Notes under the pieces: generated by a model
Told to the model about the DNA's origin: nothing
The model's database searches: none
The model's input: the letters and a program-made list of their open reading frames with translations, nothing else
NCBI GenBank assembly: GCA_902532675.1
Contig: CACAIY010000004.1
Location: 20,068-84,067 of the forward strand
Direction of reading: 5' to 3'
Source of the DNA: an uncultured SAR86 cluster bacterium
GTDB taxonomy: Bacteria; Pseudomonadota; Gammaproteobacteria; Magnimaribacterales; Magnimaribacteraceae
DNA length: 64,000 nucleotides
Program-made: the position numbers and the translations under genes
Shown here: in pieces, positions 1 through 64,000 of the stretch
Position numbering within the stretch: position 1 is the first letter of the stretch
Layout of the letters: every line of letters starts with the position of its first letter

Positions 1-15
1 TTATTCTTAGATTAA

Positions 16-35
16 GTGTTATAGTTAACTAACAC
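16..35. promoter_or_regulatory. Inverted repeat GTGTTA-N8-TAACAC, operator-like, just upstream of the first gene
   Basis: Direct reading: GTGTTA at 16-21 and TAACAC at 30-35, 20 bp before the start codon at 56. Confidence 0.4.
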
Positions 36-55
36 ACTTAGATGTAATTGAACGA

Positions 56-646
56 ATGAAGCAACAAAGATCCTGGAGTAATGCAGAAATGCGAGCCTTA
101 ACTAGAGGGGAAGCTATGGCTCATTATTCTAGAGGACAACATTATTACGTTAAATCGGATTGGTATGTTTGGTTTTTTGGCAACCCGACCAGATATTCTA
201 TTTTTCATACTTTTTTATGGAAGTATGGAAATGGAGAAATGGTAAGTTATACGGACTTAACCCAGACAGAAAAGATTGGCTCTGTGAAGTTAAAAATTGA
301 TTCTATTAAATCAACAATTCGCGAAGGACTGGCTCTAGGATTTATAGATGCCTATAAAGCTGAGAATGACAGAAGAGTTACTATGTATAGTTTTAATGAG
401 AAGATATTGGAAGAAATTACTGATTATTGCTTCATGATGAGAAGAAATAGAATGTGGGAGTCTGCTTCTTTTATAAGTAACTATTCTTCTGACTCAATTA
501 ATAGTAAGTTGGTTCAAGCAGGCATGAAAGAAGAATGGGTAGAATCGATAAATAACTTCATTGCAAAGATGGCTTTAACATTTAAAGCTAAGTTTGGAGA
601 AGATCAATTGCCAAATGTAATCCCAATTAAAAAAGAAGCTAAGTAA
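56..646 (+). CDS. Hypothetical protein, possibly MarR-like winged-helix regulator
   Basis: ORF of 196 aa; central segment has an HTH-like run (LTQTEKIGSVKLKIDSIKSTIREGLALGFIDAYKAENDRR) similar in layout to a MarR recognition helix and wing. Confidence 0.5.
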   Translation: MKQQRSWSNAEMRALTRGEAMAHYSRGQHYYVKSDWYVWFFGNPTRYSIFHTFLWKYGNGEMVSYTDLTQTEKIGSVKLKIDSIKSTIREGLALGFIDAYKAENDRRVTMYSFNEKILEEITDYCFMMRRNRMWESASFISNYSSDSINSKLVQAGMKEEWVESINNFIAKMALTFKAKFGEDQLPNVIPIKKEAK

Positions 647-676
647 CTAATAAATTAGTTGCATCTTTTAGCTTCT
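634..676 (+). terminator. Nested hairpin at the 3' end of the first gene, possible terminator without a clear U tract
   Basis: AGAAGCTAA (634-642) / TTAGCTTCT (668-676) enclosing AACTAA (645-650) / TTAGTT (655-660). Confidence 0.45.
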
Positions 677-735
677 ATTCTGGTTGTTTATAAGAAATCA
701 AGACATAAAATAAAGATAACTCAAGGATGGGTTAC

Positions 736-805
736 AGAGAGTGAGTTTTTATTTGATTTCACCTACCTTCCCAGGAGTTAATCTCAGGGCTAAGGCTCAC
801 TCTCT
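736..805. other. Strong nested inverted repeat, candidate structured RNA or bidirectional terminator
   Basis: Perfect 10-bp arms AGAGAGTGAG (736-745)/CTCACTCTCT (796-805) enclosing CCTTCCC (766-772)/GGG-CT-AAGG (787-795) and GAG (775-777)/CTC (783-785). Confidence 0.55.
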
Positions 806-1598
806 ACTCATTAAACATCGCAGTTCTGCCTCCATCGACCACTATATCCTGACAAGAGACAAAGCTTCCAGCATCGCTAGCCAGATATAAAGCAGCTTCA
901 GCAATATCTACAGCCAGTCCTGATCGATTAAGAGGAACTGCCTTTGCTAGATTGCCCTTTAACTTTTCAAGTTTTTTATCATTTTCTGCAGTCGATAATG
1001 TATTGGCTCTTTGCGAACCCCCCCAGAATATTGGAGTAGCTATTGCACCAGGAGAAATTGAATTAACTCTTATATTGTCTGGACCTAATTCTACTCCTGA
1101 CATCCTAGTGTAGTGGGTAACACCTGCTTTTAAAGCAGCATACAAAGGATCTCCTTGTCTGTATCTTATTCCTGCAATACTTGAATTATTAATAATACAG
1201 CCACCACCGTTTTTTCTCATAGGCTCAATAGCAAATTTCGTTCCAAGAATTACGCTTGCAAGCAATAGATGCACTCCGTAATCAATATCTTTTTGAGTTA
1301 CTTTTTCTATACCAGCCCCAACAGGACCTCCTGCGTTATTAAACAAGATATCCAATTTACCAAAGTGGTTAACAGTTTCTTTTATGGAATTCTCTATATC
1401 TTCTTCCTTAGTTACGTCAGATAGAAGGTATTTAGAGTTTTTACCTAGCTCATCGCTAAGAATCTGTCCTTTTTCTTCAGATCGCCCTGAAATAATAACT
1501 TTTGCACCTTCCTTTATAAAAAGTCTAGCCGTCTCAGCTCCAATTCCACTTGTTCCACCAGTTATTAGCGCCACTTTATTGTCTAGTTTTTTTGTCAT
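804..1598 (-). CDS. SDR family oxidoreductase
   Basis: GGTSGIGAETA Rossmann motif, NNAGG, YAALKAG catalytic segment. Confidence 0.9.
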   Translation of the reverse strand: MTKKLDNKVALITGGTSGIGAETARLFIKEGAKVIISGRSEEKGQILSDELGKNSKYLLSDVTKEEDIENSIKETVNHFGKLDILFNNAGGPVGAGIEKVTQKDIDYGVHLLLASVILGTKFAIEPMRKNGGGCIINNSSIAGIRYRQGDPLYAALKAGVTHYTRMSGVELGPDNIRVNSISPGAIATPIFWGGSQRANTLSTAENDKKLEKLKGNLAKAVPLNRSGLAVDIAEAALYLASDAGSFVSCQDIVVDGGRTAMFNE

Positions 1599-1600
1599 CT

Positions 1601-2731
1601 TTATTCCTTATTTAAGCATTCATAAGTTGCATTGATTAACTCCAATGATCTCCCGTCCGCAGCAAAATTATTTTTCATTTGATTCATGACATAAGAGACC
1701 CCAAGATTATTTTCAGGATCACCAAAGGCACAAGAACCTCCCCATCCAGAATGCCCAAAAGATCCTTTGACAGGACCATAAATAACCTTGTGCATATTCA
1801 TGATGAATCCAGCACCCCATCGAGTTACTACGTCTAAAACTAAATCTCTATTTGTGATTCTTTCTTGAGTCATTTTATTTATAGTCTCTTCATTAAGAAT
1901 TTTTAAAGAAGAGTCGTCAGACACGACTAAACTATATAACTTGGCCAAACCAGATGCACACCCTTGTCCATTTGCTGAAGGGATCTCCGCAGCTCTCCAA
2001 TCTCTTGAATTTTGAAGATTAATTAAATTAGGACCTCTTGCAGTTGCTCTTTTTGCATCGTTAATTTTTGTAGATTCTTGCGATTGATTTTCTTCTTTAG
2101 GGAAGGGTACCATTTCCACAACTCTCCTTTCTTCCGATTCAGGGAGCCCAATAAAAAAATCTATCTCATTTGGGTTACCAATTTCATCTGCATAAAAGGT
2201 ACCAAGAGTTTTACCTGTGACTCTGATGATTAATTCTGAAGTTAGCCATCCATAAGTCATAGAATGATATCCAGAGGCAGTGCCAGGTTCCCATATAGGT
2301 TTCATAGCAGCCAACTCTTCTGCCATAGTTTTTTGATTGTAATAGTCTTCAACATTATTTGTTGCAGATCCGCATATCCCAGCTTGGTGGGAAACCAACA
2401 TCCCTACTGTTATGTCTTCTTTGCCATTACACCCAAATTCAGGCCAATAATGCGATACCTTCTGCTCATAATCTAAAAGTCCCTTTTCTACAGCTAAAGC
2501 ACAAGTTATTGCTGCTACACCTTTCGTTGTAGACCAAACATTCGCTAAGCTATTTTGATTCCAAGGATTAGTTTTGTGTTTATCGGTATAACCTCCCCAA
2601 ATATCTACTATTGCTTTACCGTCCTTATAAACAGCAAAAGAAGAACCTACCTCTCTACCTGAAGAGTGAAGAGACTCAAATAACTCTTTAACTTCCTTAA
2701 ATTTATGATCACAATTTCCTTGTATTTCCAT
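1601..2731 (-). CDS. Beta-lactamase-related serine hydrolase (EstB-like esterase)
   Basis: STTKG (SxxK) motif, WGGYTDKHKTNPW region; paralog of the 46304-47512 product. Confidence 0.88.
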   Translation of the reverse strand: MEIQGNCDHKFKEVKELFESLHSSGREVGSSFAVYKDGKAIVDIWGGYTDKHKTNPWNQNSLANVWSTTKGVAAITCALAVEKGLLDYEQKVSHYWPEFGCNGKEDITVGMLVSHQAGICGSATNNVEDYYNQKTMAEELAAMKPIWEPGTASGYHSMTYGWLTSELIIRVTGKTLGTFYADEIGNPNEIDFFIGLPESEERRVVEMVPFPKEENQSQESTKINDAKRATARGPNLINLQNSRDWRAAEIPSANGQGCASGLAKLYSLVVSDDSSLKILNEETINKMTQERITNRDLVLDVVTRWGAGFIMNMHKVIYGPVKGSFGHSGWGGSCAFGDPENNLGVSYVMNQMKNNFAADGRSLELINATYECLNKE

Positions 2732-2785
2732 CTCTATTATTATTTATTAGAATATTTTGATTCTACATTATTTAGTAAATATTTT

Positions 2786-4405
2786 TTATTGAATAGATAA
2801 CTTATTAAATTCTTCTTTAATCTTGAAGAAACCAAAACCAAACTTCCCAATAATTAACTCTTCGCCATTAGTGCATAGATTTTGATTTATTTTCTCATTG
2901 ATTATTTCTAACCCACCGCAATTAATATTAATTTCTTTAGAAGAAAGATTAAAAAGACATCCAATCTTCTCATCACTTTCTCTACTAAAAAAAAGAATCG
3001 AATTGCCCATTTCATGAAAATTTATATCACCATCAATAAGGGATCTTTCTTCTTTTCTAAAAGATATAAAGTCTCTATAAAATTGTAAGACTGAATTGTT
3101 CTCTTTCTCTTGCAGATTTACAGACCTCTTAATTTGAGTACTTTTTACTGGTAACCAAGGTTTAGTGGATGAAAAACCCGCATTATCTTTCATAGAATCC
3201 CATGTCATCGGTGTTCTGCAACCATCTCTCCCTTTGTTCTTAGGCCAAAACCTAATACCAGGAGGATCAGTTAGTTCATCAAAATCTAATTCAGTCTCTA
3301 GTTGCCCTAATTCTTCTCCTTGGTATATACAAATCGAGCCCTTTAGACTTAATAAGAGGGCGCATGTAAGTTTTGCAAATTCTGATGGATTGTTAGCTTG
3401 ATCCCATCGAGAAACATGCCTAATCACGTCGTGATTTGAAAAACTCCAGCAAGGCCAGGAATCTTCTTTAAGATTAAAAAAACCATCTAATGTCTTAATA
3501 ATATGTTCAGTAGTGAATTTATTCCCTAAAAGCTCAAAGCTATATGCCATATGTAGTCTGTTACTTTTTGTGTATTCACTCATTATTTCCAGACCCCTAT
3601 GAGAATCACCAATTTCGCCTACAGAGGTAGTTTCAGGATATTCATCAAGTAAATTTCTGAACTTTTCTATAAATTTTAAATTTTCTTTCTGGTTGATTGA
3701 ATATATCTGATTCTGCATGTAATAAAGATTGTCAGGAGGACGTTCAAACTTAATCGGGCTAGGAGGATTATCTCTTAATTTACGATCATGAAAGTAGTAG
3801 TTAACGGTATCTAACCTGAAACCATTTACACCACGCTCTAACCAAAATTTCGATGACTCTAACAACCAATTCTGCACCTCCAAATTATGAAAATTGAAAT
3901 CTGGTTGACTAGGTAAAAAGTTATGCAGGTAATACTGATCTCTAAGAGGTTCCCATTCCCATGCCGAACCTCCAAACATAGATAACCAATTATTGGGAGG
4001 AGAGCCATCTTCTTTTGGATCAGCCCATACATACCAATCAGATTTTGATGAAGTTTTACTTTTTCTACTTTCTTGAAATAAAGATATTTGGTCAGAACTA
4101 TGGGATAGAACTTGATCAATTATTACCTTAAGATCTTTTTTATGAGCTTGTTTAATTAATTCATCAAAATCTTCTAACTTTCCAAATAAAGGATCTATAT
4201 TTTTATAATCACTCACGTCATATCCCATGTCTTTCATGGGCGAAGTGAAAATAGGCGAAAGCCATATAGCATCTACTCCAAGATCAGATATGTAATCTAA
4301 CTTGCAAGTTATACCTTTGATATCGCCTATACCATTTCCTGAAGTATCCAAAAAGGATCTAGGATAGATTTGATAAATTACCGCTCCTTTCCACCAGTCA
4401 TTCAT
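2786..4405 (-). CDS. Alpha-glucosidase / oligo-1,6-glucosidase-type GH13 enzyme
   Basis: IYQIYPRSFLDTSGNGIGDIKGI, GFRLDTVN, VGEIG and SNHD conserved GH13 regions. Confidence 0.92.
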   Translation of the reverse strand: MNDWWKGAVIYQIYPRSFLDTSGNGIGDIKGITCKLDYISDLGVDAIWLSPIFTSPMKDMGYDVSDYKNIDPLFGKLEDFDELIKQAHKKDLKVIIDQVLSHSSDQISLFQESRKSKTSSKSDWYVWADPKEDGSPPNNWLSMFGGSAWEWEPLRDQYYLHNFLPSQPDFNFHNLEVQNWLLESSKFWLERGVNGFRLDTVNYYFHDRKLRDNPPSPIKFERPPDNLYYMQNQIYSINQKENLKFIEKFRNLLDEYPETTSVGEIGDSHRGLEIMSEYTKSNRLHMAYSFELLGNKFTTEHIIKTLDGFFNLKEDSWPCWSFSNHDVIRHVSRWDQANNPSEFAKLTCALLLSLKGSICIYQGEELGQLETELDFDELTDPPGIRFWPKNKGRDGCRTPMTWDSMKDNAGFSSTKPWLPVKSTQIKRSVNLQEKENNSVLQFYRDFISFRKEERSLIDGDINFHEMGNSILFFSRESDEKIGCLFNLSSKEININCGGLEIINEKINQNLCTNGEELIIGKFGFGFFKIKEEFNKLSIQ

Positions 4406-5280
4406 TAGTTAATTTTATCTTCAAGCCAATCTATTAAGCTTTTTTCAAATTGATTTATTGATTTATATTCTTTCATTGGCCCTGGTAAGTTTTCTATAGC
4501 CATTTTTAGGCTCTTCAGTGAATGCTTGTCATTAAGTATTGATTCAATAGGGTCTACATGAACACGTATAGTAAATAAAACGGTCCCATATTTAGGAAGT
4601 TTTCTAATTGTTTGTCTTTCGACTCTTAAAAAAAGTTTATTCGGTTCAGTTTCTTTAAATTCCACAAAAGGCTTGCTATGAACTGGCTGAAATAATTTTG
4701 GATCATCGTAAATTGACCAGTTATACCTTTCCAATATCCTTTTAGTTGGAAGTTTATTAAAAATTTCATCTACTCTTTTACCTATATCTTCTCTATAGCC
4801 TGGCACTCCATCGTGTAAATCCATCAACGATTTAGAGAACTTTTCAGTTAAAGACCAGTGAGAAGGAGCGCTCAAAGAAGCTGCCTCTAAATAGAATTCA
4901 TTTTTTTTAGGACTCATCAAGACTAAGTCCTCTTGAACAAGAAGTGAAGCTAGTTCAATTGGGTTTTCGAACTGATTAAAATCATATAGATCATTTGTGC
5001 TTTCTACATAGATAGAATCTTTAGAAAATTTATATTTATCAGAATGAAATTCTTGTAAGTAATTTAAAATAGATTTTAGAATTTCTTCTTGTTCGGCTTC
5101 ACTCCCTTCACTAATCTGCAAAATATCTTCTCTATTCGTATTAAGAAGATTTTTTTTAAAAAGAATCTCTTGTTCAAATTTATCATCTAATTCTAACCAG
5201 GAAGATTCTGCAATGGGACTAAGGCCTATTTTTACTCCTCCTTGCCCATCAAGATAAGGTGTGTGTTTAGGTGACGGCAA
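4405..5280 (-). CDS. DUF3445 / heme-dependent oxidative N-demethylase alpha-subunit-like protein
   Basis: FLRVERQTIRKLPKYGTVLFTIRVHVDP signature and HDGVPGY segment resemble DUF3445. Confidence 0.75.
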   Translation of the reverse strand: MPSPKHTPYLDGQGGVKIGLSPIAESSWLELDDKFEQEILFKKNLLNTNREDILQISEGSEAEQEEILKSILNYLQEFHSDKYKFSKDSIYVESTNDLYDFNQFENPIELASLLVQEDLVLMSPKKNEFYLEAASLSAPSHWSLTEKFSKSLMDLHDGVPGYREDIGKRVDEIFNKLPTKRILERYNWSIYDDPKLFQPVHSKPFVEFKETEPNKLFLRVERQTIRKLPKYGTVLFTIRVHVDPIESILNDKHSLKSLKMAIENLPGPMKEYKSINQFEKSLIDWLEDKIN

Positions 5281-5281
5281 T

Positions 5282-7381
5282 CTAATCTAAGCCACGTTTT
5301 CTTAATAATGGCTCAATTTCAGGTTCTGACCCTCTGTATTTTTTGTATTGAGTCATCAAATCTTCAGTGTTACCAGAAGCATATACATATTCCTTAAGTT
5401 TTGAAGCCGTCTCTTTATCAAACAAGCCTTTCTCCCTAAAAGGCTCAAAAGCATCTGCTTCCAACACCTCAGTCCATAAATAACTATAATACCCAGATGA
5501 ATATCCACCCGCAAATATGTGCCCAAAATAAGTACTTCTGTATCTGCTTTCAATTTGCGGAATTAATCCAAGTTCACCCAATGTGTCATCTTCAAATTTA
5601 TCAATATCTTTTATATCTTCAATGCTTGTGTGATAGGCCATATCTAAATGAGCGGCAGCTACGTATTCACTTGTTTCAAAGCCTTCATTAAAAGTACCTG
5701 CTTCTGATATTTTATTTAAAAGACTATCTGGAATAGGCTCATCCGTCTGATAGTGAAGGGCAAATGTCTTTATTACCTCAGGCTCTCTTGCCCAATTTTC
5801 CATCATTTGTGAAGGGAATTCTACATAGTCTCTAGTAACCCGCGTACCAGAAAGACTTGGATAATTAGCATCTGATAAAAGTCCATGTAGTCCATGCCCA
5901 AATTCATGAAACAAAGTTTCAACTTGTTCGAAGGAGAGCAGGGATACACCATCTTCATTTTCAGGAGGGAAATTACAAACATTTACAACAATGGGTATTT
6001 GTTTGCCATCAAATTTACTTTGGCTTCTGAAAGTATTCATCCACGCACCTCCACCTTTGTTTGGTCTAAGTGTGAAATCGGTGTAAAAGATTCCTATAGT
6101 TTCATCCTGTTCATTGAGAACTTCAAAACTTCTAATGTTGTCTCTGTATTTTGGTAAATCATTTCTCTCTACAAAAGTTATATCAAAGAGTTTAGATGCT
6201 ACATCAAAGGCTCCTTTTAAAACTCTATCTTCACTAAAATAAGGTTTAACTTCTTCTTCACTGAAATTGTACTTAGTTTGTCTTATTTTCTCTGCGTAGT
6301 GCCACCAATCCCAGGCTGCCAGTTCAAAGTTCCCACCTTCTTGTTTAATCAAACTTTGCATTTCATCTGCTTCAGATTTTGCTCTGGCAATTCCTGGTTT
6401 CCAAATTTGCTGTAATAAGTCATCAACTCTAGAAGTTTTCTTAGCCATTGTGTCGTCCAGAACATAGTCGGCATGTGAATTAAAACCCATTAGATTGGCT
6501 TTTTCTTTTCTTAATTTCAACATTTCAACAATAAGAGATTTATTATCAAATTCATTGTCGTTATCTCCTCTTTGTATATAGGAGTTATATAGCACTTCTC
6601 TTAGCTCTCTTTGAGTGGAATATGTTAAGAAAGGATACATGCTCACTCTGGTAGGTTTAAAAACCCACTTTCCATTGTGGCCTTCTGATTCTGCTAATAA
6701 TGAAGCTTGTCTTATTTCTTCTTCAGGCAGGCCATCTAATTCGTCTTCATTATCTATTATCAAGCTAAAGCCATTAGTTTCTTTTAGTACGTTTTGATCG
6801 AATTGAACTGACAAAGTTGAAAGAGAGCTATTTATATCTACTAACCGCTTCATATCAGAATCAGAGAGATTAGCTCCTGATCTAACAAAACTTTTATAAG
6901 TTTCATTTAGGAGTCTATCTTGTTCTGTAGACAGCCCCAGAGCAATCTTTTGGTCATACAATGTTCTAATTCTGGCGAAAAGAACTTTATTTAAGAGAAT
7001 GCTGTCATTATGAGCTGATAATGCAGGACTGATAGTCATTGCCAAAGCATCCATTTCGTCAGAAGTGTTAGAGCCGAGTAAGTTAAAGAAAACGCTGGAA
7101 ACTTTATCAAGTGTTTTTCCTGCTCTTTCCAATTCAGCAATAGTATTTTCAAAAGTTGGATTTTCCTTGTTAGAAGCTATTTTTTCAATTTCAGATAAAT
7201 GTTGTTTCATTCCTTCTTCAAAAGCTGGCTCGTAATGCGAGAACTTAATTTTTTCAAAAGGAGGGATTTGATAAGGTGTATCATAGTCTATTAAGAAAGG
7301 GTTCATATCAGCTCCATTGTTTTGACATCCTAAACCTAGGAAAATAAATAAAAATAAATAGAATGGTTTTTTCATATACAT
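5282..7381 (-). CDS. M3 family zinc metallopeptidase (oligopeptidase A/Dcp-like), predicted lipoprotein
   Basis: HEFGHGLHGLLSDANYPSLSGTRVTRDYVEFPSQ; N-terminal hydrophobic stretch ending LGLGC. Confidence 0.92.
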   Translation of the reverse strand: MYMKKPFYLFLFIFLGLGCQNNGADMNPFLIDYDTPYQIPPFEKIKFSHYEPAFEEGMKQHLSEIEKIASNKENPTFENTIAELERAGKTLDKVSSVFFNLLGSNTSDEMDALAMTISPALSAHNDSILLNKVLFARIRTLYDQKIALGLSTEQDRLLNETYKSFVRSGANLSDSDMKRLVDINSSLSTLSVQFDQNVLKETNGFSLIIDNEDELDGLPEEEIRQASLLAESEGHNGKWVFKPTRVSMYPFLTYSTQRELREVLYNSYIQRGDNDNEFDNKSLIVEMLKLRKEKANLMGFNSHADYVLDDTMAKKTSRVDDLLQQIWKPGIARAKSEADEMQSLIKQEGGNFELAAWDWWHYAEKIRQTKYNFSEEEVKPYFSEDRVLKGAFDVASKLFDITFVERNDLPKYRDNIRSFEVLNEQDETIGIFYTDFTLRPNKGGGAWMNTFRSQSKFDGKQIPIVVNVCNFPPENEDGVSLLSFEQVETLFHEFGHGLHGLLSDANYPSLSGTRVTRDYVEFPSQMMENWAREPEVIKTFALHYQTDEPIPDSLLNKISEAGTFNEGFETSEYVAAAHLDMAYHTSIEDIKDIDKFEDDTLGELGLIPQIESRYRSTYFGHIFAGGYSSGYYSYLWTEVLEADAFEPFREKGLFDKETASKLKEYVYASGNTEDLMTQYKKYRGSEPEIEPLLRKRGLD

Positions 7382-7432
7382 TTTAATACTCTATGAAAGG
7401 TCATCGAATAAGTCTATATCATTTAAGAATTT

Positions 7433-7678
7433 ATGAGCAGTAACTTTACTAAAATAAGGAAATTATTTGGATGGGCCTTAATTGTGGTTTCAGTTATTCT
7501 TTCAATCGTGGGGATAGTGATTGCAGCAAAGGGTGAATATCTCCAAGGTGGAGCTATATATGTAGCAAGCCAGGTGACCTGGTATCCTGGGTTAGCTTTA
7601 TTAGGTCCAGAAATTGTTCAAAAGAGTAAGGACATATGGAATAATCTAAAAAAGAAAGTTAAAGGTCTTTTTAAATGA
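7433..7678 (+). CDS. Small membrane protein
   Basis: 81-aa ORF with two hydrophobic segments; 4-nt ATGA overlap with the next gene. Confidence 0.65.
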   Translation: MSSNFTKIRKLFGWALIVVSVILSIVGIVIAAKGEYLQGGAIYVASQVTWYPGLALLGPEIVQKSKDIWNNLKKKVKGLFK

Positions 7679-8700
7679 TATACACAAAAGAAGAAATACT
7701 TAGTAATCATGATTTTGCTCAACCTAATGAGATGGCTGGCTATCTCTTACATGGCGGTCTTGACGAGGATGGTGAATATATTTCACCTAGAACTCGTGTC
7801 AGATGGAAAGCAGTAGATCAATGGACTAAGATCTTAAGTGATAGAGGCCATGAACTTCTAGATTGTTCGGTAGATATATTGAAGCATGATAATTTTCCAA
7901 GCCTAAATCAAGCAAAATTACTCCTCAATCAAGGAGAAGGGCAGTTTCTTTGGAATAGTTTAACCATTACAGGAATTATAGAGGCAAGAGGAAGAGCTCT
8001 AGCAGAAATTGAGGCACCAAATTTTCAAGATATCATAGTTGAAGATATCTCTGACACTTGTTTAGCGCATATGAATAAAGGCTTATTCATTGCTCATGGA
8101 TTCGATGAAGGGGGCGATCCAGATAGTAATCAAGGGGCACATGATCAGATGTGGTTTGCAGCAAGAGATTTATTATTAGGAAATGATGCCTATCCCATCC
8201 CTGAAGTTCCTGAATCAATAGGAAGGCCTGCCCAAGAAAGAGAAATGCCTGACCTACCCATCGAGCATGAAGGAATACTTAACTTGTTATTAGATGTTCT
8301 GATGATTGAGATAAGAGCTGAAAGTTTTTTTTCTTATTGCATGAATCTAGCTAAGGCAGAAGACGTATTTATGGATAGGAGAGATGATGCTTTATTAGCA
8401 GGAGAGATGGTATCTAGAATAAGACAAGACGAAGCCATACACGTTGCTTATCTTAATTTATTAATATCGGAGTTAAGATCCTTCACATTCAAGACGGTGG
8501 ACGGAAGCGAGAAGAGAGGATCTGAAATTATAGATCCTTTATGGAAAAAAATGGTTCTTTGGCATGGAGAAGAGGTACACCGAGAAAGTGTGGCAGTAAG
8601 GTCTGAAGAATTCGTCAAATTATTTGAAAAGATTAGTGATTCAAATCTAAGGAATGAATTTAATTCTTTGTCAACGAACAGAGAACTTTATTCAATTTGA
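7675..8700 (+). CDS. Hypothetical protein with ferritin-like di-iron motifs
   Basis: Repeated E...ExxH pattern: IEIRAESFF, RQDEAIHVAYL, WHGEEVHRE. Confidence 0.6.
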   Translation: MIYTKEEILSNHDFAQPNEMAGYLLHGGLDEDGEYISPRTRVRWKAVDQWTKILSDRGHELLDCSVDILKHDNFPSLNQAKLLLNQGEGQFLWNSLTITGIIEARGRALAEIEAPNFQDIIVEDISDTCLAHMNKGLFIAHGFDEGGDPDSNQGAHDQMWFAARDLLLGNDAYPIPEVPESIGRPAQEREMPDLPIEHEGILNLLLDVLMIEIRAESFFSYCMNLAKAEDVFMDRRDDALLAGEMVSRIRQDEAIHVAYLNLLISELRSFTFKTVDGSEKRGSEIIDPLWKKMVLWHGEEVHRESVAVRSEEFVKLFEKISDSNLRNEFNSLSTNRELYSI

Positions 8701-8706
8701 GTTACC

Positions 8707-9552
8707 TTGATAGAAAGAATTGATCATCTAATTGTAGCTGTTAAAGATTTAGAAGCTGCAGAGGATAACTACAAGAAAATTTTTGGTCATGACCCTGTCT
8801 GGAGAGGAGCACATGAATCTTTAGGCACTAAAAATTCAATTTTTAATTTTAATAATCTATATTTCGAATTACTTGCAGCTAATGGCAAGGGTGCAGGAGC
8901 GTCATTAGTTAACTCTTCCATAGAAGAGAATGGAGAAGGATTGGCTGGCCTAGTTTTCGGTTCAGATAATATAGAGACCACTAAACAACAGCTTTCTTCG
9001 AAAGGATATGAATTATCCGGACTTGCTTTGGGTGAAGGCTTTGATGAGGACGCTGGAAAGAAAAGAACTTGGCAAAGTTTATTTTTACCTAATGAAATTA
9101 CTAGAGGTTTATTTTCTTTTGCTATAGAACATAAAACAGGAAAACTAGATTTATTGGACAGGTTTACATCTGATTGTGTACATAAGTTAGATCATGTAGT
9201 TATCAACACAAACGATGCAGAAAGTTTTATTCGGGTATATGAGAAAGATTTAGGAATTAGGTTGGCTCTAGATCAAACGGTAGAGAAGTGGGGAGGTAGA
9301 ATGTTATTTTTTAGATTAAACCAAACCACAATTGAGGTAATAGCTAGACCTGATGAAGGACCTTCTAAAGACAGTTTATGGGGTTTAGCTTGGGATGTAG
9401 AGGATTTGGAAGCAACTCACACAAGACTAACTAAATTAGGGATAGAGGCATCTGATGTTAAAGAAGGAAGAAAGCCCAATACACTTGTCTCTACGATTAA
9501 ATCCAATACTTGTAATATACCTACTCTATTTATTCAGCATTTGGATTCCTAA
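8707..9552 (+). CDS. VOC/glyoxalase-like protein (two-domain), TTG start
   Basis: IDHLIVAVKDLEAAEDNYKKIFG and LDHVVINTNDAESFIRVYEKDLGIRL repeated VOC motifs. Confidence 0.85.
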   Translation: MIERIDHLIVAVKDLEAAEDNYKKIFGHDPVWRGAHESLGTKNSIFNFNNLYFELLAANGKGAGASLVNSSIEENGEGLAGLVFGSDNIETTKQQLSSKGYELSGLALGEGFDEDAGKKRTWQSLFLPNEITRGLFSFAIEHKTGKLDLLDRFTSDCVHKLDHVVINTNDAESFIRVYEKDLGIRLALDQTVEKWGGRMLFFRLNQTTIEVIARPDEGPSKDSLWGLAWDVEDLEATHTRLTKLGIEASDVKEGRKPNTLVSTIKSNTCNIPTLFIQHLDS

Positions 9553-10240
9553 ATTTATCATGCACCCAATAAGGTGCATAAATTAATAAGAATAAAAACG
9601 CCCCTATAATTATTAGTAAAGGAATATGCAAAGGTGGATCAGGAAAGAAATCCATAATACTTTGACCTTCTGTTGGTTTTGTACCTAAGAACCAATAATT
9701 AGCTGGCGGACCTAAAAGTAGATTAATTATATAAATAATAGGAAGTACTGTTAGCGTGAAGAAAATGCCATTTTTAACCGAATCAAAAGTAGGGCGATTG
9801 CTCAACGCAATACAAGCATAACCTATATTAACAATAAGCAAGCCATGTCCAATGAAGAATAGTAAATATGCAGGATCTGGAAACGTTAAAGTAACGTCTG
9901 GAGTTATGAGGGCATTTATTCCTCCTCCTATGCCCCAAAAGAATGCAATTTCAAAGAATATTCTTTTTTTGGTAAGAAGAAATATTCCGATAAAGAAGCC
10001 CGATAAGCTGCACATGTGTATGGGTATTAATCTTATCCATGGATAGTCCAAAGAGTGCCAGATAAAGGGTTTAATTAATTCAAGTGTGATAATGGATATA
10101 CCTAATATCTTTGCCACATTTTCTTTCTGAGAAACTGATTTATTCCTGTAAGCTCTAGGAAAAAAAATTGCCAAACACAAAATAATGACCAAAGTAATGA
10201 TGTGGGAAGTGCCAAAAATGGTAAACGGTTGAGGCTCCAT
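9530..10240 (-). CDS. TIGR02206/YwaF-type integral membrane protein
   Basis: Multi-TM protein with MEPQPFTIFGTSHIITLV and PIHMCSLSGFF segments typical of the family. Confidence 0.75.
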   Translation of the reverse strand: MEPQPFTIFGTSHIITLVIILCLAIFFPRAYRNKSVSQKENVAKILGISIITLELIKPFIWHSLDYPWIRLIPIHMCSLSGFFIGIFLLTKKRIFFEIAFFWGIGGGINALITPDVTLTFPDPAYLLFFIGHGLLIVNIGYACIALSNRPTFDSVKNGIFFTLTVLPIIYIINLLLGPPANYWFLGTKPTEGQSIMDFFPDPPLHIPLLIIIGAFLFLLIYAPYWVHDKFRNPNAE

Positions 10241-10247
10241 AAAGTTA

Positions 10248-10261
10248 TTGTAAATTTACAA
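10248..10261. promoter_or_regulatory. Perfect 14-bp palindrome TTGTAAATTTACAA in a divergent intergenic region
   Basis: Direct reading; lies between divergent genes starting at 10240 and 10311. Confidence 0.4.
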
Positions 10262-10310
10262 ACTATTTTTTCAACATCATAGCTATAATGGTGAACAATT
10301 AAATGACGAA

Positions 10311-11591
10311 ATGAATACTATTTCAGAACGTTTTTTTCCTTCTATAGGAAAAGAAGACTATCTTCCTCTTTTAAAAGCCTTTGGGTTTTTCTTTTTTGTC
10401 TTAGCGTCTTGGTATGCTTTGCGCCCTATAAGAAATGAATTGGCTGTTGAATTTGGATACGAAGATTTAATAATACTTGGTTTCTCTGTTAACCCAATTT
10501 CGCTTCTTCTTACAGTAGGTGCTCTCTTTATGCTCTGTATAAATCCTATTTATTCTTACGTTATTTCAAAGATAGATGGCAGTAAAGTCGTTCTTTATTG
10601 CTATTCTTTTTTTATAGTAAATTTTGTGTTGTTCCTTTGCGGTTGGACGCTATTAGAAGACCAAGGGAGAATTTGGACTGCCTATATTTTCTATGTTTGG
10701 TTAAATGTCTATTCTTTATTGGTAGTTTCAATCTTTTGGGCAACTTTAATTAATTTTTTTAATAGTGATGATGGAAGAAGACTTTTTGGGATTATCAGTG
10801 CCGGAGGCTCCTTGGGAGCTTTTTTTGGAACGAGCGTCACTCAGTATTTTGCGTTAGAAGTTTGTGGGAGCGATATTTCAGACACCGGACCAAGTTTTTT
10901 AATTATCTTTTCTATTGTCTGTCTTTGTATATCTATTTTTCTTGCTAGAGATCTCCATGTCGAAGATAGCAATAACTTCTCTGAAAAAAAAGAAATAGGT
11001 GGAAGTGCTGGTGATGCAATTAGAAGTTTAATATCGGTTCCAGAAGTAAGAAACATTGCAGTTTACGTGCTCCTATTTACAACATTAGCGACCATTGCAT
11101 GGATGATGTCATTGGATATTATTAGAGAATGGTCTTCTGATCCTTGTGAAAGAACTTCTTACTTCTCATTTGTTGAGCAAGTTGTCATACCTCTTACTTT
11201 GATAATGCAGGTTTTATTTTCTTCTTTCCTTATGAGACGTTTTGGAACCTTAATCATTTTAGTGATCTATGGGCTATTATTTGCTATTGCTTTTTCTGTC
11301 TATTACTTATTTCCGGTCATTGCTGCGGTATTTACTATAAGTATCATGCAGAGGCTTTTTGAATATGGACTTAATAAACCTACTAGAGAAACCTATTATG
11401 CTGATATGAAAAAAAATGATCGATATAAATCTACAGTATTGGTAGATACTTTTATTTCCAGAACTGGAGATTTAACTGGAGGATGGATTGTCGGTTTTGG
11501 GTTAATAACTCTTTCAATCTCTTGGGCAGCATTGCCGCTTGCATTGCTTTTATCCTTAACTGGCTATAAAGCGGCTAAGTCTATAAGGTAA
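10311..11591 (+). CDS. MFS-type transporter related to the ATP/ADP (NTP) translocase-like group
   Basis: 12-TM-like protein with YALRPIRNELAVEFG and AGGSLGAFFGTSVTQ segments. Confidence 0.7.
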   Translation: MNTISERFFPSIGKEDYLPLLKAFGFFFFVLASWYALRPIRNELAVEFGYEDLIILGFSVNPISLLLTVGALFMLCINPIYSYVISKIDGSKVVLYCYSFFIVNFVLFLCGWTLLEDQGRIWTAYIFYVWLNVYSLLVVSIFWATLINFFNSDDGRRLFGIISAGGSLGAFFGTSVTQYFALEVCGSDISDTGPSFLIIFSIVCLCISIFLARDLHVEDSNNFSEKKEIGGSAGDAIRSLISVPEVRNIAVYVLLFTTLATIAWMMSLDIIREWSSDPCERTSYFSFVEQVVIPLTLIMQVLFSSFLMRRFGTLIILVIYGLLFAIAFSVYYLFPVIAAVFTISIMQRLFEYGLNKPTRETYYADMKKNDRYKSTVLVDTFISRTGDLTGGWIVGFGLITLSISWAALPLALLLSLTGYKAAKSIR

Positions 11592-11595
11592 TTAG

Positions 11596-11922
11596 ATGTC
11601 TGAAGATAATTTCTTAGCTGTTGCTGATACCACAGATATAGATCTAGGGCAGTCTCAATCTGTTCACGTTAATGGCGTTGATATTCTAATTTGTCATACA
11701 GAAGAGGGTGTTTTTGCTGTTGAAGATCTTTGTACTCATGCAATGATTCCTCTTTGTGGTGGAGAAATACAAGGAAATTACATCACGTGTCCCTTACATG
11801 GTGCAGTTTTTGATTTAACAGATGGATCAGTTCAATCACCCCCTGCATTTGAAGATTTAAGAACATTTGAATTAAAGATTGAAGGAACTATGATAAGTGT
11901 TAAAAACTTTAAACAAGAGTAA
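11596..11922 (+). CDS. Rieske [2Fe-2S] ferredoxin
   Basis: CTHAMIPLCGG...CPLHGAVFD: CxH/CxxH Rieske motif. Confidence 0.92.
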   Translation: MSEDNFLAVADTTDIDLGQSQSVHVNGVDILICHTEEGVFAVEDLCTHAMIPLCGGEIQGNYITCPLHGAVFDLTDGSVQSPPAFEDLRTFELKIEGTMISVKNFKQE

Positions 11923-11941
11923 AGTATTATCAAAAAAATAA

Positions 11942-12772
11942 ATGAAACTTGAATTTATAGAAATAGAAAAGATCTCAAAACACGTTAGGAAGATTTATTT
12001 AAACCGACCAGAAAAAAGAAATGCTTTATGCAATCCTTTAAGGCAAGAGCTCTTTCGCAGCCTTGAAGAGCTTGATAATGATAGAGAAGTCAAAGTTATC
12101 ATAATTGCTGGAAAGGGATCCTGTTTTTGTGCTGGTTATGACCTTTCTTACAATAACGCGGAAGATTTACCTTTCCATACTAGTAAGACAGATGGGTTTT
12201 GGCCTAGGCATGTAACAGATGGCGCTTTTAAGATATGGGATTTATCAACACCTGTCATAGCTGAAGTTCATGGCTATTGTTTAGCAGGCGGTACCGAATT
12301 AGCTGCATCTTGTGATTTAGTCTATGTAGCTGATGATGCAGAAATAGGCTATCCGGTTGTTAGGTCGATGAGCCCTCCAGACAACCAATTCTTTCCTTGG
12401 TTAATGGGTATGAGAAGTGCCATGGAAATGATGCTTACGGGTGAATCTTTATCTGGAGAAGAGGCTGCTTCTCATGGTTTTGCAAATAAGAGTTTTGATA
12501 AAAAATCATTATCAGATGAAGTTATAAAGATTGCTGAGAAAGTAGCTAAAGTACCTTCAGATATTCAAGCTATTAATAAACGTGCAGTTCATAGGCAAAT
12601 GGAAGCAATGGGAATGAGAAATGGAATTAGAGCAGGAACAGAGATGCAAGCCTTAGCCATGCATTCAAAATCTACCCAAGAACATTTAAAAGAATTAGCT
12701 TCTGGTCTTAAAGAGGCTTTAACTAAGAGAGATAAAGAATTTGGTGATTACCGAACTAAAGAAAAAGACTAA
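11942..12772 (+). CDS. Enoyl-CoA hydratase/isomerase (crotonase) family
   Basis: NRPEKRNAL, GKGSCFCAGYDL, HGYCLAGGTELAASCDLVYV. Confidence 0.9.
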   Translation: MKLEFIEIEKISKHVRKIYLNRPEKRNALCNPLRQELFRSLEELDNDREVKVIIIAGKGSCFCAGYDLSYNNAEDLPFHTSKTDGFWPRHVTDGAFKIWDLSTPVIAEVHGYCLAGGTELAASCDLVYVADDAEIGYPVVRSMSPPDNQFFPWLMGMRSAMEMMLTGESLSGEEAASHGFANKSFDKKSLSDEVIKIAEKVAKVPSDIQAINKRAVHRQMEAMGMRNGIRAGTEMQALAMHSKSTQEHLKELASGLKEALTKRDKEFGDYRTKEKD

Positions 12773-13121
12773 ATATTTAATAGTTCTTCTATTGGTAATC
12801 CAAATTTCCTGTTCATCTTCAGAAGAAAATCTAGGCGCTACTTGGATAGGTCCAGTTGACTTTATGCATGTTACAAAAGATAAGATGGAAATGAGCTATT
12901 CAGTAGATGTAATTGGCCAAAAGATGTACTTGGGTGGATTTTATGAAGTTATAAAGAAAGGAACAGAAACAGTTATCTTTAAAATTAAAGTTACTGACCT
13001 TGAGTTTGGCATCAGAGAAGATGGTATATCCTTTTGTAGAGTATGGGGAACTGTTGATGATTCAGGTATAGAAAGTTATTTATTAGCTCAGGAGTGCTCA
13101 GCTGTACAAGACAATGATTAG
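12741..13121 (+). CDS. Hypothetical exported or lipoprotein-like protein, likely initiating at GTG 12744
   Basis: Lys-rich N terminus, hydrophobic core YLIVLLLVIQISC; overlaps the end of the crotonase gene. Confidence 0.6.
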   Translation: MVITELKKKTKYLIVLLLVIQISCSSSEENLGATWIGPVDFMHVTKDKMEMSYSVDVIGQKMYLGGFYEVIKKGTETVIFKIKVTDLEFGIREDGISFCRVWGTVDDSGIESYLLAQECSAVQDND

Positions 13122-13897
13122 ATTAAACCTTCGTACGAACCACCATCAAGTTGAATATTTTGTCCAGAAATGTAGCTAGCTTGCTGACTGCATAGAAAAG
13201 CACAGGTTGCTCCAAACTCTTCCGGTTTACCAAATCTATTAGCTGCAATAGAACTGGCAATTTGAGACCTTGCTTCATCTCTAGAAATATTCTGATTTTT
13301 CATGAGCATTTCTGTCATGAATACTTGCCTATCAGTGTCAAATCTTTCAGGCAAAAGATTATTAATTGTGACGTTATGTTTGGCAACATCCTTCGATATA
13401 CCCTTAGAAAATGCTGTAAGCCCTGTTCTGGCCGAAGTTGAAAGTGACATCATAGGATGAGGTGATTTAACCATTGCAGAAGTAATGTTAACAATTCTTC
13501 CAAAATTTCTTTTTGTCATTCCAGGAAGCAATTCTTTGATCATGAAGATTGCTGACAACATATTTGCTTCTAAAGCTTTGAACCAATCATCTTTATTTGT
13601 ATCTAAGAAGTTAACTGGAGGAGGGCCGCTATTATTGTTTATTAAGATATCAGGCTCTGGGCAGTTTTTTATAATAAGTTTTCTTCCTTCTTCAGTATTC
13701 AGATCAGCCACTACCATGGATATATTGTTTTTATCTATTTTTGATAGTTCCCTATAGGTTTCGGTTAATGTTTCCTCTCCTCTAGCATTTATAAGGACAG
13801 AAACACCTTCTTCTAATAATGCTTTAGCACAAGCTCTTCCTAGTCCTTTAGAAGAAGCACAAACAATTGCTTTTTTTCCTTTTATTGCTAAATCCAT
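13118..13897 (-). CDS. SDR family oxidoreductase
   Basis: CASSKGLGRACA, NNNSGPPP, ISGQNIQLDGG. Confidence 0.9.
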   Translation of the reverse strand: MDLAIKGKKAIVCASSKGLGRACAKALLEEGVSVLINARGEETLTETYRELSKIDKNNISMVVADLNTEEGRKLIIKNCPEPDILINNNSGPPPVNFLDTNKDDWFKALEANMLSAIFMIKELLPGMTKRNFGRIVNITSAMVKSPHPMMSLSTSARTGLTAFSKGISKDVAKHNVTINNLLPERFDTDRQVFMTEMLMKNQNISRDEARSQIASSIAANRFGKPEEFGATCAFLCSQQASYISGQNIQLDGGSYEGLI

Positions 13898-13913
13898 AAA
13901 AACAGTTAAATAT

Positions 13914-15425
13914 TTAGATTCTTTTTCTTAAATCATCAATTAATTGCTCTAACGATACCTTATTTGAACTACATCCAAAAATATATTTATCTGGTCGGAT
14001 TAAAAAGACCTCTCCCAAATCTAAAACCTTTTTAACCCAATGATTTTGACTTATGTAGTGTTCATCTAAAATCACAAAAGTACATCCAATATCTTGTAAG
14101 AATTTTTTATCTTGTTTACCAATTGAAATCTTATCTTTTGAAATTAAAGTAAAACTATTTCCTAGAATTTCATCTTCTCTTTTAAAGACTTCATTATTTT
14201 TATATATAAGTGGCTGGGGAAAGAGATGTCCTGAATTCATTGATTCATCTGCTTTTCCTCCGTAAAAAAGGCCTTCATCTAGGCCAGGTAAAACAAAAGA
14301 TCCATAGCCTTTAGCTACCAGAACATCAGGGACTTTACTTGGGTCATCTGTCTTGGCATATGCTTCCATTAGCTCTCCAATGCCAGCTGAATTTTCAACT
14401 ACAAACTTAGCATGAGGCTTTCTTTCTTTTTGATAAGTATTTAACAATTTATGATCCAAATTATTTTGGATTGTTAAAGCAATCTTCCAATAAACATTCA
14501 TTGCATCTCTGTAACCAGACATCATTCCTTCTCCCATGAAGGGTGGAGCTTGGTGCGCTGCATCCCCAATTAAAAAACTTCTACCTTTATTTAGCTTCTC
14601 GGCAATTACAGAATGAAATTGGTAAACAGCTTTTCTAACTATCTGATATTGATCTGGCTGTAACCATCTTTTTATTAGATTTTGAATTTTCTCATCATCT
14701 AAAAAATCATTTTTATTATCGCTTTCATTTATCATAAATTCCCATCTTCTGAAGGGCAGGTGAGATGGTATATAAGTACATAGCCTTTCTGGATCACAAA
14801 TCTGCAACGCCCTGTTATCTAATTGATTTTTTCCCTTAAGTTTAACGTCTACAACAACCCAATCTTGATTGTAATTTAGATCTTCTTGAGATATTTCTAA
14901 TAAGCTTCTTACAGAGCTAGCCCCACCGTCTGATCCTATTAAATATTTAGACGAGAATTGAAAGTCTTTTTTATTCTTTAAATCTTTAATACAAACATTA
15001 ACGTGTGTTTCTTCGTTCTTTAAGTCAATTAATTCATGTTCCAATAGTATTGTTACTTTTGTTCTGCGTAATTCATCCCTCATTGCTTGGTCAGTAAGCG
15101 GTTGATGAAACATTCTAGAAGGTGCCCAGCCATTAGAAGTTATGACATCTTCTATATCGAGAACGCCACCAATTACCTCAAGATTTTTATTAACAAACGC
15201 CGCCCCACCTAATTTAGTGCTATTTTTTAGATATATATCTTCTATATTAGCTGCTTGAGCTATACGCAATCCTTCGTCGCTTATTGTTACTGCTCTAGGT
15301 AAAGAATAAATTTCATTTTCTTTATCAATGGCTAACACCTTTAAACCGCTTTCTTCTAGAAGAAGCGCAGTAAGACTTCCTACAGGGCCAAGACCGACAA
15401 TAATTACATCAAAGTCTTGATTCAT
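13914..15425 (-). CDS. FAD-dependent aromatic hydroxylase, MhpA-like
   Basis: IIVGLGPVGSLTALLLEESG and LIGDAAHQAPPFMGEGMMSGYRDAMNVYWKI flavoprotein hydroxylase motifs. Confidence 0.88.
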   Translation of the reverse strand: MNQDFDVIIVGLGPVGSLTALLLEESGLKVLAIDKENEIYSLPRAVTISDEGLRIAQAANIEDIYLKNSTKLGGAAFVNKNLEVIGGVLDIEDVITSNGWAPSRMFHQPLTDQAMRDELRRTKVTILLEHELIDLKNEETHVNVCIKDLKNKKDFQFSSKYLIGSDGGASSVRSLLEISQEDLNYNQDWVVVDVKLKGKNQLDNRALQICDPERLCTYIPSHLPFRRWEFMINESDNKNDFLDDEKIQNLIKRWLQPDQYQIVRKAVYQFHSVIAEKLNKGRSFLIGDAAHQAPPFMGEGMMSGYRDAMNVYWKIALTIQNNLDHKLLNTYQKERKPHAKFVVENSAGIGELMEAYAKTDDPSKVPDVLVAKGYGSFVLPGLDEGLFYGGKADESMNSGHLFPQPLIYKNNEVFKREDEILGNSFTLISKDKISIGKQDKKFLQDIGCTFVILDEHYISQNHWVKKVLDLGEVFLIRPDKYIFGCSSNKVSLEQLIDDLRKRI

Positions 15426-15485
15426 GTATTGTATTTAAGCTGTATTAAGATTTTGTAACACTAATTGAACAGCCAGAGATTTGAT

Positions 15486-16259
15486 TTATATAATTAAATG
15501 ATGCCCGCCATCCATCAACATAGTCTCTCCTGTTACCACTTTTGAGACATCTATAAAATTATAAATACCGTCAGCAACTTGTTCAGGGGTAACTGTTAAT
15601 CCTAGTGGTGTGTTCTTGGTTAGATTCTCATGGGCAGCTTTATACATTTCATCACCCATACCTTTTCTTAGCCACTCTCCTTGTATGAAGCCTGGACAAA
15701 TAGCGTTAACTCTAATAGGTCCGAGGTTTCTTGCCATTGATTTAGTCATGGTGTTTAAAGCACCTTTAGAAGAAGCATAAGCTAAGCAGCTTCCTATGCC
15801 TTTGATACCTGCTATAGAAGATATATTAACAACACTAGGATTATCGCTCTTTAATAGCAATTCTTTACAGGCCCTTACCATCTGAAAAGGACCGACAACA
15901 TTAACCTTGTATATGTGCAAGAAGTCTTCAGCATCCAAACCTTCTAAGTCGCCATGGTTGAATACAAATTTAGTTGTCCCAGCATTGTTAACTAGAGCAT
16001 CAATTCTACCCCATTTTTTAACAGTTTCTTCTGATGTTTTTCTACATGCGTTATCATCAGAAACATCTGCAGATAAAGCTATTGCCTCAACCCCTAATGC
16101 TTCGCACTCCTTCACCACTGCATCAGCATCTTCTATAGAACTTGTGCAAGTAATTGTTATGTTCCATCCTTTTGATGCCAGCAACCTAGCTGTAGCAGCA
16201 CCTACGCCTCTACTTCCACCAGTTATTATCGCTACCGGATTTGGTGATTTATCATTCAT
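15486..16259 (-). CDS. SDR family oxidoreductase
   Basis: GGSRGVGAATA, NNAG, YASSKGAL. Confidence 0.92.
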   Translation of the reverse strand: MNDKSPNPVAIITGGSRGVGAATARLLASKGWNITITCTSSIEDADAVVKECEALGVEAIALSADVSDDNACRKTSEETVKKWGRIDALVNNAGTTKFVFNHGDLEGLDAEDFLHIYKVNVVGPFQMVRACKELLLKSDNPSVVNISSIAGIKGIGSCLAYASSKGALNTMTKSMARNLGPIRVNAICPGFIQGEWLRKGMGDEMYKAAHENLTKNTPLGLTVTPEQVADGIYNFIDVSKVVTGETMLMDGGHHLII

Positions 16260-16273
16260 AATTTATCCCTTCT

Positions 16274-16798
16274 TTATTTTCTGTTAACAAACTCTTTAGT
16301 GCTTTCTTCTCTTTTAATAAAACTTGGCTCGTCTTTAAAGGTCTCTTCAACCCATTCAAGAGCTTCTTTTTCATTCAACTCAGGATCCCAAGGTATACCT
16401 TGTGGCTGTTCTACATCCCAAGGTGTATCAATAAAAATCTCTAAACCGTTTTTTTCTGGATCACTAAAGTAGAAAGAAAGTGCATTACCATGACAGAGAG
16501 GTAAATAATCATGATTTACTGAATCAAGTTTTTCTTTAACTTCTTTTAATTCACTATAAGTTTCAACTCTAAAAGAAAGATGATTTAAAGATGTTTGAGC
16601 TCCAACTTCTTCTCTTCCTAATACAAAAGCAAGTTGATGATGCTCATTAGGATTCTGACTAATAAAAATGATTTCAGGACCATTTTCTACTATAGGGCCT
16701 CTATCCGTAATTTTAAAGCCCAAAGTATTAGTGTAAAAATTTAATATTTTTTCTCTATCTTTAATATTTAAAACTGTATGCGACCAATCTAATTTCAT
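16274..16798 (-). CDS. VOC family protein, extradiol dioxygenase-like
   Basis: WSHTVLNIKD, LNHLSFRV, GLEIFIDTPW supply H...H...E ligand positions. Confidence 0.82.
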   Translation of the reverse strand: MKLDWSHTVLNIKDREKILNFYTNTLGFKITDRGPIVENGPEIIFISQNPNEHHQLAFVLGREEVGAQTSLNHLSFRVETYSELKEVKEKLDSVNHDYLPLCHGNALSFYFSDPEKNGLEIFIDTPWDVEQPQGIPWDPELNEKEALEWVEETFKDEPSFIKREESTKEFVNRK

Positions 16799-16824
16799 AA
16801 CTTTAAGTGTTTATAGTATTTTCA

Positions 16825-17694
16825 TTATGACTTATTAACACCAGAATGATCCGATATTCTTTTACAATCATTTTTTAAAGTTCCTAAGCCTTCAATGCTA
16901 GTTCTTAAAACATCCCCATCTTTCAAGAATTTACCTTCCATAACTCCGACCCCTCCTGGAGTTCCAGTAAAAATAACATCTCCTGTATTAAGTGTCACAA
17001 TTTCAGATAAATAAGAGATAATTGAGGGTATATCAAAAATAAGATCATTTGTATTATCCTTTTGCCTTACTTCTTGGTTTACTTTACATTCAATCTGCAA
17101 ACTTTCTTTATTTTGCAGACTATCAGGTGAGACTAAATAGGGACCCATTGGACCAAAAGTATCAAATGATTTTCCGAGATTAAATTGTGGAGGTTTAGAA
17201 GAAAATTGGACTGTTCTATCTGATATGTCTTGCCCTACACATAATCCAGCTACGTGGTTCCAAGCTTTATCTTTTAGAATATCTTTACCAGGCTGACCTA
17301 TTACTACTACTAATTCAGCCTCATAATCTACATGATCACTTCTCATTTCTATCGTAGAATTCGGTCCAACTAAACAAGTAGTGTGTTTAGTGAAAACCAT
17401 GGGCACAGACGGTATATCCATGCCGGCTTCTTCGGCATGATTTCTGTAATTTAAGCCAACCGCGTAACAATTCTTAGGCGCTGATATAGGGGCATCAATT
17501 TTTACATCATGCAACAATCCTGTAGGTTCAGATTTTGACAGATCTTCACTTAATTCACTAAGGCCAACTAAGTTAGTTAAAGCATTAGAGGTGTCATTAT
17601 CAAATTTACCATTAGAGATAGTCTCTAGATCATAATAATTTTCACCGTCTACTAACGCAGCCCTGCCTTCAATGTTTGCTAGTTTAAAACTCAT
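16825..17694 (-). CDS. Fumarylacetoacetate hydrolase family protein (start revised to the internal Met MSFKLANIEG)
   Basis: KNCYAVGLNYRNHAEE, YEAELVVVIG, TGTPGGVGVM; the ORF track extends to 17757. Confidence 0.9.
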   Translation of the reverse strand: MSFKLANIEGRAALVDGENYYDLETISNGKFDNDTSNALTNLVGLSELSEDLSKSEPTGLLHDVKIDAPISAPKNCYAVGLNYRNHAEEAGMDIPSVPMVFTKHTTCLVGPNSTIEMRSDHVDYEAELVVVIGQPGKDILKDKAWNHVAGLCVGQDISDRTVQFSSKPPQFNLGKSFDTFGPMGPYLVSPDSLQNKESLQIECKVNQEVRQKDNTNDLIFDIPSIISYLSEIVTLNTGDVIFTGTPGGVGVMEGKFLKDGDVLRTSIEGLGTLKNDCKRISDHSGVNKS

Positions 17695-17747
17695 TTTTTG
17701 TTTCCTTTTGTGATTATATTTTATTCTAGAGATTTTATAAGCTGAAT

Positions 17748-18656
17748 ATGAGAGCATATCTAAATTCTATGGAAAGAAAAGAATTTATAAATAGCAAAGG
17801 GGAGCAATTTTCATACTTAAGCGATGAAAGTGATCAGAATGATGTTAATTTTGTTTTTTTTCATGCAACTGGTTTCAATGCTCAAACCTATGAACTATTA
17901 CTTGAAGCACTAAATAAAAAAAGCCATTCAAAAATAAACTTGTATGCTTTAGATCAAAGAGGGCATGGATTTAGCAAAGCCAGGTCTGTCCCCTCTGAAC
18001 TAAATTCTTGGTCTGTCTTTTTAGAAGATGGATTAGAATTTATTGATTCCTTATCAGGAAAAATAATATGTTCTGGACATTCCATGGGTTCTATAATTGC
18101 TGCAAAAATTGCTTCACTTAGAGACAAAAGAGTGCAGAAATTATTTATGATTGAACCTGTTTTATATAGTCGCTGGGAATCTTTCAAATTTTCATTAATG
18201 TCAAATTTGAAGATAAATAGAAAATTGGATATAGCATCTGGTGCTGCGAAAAGAAGAAGAGAGTTTGAAAGCCTAGAATATGCACTTTCTTCTTATAAAG
18301 GCAGAGGTGCATTTGCAACTTGGGGTGATGAATGGATTTCAAGTTATTTATTAGGAGGTACGGAAGAAACTAAAGATGGAAACATCCAATTAACTTGTGC
18401 TCCAGATTGGGAAAGTGCTACTTTTAGAGCATCCTCAATGGATACTTGGAAGTATCTTAAGAAAATAAAAATACCATCTGAGGTAGTGTATGCAGAAGCT
18501 AGTCATACGTATTCACCGAGAGCTAGGAAAGAAATAGACAGATTAGGAAAAAACTGGAATTGTAAATGTTACGACGACGCAACTCATTTCTTGCCTATGG
18601 AAAAGTCTGACTCTGTAACTGAAGATATTATTAAATATATTAAAGACTTTTTATAA
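17748..18656 (+). CDS. Alpha/beta hydrolase (start may be internal Met at 17769)
   Basis: FFHATGFNA, DQRGHGFS, CSGHSMGS nucleophile elbow. Confidence 0.88.
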   Translation: MRAYLNSMERKEFINSKGEQFSYLSDESDQNDVNFVFFHATGFNAQTYELLLEALNKKSHSKINLYALDQRGHGFSKARSVPSELNSWSVFLEDGLEFIDSLSGKIICSGHSMGSIIAAKIASLRDKRVQKLFMIEPVLYSRWESFKFSLMSNLKINRKLDIASGAAKRRREFESLEYALSSYKGRGAFATWGDEWISSYLLGGTEETKDGNIQLTCAPDWESATFRASSMDTWKYLKKIKIPSEVVYAEASHTYSPRARKEIDRLGKNWNCKCYDDATHFLPMEKSDSVTEDIIKYIKDFL

Positions 18657-19503
18657 ATTCATTTAATGCCGAGCCTATTTCATCTGCAGAATCTTCTTGG
18701 ACAAAGTGGTTTCCTTTAACCGTAATTTCTTTTTGGTTCTTCCAACTTCTTACAAATTCTCGTTGATCTCCTGTCAGAATAGTTCCAGGGTCTGCATTGA
18801 TAAACAATTTAGGAATTTCAGAATTTTTATGAAAATCAGCATTTTTTGTTACTTCATCTACAACTTCTTTTGGTTCTCCATCTAGAGGAATTTGTCTTGG
18901 CCAGGTAAGAGTAGGGCGTCTATCTTCACCAGAGTTTATGAAAGGTCTTATGTACTCTTCTTTTTCTTCATCTGAGTAACCAGAGACTGAATCACCTAAT
19001 AATATTCTTTCTACAAAGAAGTTTTTTTCAAGAACAAGTTCTTCGCCTGCTTCAGATCTAAAAAGTCCAAATATCTTCGTAGCTGCATCTGGCCATTGAT
19101 CCCAAGTAAGAGGCATTACTATGGCTTCCATATAAGTTATGGATTTAATTCTATTTGGATTTTCTCTTGCAAATTGAAATCCCATTGCAGAACCCCAATC
19201 GTGAATGACTAAATGTATTGAATCTTCCAGATCTAATTTATCCATCAAACCAGTTAAATATTTATATTGACCATGATATTTGTAGCCTGGATTATCCTCT
19301 CCATCTAATTTTTCAGAATCTCCCATTCCTATCAGGTCGGGTATAACTATTCTATTTGTATCTTCTACATGAGGGGCAATGTTTCTCCATAAGTATGATG
19401 AAGTTGGATTTCCGTGAAGAAAGAGGACAGTATCACCGGACCCTTCATCAACGTAGGCCATTTGTTTTCCATTCACATCTATAAATTTTTTTACGTATTT
19501 CAT
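18640..19503 (-). CDS. Haloalkane dehalogenase-like alpha/beta hydrolase
   Basis: HGNPTSSYLWRNI and VIHDWGSAMG (Asp nucleophile), KGNHFVQED. Confidence 0.88.
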   Translation of the reverse strand: MKYVKKFIDVNGKQMAYVDEGSGDTVLFLHGNPTSSYLWRNIAPHVEDTNRIVIPDLIGMGDSEKLDGEDNPGYKYHGQYKYLTGLMDKLDLEDSIHLVIHDWGSAMGFQFARENPNRIKSITYMEAIVMPLTWDQWPDAATKIFGLFRSEAGEELVLEKNFFVERILLGDSVSGYSDEEKEEYIRPFINSGEDRRPTLTWPRQIPLDGEPKEVVDEVTKNADFHKNSEIPKLFINADPGTILTGDQREFVRSWKNQKEITVKGNHFVQEDSADEIGSALNEFIKSL

Positions 19504-19520
19504 TTGTTTATTTATTATGA

Positions 19521-21005
19521 TTAAACATAGTTAGGAGGTGCTACGTATCCTCCTATCTCTTCAGCTATCAGTCTTGAAAACTCGATTGTTTTATAATCTT
19601 GAAATGCGCCGCTTACAGCCTGAACACCAATTGGCAAACCATCACTTGATGGTCCTGTAGGGAAAACAGTGCTTGGCAAATACGAGTTAACGATTATGCC
19701 AGACCAGAATATTTGTTGAAAATAAGGCTGCTCTTGATTGTTTACCATCAAAGTTCTTTCGCTAAATTTTCTTTGATCGTGTTCAAATGCAGTAACTGCC
19801 ATTTGAGGACAAAGCAAGATATCCCATTCTTCAAAGAATTCTTTCCAAGCTATTTTTAATTTTTCTCTTTGATAGTTTGCTTTAAGCCAGTTAGCGTGAG
19901 ACAAAACAGCTCCTCTAGCTGACGCTGCTTCGAATAGTGCAGTTTTATCTCCCAGAACTGCAGCATCGGATGTCATTTGAGATTCATCCAATTTTTCTAC
20001 CATTTTTTGTATTTTAGCTCTCTCTTCGTCTCCCATACCTGCAGCCATTACTGACTGAAGAAGTAATTGATAATTTGCATGTGCAAAAGTTGGATCAAAA
20101 TTTGGCCTTGCATCAAAAGAAACTTTTGCACCTAATTTTGCTAACGTTTCTCCTACTTGAGTTGTTCGTTCTTCAATTTCATTTGATACGGGAGCTACTT
20201 CGTCTGTTGCCCAAACAGCCACCTTTAGTTCTTTTAGGCTTTTAAAATTCGGTTTAGGGAGTTGTAGTTTCCAACCCATGGCTTCTCTTTTTGCAGGTCC
20301 TGCCATTATATCTAGGGCACATTTCAAGTCTTCTGCGCTTCTAGCTAATGGGCCACAAACAGATAGATCTGAATCAGGAACATTAGATATTAATTCATGT
20401 CCTGTTTGAGGAATTATTCCATGGGTAGGTTTATGTCCATAAACTCCACAAAAATGTGCAGGATTTCTAATTGATCCCCCAATATCAGAACCAGCCTCTA
20501 ATCCTGTAAAACCGGCTGCCAAAGCAGCTGCACTTCCACCAGACGAACCACCAGGTATCCTTTCTAAATTCCAAGGGTTATTGGTAGTTCCATAAATTGA
20601 ATTAAAACTCTGGAAGTCAGCTAAATCTAATGGAACATTAGTTTTTCCCATGAAATGCGCTCCTGCTTCCCTAAATCTTCTTACCGCCAATCCATCCGAT
20701 TTTGCTGTATTCTCTTTAAAAGCTTCATTTCCCCAAGTAGTTTTTTGGCCTTCTATCGCATAAGACTCTTTTATGGTCATTGGGATTCCATGTAATGATC
20801 CTAAATCTTCACCTTTAGATAGCGCAATATCTGCTTTTTCTGCATCTTGAATCGCTCTTTCAAACATTCTTATGACTACTGAATTAATATCTCCATCAAG
20901 TTTTTCAATTCGATCGATATACATTTGCGTAAGCTCTTTAGAGCTCACTTCTTTAGATTTAATTTTGTTAGCTAAATCGGTAGCTGATAATTGATAAATT
21001 TCCAT
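19521..21005 (-). CDS. Amidase (amidase signature family)
   Basis: PGGSSGGSAAALAAGFTGLEAGSDIGGSIRNPAHFCGVYGHKPT. Confidence 0.93.
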   Translation of the reverse strand: MEIYQLSATDLANKIKSKEVSSKELTQMYIDRIEKLDGDINSVVIRMFERAIQDAEKADIALSKGEDLGSLHGIPMTIKESYAIEGQKTTWGNEAFKENTAKSDGLAVRRFREAGAHFMGKTNVPLDLADFQSFNSIYGTTNNPWNLERIPGGSSGGSAAALAAGFTGLEAGSDIGGSIRNPAHFCGVYGHKPTHGIIPQTGHELISNVPDSDLSVCGPLARSAEDLKCALDIMAGPAKREAMGWKLQLPKPNFKSLKELKVAVWATDEVAPVSNEIEERTTQVGETLAKLGAKVSFDARPNFDPTFAHANYQLLLQSVMAAGMGDEERAKIQKMVEKLDESQMTSDAAVLGDKTALFEAASARGAVLSHANWLKANYQREKLKIAWKEFFEEWDILLCPQMAVTAFEHDQRKFSERTLMVNNQEQPYFQQIFWSGIIVNSYLPSTVFPTGPSSDGLPIGVQAVSGAFQDYKTIEFSRLIAEEIGGYVAPPNYV

Positions 21006-21007
21006 GT

Positions 21008-21790
21008 TTATTCATCTCCTGGTTTCCAGTCTTCATATCTTTCTTGTAGTCTTTGCATTCCGGAAATCCATCTATCTCTATCGTTCCCTTTTCTTGATAC
21101 ATATTCAAGAACTTCAGCATGCGGTGTAACCAAGAAACGTTCTTTTTCAATAGCATCCAAAACATCTGCTGCTGCAACTTCAGGTTCAATCATTCCATCT
21201 ACACCAGCAACACCGGCTCCTTGCGCTGTCATTGCTGTTCTTACTGCCTGAGGACAAAGACATGAAACACCTATACCTTTGTTGCCGTATGTTATTTTGA
21301 GCCATTCAGCAAAACTGACTGCTGCTGCTTTAGTTACAGAATAACCAGCTGAACCAATTTGTGTTAAAAGACCTGCTGCAGACGAAGTACTCATTAAATA
21401 ACCTTCACCACGTTCTAACATTTGAGGCAAAACATGTTTAGCTGCAAATATATGAGACTGAACATTTATCTCCCATATATTTTGCCAATCTGAAGTTTCT
21501 ACTTCAAAAAAACCATGCACACCTCCAATTCCAGCATTTGAGCAGAAAATATCTACACCGCCTGATAAAGAATCTGCTTCTTTGATTACATTGATTATGT
21601 CGTCTTCAATACCTACATTAGCTTGAACTGCTAATCCTCCAATAGAATCTGCAGTATCTTTTGCTCCATCTAAGTTCATATCCACGCAAACCACTGATTC
21701 TGCTTCAGCGTCATTGAAGGCTTCGCATAATGCTTTTCCTATTCCACTAGCGGCACCAGTTACAACTACTCTTTTTCCTTTTACTTGCAT
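21008..21790 (-). CDS. SDR family oxidoreductase
   Basis: GAASGIGKALC, SNAGIGG, YSVTKAA. Confidence 0.92.
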   Translation of the reverse strand: MQVKGKRVVVTGAASGIGKALCEAFNDAEAESVVCVDMNLDGAKDTADSIGGLAVQANVGIEDDIINVIKEADSLSGGVDIFCSNAGIGGVHGFFEVETSDWQNIWEINVQSHIFAAKHVLPQMLERGEGYLMSTSSAAGLLTQIGSAGYSVTKAAAVSFAEWLKITYGNKGIGVSCLCPQAVRTAMTAQGAGVAGVDGMIEPEVAAADVLDAIEKERFLVTPHAEVLEYVSRKGNDRDRWISGMQRLQERYEDWKPGDE

Positions 21791-23499
21791 TAATCTAACC
21801 CTAATTCTTTTATGGCTTCTTCCCTCATTAGTTTTTTTGCTGTTTTACCTGAAGCAATTCTTGGTAATTCATCTTCTTGGAACCACATGCGTTCAGGAAT
21901 TTTAAACTTAGCTATTTTTCCATCTAAGAAAGACGATAATTCAGCTTCATCCAAAGTTTGTCCTGGTTTAAGGGCAATCCTAGTAACTAGACTTTCTCCT
22001 AAGCGCTCATCAGGTATTCCAAATACAGAGGCTTCCGCAACAGCTGGATGCTCAGCAATAACGCCTTCAATCTCTAAACACGCAATGTTTTCTCCTCCTC
22101 TGATGACAATATCTTTAATTCTGTCTTTAATGAAAACAAAACCATCTTCATCAACGCAACCCACATCACCGCTTCTGAACCAGCCTTCTGAATCCAAAGC
22201 TTCTTTGGTCGCTTCCTCATTTTTCCAATAACATCTGAAATTAGAAGCGGACCTAATAGCTACTTCACCCAATTCACCAGTTTCTACTTCATTTCCTGCT
22301 TCATCTAAAATTCTAATTTCATGAACTAAAGGGGTAGGGAATCCTGCAGAATCAGGTTTGCTGTAAAGAAGTTTTCCGCTTGCGTTTGTTCCAGCAGCAT
22401 TCGTTTCAGTTAACCCATATCCAACACCAGCGGCTTTAGTTGGGTGATTTTTTTCTTGATCCTTTATTTGCTCAGGTGGTCTAGCCGCTCCACCACCACT
22501 TAACATGGCTAAACTTGAAACATCTATATCTGGATTTTCTTCACTGGTTCTCAATATATCTTGATTCATTGTAGGCACACCAGAAAAGGAAGTGACTTGA
22601 TATTTTTCAATAAGTTCAATTGCTTTAAGAGGATCCCATTTATACATCAGAACCATTTTTGTTGCTGATAATAATGACAACAAAAAATTAGAATGTGAAC
22701 CGGTTACATGAAATAAAGGAACGGCTGCTAAAGTGCAAGGCTTTTCCGGTTGTGGAAAAGTTGGTCCATCACTTTCTAAACTTCCAGCTAAAGTACCTAA
22801 GAATGCCCAAGCTACAGGCGTATTTATAATTGATCTATGTGTAGCAACTACACCTTTAGGGTATCCAGTACTTCCTGATGTATACATGATGCTAGCATCA
22901 TCTTCAGGGCCAACTTCAACTACAGGAAAGCTTTCTTTAGATTCAACTACCTCATCAAAATTTACAGCATTTTCATATGCGCCAGCGTCGCAACGAACAG
23001 CTATTCTAGGTATATCTTCAACAAAACCTTTGAGTCTTTCGAGTCTTTCATCATCACCAATAAATAGCTTAGATTCGCTATGAGTTATACCATAATCTAA
23101 TTCTTCACCCTGCCACCAAGAATTTAATGGAACTGCAATAGCGCCTATCGAAGTAACAGCCATATAGCTATATATCCATTCCGGATAATTTCTCATAGAA
23201 AAAGCAACTGAATCTCCTTTCTCTATGTTATATGTTTCTTTCAAGGCATGGGCAAGACCGGCAGCTCTATTCAAAACTTCTTGATAACTGTAGGATTCTT
23301 CTTCGTAAGCCAGAAAGTCCCATTCACCATGAATTAACGCGAATTGAAAATATTCACCTAAAGTCTTTGGGGCACTAGCAAAGGTGTTGTATGTATTTCC
23401 TCTAATTGTTTCTTCTTTTAATTCAAATAATCCTTCTTTAGTGAGCTCTCTAGCTAAAGCTTCACGGTTCTCTTGTTTTAAAAATTCATCTACGTGCAT
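21790..23499 (-). CDS. AMP-dependent acyl-CoA synthetase/ligase
   Basis: YTSGSTGYPKGVV, GLTETNAAG, RSGDVG, KDRIKDIVIRGGENI. Confidence 0.94.
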   Translation of the reverse strand: MHVDEFLKQENREALARELTKEGLFELKEETIRGNTYNTFASAPKTLGEYFQFALIHGEWDFLAYEEESYSYQEVLNRAAGLAHALKETYNIEKGDSVAFSMRNYPEWIYSYMAVTSIGAIAVPLNSWWQGEELDYGITHSESKLFIGDDERLERLKGFVEDIPRIAVRCDAGAYENAVNFDEVVESKESFPVVEVGPEDDASIMYTSGSTGYPKGVVATHRSIINTPVAWAFLGTLAGSLESDGPTFPQPEKPCTLAAVPLFHVTGSHSNFLLSLLSATKMVLMYKWDPLKAIELIEKYQVTSFSGVPTMNQDILRTSEENPDIDVSSLAMLSGGGAARPPEQIKDQEKNHPTKAAGVGYGLTETNAAGTNASGKLLYSKPDSAGFPTPLVHEIRILDEAGNEVETGELGEVAIRSASNFRCYWKNEEATKEALDSEGWFRSGDVGCVDEDGFVFIKDRIKDIVIRGGENIACLEIEGVIAEHPAVAEASVFGIPDERLGESLVTRIALKPGQTLDEAELSSFLDGKIAKFKIPERMWFQEDELPRIASGKTAKKLMREEAIKELGLD

Positions 23500-23500
23500 G

Positions 23501-24352
23501 TTACTTTCCTGTAAATTTTGCTTCTCTTTTTTCTACAAAGTGAGAGACACCTTCTTTAAAATCTTCAGATCCAAAACTATCAAGCATTGCTTGCATAGAA
23601 CTTTCAAGATTCTCGCTAATAGTTTCTCCTTGAGCATTGTATATTTGCTCTTTCATGATCCTTAGTGATCTAGGGGAAACATTTTTAGCTAAATCTTTAG
23701 CGTACTCAAAAACAGCATCATCAAATTCTGATTCGGAGAAAGTTTTGTTAACTATTCCCATCTGCTCAGCTTCTTCTGCTTTAAATTTTCTTGAAGAGAA
23801 TAAGATATCGTTAGCTCTCGCTATTCCAACCAGTCTTGGAAGAATCCAACCCACACCCCATTCTGCTATTAGTCCTCTTTTTGAAAAGGCACTAGAAAAA
23901 ACCGCACCTTCTTTAGCAAATCTTATATCTGCGTAAAGAGCCATAATAAAACCTACTCCTGCTGCAGGACCGTTTATAGCAGCAATAATTGGCTTAGGAA
24001 CTGTGGGGAAGTAGCTAAACCCTCCATCAAAACCTTTAACTCCATTTGTCTCATAGTTTCTTTCTTCTGCTTCTAACTGAGATCCTTGGGACTCACCTTG
24101 GCTTGTTGCTGCAAGACCATCCATGTCAGCCCCGGCACAAAATCCTCTTCCAGCTCCAGTAACTATGATCACTTTTACTTCATCATCTTTAGCCGCATCG
24201 TCTAGTTTTTCTTTTAGACCAGCCCTAATTTCATCATTGACTGCGTTAAGTCTGTCAGGCCTATTTAATGTAACAATAGCTACACCTTCTTTTTTTTCTA
24301 ATAAAACTGCATTATTCATATTTATCTCCTTATTAAGCCGTTGAGCCACCAT
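23501..24352 (-). CDS. Enoyl-CoA hydratase/isomerase family (start probably internal Met MNNAVLLEK)
   Basis: NRPDRLNAV, GAGRGFCAGADMDG, NGPAAGVGF. Confidence 0.93.
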   Translation of the reverse strand: MVAQRLNKEINMNNAVLLEKKEGVAIVTLNRPDRLNAVNDEIRAGLKEKLDDAAKDDEVKVIIVTGAGRGFCAGADMDGLAATSQGESQGSQLEAEERNYETNGVKGFDGGFSYFPTVPKPIIAAINGPAAGVGFIMALYADIRFAKEGAVFSSAFSKRGLIAEWGVGWILPRLVGIARANDILFSSRKFKAEEAEQMGIVNKTFSESEFDDAVFEYAKDLAKNVSPRSLRIMKEQIYNAQGETISENLESSMQAMLDSFGSEDFKEGVSHFVEKREAKFTGK

Positions 24353-25097
24353 CTATTACTAAAGTATGACCATTTACAAAGGTCCCCGCTTGGGAAGCTA
24401 AAAATACAGCAGCTCCTCCTATTTCATCAGGTTCTCCAATTCTCCTTAGAGGGCAACCAGCTGTTGATGCTTTAAGAATTTCAGGATTTTCCCACAAAGC
24501 TCTAGCGAAGTCTGTTTTAAAGAGACCAGGCGCTATGGCATTAGTTCTTACATTATGAGGTCCAAATTCAGCTGCAAGGTTTTTAACTAGCATAATATCT
24601 GCAGCCTTAGAAATGTTGTATGTTCCTATGACTGTACTTGATTGTAGTCCGCCAATAGAAGAGACAATGATGATACTTCCATCTTTTCTTTCAACCATTT
24701 CTGGAATAACCATCTGACACAATAAATGATTACTTTTTATATTGTTATTTAAAACTTTATCAAACGCATCATCAGGAATATCCATCATGGATCCGAAGAA
24801 AGGATTAGAAGCAGCGTTGCAAACTAAAATATCGATTTTTCCAAGTTGGTTTCGAGTTTCATCTACTAATAACTGCAAGGCTGTTTTATCAGATATATTG
24901 CAAGGAATTACTATCGCTTCTCCTTCTTGACCTTCACATGCCTTATTTATCTCTGCTGCAGTTTCTTCACAAACGTCGGCTTTTCTACTTGAAACCACTA
25001 CTTTGGCTCCTTGAAGAGCCATTTGCATAGCAATGGACTTTCCTATTCCTTTAGATGAACCAGTTATAACGGCTGTTTTACCTGTTAAATCAAACAT
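24333..25097 (-). CDS. SDR family oxidoreductase
   Basis: GSSKGIGKSIA, CNAASNP, YNISKAA, VIDGG. Confidence 0.92.
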   Translation of the reverse strand: MFDLTGKTAVITGSSKGIGKSIAMQMALQGAKVVVSSRKADVCEETAAEINKACEGQEGEAIVIPCNISDKTALQLLVDETRNQLGKIDILVCNAASNPFFGSMMDIPDDAFDKVLNNNIKSNHLLCQMVIPEMVERKDGSIIIVSSIGGLQSSTVIGTYNISKAADIMLVKNLAAEFGPHNVRTNAIAPGLFKTDFARALWENPEILKASTAGCPLRRIGEPDEIGGAAVFLASQAGTFVNGHTLVIDGGSTA

Positions 25098-25195
25098 ATT
25101 TTCTCCTTCTATAATGAAAAAACAGTTTATCCTAACTTAGTCATCTTAAAAACACCTCTTAGAGTTTTTTTAAATAATTTTGTTACACTGCAAAA

Positions 25196-27421
25196 ATGCT
25201 TAAATCAATCACCTACATATTCGTATTTTTCTTTTTGGTTTACGTGTTACTTGTAACTTTATCCGTGAATGGATACTTAGGCAGATACGAATCTCCAGGC
25301 GAGATAATTGATTCCCCTATACCTAGCAAAACCTTAGAAGATAGGGTTATTTCTCAGATTATTACAAAGGATCATTTATTAGAACAAGACAATAAGATGA
25401 TTCTTTTTGGTGATTTCCATGTTCACACAACTTATTCAGTTGATGCGTTTTTACTTGGTTTACCTATGCTTGGAGGTGAAGGAACTCACCCTCCAGCAGA
25501 TGCCTGTAATTTTGCAAGATTTTGTTCTTCCTTAGATTTCTGGTCCATTAACGATCATGCTGAATCTTTAACTCAAGAAGATTGGCAAGAAACTATAGAT
25601 TCCATAAGGCAATGCAATGACGCAGGAACTCCATCAGGAGTACAGGATACAGTTGCTTTTTTGGGTTGGGAGTGGACTCAAGAAGGAGGACTTGGTAAAC
25701 CTCACTACGGTCATAAAAATATAATTTTAAAGGGAACTAGTAGAGATGAAGTCCCTTTAAGACCCATTGCTTCAACTAAAAGTCTAGATATGACTGATTT
25801 AGCTCGTTACACGCTCTCTGCTGTAAGACCAACTGACAGACGTCTTCATGATTTTATGAGGTTCATTGACGATTCAAGAATTTCTACCTGTCCAGAAAAT
25901 ATTTCAGTAAGAGATCTTCCATTAAATTGTATGGAGGTAGCTCGTACACCTGAAGTTTTATTCGATAAATTAAATCAATGGGATTTAGACAGTATCGTTA
26001 TACCGCATGGAACTGCATGGGGAGCATACACTCCGCCAGATGCAGACTGGAATGATCAGCTCACGGACGACTTGCACGATCCTAATATTCAAACTTTAGT
26101 GGAAATTTATTCAGGTCATGGAAATTCAGAAGAGTACAGGGATTGGAAGAATTATTTTAATGACGAAAAGGGTAACCTCGCTTGCCCAGAAGCTACCACT
26201 GACTTCCTGCCTTCTTGCAGGCAAGCAGGCAGAATAATAGAAAAGCGTTGTTTGGATGAAGGTGAATCAAAAAGAGAATGTAAAAAGCGTGCAAGCGAAG
26301 CAAGACTCAATTACTTAAACGAAGGCATATATGGTGAGACAACAATCTTTAATGAATTACCTTCTGATTGGTTAGATGCCGGTCAATGTAAAGACTGTTT
26401 CTTGCCTGCTTTCAATTTAAGACCCAAAGGCTCTGCACAATATATGCTGGCGCTTAGAAATTTTAATAATGACGATGTCGTAGAAAGATTTAAATTTGGT
26501 TTCATTGGCTCTAGTGACAATCATAAGGCTAGACCTGGAAACGGATATAAAGAAATTAACCGAAGAGAAATGACAGAGGCTGCAGGTCCTGAAGATGCTA
26601 CAGGCTATTTATTGGCTTTCAGAGAAGGGGAAGGACCTTACAGCAGGTCTCTTGCAAGAAACTGGACTAAAGATACAGTTCCTCCAGGGCCAGTAGAATT
26701 CGAAAGAACGGCTTCATTTTTTAAAACTGGTGGCCTTATTGCTGCTCATGCCAATGGTAGAAGTCGAGATTCAATATGGAGTGCCGTAAAACGAAAAGAA
26801 GTATACGCAACTTCTGGACCAAGAATTTTATTATGGTTTGACCTATTGAACGATCCTTACGGAGAAGAAATCTCTATGGGATCCGAGACAATAATGAATA
26901 AGAACCCAAGATTTGTTGTTAAGGCTGCTGGTTCTTTTAAACAAAAACCAGGTTGTCCTGAATATTCATTTAATGCTTTAGGTTCTGAAGAAGTAGAAAG
27001 ACTTTGTAGAAATGAATGTTATAACCCCTCTGACGTTCGAAACAAAATAACCAGAATTGAAGTAGCGAGAATCACACCTCAAATTTATGAAGGAGAACCA
27101 ATAAAGAATTTGATAAAAGATAAATGGAAAGTCTTTGATTGTCCTGATGATAATCAAGGTTGTACTTTTACGTTTACTGACAAAGAATTTGTTCAAGATA
27201 AACGAGATGTTGTTTACTACGTTAGGGCAATAGAAGAGCCTTCTAAAGCTGTAAATGCATCGGGTTTGAGATGCGAATATGATTCATTTGGAAATTGCTT
27301 AGAAACAAATATTTGCTCAGGAAGTTCTTTAGAAACCCCTTACCAGGATGATTGCCTAGGAGATGTTGAAGAAAGAGCTTGGTCCTCTCCGATATTTGTT
27401 GATTACAGAGAGGACTATTAG
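25196..27421 (+). CDS. DUF3604 family protein, membrane-anchored or exported
   Basis: GDFHVHTTYSVDAF, AFLGWEWTQ, IGSSDNHKARPGNG; N-terminal hydrophobic helix. Confidence 0.88.
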   Translation: MLKSITYIFVFFFLVYVLLVTLSVNGYLGRYESPGEIIDSPIPSKTLEDRVISQIITKDHLLEQDNKMILFGDFHVHTTYSVDAFLLGLPMLGGEGTHPPADACNFARFCSSLDFWSINDHAESLTQEDWQETIDSIRQCNDAGTPSGVQDTVAFLGWEWTQEGGLGKPHYGHKNIILKGTSRDEVPLRPIASTKSLDMTDLARYTLSAVRPTDRRLHDFMRFIDDSRISTCPENISVRDLPLNCMEVARTPEVLFDKLNQWDLDSIVIPHGTAWGAYTPPDADWNDQLTDDLHDPNIQTLVEIYSGHGNSEEYRDWKNYFNDEKGNLACPEATTDFLPSCRQAGRIIEKRCLDEGESKRECKKRASEARLNYLNEGIYGETTIFNELPSDWLDAGQCKDCFLPAFNLRPKGSAQYMLALRNFNNDDVVERFKFGFIGSSDNHKARPGNGYKEINRREMTEAAGPEDATGYLLAFREGEGPYSRSLARNWTKDTVPPGPVEFERTASFFKTGGLIAAHANGRSRDSIWSAVKRKEVYATSGPRILLWFDLLNDPYGEEISMGSETIMNKNPRFVVKAAGSFKQKPGCPEYSFNALGSEEVERLCRNECYNPSDVRNKITRIEVARITPQIYEGEPIKNLIKDKWKVFDCPDDNQGCTFTFTDKEFVQDKRDVVYYVRAIEEPSKAVNASGLRCEYDSFGNCLETNICSGSSLETPYQDDCLGDVEERAWSSPIFVDYREDY

Positions 27422-27423
27422 CC

Positions 27424-28215
27424 TTACTTACCTTTCCAGTTAGGTGCTCGTTTTTCAGCAAAAGCTACTGGACCTTCTATAAAGTCTTCACTTTTATATA
27501 AAGCTTGCACAGCAGGATAATTATTATTTTGCATAGATTTTTCAAGATCTGACTCATCTAAATTTTTATAAGCCACTTCTTTAGTTGCCCTAATAGACAT
27601 TGGAGAGCAAGCCTCTATTTCTGAGGCCCATCTTCTAGCAGCATCCATTAAATCAGCTTGAGGAACAACCTCATTAACAAACCCTAATTCTTTGGCTTCT
27701 TCAGCTCCTACATGACGACCAGTCAACATCATGCCCATCGCATTCTTCATGCCTATTTGTCTTGGTAATCTTTGAAGACCACCAGCAAGAGCAGCTAATC
27801 CAACTTTAGGTTCAGGCAATGCAAATCTTGCATTATCAGAAGCGATAATCAAATCACAAGCTAATGCAATCTCAAATCCTCCGCCCATAGCAACACCATT
27901 AACAGCTGCAATAATCGGTTTATTTAGATTAAAACGACTTGTGAGCCCCGCAAAACCAGATTCCGCCATACCTATGGTTCTATCTCCTCCAGCCGCTTGA
28001 TACTTTAAATCGTTACCAGCAGAAAAAGCTCTATCACCAGAACCAGTAACTATACCTACCCATAGATCTTCATCCTTCGCAAACTCATTCCAAACTTCAT
28101 CAAATTCAAGATGTGATGGTGGGTGCAAAGAATTCATTACGTCAGGCCTATTGATAGTCACTTCTAAAATATGCCCGTTGATCGCCGTTGTTAAAAATTC
28201 ATAATCAGTTTTCAT
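27424..28215 (-). CDS. Enoyl-CoA hydratase/isomerase family
   Basis: NRPDVMNSL, GDRAFSAGNDLK, GVAMGGGFEIALACDLIIA. Confidence 0.93.
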   Translation of the reverse strand: MKTDYEFLTTAINGHILEVTINRPDVMNSLHPPSHLEFDEVWNEFAKDEDLWVGIVTGSGDRAFSAGNDLKYQAAGGDRTIGMAESGFAGLTSRFNLNKPIIAAVNGVAMGGGFEIALACDLIIASDNARFALPEPKVGLAALAGGLQRLPRQIGMKNAMGMMLTGRHVGAEEAKELGFVNEVVPQADLMDAARRWASEIEACSPMSIRATKEVAYKNLDESDLEKSMQNNNYPAVQALYKSEDFIEGPVAFAEKRAPNWKGK

Positions 28216-28285
28216 TTAAGTCTCCTTATTAATATAGAAAGGATAACAGTCATTCTTTATAAGTTAAATAGGGTAAGATTATGAA

Positions 28286-29005
28286 ATGGATTCAAATTTA
28301 ACCATTGGAATACTTTTGACGGATCATGTGGTTCCTAAGTTAATTGAAAAACATGGAGATCAAGACGAATTCTATGAGTATATCTTTAACAAAGTAGACC
28401 CCAATATTAATTTAAAGGTCTACGATGTTGTAATTGATGAGTATCCAGATGATATTGATGAGTGTGATGGTTATATTATTACGGGCAGTAAACTCAGCAC
28501 TTATGACGATGTCGATTGGATTAAAACTCTAGAGGAGTACGTAAGAACATTAGATGCTTCTAAAAAAAATCTTTTAGGAGTATGTTTTGGTCATCAATTA
28601 ATAGCTCAAGCATTAGGAGGTAAAGTTGAAAAGGCTAAAGTAGGTTGGACGTTGGGTATTCAGCCTTACAATTTCTTATCCAAATTTCCATGGGTAAATA
28701 ATCATAACGAATCAGTGCGATTAATTCATTCACATCAAGACCAAGTTACTGAATTGCCTACAAACGCTGAGTTGATAGCAAAGAATGATAGGGTTCCTGT
28801 AGCAATGTTTAGAGTTGGTGATCATATTATGTCCATGCAAGGTCATCCTGAATTCTCAGAAGATTACGCTCATGACGTTGCCAATTTGAGGAAAGATATA
28901 TTAGGAGAAACAGTTTTCAGTAAGGCAAGTCGTAGCTTGATGAAAAAAGATTCTGACAGATTGGAAGTTACTCAGTGGTGGGTTGATTTCTTTAAACAGG
29001 CCTAA
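28286..29005 (+). CDS. Class I glutamine amidotransferase-like protein
   Basis: LLGVCFGHQLIAQALGG (Cys nucleophile), MQGHPEFSE. Confidence 0.9.
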   Translation: MDSNLTIGILLTDHVVPKLIEKHGDQDEFYEYIFNKVDPNINLKVYDVVIDEYPDDIDECDGYIITGSKLSTYDDVDWIKTLEEYVRTLDASKKNLLGVCFGHQLIAQALGGKVEKAKVGWTLGIQPYNFLSKFPWVNNHNESVRLIHSHQDQVTELPTNAELIAKNDRVPVAMFRVGDHIMSMQGHPEFSEDYAHDVANLRKDILGETVFSKASRSLMKKDSDRLEVTQWWVDFFKQA

Positions 29006-29823
29006 CCCTCAATCGTAATTCTCTCCATTCTTCTTAATTGAGGCCAATAATCATTTACTGGCTTATGCAAAACCGATCTATTGTCCCAAAATGCTATTGA
29101 ATTTATTTCCCAGCTAAACCTGCAAACAAATTTATCTTTTTGAATATGATCGAATAAAAATTCAAGCAAATCTTCAGATTCACTAGAATCCATATTTTCT
29201 ATGTGTGAAGTAAATAACCTATTAACGTATAAGACCTTTTTCTTAGAGATTGGATGACTTTTTACGACAGGATGAGAAATAGGGGGGTTTTCTTTAAGAG
29301 CCCCTGCCAATCTTTCTCTTCCACCTTCTTCAGCTAAGCTTTCTTGAAAACCATGCTCAAAACTATGAATAGCATTTAATCCTAATAATTTTTCTTGCAT
29401 TTCATTATCAAGATCAGAAAAAGCTGCCGACAAGCTAGCAAACAAAGTATCACCTCCAGTTTTAGGAATAACTCTTCCTATTAAAATGCTACCCAGAGGA
29501 GGGCTTGCTTTAAAGGTCATGTCCGTATGCCACTCTTCAATTTTAGAAGGGTTTTCACGATCGTTTTCCAGGATAGTTATTTCTGGAAAACCATCTATTG
29601 TTGGGTAAGCCGGGTGGGTTTGTAAACTTCCAAAATAATTGGCTAATCTTTTATGATCTTCATAGCTTATATTTTGATCTCTAATAAAAACAACCTCATT
29701 TTCAGACAATACTTCCATAAAGTTAGAGATCTCGTCATCTGAGAATGGTTTAGAAAGATCAAATCCACTTATGGTAGCACCTAAAACAGAGTTGCTTTTT
29801 TCAACTTTAATCATCATCTCCAC
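29002..29823 (-). CDS. TauD/TfdA family Fe(II)/2-oxoglutarate dioxygenase
   Basis: EWHTDMTFKASPPLGS (HxD), DNRSVLHKPVNDYWPQLRRMERITIEG. Confidence 0.92.
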   Translation of the reverse strand: MEMMIKVEKSNSVLGATISGFDLSKPFSDDEISNFMEVLSENEVVFIRDQNISYEDHKRLANYFGSLQTHPAYPTIDGFPEITILENDRENPSKIEEWHTDMTFKASPPLGSILIGRVIPKTGGDTLFASLSAAFSDLDNEMQEKLLGLNAIHSFEHGFQESLAEEGGRERLAGALKENPPISHPVVKSHPISKKKVLYVNRLFTSHIENMDSSESEDLLEFLFDHIQKDKFVCRFSWEINSIAFWDNRSVLHKPVNDYWPQLRRMERITIEG

Positions 29824-29837
29824 TATAATGACAAGCT

Positions 29838-30257
29838 ATGAAAAAAGGAATTACATTTGGAGCTTTTGATTTATTCCATGCTGGACATGTTTTGATGTTG
29901 AAAGAGGCTAGAACCGTTTGCGACTATTTAATTGTAGCTCTTCAAACTGATCCTAGTATAGATAGAGATACTAAAAATTCACCGGTTCAATCCATCGAAG
30001 AAAGAGAAATACAAGTCTCAGGCTGTAAACATGTGGATGAGGTCATTATTTACGAGCGTGAAGCAGATATTATAGAAATCTTAAAGACAATAGATTGGGA
30101 CGTAAGAATATTAGGCGACGAATACAAAGATAAACCTTTCACTGGAAGAGAAGAGTCTTTAGATAAGTGTTATTTCAATTCAAGACCTCATGATTTTTCA
30201 ACCTCAGAACTAAGAGAACGTGTTGCAAGTAAACATTTCAGTGCAAAAAAGGATTAA
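29838..30257 (+). CDS. Cytidylyltransferase-like protein (TagD/glycerol-3-phosphate cytidylyltransferase-like)
   Basis: GAFDLFHAGHVLMLKEA (HxGH-type motif), STSELRERV. Confidence 0.85.
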   Translation: MKKGITFGAFDLFHAGHVLMLKEARTVCDYLIVALQTDPSIDRDTKNSPVQSIEEREIQVSGCKHVDEVIIYEREADIIEILKTIDWDVRILGDEYKDKPFTGREESLDKCYFNSRPHDFSTSELRERVASKHFSAKKD

Positions 30258-30270
30258 ATCTTTTTACCAT

Positions 30271-30299
30271 TCTTTTCATTTTCGTAACATATTGTTCAC
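30271..30299 (+). promoter_or_regulatory. Degenerate Pho-box-like heptamers upstream of phoB
   Basis: TCTTTTC-N4-TCGTAAC-N4-TGTTCAC at 11-bp spacing; GATAAT -10-like hexamer at 30309-30314. Confidence 0.35.
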
Positions 30300-30321
30300 A
30301 CAAAGCTGGATAATGTAACCA

Positions 30322-31014
30322 ATGAGCAAACATATCCTTATTGTTGAAGATGAAAAGGATCTATTAGATACCCTTGAATACAACTTTAAACACGCAGGTT
30401 ATAAAGTTTCCACGTCCTTAGAGGGCAATAAAGCAATAAGTCTTGCTACGGGTAAGAATAATCCAGATCTAGTCATATTAGATTTAATGCTACCTGATAT
30501 TTCTGGTTTAGACGTTTGCAAAGAAATAAGAAGCAACCCCGTGAGTAAAAATACACCCATATTGATGTTAACGGCCAAAGGAGAAGAGGTGGACCGTATA
30601 CTTGGATTTGAACTTGGGGCTGATGACTACCTGGTTAAACCTTTCAGTCTCAGAGAATTAACACTCAGAGTAGCTGCGTTACTCAAAAGAAATGTGCCCT
30701 TAGAATCAGATGAGAATATTAAATTAGGTGATTTAAATATTGATTTAGCCGCGCACAGAGTTTTCGTTGAATCTAATGAAGTTACGTTAACGGCAAAAGA
30801 ATTTGATTTATTAGTGCATTTAGCCAGACACAATGGCCGCGTTCAAACAAGAGATTACTTATTAGAACAAATTTGGGGTTATTCCAGCGACGTAACCACA
30901 AGAACCGTAGACACACACATTAAAAGACTCAGATCTAAAATAGGGTCTTTTGGAAATTTAATCGAAACAGTTAGATCAATTGGTTATCGATTTAACTATA
31001 ATTCGGATACATGA
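30322..31014 (+). CDS. phoB: Phosphate response regulator PhoB
   Basis: Receiver domain (VEDEKDLLDTL, LDLMLPDISG, PFSLREL) plus OmpR-type wHTH, upstream of a PhoR-like kinase and phosphate transport genes. Confidence 0.9.
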   Translation: MSKHILIVEDEKDLLDTLEYNFKHAGYKVSTSLEGNKAISLATGKNNPDLVILDLMLPDISGLDVCKEIRSNPVSKNTPILMLTAKGEEVDRILGFELGADDYLVKPFSLRELTLRVAALLKRNVPLESDENIKLGDLNIDLAAHRVFVESNEVTLTAKEFDLLVHLARHNGRVQTRDYLLEQIWGYSSDVTTRTVDTHIKRLRSKIGSFGNLIETVRSIGYRFNYNSDT

Positions 31015-32087
31015 GTTTCCTAGATTTTTTTAAAAAGAAAGAAGCATCTTTTCAACAGCCAGAACCCACTAATAATAGCTCGGCAAGAGATCTATCCGGA
31101 GTTTTAGACTCCGTTGGAGTGGGTTTAATAGTCATAGATGAAAATGACTGTTTATTGGAACTTAATGAATCCAGCATGGGCTATCTTGGACTCCCTGAGA
31201 ATACCATTGGAAGTAAAGCGGTAGAGGTTATAAAAAGTGTAGATTTAATAAATCTTATCAAGCAATCAAAAGAGTCAACAAATCAAGTTGAAGAAATAAG
31301 CGGAACTCATGCAGGTGATAAGAATTTTCTAGTTAGTGCTACTTATGATGAAGAAAACCAAGAGACGCAAATTGTCATGATGGATACAACTCGCTCTAAT
31401 AGATTAGAGAACGTTAGAAGAGATTTCATCACCAACTTATCTCATGAATTAAGAACACCTGTGTCGGTAATAAGAGCAAACTCAGAGTCTTTGATCGACG
31501 GAGCTCTAGAAGACGAAGAGGCAGCTAAAAAATTCTCAACTGCTATTCTTAGAAATGCAGAAAAGTTAACGCGTTTGTTATCGGATATCTTAAATTTATC
31601 TACTCTTGAATCTGGTGAATACACACTAGATATTCGATCAACTAATGTCACACCCATTATTAATAATGTAGTTTCTAACTTAAAAGAAGCAAATCCTTCA
31701 ATAGACATCCAGGTAACAATTCAAGAAGATTTATTGGTCACGTGCGACATTCAAGCTTTTGAACAAGTAATGACTAACTTAATTGAAAACGGAATAAAGT
31801 ATGGCACTACCGATAATTCTAATACCTTATCAATAGGTGCTAAGCCAGTAGGTCAGAAGATGAGATTTGAAATAGAAGATAAAGGTAAGGGTATTCCCCC
31901 CGAAGAAAGAAAAAGAGTTTTTGAAAGGTTTTACAGAGTTCAAGAAAAAGAAGTTCTTGAAAACAGCGGAACGGGCTTAGGCTTATCCATAGTCAAAAAT
32001 TTAGTTCATCTCATGGACGGCTCCGTAGGCAATGAACAGGCCCATCCCACCGGAACTATTTTCTGGTTTACGTTAAATATTGATTAG
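31011..32087 (+). CDS. phoR: PhoR-like sensor histidine kinase without visible TM helices
   Basis: PAS-like N terminus, NLSHELRTPVSVIRA H-box, NLIENGIKYG N-box, GTGLGLSIVKNLV; 4-nt overlap with phoB. Confidence 0.85.
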   Translation: MSFLDFFKKKEASFQQPEPTNNSSARDLSGVLDSVGVGLIVIDENDCLLELNESSMGYLGLPENTIGSKAVEVIKSVDLINLIKQSKESTNQVEEISGTHAGDKNFLVSATYDEENQETQIVMMDTTRSNRLENVRRDFITNLSHELRTPVSVIRANSESLIDGALEDEEAAKKFSTAILRNAEKLTRLLSDILNLSTLESGEYTLDIRSTNVTPIINNVVSNLKEANPSIDIQVTIQEDLLVTCDIQAFEQVMTNLIENGIKYGTTDNSNTLSIGAKPVGQKMRFEIEDKGKGIPPEERKRVFERFYRVQEKEVLENSGTGLGLSIVKNLVHLMDGSVGNEQAHPTGTIFWFTLNID

Positions 32088-32102
32088 AAACAAACTACAC
32101 AA

Positions 32103-32131
32103 ACGTTTCTAGCTTGAAACAAGATTGTAAC
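32103..32131 (+). promoter_or_regulatory. Variant Pho box upstream of the porin gene
   Basis: ACGTTTC (32103-32109)-N4-TTGAAAC (32114-32120)-N4-TTGTAAC (32125-32131), 11-bp periodic. Confidence 0.6.
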
Positions 32132-32177
32132 AATCTTTTTTTAATCTAAGTTTATTATCTAAAAAATTGGAGACTAA

Positions 32178-33107
32178 ATGAAACTTAGAGATTGTTTATT
32201 CATTTTTATTACATTATTTTGTTTCTGTTTAAAAGCTGAACCCACCGTGTATGGAAAACTTTGGATTTCGGTTGAATCTCAAGATACTTCATCGGGTACA
32301 GAAGTAGATATGGTTAGTAATGCTTCAAGATTGGGTGTTAAAGGCTCAATGGATTTTGGAGAAGGCTTAGAGGCCATTTACCAAGCAGAGTATGAGGTTG
32401 ATCCTGTGGACGGTACCGCTGATGAAAAAAACGGAAGGACCTTCAAACAAAGAAATAGTTTTATTGGCATAAAAGGGTCTTATGGAACTTTATTTCTGGG
32501 CACACACGATACAGCCATGAAGAGATCTATAGCAAAAATTGATCTTTTTAATGATCTCGCAGGTGATATTAAAAATATCTTGCAAGGCGAGAATAGGATG
32601 AGTGATTTTATCAGTTATACAACTCCTACTTTAGGAGACGGATTTTCAGCAACTTTTAATGCTATTAAGGGAACTAAAGATGAAGAAGATAATAGTATTG
32701 GAGATTCCACTTCTATATCTCTAAATTATAAAACTAAATCTTTCTACGCAGCCATTGCTTTTGATTCAGAGCTAAAAGGCTACGATACGACCAGGATGTC
32801 TATTCAAGTGCCTTTTAATAGAACTCAGATAGGTATTATTTATCAAGATACAGAGAAATTAAGCTCTGGCTTAGAAGAAGATGGTTATGTTTTAAGTCTT
32901 TCTCAAAAGGTGGGAGAAAAAGGACTGTTTAAAATTCAGTTAGCGGAATCAGATATGAAAATGGGTTCCGGTAAACAAACTTCTATTGGTTACGACTATA
33001 AATTAAGTAAAAAGGCAAAAGCCTTTATCTTTTATACAGACCTTTCCGGAGATACTCTTTCTAAAGAAAAAGAAATAACGGCTCTTGGATTTGAGTATAA
33101 GTTTTAA
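32178..33107 (+). CDS. Gram-negative outer-membrane porin
   Basis: Signal peptide, AEPTVYGKLWISVES...SRLGVKGSMDFGEGLEAIYQAEYEVD, C-terminal aromatic (EYKF). Confidence 0.9.
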   Translation: MKLRDCLFIFITLFCFCLKAEPTVYGKLWISVESQDTSSGTEVDMVSNASRLGVKGSMDFGEGLEAIYQAEYEVDPVDGTADEKNGRTFKQRNSFIGIKGSYGTLFLGTHDTAMKRSIAKIDLFNDLAGDIKNILQGENRMSDFISYTTPTLGDGFSATFNAIKGTKDEEDNSIGDSTSISLNYKTKSFYAAIAFDSELKGYDTTRMSIQVPFNRTQIGIIYQDTEKLSSGLEEDGYVLSLSQKVGEKGLFKIQLAESDMKMGSGKQTSIGYDYKLSKKAKAFIFYTDLSGDTLSKEKEITALGFEYKF

Positions 33108-33110
33108 TAA

Positions 33111-33139
33111 CTGTTACTAAGACGTAACAAAGTTGTAAC
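33111..33139 (+). promoter_or_regulatory. Variant Pho box upstream of the DUF47-PiT genes
   Basis: CTGTTAC (33111-33117)-TAAG-ACGTAAC (33122-33128)-AAAG-TTGTAAC (33133-33139), 7-mers at 11-bp period. Confidence 0.65.
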
Positions 33140-33188
33140 AAGTTTTATTAATTTAAAGGATAAAATATAACAAAAAGAGAGGAGCAAA

Positions 33189-33866
33189 ATGGCATCTAGA
33201 GGTTTTAGCGATATTATAAAAAAGTCACCATTTGGGCCGATAAAAGCTCATATGGAAGTCTCCAAGAAAAGTACTGAAGAGTTAATTAACTTTTTAGAAT
33301 CAGCTGTTAATTCTGATTGGAATAAAGCAACTGATTCTAGAAAAGTAATTTCACAATTAGAAAACGAAGCTGATGTTTTAAAAGCAGAAACTAGAAGCTT
33401 GCTAACAAAGAGTTTATTTTTGGCCGTTCCTAGAGAAGACATTCTAGATTTAATTAAATTAGCCGATGATATACCTAACACCGTTAAAGATATTTCTGGA
33501 TTAATGATAGGGCGTCAAATGGAAATCCCTGCCGAAATATCCACTTCATTCATGCTTTTTGCAAAAGAGGCAGCCGCTATCACGGATGCAGCCGGTGAAG
33601 CTGTTGATCACATAGATGAACTTTTTCAATTTTCTTTTGGTGGAAATGCTGCAATTAAGATGAAAGAGCTTATAGAAAAACTAGACTCCCTTGAAAATAC
33701 TAATGATCAATCTGAGATTACTCTAAGGCAGGAATTATTTGCAATTGAAAAGGATCTTCCTCCAGTTAATGTTATGTTTTTATATAACGTTATCAATAAG
33801 ATAGGAGAATTATCTGATAGAGCAGAACAAGTTGGGCATCGTATCTCATTAATCGCATCTAGATAG
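33189..33866 (+). CDS. DUF47/TIGR00153 family PhoU-like protein
   Basis: PFGPIKAHM, EADVLKAETR, FLAVPREDILDLIKLADDIPNTVKDIS; adjacent to a PiT transporter. Confidence 0.92.
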   Translation: MASRGFSDIIKKSPFGPIKAHMEVSKKSTEELINFLESAVNSDWNKATDSRKVISQLENEADVLKAETRSLLTKSLFLAVPREDILDLIKLADDIPNTVKDISGLMIGRQMEIPAEISTSFMLFAKEAAAITDAAGEAVDHIDELFQFSFGGNAAIKMKELIEKLDSLENTNDQSEITLRQELFAIEKDLPPVNVMFLYNVINKIGELSDRAEQVGHRISLIASR

Positions 33867-33874
33867 GAGAAAAA

Positions 33875-35140
33875 ATGGAAACTATTATCTTATATGGACC
33901 TTATTTACTGATTTCAGGATGTGTTTTTGGTTTCTTTATGGCCTGGGGCATAGGAGCTAATGATGTAGCAAACGCCATGGGAACGTCAGTTGGTGCTAGG
34001 GCATTAACTCTAGCTCAAGCCATTTTAGTGGCTTGTATATTTGAGTTTGCGGGTGCTTATCTGGCTGGTGGAGAAGTAACTTCAACTATAAGAAAAGGGA
34101 TTATTGACCCAAGCTTGCTTCAAGATACTCCTGATTTATTGGTTTTTGGTATGTTAGCTGCACTCTTGGCAGCTGGAACATGGCTTTTAATAGCTTCTTC
34201 TAGAGGATGGCCAGTTTCTACCACTCACTCCATTGTAGGAGCGATTGTTGGTTTTGCAGCTGTAGGCATAAGTGTCGATGCCGTTAGCTGGTCTAAAGTA
34301 GGATCTATAGTTTCAAGTTGGGTTGTATCCCCATTAATGTCGGGAACCATTGCATTTTTAATATTCCTCTCCGTACAAAAATTGATATTAAGTACTGATA
34401 AGCCCTTTGAAAATGCAAAGAAATACGTACCAGGGTATATGTTCTTGGTTGGCTTTGTTATCTCAATGGTCACTTTACTAAAAGGACTTAAGCACATTGG
34501 CTTACCACTTACATTTGCAGAGAGTTTGACCTATTCAATTGTAATAGGAATTGTTATCTCTTTGATTGGTTCTTACTTTCTTAGAAAGATCGACAACACC
34601 TCACAAACAAGAGGCGATGTTGTTTTTGATGGAGTAGAGAAAGTATTTGCTGTACTGATGGTATTTACAGCTTGTGCCATGGCTTTCGCTCATGGTTCCA
34701 ATGATGTAGCTAATGCTGTGGGTCCTTTGGCGGCTATTGCTAGTGTGGTTCAATCTGGAGGTGAAATAGCTGCAAAGTCAGCCATGCCTTGGTGGATACT
34801 ATTATTAGGTGCTGGAGGAATTGTCGCTGGTCTAGCAACCTTAGGTTATAAAGTAATTGAGACCGTGGGAAGAAATATTACTGAATTGACTCCAAGTAGA
34901 GGTTTTGCTGCTGAATTAGCCGCAGCCACGACCGTTGTATTAGCTTCTGGTACTGGATTGCCTATTTCAACCACTCACACTCTTGTAGGAGCTGTTTTAG
35001 GTGTTGGATTAGCGAGAGGTATAGCAGCTATTGATTTTTCAGTCGTTGGACGAATCATAGTCTCTTGGGTAGTAACTTTGCCTGTTGGTGCAGGACTATC
35101 AATACTATTTTTCTTTACCCTTAAAGGCATATTTGGTTAG
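33875..35140 (+). CDS. Inorganic phosphate transporter, PiT family
   Basis: GANDVANAMGTSVGARALT and GSNDVANAVGPLAAI repeated PiT signatures. Confidence 0.95.
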   Translation: METIILYGPYLLISGCVFGFFMAWGIGANDVANAMGTSVGARALTLAQAILVACIFEFAGAYLAGGEVTSTIRKGIIDPSLLQDTPDLLVFGMLAALLAAGTWLLIASSRGWPVSTTHSIVGAIVGFAAVGISVDAVSWSKVGSIVSSWVVSPLMSGTIAFLIFLSVQKLILSTDKPFENAKKYVPGYMFLVGFVISMVTLLKGLKHIGLPLTFAESLTYSIVIGIVISLIGSYFLRKIDNTSQTRGDVVFDGVEKVFAVLMVFTACAMAFAHGSNDVANAVGPLAAIASVVQSGGEIAAKSAMPWWILLLGAGGIVAGLATLGYKVIETVGRNITELTPSRGFAAELAAATTVVLASGTGLPISTTHTLVGAVLGVGLARGIAAIDFSVVGRIIVSWVVTLPVGAGLSILFFFTLKGIFG

Positions 35141-35188
35141 AACTATATTTTTATAGATTTACGTAACCAATTATAAGAATATGTCTAT

Positions 35189-35773
35189 ATGTGTGGGCGT
35201 TTTACTTTACGCAATGTAGATACTTTAAAGTCTAAATACGGAGAAATAGATTTTGAACCAAGTTATAACCTTGCTCCTGGAAACTCGATTTTGATGCTTA
35301 CGGATCAACTAAAATCTATAAATTGGTCTTTTACTCCTTATTGGGCAGATAAACCTTTTAATTTAATCAATGCAAGATCAGAAACCCTCAACTCCAAACC
35401 TTCTTTTGAAAATTCTAATAGATGCTTAATTCCTGCTGATGGCTGGTATGAATGGAAATCTGAAGGAGATGAAAAAATACCTTACTTTCATCACGCCGAT
35501 GGTGATGTTTTCTTTTTTGCAGGCGTGTATGGAGGTTATAGAGGAAAACTGGGATGCGCTATTGTTACGATGGAAGCACTTGAGACCACTAAAGAAATAC
35601 ATGAAAGAATGCCCCTTATAGTTGCCAGGTCACATTTTAAGGAGTGGCTGGAAGGAAGCGAAAGCAATAGTTTTGATGAGTTAATGGTTAAATCCATTAA
35701 ACATCATCGCGTTTCGACACATGTAAACAATCCTACGAATAACGATCCTAAATGCATTTTTCCTACTAGTTAA
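35189..35773 (+). CDS. SOS response-associated peptidase/SRAP protein (YedK/HMCES-like)
   Basis: MCGRFTLR N terminus with Cys2, NARSETL, CLIPADGWYEWK, ERMPLIV. Confidence 0.93.
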   Translation: MCGRFTLRNVDTLKSKYGEIDFEPSYNLAPGNSILMLTDQLKSINWSFTPYWADKPFNLINARSETLNSKPSFENSNRCLIPADGWYEWKSEGDEKIPYFHHADGDVFFFAGVYGGYRGKLGCAIVTMEALETTKEIHERMPLIVARSHFKEWLEGSESNSFDELMVKSIKHHRVSTHVNNPTNNDPKCIFPTS

Positions 35774-35775
35774 TA

Positions 35776-36432
35776 ATGCCAAAACTTAAAGAATTGCTAA
35801 GCGAATTCACAGGAACTTGTTTCTTGTTAATGATAGTGGTTGGTTCTGGAATAATGGGCCAAAATCTTTCAGAACAAAACATATTAATTTTATTAGGCAA
35901 TACCATTGCAACCGGAACAGGTTTGATGGTTCTAATTTGGATTTTTATGCAATCGTCTGGTTCGCATTTTAATCCAGCCGTATCGTTTATATTTTATTTA
36001 TCTAAAGAAATAACTTCACTACAATTAACTTCGTACATACTTGTGCAAATCATAGGAGCTTTAACTGGCGTAGTTTTGGCTCATTACATGTTTAATTTAG
36101 ATTTATTCCAACTGTCAGGTAATTACAGGTCAGGTATAAATATATATTTTGCAGAATCAGTGGCTACCTTTGGATTAATATTAACAATCCTAAGAGTTAA
36201 AGAATTAAATCAGTTCTTGGTTGCACCAGCAGTGGGCTTGTACATTACAGCAGGGTATTGGTTCACATCTTCTACTTCTTTTGCTAATCCGGCAGTTACT
36301 ATAGCTAGATCTTTTACTGATACCTTTACAGGTATTAATCTAGACAATGTGATCTTTTTTATAGCATTCCAATTTATTGGAGCGACATTAGCTTTGGGTC
36401 TTAATAAACTGATTGAAGAATCTAAAACTTAG
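35776..36432 (+). CDS. MIP/aquaporin family channel
   Basis: Two NPA boxes (HFNPAVSF, FANPAVTIARS) in a multi-TM protein. Confidence 0.9.
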   Translation: MPKLKELLSEFTGTCFLLMIVVGSGIMGQNLSEQNILILLGNTIATGTGLMVLIWIFMQSSGSHFNPAVSFIFYLSKEITSLQLTSYILVQIIGALTGVVLAHYMFNLDLFQLSGNYRSGINIYFAESVATFGLILTILRVKELNQFLVAPAVGLYITAGYWFTSSTSFANPAVTIARSFTDTFTGINLDNVIFFIAFQFIGATLALGLNKLIEESKT

Positions 36433-36986
36433 TTTGATAAATAAGATAGACAGGCTCTTTTAGATTCACCTAAAAAGGCTGGACTTATACTTTTCTCAGA
36501 TTTAAATCCACTATAGAGAGAAGATAAAAACATCTGGGTGGCTATTTGATTTTTAATGGGCTTGGTGTCGGGAGAAAGTTTTGAGATTTCTTCAGTAATT
36601 GCACTGCTTAATAAATCCTCTGCAAACTTGGTAAAAAGAACTTCAGAAATTTCTTTATTTTGATTTATGTAAATAGCAGCAACATCAATAATAATTTTGT
36701 AGTGCTCCGATACATTTGAATAATTAACGTTTTCTAGATTCTTTTTAATCAAGTTTATTAATTTCAAACAATGTTTTTCTGACAAAGCATCAACTATGGA
36801 TTCATTACTTGGAAAGAATTTATAAATGGAAGGTCTTTTCATGCCAGAAATTTTAGCTACGTCTTGTATGGTAAGAGAATAGCTTGATTCTGACTTCAGT
36901 ATGTATTCTGCCGTTTCGAGAACTTTTTCAAACCGTTTTATGCTTCTCTTTTGTTGAGGTTTTATTATTTCTGAAGAAGATTCCAT
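36429..36986 (-). CDS. TetR family transcriptional regulator
   Basis: N-terminal HTH: LTIQDVAKISGMKRPSIYKFFPSNESIVDAL. Confidence 0.88.
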   Translation of the reverse strand: MESSSEIIKPQQKRSIKRFEKVLETAEYILKSESSYSLTIQDVAKISGMKRPSIYKFFPSNESIVDALSEKHCLKLINLIKKNLENVNYSNVSEHYKIIIDVAAIYINQNKEISEVLFTKFAEDLLSSAITEEISKLSPDTKPIKNQIATQMFLSSLYSGFKSEKSISPAFLGESKRACLSYLSN

Positions 36987-37059
36987 TTTATAAGTTAATC
37001 AGCCAATTCTGATAAATGACTATATACTTTATAAGCCAGGTACTACAGAAAAAATTGGA

Positions 37060-38196
37060 ATGAAAATTAAGGGATATTTGAATCTATTCTCAGGCATGGT
37101 CATGTTAGAGCTTGGTAACTTGTCTTCGACGTTAGCACCTTTCAATGTAGGAGTTATCTCAGATGGCTTTTTAGCCTCATCTCAAGACGCAGGTCTTGTT
37201 GTATCTTTAGAACTTTTTTTTGCGGCTATCGGTGCGCTTTTTTTTGGAGCTTCGAATTTCAAGGGTCAGAAATTGGCATTTTTAGGATGTTTTGTAGTCG
37301 TTGTTTGCTATTACTTGGGCTCTCTTTCAACTAGCGTATCTGAAATATTTTTTATCAAGTCCTTTTCAGGGTTAGGTTGTGGAATGTTAATAGCTAGCGG
37401 ACATTCTATTTTGGCTGCTTCCAAAGAGCCCAATAGAACTTATGCGATGTTTACGGTTTTCGCTTCTTGCACTGGAGCGACATTAGTTTATTTTTCAAGC
37501 ATTTGGATAGAGGAGGGAGGTTATGTTCAGTTCTTTACTAACTTTGTTTTTATATATGCAACTCTTTCTATATCTTTTTTCTTGGCCACGAAACCAGATT
37601 TATCTTTAACTAGCGAATCTAATGACGGTAAGAATTCAAAATTTTATATATTTGCTTGTCTTATTCTTGCCGTCCTCTTTTTTGAAGTTCCTTCTAGCGG
37701 TATCTGGGCCTTCATGGAAAGATTTGGTGTTGAAGATTTAGGAATGAATGTTTCCCGTGTCGGTGAAGTCATATCTATATCAATAATATTTAGTTTGATT
37801 GGGCCATTATTTGTAGGTTTGGTGGGAAATAGGCTTGGCAGAAAAATTCCTATCTTAGTGTGTCTGTTTTTATCTAGTTTTTGTATTTACTTTATATTTG
37901 GAGTTGCCACGGTCGAGACGTTTTATTACGGAAATATAACTTGGAATATTATTTTTACGATAATGGTTATCTTTATTCTCGGCGCTTCAGCAGATATAGA
38001 TCCATCTGGCAAATTAGGATCATGGCTAAACGCCTGTATGCTTCTTAGTGCTTCTATTTCGCCGGCTGTATTTGGATGGATTTTATTGGACCAAAGTTTA
38101 TCTGAGATCTACCCTTATTTAATGTTCTTTTTACTAGCAGCTTTTGTGTGTATTTTTATTACAAAAAGAGAGTTAGAACCAATTGATAAAGTATAA
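37060..38196 (+). CDS. MFS transporter
   Basis: Multi-TM MFS layout; divergent from the TetR gene. Confidence 0.8.
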   Translation: MKIKGYLNLFSGMVMLELGNLSSTLAPFNVGVISDGFLASSQDAGLVVSLELFFAAIGALFFGASNFKGQKLAFLGCFVVVVCYYLGSLSTSVSEIFFIKSFSGLGCGMLIASGHSILAASKEPNRTYAMFTVFASCTGATLVYFSSIWIEEGGYVQFFTNFVFIYATLSISFFLATKPDLSLTSESNDGKNSKFYIFACLILAVLFFEVPSSGIWAFMERFGVEDLGMNVSRVGEVISISIIFSLIGPLFVGLVGNRLGRKIPILVCLFLSSFCIYFIFGVATVETFYYGNITWNIIFTIMVIFILGASADIDPSGKLGSWLNACMLLSASISPAVFGWILLDQSLSEIYPYLMFFLLAAFVCIFITKRELEPIDKV

Positions 38197-38211
38197 TAAG
38201 GCCAAAAAATT

Positions 38212-39531
38212 ATGAGTGCTCAACAAAATCTAAATTTAGATAATTATTGGCTACCATTTACGCCAAATAAAAAGTTCAAAGCAAACCCTAGGTTATTAGT
38301 TTCAGCTAATGGCATGCATTATAAAACTGATGATGGCAGACAAATTCTAGATGGTATATCTGGTCTTTGGTGCTGTAATGCAGGTCACTGCCACCCTAAA
38401 ATAGTTTCGGCTGTGCAACATCAAGTTGGTGAATTGGATTATGCAACTGCTTTTAATATGTCTCATCCTAAAGCTTTTGAATTGGCAGAAAAGATAGCGG
38501 ATTTAACACCCGATGGTTTGGATAGGGTATTCTTTGGAACTTCAGGTTCCGAAGCTGTTGAGACTGCTTTGAAGGTTGCTCTTGCGTATCACGCTTCTAA
38601 AGGCGATGGCCAAAAAACAAAATTCATAGGAAGAGAGAAGGGATACCATGGCGTCAATTTTGGTGGTGTATCTGTAGGTGGCTTAACGCCCAATAGAAAA
38701 TCATTTGGCCCCTTGCTTCCTGGTATAGATCATATGCCTCATACCTGGAATCCTGAACATATGGCTTTTACTAAAGGTCAACCTGAGTGGGGCCTGCATT
38801 TAGCAGAAGAATTAGAGAAAATACTAGTCTTACAAGATCCTTCCACTGTTGCAGCAGTGATCATAGAGCCTGTAACCGGTTCAGGGGGAGTAATTGTGCC
38901 TCCAGTTGGCTATTTAGAACGTATAAGAGAAATTTGCACTAAGCACGATGTGTTATTGATATTTGATGAAGTAATTACGGCTTTCGGAAGATTAGGTGAT
39001 TCTTTTGCTGCAAATCGTTTTAACGTACGCCCTGACATTATTACCATGGCAAAAGGTTTAACAAGTGCAGTGATTCCAATGAGTGCAGTTGCTTTTGATA
39101 CAGCTATTTATGATCAACTCATGGAAGGTCCGGAAGCGATGATAGAACTTTTTCATGGTTACACGTACTCTGGACATCCAGTTGCTTGCGCAGCTGCTAT
39201 AGCTACTCTGGATGTTTACCAAGAAGAAGGTTTGTTTGATAAAGCTAAAGAATTAGAACCAATTTTTGAAGAAGCATTGCATAGTCTTAAAGGGCTTAAT
39301 CAAGTCATAGACATTAGAAATATAGGTCTTATGGGGGCTGTTCAGTTTGGGCCTGGCAAGTTACCAGCAACTGAATTTGCAGCGAACGTGTTTCAACACT
39401 GCTATGACAATGATGTATTGGTTAGGTATTCAGGAGAATTCTTAGTTCTTTCCCCATCTCTTATTGCCTCTAAAGAGCACATTCATCAAATATCAGACGC
39501 ATTAAGAAACGCCATAGAAGCAAATTCTTAA
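38212..39531 (+). CDS. Class III PLP-dependent aminotransferase (omega-amino acid:pyruvate type)
   Basis: GTSGSEAVETALKVA, LLIFDEVITAFGRLG, MAKGLTSAV. Confidence 0.93.
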   Translation: MSAQQNLNLDNYWLPFTPNKKFKANPRLLVSANGMHYKTDDGRQILDGISGLWCCNAGHCHPKIVSAVQHQVGELDYATAFNMSHPKAFELAEKIADLTPDGLDRVFFGTSGSEAVETALKVALAYHASKGDGQKTKFIGREKGYHGVNFGGVSVGGLTPNRKSFGPLLPGIDHMPHTWNPEHMAFTKGQPEWGLHLAEELEKILVLQDPSTVAAVIIEPVTGSGGVIVPPVGYLERIREICTKHDVLLIFDEVITAFGRLGDSFAANRFNVRPDIITMAKGLTSAVIPMSAVAFDTAIYDQLMEGPEAMIELFHGYTYSGHPVACAAAIATLDVYQEEGLFDKAKELEPIFEEALHSLKGLNQVIDIRNIGLMGAVQFGPGKLPATEFAANVFQHCYDNDVLVRYSGEFLVLSPSLIASKEHIHQISDALRNAIEANS

Positions 39532-39541
39532 GGAATCATAA

Positions 39542-40402
39542 ATGAATAACCAAGAGTGGTTTAATGAATCATTACTTTCTACACCAACGGAAAACTTCGT
39601 TGAAGTAGAAGGGGCTAAGATTCATTATTTGACTTGGGGCGATACTAAAAATCCAGGTTTATTCTTTATCCATGGTTTTAGTGCCAATGCTCATTGGTGG
39701 GATTTTATTGCTCCTGCCTTTACCGAAGATTATTGTGTTGTCGCCATAGATCTATCTGGATCTGGTGATAGCGACCACAGAGAAACTTACTCTCAAGAAA
39801 TGTACGCAAATGAAATTAAAGCCGTGTGTGATGATATGGGTTGGGAGTCAGCAGATTTTATTGCTCACAGCATGGGAGGATCAATCTCCTTAAACGCAAC
39901 TTCAATTTATCCTCAAATTTTTAAATCTCTATATTTACTAGATTCCATTGTTATTTTACCACCAGATAAAGTAAGAAATTATTCTTCAAATAGATCCATG
40001 ATTAGAGCTGACTTCATTTATGAAGATGAAGCTTCTGCTATAGAAAGTTTCAGATTGATACCCCCACAACCTTGCAGAAATGAATTTCTTTTAAATCATA
40101 TCGCCATAAATTCATATAAACAGACTGAAGAAGGGTGGCTGCTTAAATCGGATGGGAAGATGATGAAAACCTATCAATCTAAGGACTTAACAGAGACTTT
40201 GATGGCAATTCAATGTCCTATTTATATTGTATATGGTTTAATGAGCCAGATTTTTACGCAGGAAATTCTTGACTACACTGTCTATGTCGGAAATATACCC
40301 CCAGAAAGGGTAATAGGTGTGCCAGGAACAATGCATCATTTATTTGTAGATGACCCTTTAAGCGTTATAGAAGAATTAAAAAAATTATTAGGAGATAATT
40401 AA
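39542..40402 (+). CDS. Alpha/beta hydrolase
   Basis: FIHGFSANAHWWDF, DLSGSGDSD, IAHSMGGSI. Confidence 0.92.
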   Translation: MNNQEWFNESLLSTPTENFVEVEGAKIHYLTWGDTKNPGLFFIHGFSANAHWWDFIAPAFTEDYCVVAIDLSGSGDSDHRETYSQEMYANEIKAVCDDMGWESADFIAHSMGGSISLNATSIYPQIFKSLYLLDSIVILPPDKVRNYSSNRSMIRADFIYEDEASAIESFRLIPPQPCRNEFLLNHIAINSYKQTEEGWLLKSDGKMMKTYQSKDLTETLMAIQCPIYIVYGLMSQIFTQEILDYTVYVGNIPPERVIGVPGTMHHLFVDDPLSVIEELKKLLGDN

Positions 40403-41355
40403 TGTCAGATGGACCTAAAAAAACTATAAGTAAAATTACAAAAGGCTTTGCTAAACACGGTTATATTTGTAGTGACCAAATCTCTACTGCTGTTTACCTA
40501 GCTTCAGAACTTGAGAAACCTATCTTAATCGAAGGACCTCCAGGTGTAGGTAAAACAGAGTTGGCTAACACGGCAGCAATGTACTTCAAAAAAGAATTAA
40601 TTCGTTTGCAGTGCTACGAAGGCCTTGATGAATCAAAAGCTTTGTATGAATGGCGCTACGGCAAACAACTTTTATACACCCAAATCTTAAAAGAACAAAT
40701 GCAAGAAGTCCTTGAGGGGGCTAAAGGATTAAAAGAGTCATTGGGTAGGTTAATGAAATTTGAAGATATATTCTTCTCAGAAGATTTTTTAGAGACAAGA
40801 CCTTTATTAAAAGCTCTATCTTCGGATAAAGGATCGGTTTTATTGATAGACGAAGTTGATAAATCTGATGAAGAGTTTGAAGCTTTGTTGTTAGAAATTT
40901 TATCTGAATTTCAGATATCTATTCCTGAACTAGGAGTTAGAGAGGCTAAAGTTAAACCTTTGGTCATGTTAACCAGTAACAATAGTAGGGAAATCGGTGA
41001 CGCTTTAAAAAGAAGATGTTTGCATTTGTATATACCTTTTCCAGATGCCAAATTAGAAAGACAGATTGTGCAAGCCAGAGTCCCTGAGATATCAGAATCA
41101 ATGCAAATTCAACTAGTAAATTTTGTACAAGGCATTAGGGAATTAGATTTAAAGAAACAACCAGCTATAAGTGAAACAATTGATTGGGCAAAAACTTTAA
41201 TATTATTAAATTCAGAAGAGCTTGATGCGAATCTAGCTGAAGAAACTCTTAATATACTTCTAAAACATCAACAAGATATAGAAGTCGTCAAGAAGGAGAT
41301 ACCTGCACTAATTTCAAGTGCCACTGAAACTTCAGATGGAAAAAGTATTAACTGA
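40402..41355 (+). CDS. MoxR/CoxD-type AAA+ ATPase
   Basis: IEGPPGVGKTELA Walker A, VLLIDEVDKSDEEFEA Walker B. Confidence 0.93.
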   Translation: MSDGPKKTISKITKGFAKHGYICSDQISTAVYLASELEKPILIEGPPGVGKTELANTAAMYFKKELIRLQCYEGLDESKALYEWRYGKQLLYTQILKEQMQEVLEGAKGLKESLGRLMKFEDIFFSEDFLETRPLLKALSSDKGSVLLIDEVDKSDEEFEALLLEILSEFQISIPELGVREAKVKPLVMLTSNNSREIGDALKRRCLHLYIPFPDAKLERQIVQARVPEISESMQIQLVNFVQGIRELDLKKQPAISETIDWAKTLILLNSEELDANLAEETLNILLKHQQDIEVVKKEIPALISSATETSDGKSIN

Positions 41356-42667
41356 TTTTGTAAAAGCACTCAGAAACTCGAACGTAAGAGTGTCTCCAGC
41401 TGAAACATTGGATGCAATGTCTGTTATTGATGAGGTTGGATATGATGATCGTGAACTTCTTAAAAGAAGCCTTTCGATAGTTCTTCCAAAAACCCCAGAC
41501 GAGAAACAGAAATTTGAAACCTGTTTTGATGATTTCTTTACGGATGAGATAAAAGAACAAGTGCCAGTAGCTTTGAAGGAGCTTAAAGACATTGAAGATG
41601 TTAAGTCTGATTTAGCTAAAACACTATTAGAAGGGTCTCAAGCTGAGCTAATGATATCTATTGCTGATGCTGCTGAAGCTTCAGAAATTAGAGAGATAAG
41701 ATATTTTACCCAACGTTCAGTTTTTACTAGAAGAATTTTAGAAAAAATGGGTGTTGGGAAGCTAGAAGATGAACTTATGCAAATAGGATCATTAAGGGAA
41801 GAAGATATACCTACTGATTTAGAACAAGAATTAAGGAATCAATTAACAGGGTTGAGGGAAAGGGTGTCGGACTACGTTCAGCAGCAATTTCTATTGCACG
41901 GTGATGTTTCAGGAGAGCAATTAAGAGAACAAGTATTCAAGTCTATGAACATGGCTCAAATAGATAGATCTTATTTGCATGAAGTTCACTCGTTGGTACG
42001 AAGAATGGCTAAGAAGTTAGCTAATTTGCACTCGAGAAGAAAAAAGAATTACAGAAGAGGCAAGTTAGATATAAGAAAAACTATTAGAGAGAACTGGGTT
42101 AATCAAGGTGTTTTATTTAATCTAAGTTGGTCTTACAAAAAAGTAGATCGACCTAAGATTTACGTTATTTGTGATGTCAGTGGATCGGTGGGTGCTTACG
42201 CAAGATTCATGCTTATGTTCTTATTTAGTTTGACAGAAGTCGTTTCTAAATTAAGAGCTTTTGTTTTTTCTTCTAACTTAGGTGAAGTCACAGATGAATT
42301 TAAAGACTCAAATCTTGATTCTGCTATTGAAAGTGCATTACAAAAACACGGAGGAGGATCAACCGACTACGGACAAGCTTTAACTGATTTTGTAAGTTTA
42401 TGTATAGATGAAATTGATAAGAAAACTACCGTTGTAATTTTAGGCGATGCTAGAAATAATTTTGGACCTGAAAAAGCTCATTTGATGAAAATAATAAATG
42501 AAAGATCTAAACAAGTTTTTTGGCTTAACCCTGAGGGAAAATATCGTTGGGATACAGGGGATTCAGTTATGACAACTTATTCCGCTTATTGCACTAAAGT
42601 ATTTCAGTGCGGCAATATTGAGCAGTTAGAAAGAGTCATCTCAACTCTTTTAAAGACAGCCATTTGA
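41336..42667 (+). CDS. VWA-domain (CoxE-like) protein; likely start at internal ATG 41336
   Basis: CDVSGSVGAYARFML MIDAS motif, TDYGQAL; ORF track starts at 41318. Confidence 0.9.
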   Translation: MEKVLTDFVKALRNSNVRVSPAETLDAMSVIDEVGYDDRELLKRSLSIVLPKTPDEKQKFETCFDDFFTDEIKEQVPVALKELKDIEDVKSDLAKTLLEGSQAELMISIADAAEASEIREIRYFTQRSVFTRRILEKMGVGKLEDELMQIGSLREEDIPTDLEQELRNQLTGLRERVSDYVQQQFLLHGDVSGEQLREQVFKSMNMAQIDRSYLHEVHSLVRRMAKKLANLHSRRKKNYRRGKLDIRKTIRENWVNQGVLFNLSWSYKKVDRPKIYVICDVSGSVGAYARFMLMFLFSLTEVVSKLRAFVFSSNLGEVTDEFKDSNLDSAIESALQKHGGGSTDYGQALTDFVSLCIDEIDKKTTVVILGDARNNFGPEKAHLMKIINERSKQVFWLNPEGKYRWDTGDSVMTTYSAYCTKVFQCGNIEQLERVISTLLKTAI

Positions 42668-42683
42668 AGATACTATTTAAACT

Positions 42684-43466
42684 ATGAAAAAATTATTATT
42701 ACTCTCCATCTCCTTACTAACTCTGTCTTTTGTATCAAACTCTTTTGCTCATGACCTTAAAGGAGCTATAGCTAGCGAAGACAGGACACCTAAGAACGTT
42801 GTTAGGGATGTTTATAGGCATCCATACGAGACTCTAGATTTCTTTGGAATTAAACAAGATATGACGATTATAGAACTGTCTCCTGGAGGGGGTTGGTATA
42901 CAGAGATATTAGCTAATTACATACATTATCCAGGTACTTTGATAGCTGCTCATTTTAATCCAGATGCTGGAGGTTATTACAAAAGAGGCAGAGCCAACTT
43001 TGAAAAGAAAATGAATAGCAGTCCAATGTATGGCAGAGTTGAGATAGTTAATATAGATTCAACTTTGGCTGAACCAAATAGCGTTGATGCTGTTTTAACT
43101 TTTAGAAATTTACATAACTGGTTAGGGCCTCTACTGGATACTATATTTTCTAATTCTTATAAGGCTCTAAAACCAGGGGGAATTTTTGGAGTTGTTGAGC
43201 ATAGAGCTGATGAAGGAACTACTTTAGAGATGATGAAAAAAAGTGGCTATGTAACCGAAAAACACGCTATTGAGATGGCCAAGAAGCATGGATTCGAATT
43301 AGTATCTAAATCTGAAGTGAACTCTAACCCTAAAGATATCAAAAATTACCCAAAAGGAGTTTGGACATTACCTCCAAATCTAAGAATGAAAGATGTGGAT
43401 AGGCAGAAATACCTTGAAATAGGTGAAAGTGATCGTATGACTTTGTTATTCAGGAAACCGCTTTAG
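42684..43466 (+). CDS. Class I SAM-dependent methyltransferase-like protein with signal peptide
   Basis: MKKLLLLSISLLTLSFVSNSFAH signal peptide; IIELSPGGGWYTEILA motif I; FRNLHNWL. Confidence 0.85.
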   Translation: MKKLLLLSISLLTLSFVSNSFAHDLKGAIASEDRTPKNVVRDVYRHPYETLDFFGIKQDMTIIELSPGGGWYTEILANYIHYPGTLIAAHFNPDAGGYYKRGRANFEKKMNSSPMYGRVEIVNIDSTLAEPNSVDAVLTFRNLHNWLGPLLDTIFSNSYKALKPGGIFGVVEHRADEGTTLEMMKKSGYVTEKHAIEMAKKHGFELVSKSEVNSNPKDIKNYPKGVWTLPPNLRMKDVDRQKYLEIGESDRMTLLFRKPL

Positions 43467-43837
43467 ACTTTAATAAGATTCAATAGATTTTTTTTATATT
43501 TAAGTTCTATATTTTTCTGAACACTAGAATGTTCAAGCGTATCTACATTCTTTATTTGTAAACTTTGGTTATCAGAAAAGGATAATTTTGTTGAAGTTAT
43601 CAGATAAACAATGTCATTCTTTTTTATGTCTTGGTTTTCTAAAGTAAGAGAATTCAGATTTACGATAAATGAATGAAGTTCTGCGGTTAACTCATCAACT
43701 TCGTTCAACTCTAATTGATATCCGTTCATGGATTGAATAACAATATGAGTTGTGGCGCTCTTATCTGAATAGGAAGAGTGGAAATTATTAATTTCCTCTT
43801 CTAAAGATATGAGATTTTCTATATCAAGATAAGTCAT
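43463..43837 (-). CDS. Hypothetical protein
   Basis: 124-aa ORF filling the gap between neighbours; no recognised family. Confidence 0.55.
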   Translation of the reverse strand: MTYLDIENLISLEEEINNFHSSYSDKSATTHIVIQSMNGYQLELNEVDELTAELHSFIVNLNSLTLENQDIKKNDIVYLITSTKLSFSDNQSLQIKNVDTLEHSSVQKNIELKYKKNLLNLIKV

Positions 43838-43875
43838 TGTTTTTGAGTATTTGCATATTAATATAAAATTAAACT

Positions 43876-44058
43876 ATGGATAATGAAAATAAATACGTTA
43901 AAAGAGCAAAGAGAGTAGAAGAAAGAGTTAATAACTATTCTCAAAGTGCGGAAAGTCTAATACTCAATTCAATAGATTTAATCCAAGATTTTTTAATTGA
44001 GCTTAGTTCTAAGCCAAAAAATATTGATAAAGTTGATTCCAAAAAAAAGGGAGGTTAA
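43876..44058 (+). CDS. Hypothetical small protein (60 aa)
   Basis: Short basic ORF whose last codons run into a strong terminator stem. Confidence 0.55.
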   Translation: MDNENKYVKRAKRVEERVNNYSQSAESLILNSIDLIQDFLIELSSKPKNIDKVDSKKKGG

Positions 44059-44070
44059 ACCTCCCTTTTT
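44044..44070. terminator. Bidirectional intrinsic terminator
   Basis: AAAAAGGGAGG-TTAAA-CCTCCCTTTTT between convergent genes; A/T tracts on both sides. Confidence 0.9.
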
Positions 44071-44076
44071 CTGTAT

Positions 44077-44526
44077 TTAGCTTAGTAATTTACTCTTAGA
44101 AGTAAAATCAATTTTTCTAGTTTTCTTCTCTTCAGGAATAATTCTTTCTATCCCTATATACAACATGCCGTTACTAAGAGCTGCGCCCTTTATAACCATG
44201 TCATCAGAAAGAACAAATCTTTTAACAAAGTTTCTTGATGCTAAACCTTGATGTAAAAGTCCTTCAGATGCGTCTTTATCTTTGGATCCTTTAATTACTA
44301 GGTTTTCACCCGAAGCTTCTATATCAATTTCTTCCTCTTCAAATCCCGCAACGGCTAGCTCAATAGTATATTTATCTTCGCTAACTTTTCTTATGTTGTA
44401 AGGCGGGTAATTTGAGGATTCTTGTTTTGAATTCGCTAGCATGGCTAAACTATCAAAGGTCCTATCAAATCCTACTGCAAAAGGAGAGATATCTCTCCAT
44501 AGTAAGTCAAATGTATTATTTATCAT
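44077..44526 (-). CDS. Hsp20/IbpA-family small heat shock protein
   Basis: Alpha-crystallin domain: KVSEDKYTIELAVAGFEEEEIDIEASGENLVIKGSK, HQGLASRNFVKRFVLSDDM. Confidence 0.94.
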   Translation of the reverse strand: MINNTFDLLWRDISPFAVGFDRTFDSLAMLANSKQESSNYPPYNIRKVSEDKYTIELAVAGFEEEEIDIEASGENLVIKGSKDKDASEGLLHQGLASRNFVKRFVLSDDMVIKGAALSNGMLYIGIERIIPEEKKTRKIDFTSKSKLLS

Positions 44527-44533
44527 TTTTTTT

Positions 44534-44552
44534 CTCCTTATAATTAAGCAAG
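44534..44552 (-). promoter_or_regulatory. ROSE-like RNA thermometer hairpin sequestering the Shine-Dalgarno of the Hsp20 gene
   Basis: On the minus strand CTTGCTT-AATTAT-AAGGAG followed by 7 A and ATG; U(U)GCU anti-SD pairs AAGGAG with a bulged G. Confidence 0.7.
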
Positions 44553-44595
44553 TTAAATAATTTACGTAAGCCCCTAAGGCACTTACACTATATAT

Positions 44596-44621
44596 ATGGG
44601 GTTTTTTATTTAGAAAACAAG
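44596..44621 (-). promoter_or_regulatory. Sigma32-like heat-shock promoter of the Hsp20 gene
   Basis: Minus strand CTTGTT-N14-CCCCATATATA versus consensus CTTGAA-N13-15-CCCCATnT. Confidence 0.7.
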
Positions 44622-44631
44622 GATAACAATT

Positions 44632-45426
44632 ATGAAAGATTTATTTTCAATAGAAGGAAAAGTGGCTCTTGTAACTGGTGGTTCAAGAGGTATAGGAGAA
44701 ATGATTGCAGCAGGCTTTTTAGCTAATGGGGCAAAAGTTTATATAAGTTCAAGAAAAGCAGAAGTATGCGATGCGACGGCTGAAAGACTAGCTAAAGAAT
44801 ATGGAGGAGAATGCATTTCAATTCCTGCAGACCTTTCTAATTTAGAAGGCATTAGTGCTTTAGCCAATGAGCTGTCTTCAAAAGAGAAGTCTCTGGATAT
44901 ATTAGTAAACAATGCAGGCGCTTCTTGGGGAGAGCCCATAGAGGATTATTCTGAATTAGGCTGGGATAAAGTTATGGACACTAACGTTAAGGGTATATTC
45001 TTTCTCACACAGCAGTTATTGCCTTTATTAAGAGAGTCTGGAAACGCTGACAACACATCTAGAGTTATTAATATAGGATCAATTGACGGAATTAAAACAG
45101 GTACATTTGATGCATTCTCTTATGGTCCTTCAAAAGCTGCTGTTCATCACTTAACACGCGTATTGGCTGCTAGACTAATTAAAGACCATATAATTGTTAA
45201 TGCCATTGCTCCAGGCCCATTCCCAACTTGGATGTTAAGTACTGGAGTAGGCGGTGGCGGTGATACAGATATAGATTGGTCTGCTGTTGGACAAAGCAAC
45301 CCGAGTGGAAGAGTGGGCGATGCAGAAGATATTGCTGGTCTAGCTATTTTTCTCAGTTCAAGAGCAGGTGCTTATACGGTTGGTCAGACAATAGCCTGCG
45401 ATGGAGGAGCTGTAGCGAGTTCATAA
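44632..45426 (+). CDS. SDR family oxidoreductase
   Basis: GGSRGIGEMIA, NNAGASWG, YGPSKAA, CDGG. Confidence 0.93.
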   Translation: MKDLFSIEGKVALVTGGSRGIGEMIAAGFLANGAKVYISSRKAEVCDATAERLAKEYGGECISIPADLSNLEGISALANELSSKEKSLDILVNNAGASWGEPIEDYSELGWDKVMDTNVKGIFFLTQQLLPLLRESGNADNTSRVINIGSIDGIKTGTFDAFSYGPSKAAVHHLTRVLAARLIKDHIIVNAIAPGPFPTWMLSTGVGGGGDTDIDWSAVGQSNPSGRVGDAEDIAGLAIFLSSRAGAYTVGQTIACDGGAVASS

Positions 45427-46293
45427 ATGACTAATAGAGCTAAAAGTTTTTTAATAACAGGAGTTGTTTATATAGTTGCTTTAGTAGTGGCAATTGCTGC
45501 TGCTTACCAGTTCATAGATGCTCACCAATGGCTGGTTATTTTAACGGGTCATTTATTTGCAACACTTGTTGTATTTGTGTCTAGTCGAATTTATAAAAAT
45601 TCAAGTTTATATGATCCTTTCTGGTCTGTTGCCCCTATTCCTATAGCGATTTATATAGCGTTATGGCCTGAATCAAGTGAAATTAATCTTGAAAAAGTTA
45701 TATTGATTTTAATACCGGTAATGTATTGGGCATTAAGATTAACAATAAATTGGATGAGAGATTGGGATGGATTAGAGCATGAAGATTTTAGATATATCGA
45801 TTTAAAAGCTAAGCCTTTTGCTTTTCTTATAGATTTATTCGGTATTCATATATATCCAACTTTACAAGTTAACCTTTCTCTATTTCCGATTTACTATGCT
45901 CTCTCAGTTTCAACAAATGAAGTTGGAATACTATTGTATCTTGCAAGTTTGTTCACTGTTTTGGCTGTTACATTAGAATTAGTTGCAGATGAACAGATGC
46001 GTAAATTTAGAAGCAATGTATCAAATAAAGGAAAAACCATGAGACAAGGTCTTTGGTCTTACTCTAGACACCCAAATTACTTAGGAGAGATTTTATTTTG
46101 GTGGGGTCTTTATTTTATGACCATTTCAATTGATATAAATTATTGGTATTTATTTATATGTCCTTTGATTATGAATCTGATGTTCTCTTTAATAACTTGC
46201 CAAATGATGGATAACAGAAGCTTAGAAAGGAGACCTGACTACGCGGATTACATGAAATCAACGCGACAATTAATAATATGGAGATCTAATTAG
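45427..46293 (+). CDS. DUF1295 / steroid 5-alpha-reductase-like membrane protein
   Basis: DPFWSVAPI, GLWSYSRHPNYLGEILFWWGLYF. Confidence 0.9.
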   Translation: MTNRAKSFLITGVVYIVALVVAIAAAYQFIDAHQWLVILTGHLFATLVVFVSSRIYKNSSLYDPFWSVAPIPIAIYIALWPESSEINLEKVILILIPVMYWALRLTINWMRDWDGLEHEDFRYIDLKAKPFAFLIDLFGIHIYPTLQVNLSLFPIYYALSVSTNEVGILLYLASLFTVLAVTLELVADEQMRKFRSNVSNKGKTMRQGLWSYSRHPNYLGEILFWWGLYFMTISIDINYWYLFICPLIMNLMFSLITCQMMDNRSLERRPDYADYMKSTRQLIIWRSN

Positions 46294-46303
46294 GAGAATT
46301 TTT

Positions 46304-47512
46304 ATGGTAAGTGGGTATTGTGATGAAAGGTTCTTAGAAGCAAAAAAAATATTTGAAGCAAGTATTGATAGTGGCTTTGAATTGGGTTGTGCCATTTCTC
46401 TTGAAATAGAAGGAGAAAAAGTAATTGATCTTTGGGGTGGTTATGCAAACACAGATAAAACGAAACCTTGGGAAGAAGACACAATAGTAAATGTTTTCTC
46501 AACAACCAAAGGCATTGCAGCAATTTGTTTACTTCAATTAATTGAAAAGGGACAACTAGATTTAGATAAACCGGTATCAGAATATTGGCCAGAATTTTCT
46601 AAAAACGGTAAAGGTGATATTCCTGTGCGATATCTTTTTTGCCATAAATCAGGTTTATGTGGAGTCAGAACCCCACTTGATCCGGGATCTTTTACTAACT
46701 GGGATCTCATATGTAGTGAATTGGCAAAACAAGAACCTCTTTGGGAGCCTGGAACTGCACACGGTTACCATGCATTAACGTATGGCCATTTAGTCGGAGA
46801 AATTTTAAGAAGAATCGATGGCAGGACTATAGGAAATTACTTTAATGAGGAAATAGCAAAACCTTTAGATTTAGACTTTTGGATAGGGTTACCGGAATCA
46901 GAGTTTTCAAGAGTAAGCAATATACTTCCTTCAAAACCAAACCCATTACTTCCTTTATTGGCAAAACTTCCAAGATTTTTATTGCCTGGACCAATGAAAT
47001 TTTTATTGGACTTTACCGATACTAATAAACCGGTAGGTGCGGCATTTAATAATCCACCACTTGGTAGTAATGAGAATGATGAATTTGAAGCTAATACTCG
47101 CGAGTGGCGCGAAGCAGAAATACCAGCAGCAAATGGGCATGGAAATGCTAGATCTCTAGCTAAACTTTATGGAGTTTTAGCTAACGGAGGTTCTAGGGAT
47201 GGTATTCATGTCTTGAGTCCAGAAACTATTGAATTGGGTAGGCAGACCCAATCTGACGGTAAAGATCTTGTACTAGGTCATATGCATACGAGGTTTGGAA
47301 TTGGTTTCATGCTAGGAACAAAAAACGTAAGTATGGGACCTAATCCTGATTCATTTGGTCATGGAGGAGCTGGTGGATCTTTAGGGTTTGCTGATCCAGA
47401 TAACAATATATCTTTGGGCTTTGTTATGAATCAAATGCACCCTGGTATTACCGCATGGAAAACTGCTACGGATGTAGCTGCATCAGTATATAAGGACTTA
47501 AAAATTACTTAA
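46304..47512 (+). CDS. Beta-lactamase-related serine hydrolase (EstB-like)
   Basis: FSTTKGIAAICLL (SxxK), WGGYANTDKTKPW; paralog of the 1601-2731 product. Confidence 0.9.
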   Translation: MVSGYCDERFLEAKKIFEASIDSGFELGCAISLEIEGEKVIDLWGGYANTDKTKPWEEDTIVNVFSTTKGIAAICLLQLIEKGQLDLDKPVSEYWPEFSKNGKGDIPVRYLFCHKSGLCGVRTPLDPGSFTNWDLICSELAKQEPLWEPGTAHGYHALTYGHLVGEILRRIDGRTIGNYFNEEIAKPLDLDFWIGLPESEFSRVSNILPSKPNPLLPLLAKLPRFLLPGPMKFLLDFTDTNKPVGAAFNNPPLGSNENDEFEANTREWREAEIPAANGHGNARSLAKLYGVLANGGSRDGIHVLSPETIELGRQTQSDGKDLVLGHMHTRFGIGFMLGTKNVSMGPNPDSFGHGGAGGSLGFADPDNNISLGFVMNQMHPGITAWKTATDVAASVYKDLKIT

Positions 47513-48450
47513 TGAAAGCTGTTTCTTATTCTGACGGTAAGGTCTTTACTTCAAATATTGATTTTCCATCAGGGGAAGGGATATTAGTTGATGTTGCTTC
47601 TGCTGGAATTTGTGGAAGTGATCTGCATATATTAAATTCTGGAGCTCATTCTCCTCATGTAGCTGGTCATGAAATTGCAGGTATTACATCTGACGGAACT
47701 CATGTAGCTATAGAACCTATAATTTCATGTCGAAAATGTAAATCCTGTGAGTCTGGTGACTACCATCTTTGTAAGGTTGATTTTCAAGGAATAGGCATGA
47801 GTATTAATGGCGGTATGGCAGAACAAATATTGGTACCTGAAGAATGTTTAATTAAATTAGACAAAAGGGTGGCTATCGAGGACGCTTGTTTAGTAGAACC
47901 TTTAGCAGTTGCATTACACGGATTTATTAGAACAAATACCACATCGAGTCATAAAATTGCTGTCATTGGTGGGGGCACAATAGGTATGTGCGCAATAGCA
48001 GCAGCAAAATATATTGGATGTGAGGTTGATTTATTTGCTAAATACGACCATCAAAAAGAAGCCGGAAGTAAATTAGGTGCAGGGATTCTTGAAGGTCTTT
48101 ACGATAGGGTGGTAGATTGTGTGGGCACTAAAGAAACTTTAGATTTAAGTGCTAAATCTGCAAAACCAGGTTCTTGGATAGTGTTATTAGGAATCCCTTT
48201 AGAGGGAATCAACTTACCTGGCTTAAGAGTAATAATGAATGAAATTAAAGTCTTTCCTTCAATAATGTATGGATCAACTTCTGGCATAAAAGACTTTGAA
48301 GTAGCAGCAAAACTTATTTCAACAAGCCCAACTATAGGAGATACGATTATTACCCATAGATTTCCTCTGCTTGAAGCAGAAGAGGCTTTTAATGTTGCAC
48401 AAGACAAATCATCTAATTGCATAAAAGTGGTGTTTGATCCTAAATCATAA
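47512..48450 (+). CDS. Zinc-dependent alcohol dehydrogenase family
   Basis: GICGSDLHI, GHEIAG, CRKCKSCESGDYHLC structural zinc site. Confidence 0.92.
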   Translation: MKAVSYSDGKVFTSNIDFPSGEGILVDVASAGICGSDLHILNSGAHSPHVAGHEIAGITSDGTHVAIEPIISCRKCKSCESGDYHLCKVDFQGIGMSINGGMAEQILVPEECLIKLDKRVAIEDACLVEPLAVALHGFIRTNTTSSHKIAVIGGGTIGMCAIAAAKYIGCEVDLFAKYDHQKEAGSKLGAGILEGLYDRVVDCVGTKETLDLSAKSAKPGSWIVLLGIPLEGINLPGLRVIMNEIKVFPSIMYGSTSGIKDFEVAAKLISTSPTIGDTIITHRFPLLEAEEAFNVAQDKSSNCIKVVFDPKS

Positions 48451-48456
48451 AAATAC

Positions 48457-49497
48457 ATGATGTATTCTTCAGTTATAAGAGATTATGGTGATGAGTCATC
48501 TTTTGAGATTGATGAAACTTTACCATTACCAGAACTAAAATCTAACCAAGTTTTAGTGAAAATTTCAGCTAGCTCTATAAATCCAATTGACCTTATGAAA
48601 AGAGAGGGTTACGGGAGATCAATTTTTGAGAAACAAAGAAGAAACAATTTTCCATGGATTTTAGGATCTGACTTTTCTGGTCACGTAGTAAGTGTGGGTC
48701 AAAAAGTTACAAGATTTAAAGAGGGTGATGAGGTGTGGGGCTGTACTTCGAAAGCTAGTAGTGGAACTTATGCCGAGTATGCCGCAATAGATCAAGAGGA
48801 AGTAAATATTAAACCTAAAAATCTAACTTTTGAAGAAGCTGCATCTTTACCTTATGTTTTTTTAACAACCTGGTCAGCAATAGTAAGATGGGCTGGATTG
48901 AGACCTCAAGATCTAAATGAAAGAAAAGTTTTCATACAAGGAGGGGCCGGTGGTGTAGGTACTGCTGCGATTCAGCTATTTAATCACTGGGGTTGTGAAG
49001 TTTCTTCAACATGCAGTGGTAACAATGTTGATTTGCTGCAATCTCTTGGTGCTAAAAAGGTCATTAATTACGAAAGCGAATTATTTCAAGAAGCATTAGA
49101 TGGCCATGATATAGTTTACGACTTATTAGGTGATTCTGTTTTAGATGATTCTATCGAAGAATGTTGTAAGATTTTAAAAAATAATTCCTCATCTCACTAT
49201 ATAACGCTCACCCATCCATTAATGAATACGCTGGATAGTAAAGGTTTGTTATTAGGTGCACCCCATGCATTTTTCTTGAGACAAAAAATAAAATCGGCCT
49301 ACAGACCCATAAATGTTCATTGGTCAATATATAGACCTAGTTTATCTGGTTTGCAAGAATTGACTCATTTAGCAGAAAAAGAAATCATAAAACCAATAAT
49401 TGATTCAATTTATTCTCTTTCAGACATTTCAGAAGCACATAAAAAAGTCGCTACTGGTCACGGTAGTGGTAAGGTCGTTATCAACAATATTTTATAA
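48457..49497 (+). CDS. MDR family NADPH:quinone oxidoreductase-like protein
   Basis: SSINPIDLMKREGYGR, GSDFSGHVVSVG, IQGGAGGVGTAAIQL. Confidence 0.9.
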   Translation: MMYSSVIRDYGDESSFEIDETLPLPELKSNQVLVKISASSINPIDLMKREGYGRSIFEKQRRNNFPWILGSDFSGHVVSVGQKVTRFKEGDEVWGCTSKASSGTYAEYAAIDQEEVNIKPKNLTFEEAASLPYVFLTTWSAIVRWAGLRPQDLNERKVFIQGGAGGVGTAAIQLFNHWGCEVSSTCSGNNVDLLQSLGAKKVINYESELFQEALDGHDIVYDLLGDSVLDDSIEECCKILKNNSSSHYITLTHPLMNTLDSKGLLLGAPHAFFLRQKIKSAYRPINVHWSIYRPSLSGLQELTHLAEKEIIKPIIDSIYSLSDISEAHKKVATGHGSGKVVINNIL

Positions 49498-50232
49498 ATG
49501 ACAAATTTAAGCGTAAACGTTAATAAAATTGCCTGGTTAAGAAATGCTAGAGGGGGCCATACACCCAATATTCTAGAATTATCGGAGTTAATAATAGACT
49601 GTGGCGTTTCCGGTATAACTGTTCACCCAAGACCAGATTTAAGGCACATAACTCCAGAAGATGTTTACACACTTAGAGAGTTAACCAAAAGAAAAAAAGT
49701 TGAATTTAACATTGAAGGTAATCCCTATGCAGAAAGAAACAAACATTACCCTGGTCTCCAAGAAATTATTCAAATAGCTAAGCCAGATCAATGTACGCTT
49801 GTGCCTGATTCTTTAGAACAAATCACTTCTGATCATGGATGGGATTTTATTAACAGAGAAACATCGGAAGATATTGATCTAGTTAATTCCCTAAAAGAAA
49901 ATTCTCATAGAGTTAGTTTTTTTGTAGATCCTATACCTGAGCAACTAGAAAAGGCAAAGGACACTGGAACAGATAGGATAGAATTTTATACAGGACCTTA
50001 CGCAGAAGATCCGGGATTAAACTCAATTGACCCGTTTATTCGGTGCTATGATTTAGCTAGAAACTTAAACTTAGGTGTTAATGCTGGTCATGATCTTGAT
50101 TTACATAATTTAACCTTTTTCTTAGAAAACGTACCAGTGGATGAAGTTTCTATAGGACATGCACTTATTTCAGACTCTTTGATAATGGGAATTGAAAAAA
50201 CAGTAAAACAATATCTTGATCTTTGTAATTGA
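49498..50232 (+). CDS. pdxJ: Pyridoxine 5'-phosphate synthase
   Basis: LSVNVNKIAWLRNARGG, GITVHPRPDLRHI, EFNIEGNP, VNAGHDLDLHNL. Confidence 0.94.
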   Translation: MTNLSVNVNKIAWLRNARGGHTPNILELSELIIDCGVSGITVHPRPDLRHITPEDVYTLRELTKRKKVEFNIEGNPYAERNKHYPGLQEIIQIAKPDQCTLVPDSLEQITSDHGWDFINRETSEDIDLVNSLKENSHRVSFFVDPIPEQLEKAKDTGTDRIEFYTGPYAEDPGLNSIDPFIRCYDLARNLNLGVNAGHDLDLHNLTFFLENVPVDEVSIGHALISDSLIMGIEKTVKQYLDLCN

Positions 50233-50246
50233 GATAAAATGAAAAT

Positions 50247-50567
50247 ATGACAACAGTTATTGAAGAACTAGAACAGCAGGTTAAAGAAAATCCTGTGCTT
50301 TTATACATGAAAGGTTCACCAGATTCACCTCAATGTGGATTTTCATCAAAGGCTTCACAAATTTTGATTGCTTGTGGGAAACCTTTTTCATTCGTAGATA
50401 TACTCACTAATCCTGAGATTAGGGCTAATTTACCTCAATTTTCTAATTGGCCTACATTTCCTCAACTCTTTGTTAATGGAGAGTTAGTTGGTGGTTGCGA
50501 TATCATCACCGAGTTGCATGAAGCAGGAGAGCTTCAGTCAATTATCGATTCGGCTGAAACTGAATAA
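50247..50567 (+). CDS. grxD: Monothiol glutaredoxin (Grx4/GrxD family)
   Basis: CGFS active site, WPTFPQLFVNGELVGGCDII. Confidence 0.94.
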   Translation: MTTVIEELEQQVKENPVLLYMKGSPDSPQCGFSSKASQILIACGKPFSFVDILTNPEIRANLPQFSNWPTFPQLFVNGELVGGCDIITELHEAGELQSIIDSAETE

Positions 50568-50647
50568 AGTCACTCTCTAAAAACAGCTGCTTTTATATAG
50601 CTAATGTGTTAAAAATAGCTATGTAATCTGGCTAATAGGGGAGATGT

Positions 50648-53002
50648 ATGTATAAATTTGTACCGCCTTTTGAACTTAAAGATTCTATCTTAAAGAAAAC
50701 TATAGCTTTTGGTGGCTTAGCTGCCATTTCTTCTTTTGAAAGCAATGAAGTGGTTGCTGCAGAAGAAGAGAGTAATGTCGAAGAAATAATTGTAACTGCT
50801 TCTAAAAGGGAATCTAGGATTGAAGATTTACCTATGAGCGTTCAGGCCATAACTGGAAGTAGACTTGAAAGCGCTAATGTTAATGATTTTATGGATTACG
50901 CCGAATTAATCCCTTCTTTATCATATATTCAGTACGGTCCTGGTAGATCTGCCTTTTATATTCGTGGTACGTCAGACGGTAACTTTGGTAATTTAGCTGG
51001 ACCAAATACAACAGTTGCAATGTATATTGATGAATCTCCCATCAATACAGTAGGCTTAAATCCTGACTTACATGTTTATGATATGGAAAGGATTGAGGTT
51101 CTTAATGGACCTCAGGGAACTTTATACGGTTCTAGCGCGCAAGGAGGAACAGTTAAATTAATAACAAATAAACCTCAAAGAGATGTATTCAAAGCTAGTG
51201 CTGAATTGGATTTTTCTTCTGGACAAGGAATAGATACATCAGAAAGTCTTGAAGCGTTCATTAATGTACCAATTAGTGAAAACATGGCTGCACGTGTATC
51301 TGCATACGACGTAACTGAGGGTGGCTTTATAGACTTAGTTGGAGGTACTAAAACTTTTACCGGTAGCGGCTACACAGTACCTTTAATTGAAGCTGAAGAC
51401 CATAATGAAAGTGAAGTACGAGGATTCAGAGCGTCCTTAAGAGCTTGGGTTAATGATAATCTTACGGCAACTCTTACTCATATAAATCAAGAATCTTATA
51501 CAGTAGGAAGTTGGGATCACCAACCAGATACTTTAGGTAAGTTGAAGAGTAATAAAGTTATTTCTGAATTTACTGATGATGAATGGAATCAAACAAGTTT
51601 AACTTTAGAAGGTAGTTTTAATGATACTTCCTTTACTTATGCGGGTACTTTTTTTGATAGAGATGTTAGATATCTGTGGGATTACAATGATTACGTTGAG
51701 TACTATCAATTAGATAGCACTGGCGTGAATGGTTTCGGATATGCAAGTTATTATACTTGTGATTATTATTCTTATTATTACTACGGCACTTTTGAAGGTG
51801 CTTGCAATGATCCAACAATGTGGGCTGACTATTCTCTTAATATGGAAAGAGAAACTCATGAGCTAAGGTTTGCTGGTGGTGAGGACGGAGACCAATTGCA
51901 ATGGTTAATAGGTGTTTTCTATGACAAATTAGAAAATCCTTATAAATACACATATCTATGGCCAGGTATGCAAAGTTACTACTCTGATGGAAGTTGGGGA
52001 GGAACAGGCATTTCAGGTAGAGAAGGTATCTGGTGGGAAGCAGATAATATCCGAGAAGATGAAACTAAAGCTATTTATGGTGAAGCAATTGTAGCGCTCG
52101 ATGAAAATACAGATCTAACTCTTGGCTTAAGGGCATTCGACTCGGAGATACTATTTAATGCAAAAGATGGATACTTTGGTGGATTTGGTCTTGATTATTA
52201 TGGCCATGAAGCAAATAGAACTGAGGAAGATTCTGGTATATCTCCAAAAATCGCCATATCTAGAAAGTTAGAAAATGATGCTTTAGTTTACTTTAATTAT
52301 TCTCAGGGTTATAGGCCTGCGGGAACTAATAGAACCAATAAGAATAGTGATGCAGCTCCGCTGTACTATGACTCAGATGAATTAAATAATTATGAGATAG
52401 GGTATAAGTACGCAAACTCGGATGCAACGCTCAGGTTTAATGCAGCCTTATATTTAATGGATTGGAAAGACATGCAAACGGCTGTTTATGATAGAGATTT
52501 AGCTACGATACAATTTAATACGAATATAGGTGATGCTGAAATAAAAGGACTAGAATTTGATTTGTCGTATTTAGCGCAAAATGGTTTCAATTTTATTTTA
52601 GGAGGTTCAATTATTGATCCTAAGCTTAAAGATGACTTTGTTTTAAACGGAACTGTTCAAGCAACTTCTGGTACTCAACTTGCCAATGTAGCTAAAAGAA
52701 AGTTGTCATTATCAATTAACAGAGAATTTACAGCATTTAATGGCTTAGATGGATATTTTGATTTAAATGTTTCACGCACTGGAGAAAGAAAATCATCTGT
52801 AACGAATCCTGTAGATCAGCCAAGATATACTCTTGCAAATCTTTCAACATCAATATCCTCAGATAATTGGGAGGGTGTACTTTATATTGATAATCTTACG
52901 GATCAACAGGCTGTTATCTGGGAATACCAAGGTTATAGACCTGAAACTAAATTTACAAATAGACCAAGGGAAACCGGTATAAGACTAAAGTATAAATTTT
53001 AG
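50648..53002 (+). CDS. TonB-dependent outer-membrane receptor
   Basis: EEIIVTASKRESRIEDLPMSVQAITG TonB box/plug, IEVLNGPQGTLYGSSAQGGTVKLIT, C-terminal GIRLKYKF. Confidence 0.93.
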   Translation: MYKFVPPFELKDSILKKTIAFGGLAAISSFESNEVVAAEEESNVEEIIVTASKRESRIEDLPMSVQAITGSRLESANVNDFMDYAELIPSLSYIQYGPGRSAFYIRGTSDGNFGNLAGPNTTVAMYIDESPINTVGLNPDLHVYDMERIEVLNGPQGTLYGSSAQGGTVKLITNKPQRDVFKASAELDFSSGQGIDTSESLEAFINVPISENMAARVSAYDVTEGGFIDLVGGTKTFTGSGYTVPLIEAEDHNESEVRGFRASLRAWVNDNLTATLTHINQESYTVGSWDHQPDTLGKLKSNKVISEFTDDEWNQTSLTLEGSFNDTSFTYAGTFFDRDVRYLWDYNDYVEYYQLDSTGVNGFGYASYYTCDYYSYYYYGTFEGACNDPTMWADYSLNMERETHELRFAGGEDGDQLQWLIGVFYDKLENPYKYTYLWPGMQSYYSDGSWGGTGISGREGIWWEADNIREDETKAIYGEAIVALDENTDLTLGLRAFDSEILFNAKDGYFGGFGLDYYGHEANRTEEDSGISPKIAISRKLENDALVYFNYSQGYRPAGTNRTNKNSDAAPLYYDSDELNNYEIGYKYANSDATLRFNAALYLMDWKDMQTAVYDRDLATIQFNTNIGDAEIKGLEFDLSYLAQNGFNFILGGSIIDPKLKDDFVLNGTVQATSGTQLANVAKRKLSLSINREFTAFNGLDGYFDLNVSRTGERKSSVTNPVDQPRYTLANLSTSISSDNWEGVLYIDNLTDQQAVIWEYQGYRPETKFTNRPRETGIRLKYKF

Positions 53003-53005
53003 ATT

Positions 53006-53902
53006 TTAGAGTACTTCTTTTAGTTTCTTGATATATGAAGGTTTTGTCCTACAGCAACCTGCAATAATTGAAGCTCCATTTTCTACCCATTTGATTGCTT
53101 CTTCAGCGTATCTATCTTCATCAATTTCAGTAGCAGTTGAACGATGTTCTAATTCTGGTTGTTTACTAACACCTGTATTTTGATTATTTGTTAAAACTAA
53201 TTCTGGGTTTGCATATCCACCGATTGGTTTTGATGTTATTTCTTTTATTGAAGCTAATGCTTCTGTGATCATATTAGCCCCACAACAATTTATCAGATAT
53301 GCATCAGCTCTTAGATCTTTTATTTCATTACACGCGTCTACAATATTTTCTCCACTCGGCAAGAGGTTCATTCTGTTACCCATAAGAGTCCAACTTAACC
53401 AAATTTCTGCGCTAGAATTTGCAACACAAGCGAGAGCGCTTTTTGCTTCTAGTGTACTCGACATTGTTTCACAAATAATAATGTCCACTTCATTTTCTAA
53501 AATAGCAGCAATCTCTGTGTATTGTTCAATCATTTTATCTTGATCTTGAACTAAATCAGCTCGATAACTTGTTTCTAATGGGGGAAGGGAACCAGCGAGT
53601 TTAATATCTTGATTAGATTCTTTTATAGCATCCTTTCCAAGTTCTACAGATTTAATTGTTAAATCCACTAGCTCATCCGCCCTATTAACTCTTTCTAAGA
53701 GAGGCTGAGTAACAGCGTAATTATTGATAGTTATAAAGTCGCTACCTGCTTCTATATAATCTAAATGGATTTGTTTTATTTCATCAGGGTGTTCTGTTAA
53801 AGCTAAAGCAGACCAAATAGATTCGGTATGAGAAGGCACCTCAATGCCTCTATCTCTTAATTCAGTTCCTAAAGCTCCATCACCAATAATGATATTTTTC
53901 AT
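53006..53902 (-). CDS. Homocysteine S-methyltransferase family protein
   Basis: IGDGALGTELRDRG, LINCCGAN, SIIAGCCRTKPSYI zinc-binding cysteines. Confidence 0.9.
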   Translation of the reverse strand: MKNIIIGDGALGTELRDRGIEVPSHTESIWSALALTEHPDEIKQIHLDYIEAGSDFITINNYAVTQPLLERVNRADELVDLTIKSVELGKDAIKESNQDIKLAGSLPPLETSYRADLVQDQDKMIEQYTEIAAILENEVDIIICETMSSTLEAKSALACVANSSAEIWLSWTLMGNRMNLLPSGENIVDACNEIKDLRADAYLINCCGANMITEALASIKEITSKPIGGYANPELVLTNNQNTGVSKQPELEHRSTATEIDEDRYAEEAIKWVENGASIIAGCCRTKPSYIKKLKEVL

Positions 53903-54657
53903 AATACTTCTATCAAATAATCTAAAACTTTGTTCGGATCTTCAGCCATTAAGGTATGCCCCGAATCTGCAATTTGTTTAACGTCAGGATTCTTAAAGCT
54001 ATCTATTAAATCAACCGCCTTTCTAGTTGGAGTAAGATAATCATTTGAACCTAATATTAATTGTACTTTAGCGGTCACTTTCTTAGCTTTTTCAAGACCA
54101 CCTTTAAAATTACTACATGCCAATAGATCGTTGTAAATGACCCCTTTTTTTGATTGTTGCATTAATCTTCTTGTTGATTCAGTCATCCAAATTCCAGGAT
54201 TTTTATTTCTTCCTATTCGTGCTTGATGGCTATAACCCATAAAAGTTAGTATATCGATAGCTTTTTGAACATCAGATTTTGCAAATTCTAACAATTGATC
54301 ATTTACTTGCATTGGGTATGCGGTTCCTATTAAAGACATAGATTTAACTCTATGAGGCTGAGAAGATGCCATTTCTAGTGCTATAAGAGAACCCATACTA
54401 TGGCCAACAATGGAACATTTTTTAACGGAATTATTGTCTAACAATTTGAATACTTGATCTGAAAAGTCAGATATAGAAGAAATAAGTTTCCCTGAACTCT
54501 TTCCATGACCCGGTAGATCAATAGATAAAACATCTCTATTCTTTCTTAAAAAATACCTAACTGACGAGGTCCATACAGAATGATCCATGCCTGTGCCATG
54601 AATAAAGACAATTGGCTCAGAATTTTTCTTTAATTTTTTTGTTGGAAAATAATACAT
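53899..54657 (-). CDS. Alpha/beta hydrolase
   Basis: FIHGTGMDHSVW, DLPGHGKS, VGHSMGSLIAL. Confidence 0.9.
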   Translation of the reverse strand: MYYFPTKKLKKNSEPIVFIHGTGMDHSVWTSSVRYFLRKNRDVLSIDLPGHGKSSGKLISSISDFSDQVFKLLDNNSVKKCSIVGHSMGSLIALEMASSQPHRVKSMSLIGTAYPMQVNDQLLEFAKSDVQKAIDILTFMGYSHQARIGRNKNPGIWMTESTRRLMQQSKKGVIYNDLLACSNFKGGLEKAKKVTAKVQLILGSNDYLTPTRKAVDLIDSFKNPDVKQIADSGHTLMAEDPNKVLDYLIEVL

Positions 54658-55952
54658 TATTTTCTAGTTGAATAAGTTAATGCTTCGTCTAAGTCCTCTA
54701 TAAGATCATCGCAGTCTTCTATACCAACTGATAAACGTATTGTGGATTCAGTTATTCCTGCTTTTTTTAGTGCATCAGTGCTCATTCTATGATGAGTGGT
54801 GCTTGCGGGATGTATTACCAGTGATTTAGCATCTCCAACATTGGCTAAATGTGAAAATAAATTTAATTGTTCAATAAACTTTTTGCCTGTTTCTTTATTT
54901 CCTTCTAATTGAAAAGTAAAAACAGCACCACATCCTTTAGGCAGTATATCTTTTGCTAATTTATAATCTGGATGGTTTTCTAGTTCAGGGTAACAAACAC
55001 TTTTAACAGATTGATGTGAGTTTAAAAAATCTACAATAGATCTTGTATTTTGTATATGTCTTTCCATTCTTAGGTTTAGTGTCTCAATACCCTGTAAAAC
55101 TAAAAAGGCTGTATGAGGACTCATGCAGGCACCAAAATCTCTAGCTCCTTCTTTTCTAGCTCTATTGATATAAGCAGCAGGGCCATATTCATCTACAAAG
55201 TTCATGTCATGAAAACCTTCATAAGGTTCAGTTAAAGTTTTAAATTTCGTAGAGGAGCTCCAATCAAATTTACCTCCATCAACCAAAAGACCGCCTATCA
55301 CTACTCCATGACCTGAAAGGAATTTAGTGGCTGAATGAAAAATTAGATCTGCACCCATCGAAAAGGGTTGCATTAAATAAGGAGTGGTAAAAGTAGAATC
55401 TACTAATAAAGGTATATTATTATCGTGAGCAATTTTTGATACTTTTGGTATGTTGAGAACATCTAACCCAGGGTTGCCTAAAGTCTCGCCGAATATAAGT
55501 TTTGTATTCTTTTTGATATTCTTTTTTATATCATTTGGCTTTCGTAAATCTACAAAAGTAGTATCTATACCAAATCTTGGAAGCGTGTACTCTAATAGAT
55601 TGTGACTTCCTCCATACAAGCTCTTAGAAGCTATTATATGAGATCCTTTTTCTAGAATAGTGGTAATAGCTAGAACAAGAGCAGCTTGACCACTTGCAGT
55701 TGTAATAGCTCCTATACCACCCTCTAGAGCACTAATCCTTTCTTCTAGAACAGCATTGGTAGGGTTGGTTATTCTTGAATAGACATGACCTGCACGTTCA
55801 ACATTAAATATTCCAGCTGCAGTTTCTGTATCAGGAAAAACAAATGAAGAAGTTTGATAAATAGGTGTTGATCTAGCACCAAAATCTGAATCTGGTCGTT
55901 GCCCAGCATGTAACGATAGAGTACTAGGCTTTAAGTCTTTAGGTTTTTTCAT
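54657..55952 (-). CDS. metY: O-acetylhomoserine aminocarboxypropyltransferase/sulfhydrylase-like Cys/Met metabolism PLP enzyme
   Basis: [41 protein letters not shown], 431 aa length typical of MetY. Confidence 0.88.
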
Positions 55953-55956
55953 GCGC

Positions 55957-57471
55957 TTATTGTATTAATTCTCGGTAAATAGATATAGCCATTAATGGAT
56001 AAATTAACATTAAGGGAAGGGAAGTTATTAAAATAATATCTAAAGCTACACTATGATCAGAGTATATAACTAATGCAGCAGGTAGGATTCCTAATATTAT
56101 TGCCCAAAATAAACGTAATTTCTTATCAGGTTCTTTATTTTCATTTGAAGTCTTCATGACATGGTATGAAATGACGTAGGACATTGAATCATATGAAGTT
56201 GTTACAAATATGATCGTAATTAAGCAAAATATAAAAACCATAAGTATTTCAAAAGATAAATTCTTTACTACAGCAATTGCTGTATCTGCATGACCATACG
56301 AATTCATGCTTTGTATGACTGAAAACTCACCTGATAGCTCAAGATTCATAGCATATCCGCCTAAAATCATATAAAAAAGCCACGTTCCAAGCGTTCCAAA
56401 GAATAACATGCCTAGAATAACTTGCCTTAAGGTTCTTCCTCTAGAAATTCTAGCAATAAATAAACCGACAAGAGGTCCAAACGCTACCCACCAAGCCCAG
56501 TAAAAGATTGTCCATTCTTCTGCGAATTGTGATTCTTCAGAGATTCCTAGTGTACTCATGTCCCAAAAATGCGTTATTGAAAAAAGCAATCCTGAAACAG
56601 ATGTTTGAATTAAGCCAACAATATCCGTTGAAAATATAATGATTAACAAGAAAACTAAAGCCAGAATAAGATTAAAATTACTTAAATTTTTAATACCTTT
56701 ATCCAATCCCCTATAAACGCTATAACCAAACAATCCCACACATAGACAGATTACTAGAATATCTAGATATAAACCCTTGTTTAAATTAAAGATTTCCGAA
56801 AATCCTGAAGAAAGCATGGGAATATAGGAGCCTATAGTTCCACCGGCTGCACCTACCGTAGCTAAGATAAAGATTAGATCTATGAAGCGACCAAATAAGG
56901 TACTTTCTATGTTTGAAATACCTAGTCCACTTAAACTTGAACTCAATCTTAGTGAGTTAAGATTATATTTGTAAAAGGCTATAGAAAGAGCAATAGCAGG
57001 AATACCATATATAGACCACGCACTAATTCCCCAATGAAATAAGCCGTAGGCTGTCGCAAGAGAAAATGATTCGGTTGAATAAGGATCGATGCCAAAAGGA
57101 GGAATTCCTACGTAATAAGACCATTCTACACCTGACCAGTAAATAATTCCTCCTCCTATACCTGAGCAAAAGAGCATACCTACCCAGCTAAGATAAGAAA
57201 ATTCTGCTGATGCTTGATTTCCGCCAAATTTATAAGTTCCAAATTTAGAAAAACACAAGAAGAGTAAGAAGAAAAAACAAAATAGAGTGAGTATTAGATA
57301 CGAAGGCCCAAATACACTGACAATTGATTTATAAGATAAATCTATTGTTCTCTTTGCAAACTCTGCGTCATAAAGGATGAAAGTGGCAATAAATAGAACA
57401 GAAAACAAACTAATTGATAAAGTTATTTTATCTACTCCTAGTTTGTCTAGCTGCCTGTTTACTACTTCCAT
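55957..57471 (-). CDS. BCCT family betaine/carnitine/choline-type transporter
   Basis: GIGGGIIYWSGVEWSYY, FHWGISAWSIYGIPAIALSIAFY, WTIFYWAWWVAFGPLVGLFIARISRGRTLRQV. Confidence 0.93.
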   Translation of the reverse strand: MEVVNRQLDKLGVDKITLSISLFSVLFIATFILYDAEFAKRTIDLSYKSIVSVFGPSYLILTLFCFFFLLFLCFSKFGTYKFGGNQASAEFSYLSWVGMLFCSGIGGGIIYWSGVEWSYYVGIPPFGIDPYSTESFSLATAYGLFHWGISAWSIYGIPAIALSIAFYKYNLNSLRLSSSLSGLGISNIESTLFGRFIDLIFILATVGAAGGTIGSYIPMLSSGFSEIFNLNKGLYLDILVICLCVGLFGYSVYRGLDKGIKNLSNFNLILALVFLLIIIFSTDIVGLIQTSVSGLLFSITHFWDMSTLGISEESQFAEEWTIFYWAWWVAFGPLVGLFIARISRGRTLRQVILGMLFFGTLGTWLFYMILGGYAMNLELSGEFSVIQSMNSYGHADTAIAVVKNLSFEILMVFIFCLITIIFVTTSYDSMSYVISYHVMKTSNENKEPDKKLRLFWAIILGILPAALVIYSDHSVALDIILITSLPLMLIYPLMAISIYRELIQ

Positions 57472-57508
57472 AGATGAAGCATAACCTTGACTAGGCTAGA
57501 ATGTAAGG

Positions 57509-59512
57509 GTGAAAGAAGAATCAGACAATCAAGTGAGTCTAGAAACGGCCTATAAAAACGCCGGTGATTTATTAAAAAAAAATGAATTTAATTTAGCTGA
57601 AAAGCAATTATCTGAAATTCTTAAAAAATTTCCAAATGATCCTAACGCCCTAAGGTTGAGCGGCGTATCTAGTTTAGAACAGGAAAAGCCTGAAGTTGCA
57701 CTAATACCTTTACAGAAAGCGATAAGAGTAGCTCCTAAATTTCTTCAAGCACATGAAAATCTTGCCCAAGCCTGGACACAACTTGGAGACTTAAACAAAG
57801 CAGAAGTATGTTTTAAAAAATGTCTAGAATTAGATGCATCTAATTTTTCTAATTGGAAGGCTTTAGGAGATGTTCTTTCGGATCAAGGGAAAGATGAGGA
57901 AGCAGACAAGGCTTATAAGAATGCAATATCTACAGACAAGAAGTACCTTGATCTTCAAAAAGCCATGAGCCAAGTTCAAAAGGGCAATCTAGGAGAAGCT
58001 GAAAAAATATATAGAGAAATACTTTCTGATGATCCAAACAATGTAGATGCATTAAGATTGCTGGCCCTGTTAGCTTCTAGAACAGGAGCTGTTGATCAAG
58101 CTATAAACATGTTAGAAAACTGTACAAAGATAGCGCCAGACTATGCCTTAGCTTGGGAAAACCTAGCTAAGATGTATAGACAAAAAGATGATCCTGATAG
58201 CCTGCAGAAAGCTGCTTTTTGTTTTAGAAAAGCAACTGAATTGAGACCAAATTGGGCAGAAGGATGGGCAGGATTAGGGACCATGCAGACTCGTAGCTCA
58301 CAACATGAAGAAGGCATTGAATCCTATAAAAAGTCTATTGAACTTAAAACTAATCAGCCTAAAGTACATTTAAGTCTTGGTCACGTTTATAAGACTACAG
58401 GCAATCAAGAAGCTTGTATAAGTTCTTACAATGAAGCAATCAGTTTTGATAATAATTTTGGCGAGGCTTATTGGAGCTTAGCTAATTTAAAAACTTATAA
58501 ATTTAGCGGTGAAGAAATTTCAAGTATGGAAAAGAAGATAGAGTTGACTGAAGTTCCAGAAAGAGAAAAAGTACATTTCTTATTTTCTCTCGGAAAAGCT
58601 TTTGAAGATATGGGTAACTATGACGAATCTTTTGAATACTACAAAAGAGGCAATGATCTTAATAGAGGAAGAACTACATACGACCCTAAAGCTATAGAAG
58701 CTTTATCTGAAAGATTAAAGCAATTCTTCACAGAAGAAAGGTTTCAAGAAAATAAGGATTTTGGCGATAATTCAAGTGCACCTATTTTTATAGTAGGTCT
58801 TCCTAGATCCGGCTCTACACTTATAGAACAAATACTTGCTTCACATAGCAAAATAGAAGGAACTATGGAGCTCCCCAATATAATGAATATTGCAAGAAAA
58901 TTAGGGAACAGCACTAAAGATAGAACAGCCTATCCAGAAGTTATTGAAAGCTTGCAGGGCTCTGATTTAACTGATTTAGGAAAATCATTCATAGAAGAAA
59001 CGCAATTTCTTAGAACAGGCAAACAATATTTTATTGATAAGATGCCTAATAATTTTAGCCATATTGGGTTGATAAAGTTAATTCTTCCCAATGCCAAGGT
59101 CATTGATGCTAGAAGAAACCCTATGGATACTTGTTTTAGTTGTTTTAAACAACTTTTTGCAAGAGGGCAAGCCTTCACCTATGATCTATCAGAAATTGCT
59201 AGATATTATGTAAATTACGTAAATTTAATGGATCATTGGGATAAAGTTTTACCCGGTTACGTATTCAAAGTACAACATGAAGATCTTATAAACAATCAGG
59301 AAGGTGTTACTAGAGATTTAATTGATTTTTGTGAAGTAGATTTTGAATCGTCAACCTTAGAATTCTATAAAACTAAAAGGGCTGTTAAAACAGCAAGTTC
59401 TGAACAAGTAAGACAACCTATAAACACAAAAGGTGTAAACCAGTGGAAAAATTATGAATCCCACTTAAAGGATTTGAAATTCCATCTTGAATCTATAATA
59501 ACGACTTCCTAG
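57509..59512 (+). CDS. TPR-repeat sulfotransferase family protein (GTG start)
   Basis: Multiple TPR units then IFIVGLPRSGSTLIEQILASH PAPS-binding loop. Confidence 0.9.
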   Translation: MKEESDNQVSLETAYKNAGDLLKKNEFNLAEKQLSEILKKFPNDPNALRLSGVSSLEQEKPEVALIPLQKAIRVAPKFLQAHENLAQAWTQLGDLNKAEVCFKKCLELDASNFSNWKALGDVLSDQGKDEEADKAYKNAISTDKKYLDLQKAMSQVQKGNLGEAEKIYREILSDDPNNVDALRLLALLASRTGAVDQAINMLENCTKIAPDYALAWENLAKMYRQKDDPDSLQKAAFCFRKATELRPNWAEGWAGLGTMQTRSSQHEEGIESYKKSIELKTNQPKVHLSLGHVYKTTGNQEACISSYNEAISFDNNFGEAYWSLANLKTYKFSGEEISSMEKKIELTEVPEREKVHFLFSLGKAFEDMGNYDESFEYYKRGNDLNRGRTTYDPKAIEALSERLKQFFTEERFQENKDFGDNSSAPIFIVGLPRSGSTLIEQILASHSKIEGTMELPNIMNIARKLGNSTKDRTAYPEVIESLQGSDLTDLGKSFIEETQFLRTGKQYFIDKMPNNFSHIGLIKLILPNAKVIDARRNPMDTCFSCFKQLFARGQAFTYDLSEIARYYVNYVNLMDHWDKVLPGYVFKVQHEDLINNQEGVTRDLIDFCEVDFESSTLEFYKTKRAVKTASSEQVRQPINTKGVNQWKNYESHLKDLKFHLESIITTS

Positions 59513-59548
59513 TTTTTTAAGAAAGTATGTATACAATACGCGCCTCTT

Positions 59549-60760
59549 ATGAGTACTAAGAAAATTAAAAAAATTGTATTGGCTTATTCTGGTGGTCTGG
59601 ATACCACAGTGATCCTACATTGGTTAAAAGACACCTATAACGCAGAAGTTATAACTTTTACGGCTGATATAGGTCAAGACCATAATCCTGATCTAGTGAA
59701 AGAAAGAGCAAATGCCATTGGTGCAAGTAAAGTCATCCTGGAAGATTTAAAGGAAGAGTTTGTTAAAGACTATGTCTTTCCAATGTTTAGGGCAAATACG
59801 CTTTATGAAGGTGAGTATTTATTGGGTACATCAATTGCTAGACCTTTAATAAGTAAGCGTATGATAGAAATAGCTGAAGAAGAGGGTGCTGACGCAATAG
59901 CTCATGGAGCAACTGGAAAAGGAAACGATCAAATTAGATTTGAGATTGGGGCTTATTCATTAAACCCTTCAATAGAAGTTATTGCTCCATGGAGAACATG
60001 GAATTTTGTTTCTAGAGCTGATTTGATTGATTACTGTAAAAAAAATCAAATCAATATAGATGCTGATCCTGATGAACCTATGTACTCAACTGATGAGAAT
60101 ATTCTACACACTTCGTATGAAGGAGAAATTCTAGAAGACCCATCTCAACCTGCGCCTGAATCAATTTGGCAGAGAACCTCATCACTAAAGGAAGCTCCTG
60201 ACGAAGAACAAGAAATTACTATAAATTTTGAAAACGGAGACCCTGTTGGTCTGGATGGTAAAGATTTAAGTTCATCCCAGGTTCTAGGTATTTTAAATGA
60301 TATTGCAGGAAACAATGGCATAGGAAGACTAGATCTCGTAGAAAATAGATTTACGGGTATGAAGTCAAGAGGGTGTTACGAGACTCCTGGAGGAACTATT
60401 CTAATCAAAGCGCATAGAGCTATTGAATCTTTATGCTTAGATGCACAAACTGGCCACTTAAAAGATGAATTAATGCCTAAATACGCTCAATTAATTTATG
60501 ACGGGTTTTGGTGGAGTCCTGAAAGAGAAGCACTACAAGCTTTTATTGATAAAACTCAACAATATATAACTGGCTCTGTGAAATTAGGACTGTACAAAGG
60601 TAATATAATCGTAAAAGAAAGAACTTCCCCTTACAGTCTTTACGACTCAAAAATAGTTACTTTTGAGGATGATCAGAATACTTACAATCAAGCTGATGCT
60701 ACAGGCTTTATTAAGATTAATTCTTTAAGATTAAAAGCAAACGCTAAAAGAAAGAAATAA
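59549..60760 (+). CDS. argG: Argininosuccinate synthase
   Basis: [59 protein letters not shown]. Confidence 0.97.
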
Positions 60761-60762
60761 AT

Positions 60763-61803
60763 CTATTTTGCAGATTTTAATTTCTTCTGTAATTTAGTAT
60801 TTGAAGTAGTGTAAGCAAAAGGAACTTTTTCTCCAGGGTAACTTCTTCTGTAAGCTTCTTGAACAGCTAATGTTGTTTCATGAAATCCGCAAAGAATTAA
60901 ATCTAATTTTCCTGGATAGTCATTAATGTCTCCAACTGCAAAGATTCCTTCTACGCTAGTCTGAAATTTTTCAGCATCAACAGCTATCTTCTTGTCAGAC
61001 AGTTCCAAGTTCCAATCAACTATTGGTCCTAGTTTTTTATTTAAGCCAAAAAGAAATAAGATTTCATCACACTCCAAGTCTTCTATCTCCTTGGTTTCAA
61101 AGTTTTTTACAGAAACACCTTTAATTACTTCATCAAAGATCAGCTTTTCTATAACAAATGGGGTCTTAAGATCAACTTGACCTGTTTCTACTAATTCCCT
61201 CATTTGAGCCTCTGTATTAGGAACTCCTCTAAAAGCGTCTCTTCGGTGCACTAATTTTAATGATTTAGTGATATCTGCTAATTCTACAGTCCAATCTAAA
61301 GCGCTATCTCCTCCACCAAAGATTATTAAATTTTTATCTTTGTATTTTTCTTTATCTTTTACGGCATAGGCAACACCTTTCTCCAAAAATTTATCAGGAT
61401 CTTCTATATTAGGAGGCCTTCTAGGCTCAAAAGAGCCAGCACCAGCTGCAATAAAAAGGCTTTTTGCTTGAAAGTGATTTCCTTCAGATGTTGTAACCTT
61501 CCAAGAAGAACTGCTTTCGTCAGAAAGTTCTTCTATAGAATTTACTCTCTCATTTAGATGTATTTGGTAATTGAATGGCTCTATTTGTTTTAATAGAGCG
61601 TTAACATGTTCTTCAGCTGTTTGATAAGGGACACCCGGGATATCATAAATAGGTTTTCCTGGATAAAGTTCTGAGCATTGTCCGCCCACTTTATCTAAGT
61701 TGTCTATTAATATGCACTCTAGGCCCAAAAGACCTGCTTCAAAAACAGTAAATAAAGCTACTGGACCAGCGCCAACAATGATTATATCTGTCTTGGTTTC
61801 CAT
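60763..61803 (-). CDS. Ferredoxin/flavodoxin-NADP+ reductase, thioredoxin-reductase-like (start revised to METKTD)
   Basis: IIVGAGPVALFTVFEAG, GGQCSELYPGKPIYDIPG, GGGDSALDW, AVGDINDYPGKLDLILCGFHE. Confidence 0.9.
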   Translation of the reverse strand: METKTDIIIVGAGPVALFTVFEAGLLGLECILIDNLDKVGGQCSELYPGKPIYDIPGVPYQTAEEHVNALLKQIEPFNYQIHLNERVNSIEELSDESSSSWKVTTSEGNHFQAKSLFIAAGAGSFEPRRPPNIEDPDKFLEKGVAYAVKDKEKYKDKNLIIFGGGDSALDWTVELADITKSLKLVHRRDAFRGVPNTEAQMRELVETGQVDLKTPFVIEKLIFDEVIKGVSVKNFETKEIEDLECDEILFLFGLNKKLGPIVDWNLELSDKKIAVDAEKFQTSVEGIFAVGDINDYPGKLDLILCGFHETTLAVQEAYRRSYPGEKVPFAYTTSNTKLQKKLKSAK

Positions 61804-61804
61804 G

Positions 61805-62137
61805 CTATCTAACCTGCATCCCTGGTTCTGCACCTTGATCTGGAGATATTATAAAAATACCGATATCGTCATCTCCAGCAGCCAATATCATTCCTTCTGA
61901 AGTACCAAACCTCATTTTTCTCTCTTTTAAATTATTTACACAAACTACCATTTTATTAATTAAGTTTTCAGGTTCGTAAGCCTTTTTCATGCCTGCAAAT
62001 ACTGTTTTATTACCTAGATGACCCAAGTCTAATTCTAATTTAAGTAATTTATCAGCTTCCTCCACTGACTCTGCGTTTTCTATTCTTGCGATTCTTAGAT
62101 CTAATTTCATAAAATCTTCTATTGTTATGTCAGACAT
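61805..62137 (-). CDS. MetRS C-terminal tRNA-binding (OB-fold) domain as a separate ORF
   Basis: [36 protein letters not shown]...[11 protein letters not shown]...[18 protein letters not shown]. Confidence 0.9.
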
Positions 62138-63782
62138 TTTTTAATTCCATTAATTGATTAATTTGATCATCTTCAATTCTAGTTAATAAAGGTTCAAAAG
62201 AATTTATTTTGTGCCCTAACAGAGGAACTTTAATATCATCCCAACAAGGCTCTTCATTTAAAAAATTGAAAGATTTTTTTGATAAATTAGGTGTAACAGG
62301 TTCAATCATAATTATTAGAATTCTAAATAGGTTCAATGCTGTACTACATACTTTATGAACAACATCTAAATTCTTTTCATCTTTAATTAGAACCCAGGGT
62401 TCCATTTTATCAACATATTGATTGGCTTTATCTGCAAGAGCCATAATTTCTTTCATAGCCTTATTAAGTCTTAAATTTTCATAATGATTAAAAACTTCTT
62501 TAGATACCATTATAAAGTCATTTATAAGGTCATCATTTTCAATCTCTTTCGATAATTCATTGTTGTAATGTTTCTTTAAAAAATTAGCAGATCTACTGGC
62601 AATATTAACCAGTTTATTAACTAAATCTGAATTAACCTTTTGTTTTAAGTCTTCCAGGTTCAAATCAATGTCATCAACTCCCGTACTCAATTTAGAGGCA
62701 AAGTAATATCTTAAATATTCAGGATCTAAAGTTTTAACGAAATCATCAGCGGATATAAAGTTACCTCTGGATTTTGACATTTTTTCTCCATCAAGAGTTA
62801 GGAATCCATGAGCAAAAACACCTGATGGTCTTTTAAAATCCGCATTTGATAGCATTACAGGAAAGAATAACGTATGGAAGTACATTATATCTTTTCCAAT
62901 GAAATGATAAATCTCAGAACTAGACTCAGGATCCCAGAACTTTTCAAATTCATTAGAATTTTGCTTGTTTAAATAATTTATATGGCTTGCTAAGTATCCA
63001 ATAGGGGCATCTAACCAAACATAAAAGAATTTATCTTTGTAGCCAGGAATTTCAAATCCAAAGTAGGGTGAGTCTCTACTTATATCCCAATCTTTTAAAT
63101 CCTCATCAAGCCATTCTGAAAGTTTATTTTGTACTGGTTTTTGAATTTTAGAATCTTTTAACCATCCTTCAATTTCTTGTTTGAGTTCACTTAGTTTAAA
63201 AAATAAGTGTTCAGATTCTTTTACAATTGGCGATGTGTTACTAAGAACAGATACAGGGTCAATTAATTCAATTGCTTCGTAGGTAGCACTACAGACTTCA
63301 CAGTTATCACCATATTGATCTTCAGCAAAGCATTTAGGACACTTGCCTTGAACGTAACGATCAGAAAGAAACATATTTCTTGAAGTATCATAGAGTTGTT
63401 CAATCGTCTTAACTTCAATTAAACCTTTTTCATCTAAAGCATTAAATATTCTTTCAGAAAGGATTCTATTTTCTTCGCTATGAGTTGTATGAAAATTATC
63501 ATGACCAATATTATATAAACTAAATGTATTAACATGATTTACATAGATTTCTTCAATTAACTCTTCAGGAGTTTTATTTAACTCTTCGGCTTTTAACATA
63601 ATTGGCGTGCCGTGAGCATCATCAGCACAAACGTAAGTGCAATTATTTCCAATCAATTTCTGATATCTTACCCATATATCTGTTTGTGTATGTTCTAAAA
63701 TATGCCCAAGATGGAGCGGTGCATTTGCATAAGGCAAGGCACTTGTAACTAAAATATTTCTTTTTTCAGTATTATTTGACAT
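62130..63782 (-). CDS. metG: Methionyl-tRNA synthetase catalytic and anticodon-binding portion
   Basis: [34 protein letters not shown] zinc knuckle, KMSKSRGNF. Confidence 0.96.
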
Positions 63783-63857
63783 CTTGGAGTTAAAATATTG
63801 GATTTAAAAAAATATAAAGTAATTATAACTTAGTTAATTTAGATTTCTTTTTTATAA

Positions 63858-64000
63858 ATGAATCAAGCAGTTAATAACAAATTAAGAATTCCTGAGACTC
63901 TCAGAAAAGTAAAGAACATAGTTGGTGTTTTTTCTGCTAAGGGAGGAGTGGGTAAGTCAGCTATTGCATTGCAACTTGCTATTTCTCTTAAAAATAAAGG
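63858..64000 (+). CDS. mrp: Mrp/ApbC-type P-loop ATPase, truncated by window end
   Basis: Translation MNQAVNNKLRIPETLRKVKNIVGVFSAKGGVGKSAIALQLAISLKNK; KGGVGKS deviant Walker A; divergent from metG as in E. coli. Confidence 0.8.
   Translation, partial: MNQAVNNKLRIPETLRKVKNIVGVFSAKGGVGKSAIALQLAISLKNK

Follow-up and report, generated by a model that had tools for sequence, protein, structure and literature searches.

ROSE elements, probably the most abundant class of RNA thermometers, are established in alpha- and gamma-proteobacteria, where two to four hairpins precede small heat-shock genes (PMC4166951), and their published core is U(U/C)GCU with a bulged G (PMC11342760, PMC3669281). The two-hairpin thermometers of Pseudomonas ibpA have been proven by probing, toeprint, and reporters, and it is hairpin II that melts, whereas hairpin I does not (PMC3669281). 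Here, we describe an element upstream of a small heat-shock gene in a bacterium of the SAR86 order. It lies in the 5′ leader and, judged from sequence, conservation, and covariation, is very likely to be a ROSE-type RNA thermometer. The class is a known one, and its occurrence in SAR86 is apparently unreported within the literature searched (most subscription papers being outside its scope), in which we found no paper covering both SAR86 and RNA thermometers.

The window, which is the whole stretch of DNA analyzed, comprises 64,000 nucleotides from an uncultured SAR86 cluster bacterium, and the features concerned are as follows.

44077 to 44526, minus strand: Hsp20/IbpA-like small heat-shock protein of 149 aa, the regulated gene (Pfam PF00011; IbpA is the nearest NCBIfam model).
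44534 to 44552, minus strand: hairpin II, with the anti-Shine-Dalgarno CUUGCUU (44552-44546), the loop AAUUAU (44545-44540), the Shine-Dalgarno (SD) AAGGAG (44539-44534), and a bulged G at 44549, based on sequence, conservation, and the ROSE_3 alignment.
44566 to 44586, minus strand: hairpin I, GUAAG-U-[G]-CC-UUAG-GG-G-CUUAC, with a bulged G in UGCC/GGG, based on covariation, invariance, and the minimum free energy fold.
44594 to 44621, minus strand: putative sigma32-type promoter, CTTGTTT (44621-44615), a 13-nt spacer, and CCCCATAT (44601-44594), assigned by sequence.

The ORF starts with the ATG at 44526-44524, and its product was identified as an alpha-crystallin/Hsp20 protein (PF00011, E 9e-18), for which the closest NCBIfam model was IbpA at 127 bits, under that model's cut-off of 212 bits. 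The gene was found as a single copy in the genome, and its named relatives, with protein identities of 74-95%, are mostly from SAR86 cluster bacteria, the named orthologs coming largely from single-cell or metagenome assemblies. The leader is that of a small heat-shock gene, as is typical of ROSE elements in the literature, and is situated between this gene (44526-44077, minus strand) and a divergent short-chain dehydrogenase gene that starts at 44632 on the plus strand.

The pairs of hairpin II are, in order, C-G, U-A, U.G, the bulged G, C-G, U-A, and U-A, and this pairing is the published ROSE core, located in the last hairpin (44552-44534), as it is at all 91 ortholog loci. The initial annotation had placed CUUGCUU-AAUUAU-AAGGAG 7 nt before the AUG, which was exact in both letters and coordinates, the gap between AAGGAG and the AUG (44526) being 7 nt, and had proposed that UUGCU pairs with the SD to leave a bulged G, which is seen in the window and kept across the order. 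It had also put a second hairpin upstream at about 44568-44586, and this was located essentially as placed, at 44586-44566. The element, which it called unusually minimal, is not a lone hairpin, as the leader follows the two-hairpin architecture of the thermometers of Pseudomonas ibpA (PMC3669281), albeit with a hairpin II of low thermodynamic stability; two hairpins also lie within the range of two to four stem-loops given for ROSE elements. The leader is approximately 60 nt long, with an A+U-rich linker of 12 nt joining the two hairpins. Hairpin I has a local feature like that of hairpin II (U.G, bulged G, C-G, and C-G), and its bulged-G core (UGCC/GGG; UGCU/AGG in L043, L060, and L068) resembles the SD-hairpin core, which is puzzling, given that no melting is seen for hairpin I in Pseudomonas. 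Longer linkers and apparently three stem-loops were observed in L059, L064, and L069, and two tandem (A)UGCC-loop-GG(G/A)U hairpins with a bulged G were observed 5′ of the SD hairpin at distant Hsp20 genes (L052, L057, L063, L065, and L072), suggestive of a duplication of the hairpin I module.

The leader resembles the short ROSE-like thermometer of Pseudomonas ibpA in having only two hairpins, a sigma32-type promoter, a stable upstream hairpin I, an IbpA-type small heat-shock gene, and a hairpin II in which U(U/C)GCU and the SD are paired around a bulged G, but differs from it in that hairpin II here is A+U-rich and weaker (PMC3669281). It is also like the Rfam ROSE_2 element (RF01832) of E. 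coli ibpA/ibpB, in which a U(C)GCU-SD hairpin lies directly 5′ of the IbpA gene and the upstream hairpin has a bulged G. The ROSE-G motif of ABC-transporter genes likewise has the SD paired in a G-bulged stem, but is characterized by CUGCU and opposing bulged Gs (PMC12857270), whereas the element here shares with canonical ROSE the UUGCU sequence, the U.G wobble, and only one bulged G; identity with ROSE-G was therefore rejected. A fourU thermometer was rejected as well, since it needs a UUUU run to pair with the SD and the anti-SD here is CUUGCUU.

When the leader was compared permissively with 4227 Rfam families, ROSE_3 (RF02523) ranked first, with 25.8 bits, an E of 0.001, and the model aligned over positions 1-69 of 69, so that the two-hairpin consensus was aligned from end to end. 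The likeness includes the GAUGCC/GGGUC hairpin with its bulged G and the ACUUGCU...AGGAG hairpin, and in the consensus structures of both ROSE_3 and ROSE_2, the upstream hairpin also contains a bulged G. Because 25.8 bits is below the gathering score of 43 bits reached by RF02523 members, we class the window copy as ROSE-type and not as a formal member of that family. The whole-window Rfam search at gathering thresholds gave no match, and the ROSE_2 model did not report the element in the permissive leader scan, while E. coli ibpB, used as a positive control in the same scan, matched ROSE_2 at 100.4 bits. Across the whole genome, the window's leader was the one ROSE_3 match (E 0.002). Furthermore, an ortholog of the same family (G001, L051/L074), with a protein identity of 67%, scored 44.1 bits against ROSE_3 directly 5′ of Hsp20, which is over the cut-off.

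A sigma32-type promoter, as found at Pseudomonas ibpA, is predicted upstream of hairpin I from its sequence, from a pattern shared by orthologs, and from the presence of RpoH, which is encoded in the genome (402 bits against a cut-off of 323). Of 37 ortholog leaders, 25 had a relaxed sigma32-like pattern 5′ of hairpin I (compared with 4% of shuffles), including almost every leader of the window's own group. The scan covered the region upstream of hairpin I, and in the other SAR86 families, the promoter may be located at a greater distance, past extra hairpins. Transcription would start near 44588. The −35 box overlaps the apparent SD of the divergent dehydrogenase gene at 44615-44632 (CTCCTTGA in relatives), so that the two functions use common bases.

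Energy calculations using ViennaRNA at 37°C gave −11.3 kcal/mol for the whole leader, compared with −15 to −21.5 kcal/mol reported for two Pseudomonas elements (PMC3669281), −8.3 kcal/mol for hairpin I, and about −1.5 kcal/mol for hairpin II. The corresponding z-scores were −0.9, −2.2, and −1.6, and the predicted SD pairing of Hsp20 ranked 6th among 22 genes of the window. The folding energy alone is unexceptional, and the support for the element lies in its conservation and covariation.

With respect to conservation, 121 genomes of the SAR86 order were scanned with strict patterns for both motif forms, and matches were found to adjoin 86 of 91 Hsp20-like loci, as the UUGCU form at 45 and the UCGCU form at 41. 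The remaining five, which include a divergent second Hsp20-like locus in G080 (L089), were read directly and have relaxed forms, with UUGCU or UCGCU and AAAGGAGGACU, AGGAGGGCU, or GAGGAG. The bulged-G motif U(U/C)GCU...GGA therefore precedes all 91 loci across the order. Loss of UUGCU in orthologs, which the initial annotation had named as grounds for abandoning its proposal, was looked for and not found, the core being UUGCU or the known variant UCGCU everywhere. About 20 matches of the UUGCU pattern occurred elsewhere in the 121 genomes; their sequences varied, and they look like chance matches, with a few, such as G033:C42:48-75, looking like Hsp20 leaders on truncated contigs. In the 1.34-Mb genome itself, TTGCT-N2-10-AAGGAG-N3-10-ATG occurs twice, one copy being at Hsp20, and its backwards control gave 0 copies. 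The fetched loci contain 117 distinct ORF starts with an SD, of which 50 have the motif; these all belong to small heat-shock genes except for glnA, whose locus had itself been picked by the model search. It could be supposed that an AT-rich leader happens by chance to have an SD complement nearby, in line with the shortness of the hairpin and the z-score of the whole leader. Such a coincidence is scarcely conceivable and is refuted by the conservation of the motif across the order, as it was kept at all the Hsp20-like loci, across families with protein identities of approximately 40%, and backwards controls of the strict patterns gave 1 and 0 matches in the 121 genomes.

For covariation, we used an alignment of 25 distinct leaders of the UUGCU group (A2) in equal-length, loop-trimmed rows, which were adopted because a MAFFT alignment (A1) had misplaced the loops and the SD. 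The pairing counts rest on an alignment set in register with the motif, and they were checked by controls with slid partners and by unaided RNAalifold. In hairpin I, 6 of 8 pairs showed compensatory changes and 98% of cells were paired (25 sequences), and its bulged G and C-G pair were invariant in 40 of 40 distinct leaders. For the whole structure in A2, 46 cells were changed on both sides, compared with 9.8 in shuffles, and 96.3% of cells were paired, compared with 35-58% when the partners were displaced by 1 to 3 columns; unguided RNAalifold recovered both hairpins. Hairpin II shows no covariation within the window's UUGCU group because its core is invariant there. Across families, however, ACUUGCU...AGGAG(U) is replaced by AGUCGCU...AGGAGGACU, with the flank C-G changed to G-C and U.G to C-G, while the bulged G is retained. 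Overall, covariation was strong in hairpin I, and hairpin II changed coordinately between families.

These data also bear on the idea that the conserved letters act at the DNA level, as an operator or a site bound by a protein (for example, a heat-shock repressor), and not as an RNA structure. Hairpin I is indeed an inverted repeat beside the promoter, and UUGCUU is strongly conserved at the sequence level, but the pairing of hairpin I is kept as its letters change (GUAAG/CUUAC, GUGGA/UUCAC, GUUGA/UCAAC, and GCUGA/UCGGC), which a protein site would not need. Moreover, the second conserved part complements the SD and lies at a fixed reach from it, and the best database match is an RNA family. 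We therefore regard an operator as very improbable.

The covariance model R1, for which rows of this equal-length, loop-trimmed kind were also used, picked up leaders from genera and families outside its training set, for example, L053, L056, L058, and L068, and the leader was its sole match in the window's genome. In a class-wide search, R1 gave three weak matches outside the order, none at Hsp20, which were taken as chance. A weak R1 match was observed in another gammaproteobacterium (L081:766-791), where TTGCTTAACCCTAGGAG lies directly 5′ of a glutamine synthetase gene, perhaps by chance.

The predicted SD pairing in context decreased from 0.76 at 15°C to 0.68 at 37°C, a drop no bigger than that for some other genes of the window, and part of the ViennaRNA ensemble favored alternative registers of hairpin II. 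The context was extended to +75 nt, as an end at +30 cuts a palindrome in the coding region and yields pairing with it. This perfect palindrome, GGAGAGATATCTCTCC (44482-44500), encodes WRDISP, includes SD-like GGAG and CTCC, and differs among relatives; it is probably a by-product of the protein motif. For the proven thermometer of E. coli ibpA, the same calculation gave an SD pairing of 0.99 at 25°C and 0.94 at 42°C. Because the calculation misses melting even there, we treat the ViennaRNA energies as uninformative on thermometer function.

The small temperature change in the predicted SD pairing, the weakness of hairpin II, and the presence of the sigma32-like promoter would suit a structured 5′ untranslated region that sets mRNA stability or a constant translation strength and senses no temperature, heat control being exerted by sigma32 alone. 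We consider this improbable, as the proven thermometer barely melts in the same calculation and, furthermore, the bulged G, which plain structure or stability does not need, and the register of U(U/C)GCU with the SD are kept in 91 of 91 loci despite changing flanks and loops. The ROSE type assigned in the initial annotation is, on the other hand, backed by the best Rfam match, the ortholog above the gathering score, the motif at every locus, the covariation, and the sigma32-like promoter with RpoH.

As a ROSE-type thermometer, the leader would exert the second stage of a two-stage control, in which the transcript comes from sigma32 activity and its SD stays covered by hairpin II until the temperature rises. 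Heat shock would boost transcription via RpoH at the sigma32-type promoter, and the transcript would fold into the stable hairpin I and the weak hairpin II, the latter formed by CUUGCUU and AAGGAG with one bulged G and one U.G wobble. By analogy with the proven Pseudomonas and E. coli elements, the SD is probably masked when cool and exposed when warm, with hairpin II hiding the ribosome-binding site at lower temperatures and opening upon warming to let translation begin.

The SAR86 lineage is abundant in the surface ocean, mostly uncultured, and has small genomes, and the finding of the motif at all the small heat-shock genes examined points to persistence of the switch through strong genome reduction. 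As the one robust contrast among the calculated energies at 37°C, the SD hairpins of SAR86 leaders with UUGCU (−0.1 to −2 kcal/mol) are weaker than those of SAR86 families with UCGCU (−2.6 to −4.3 kcal/mol) and of E. coli ibpA (−5.1 kcal/mol), the last being far more stable than that of the window (about −1.5 kcal/mol). In terms of these modeled energies, the weak SD hairpin may confer a lower set point, and the weakness of hairpin II could cause leaky repression. As a tentative idea, to which we give limited credence, the SAR86 ROSE elements might be re-tuned thermometers, in which a weak, A+U-rich SD hairpin sets the point within the ocean range (perhaps 15-30°C) and the weak UUGCU and stronger AGUCGCU/AGGAGGACU families open at different temperatures; the leader would then predict the thermal niche of uncultured plankton. 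The two sequence classes of hairpin II, together with its low stability, provide a direct test of set-point shifts in bacteria that rarely see 37°C.
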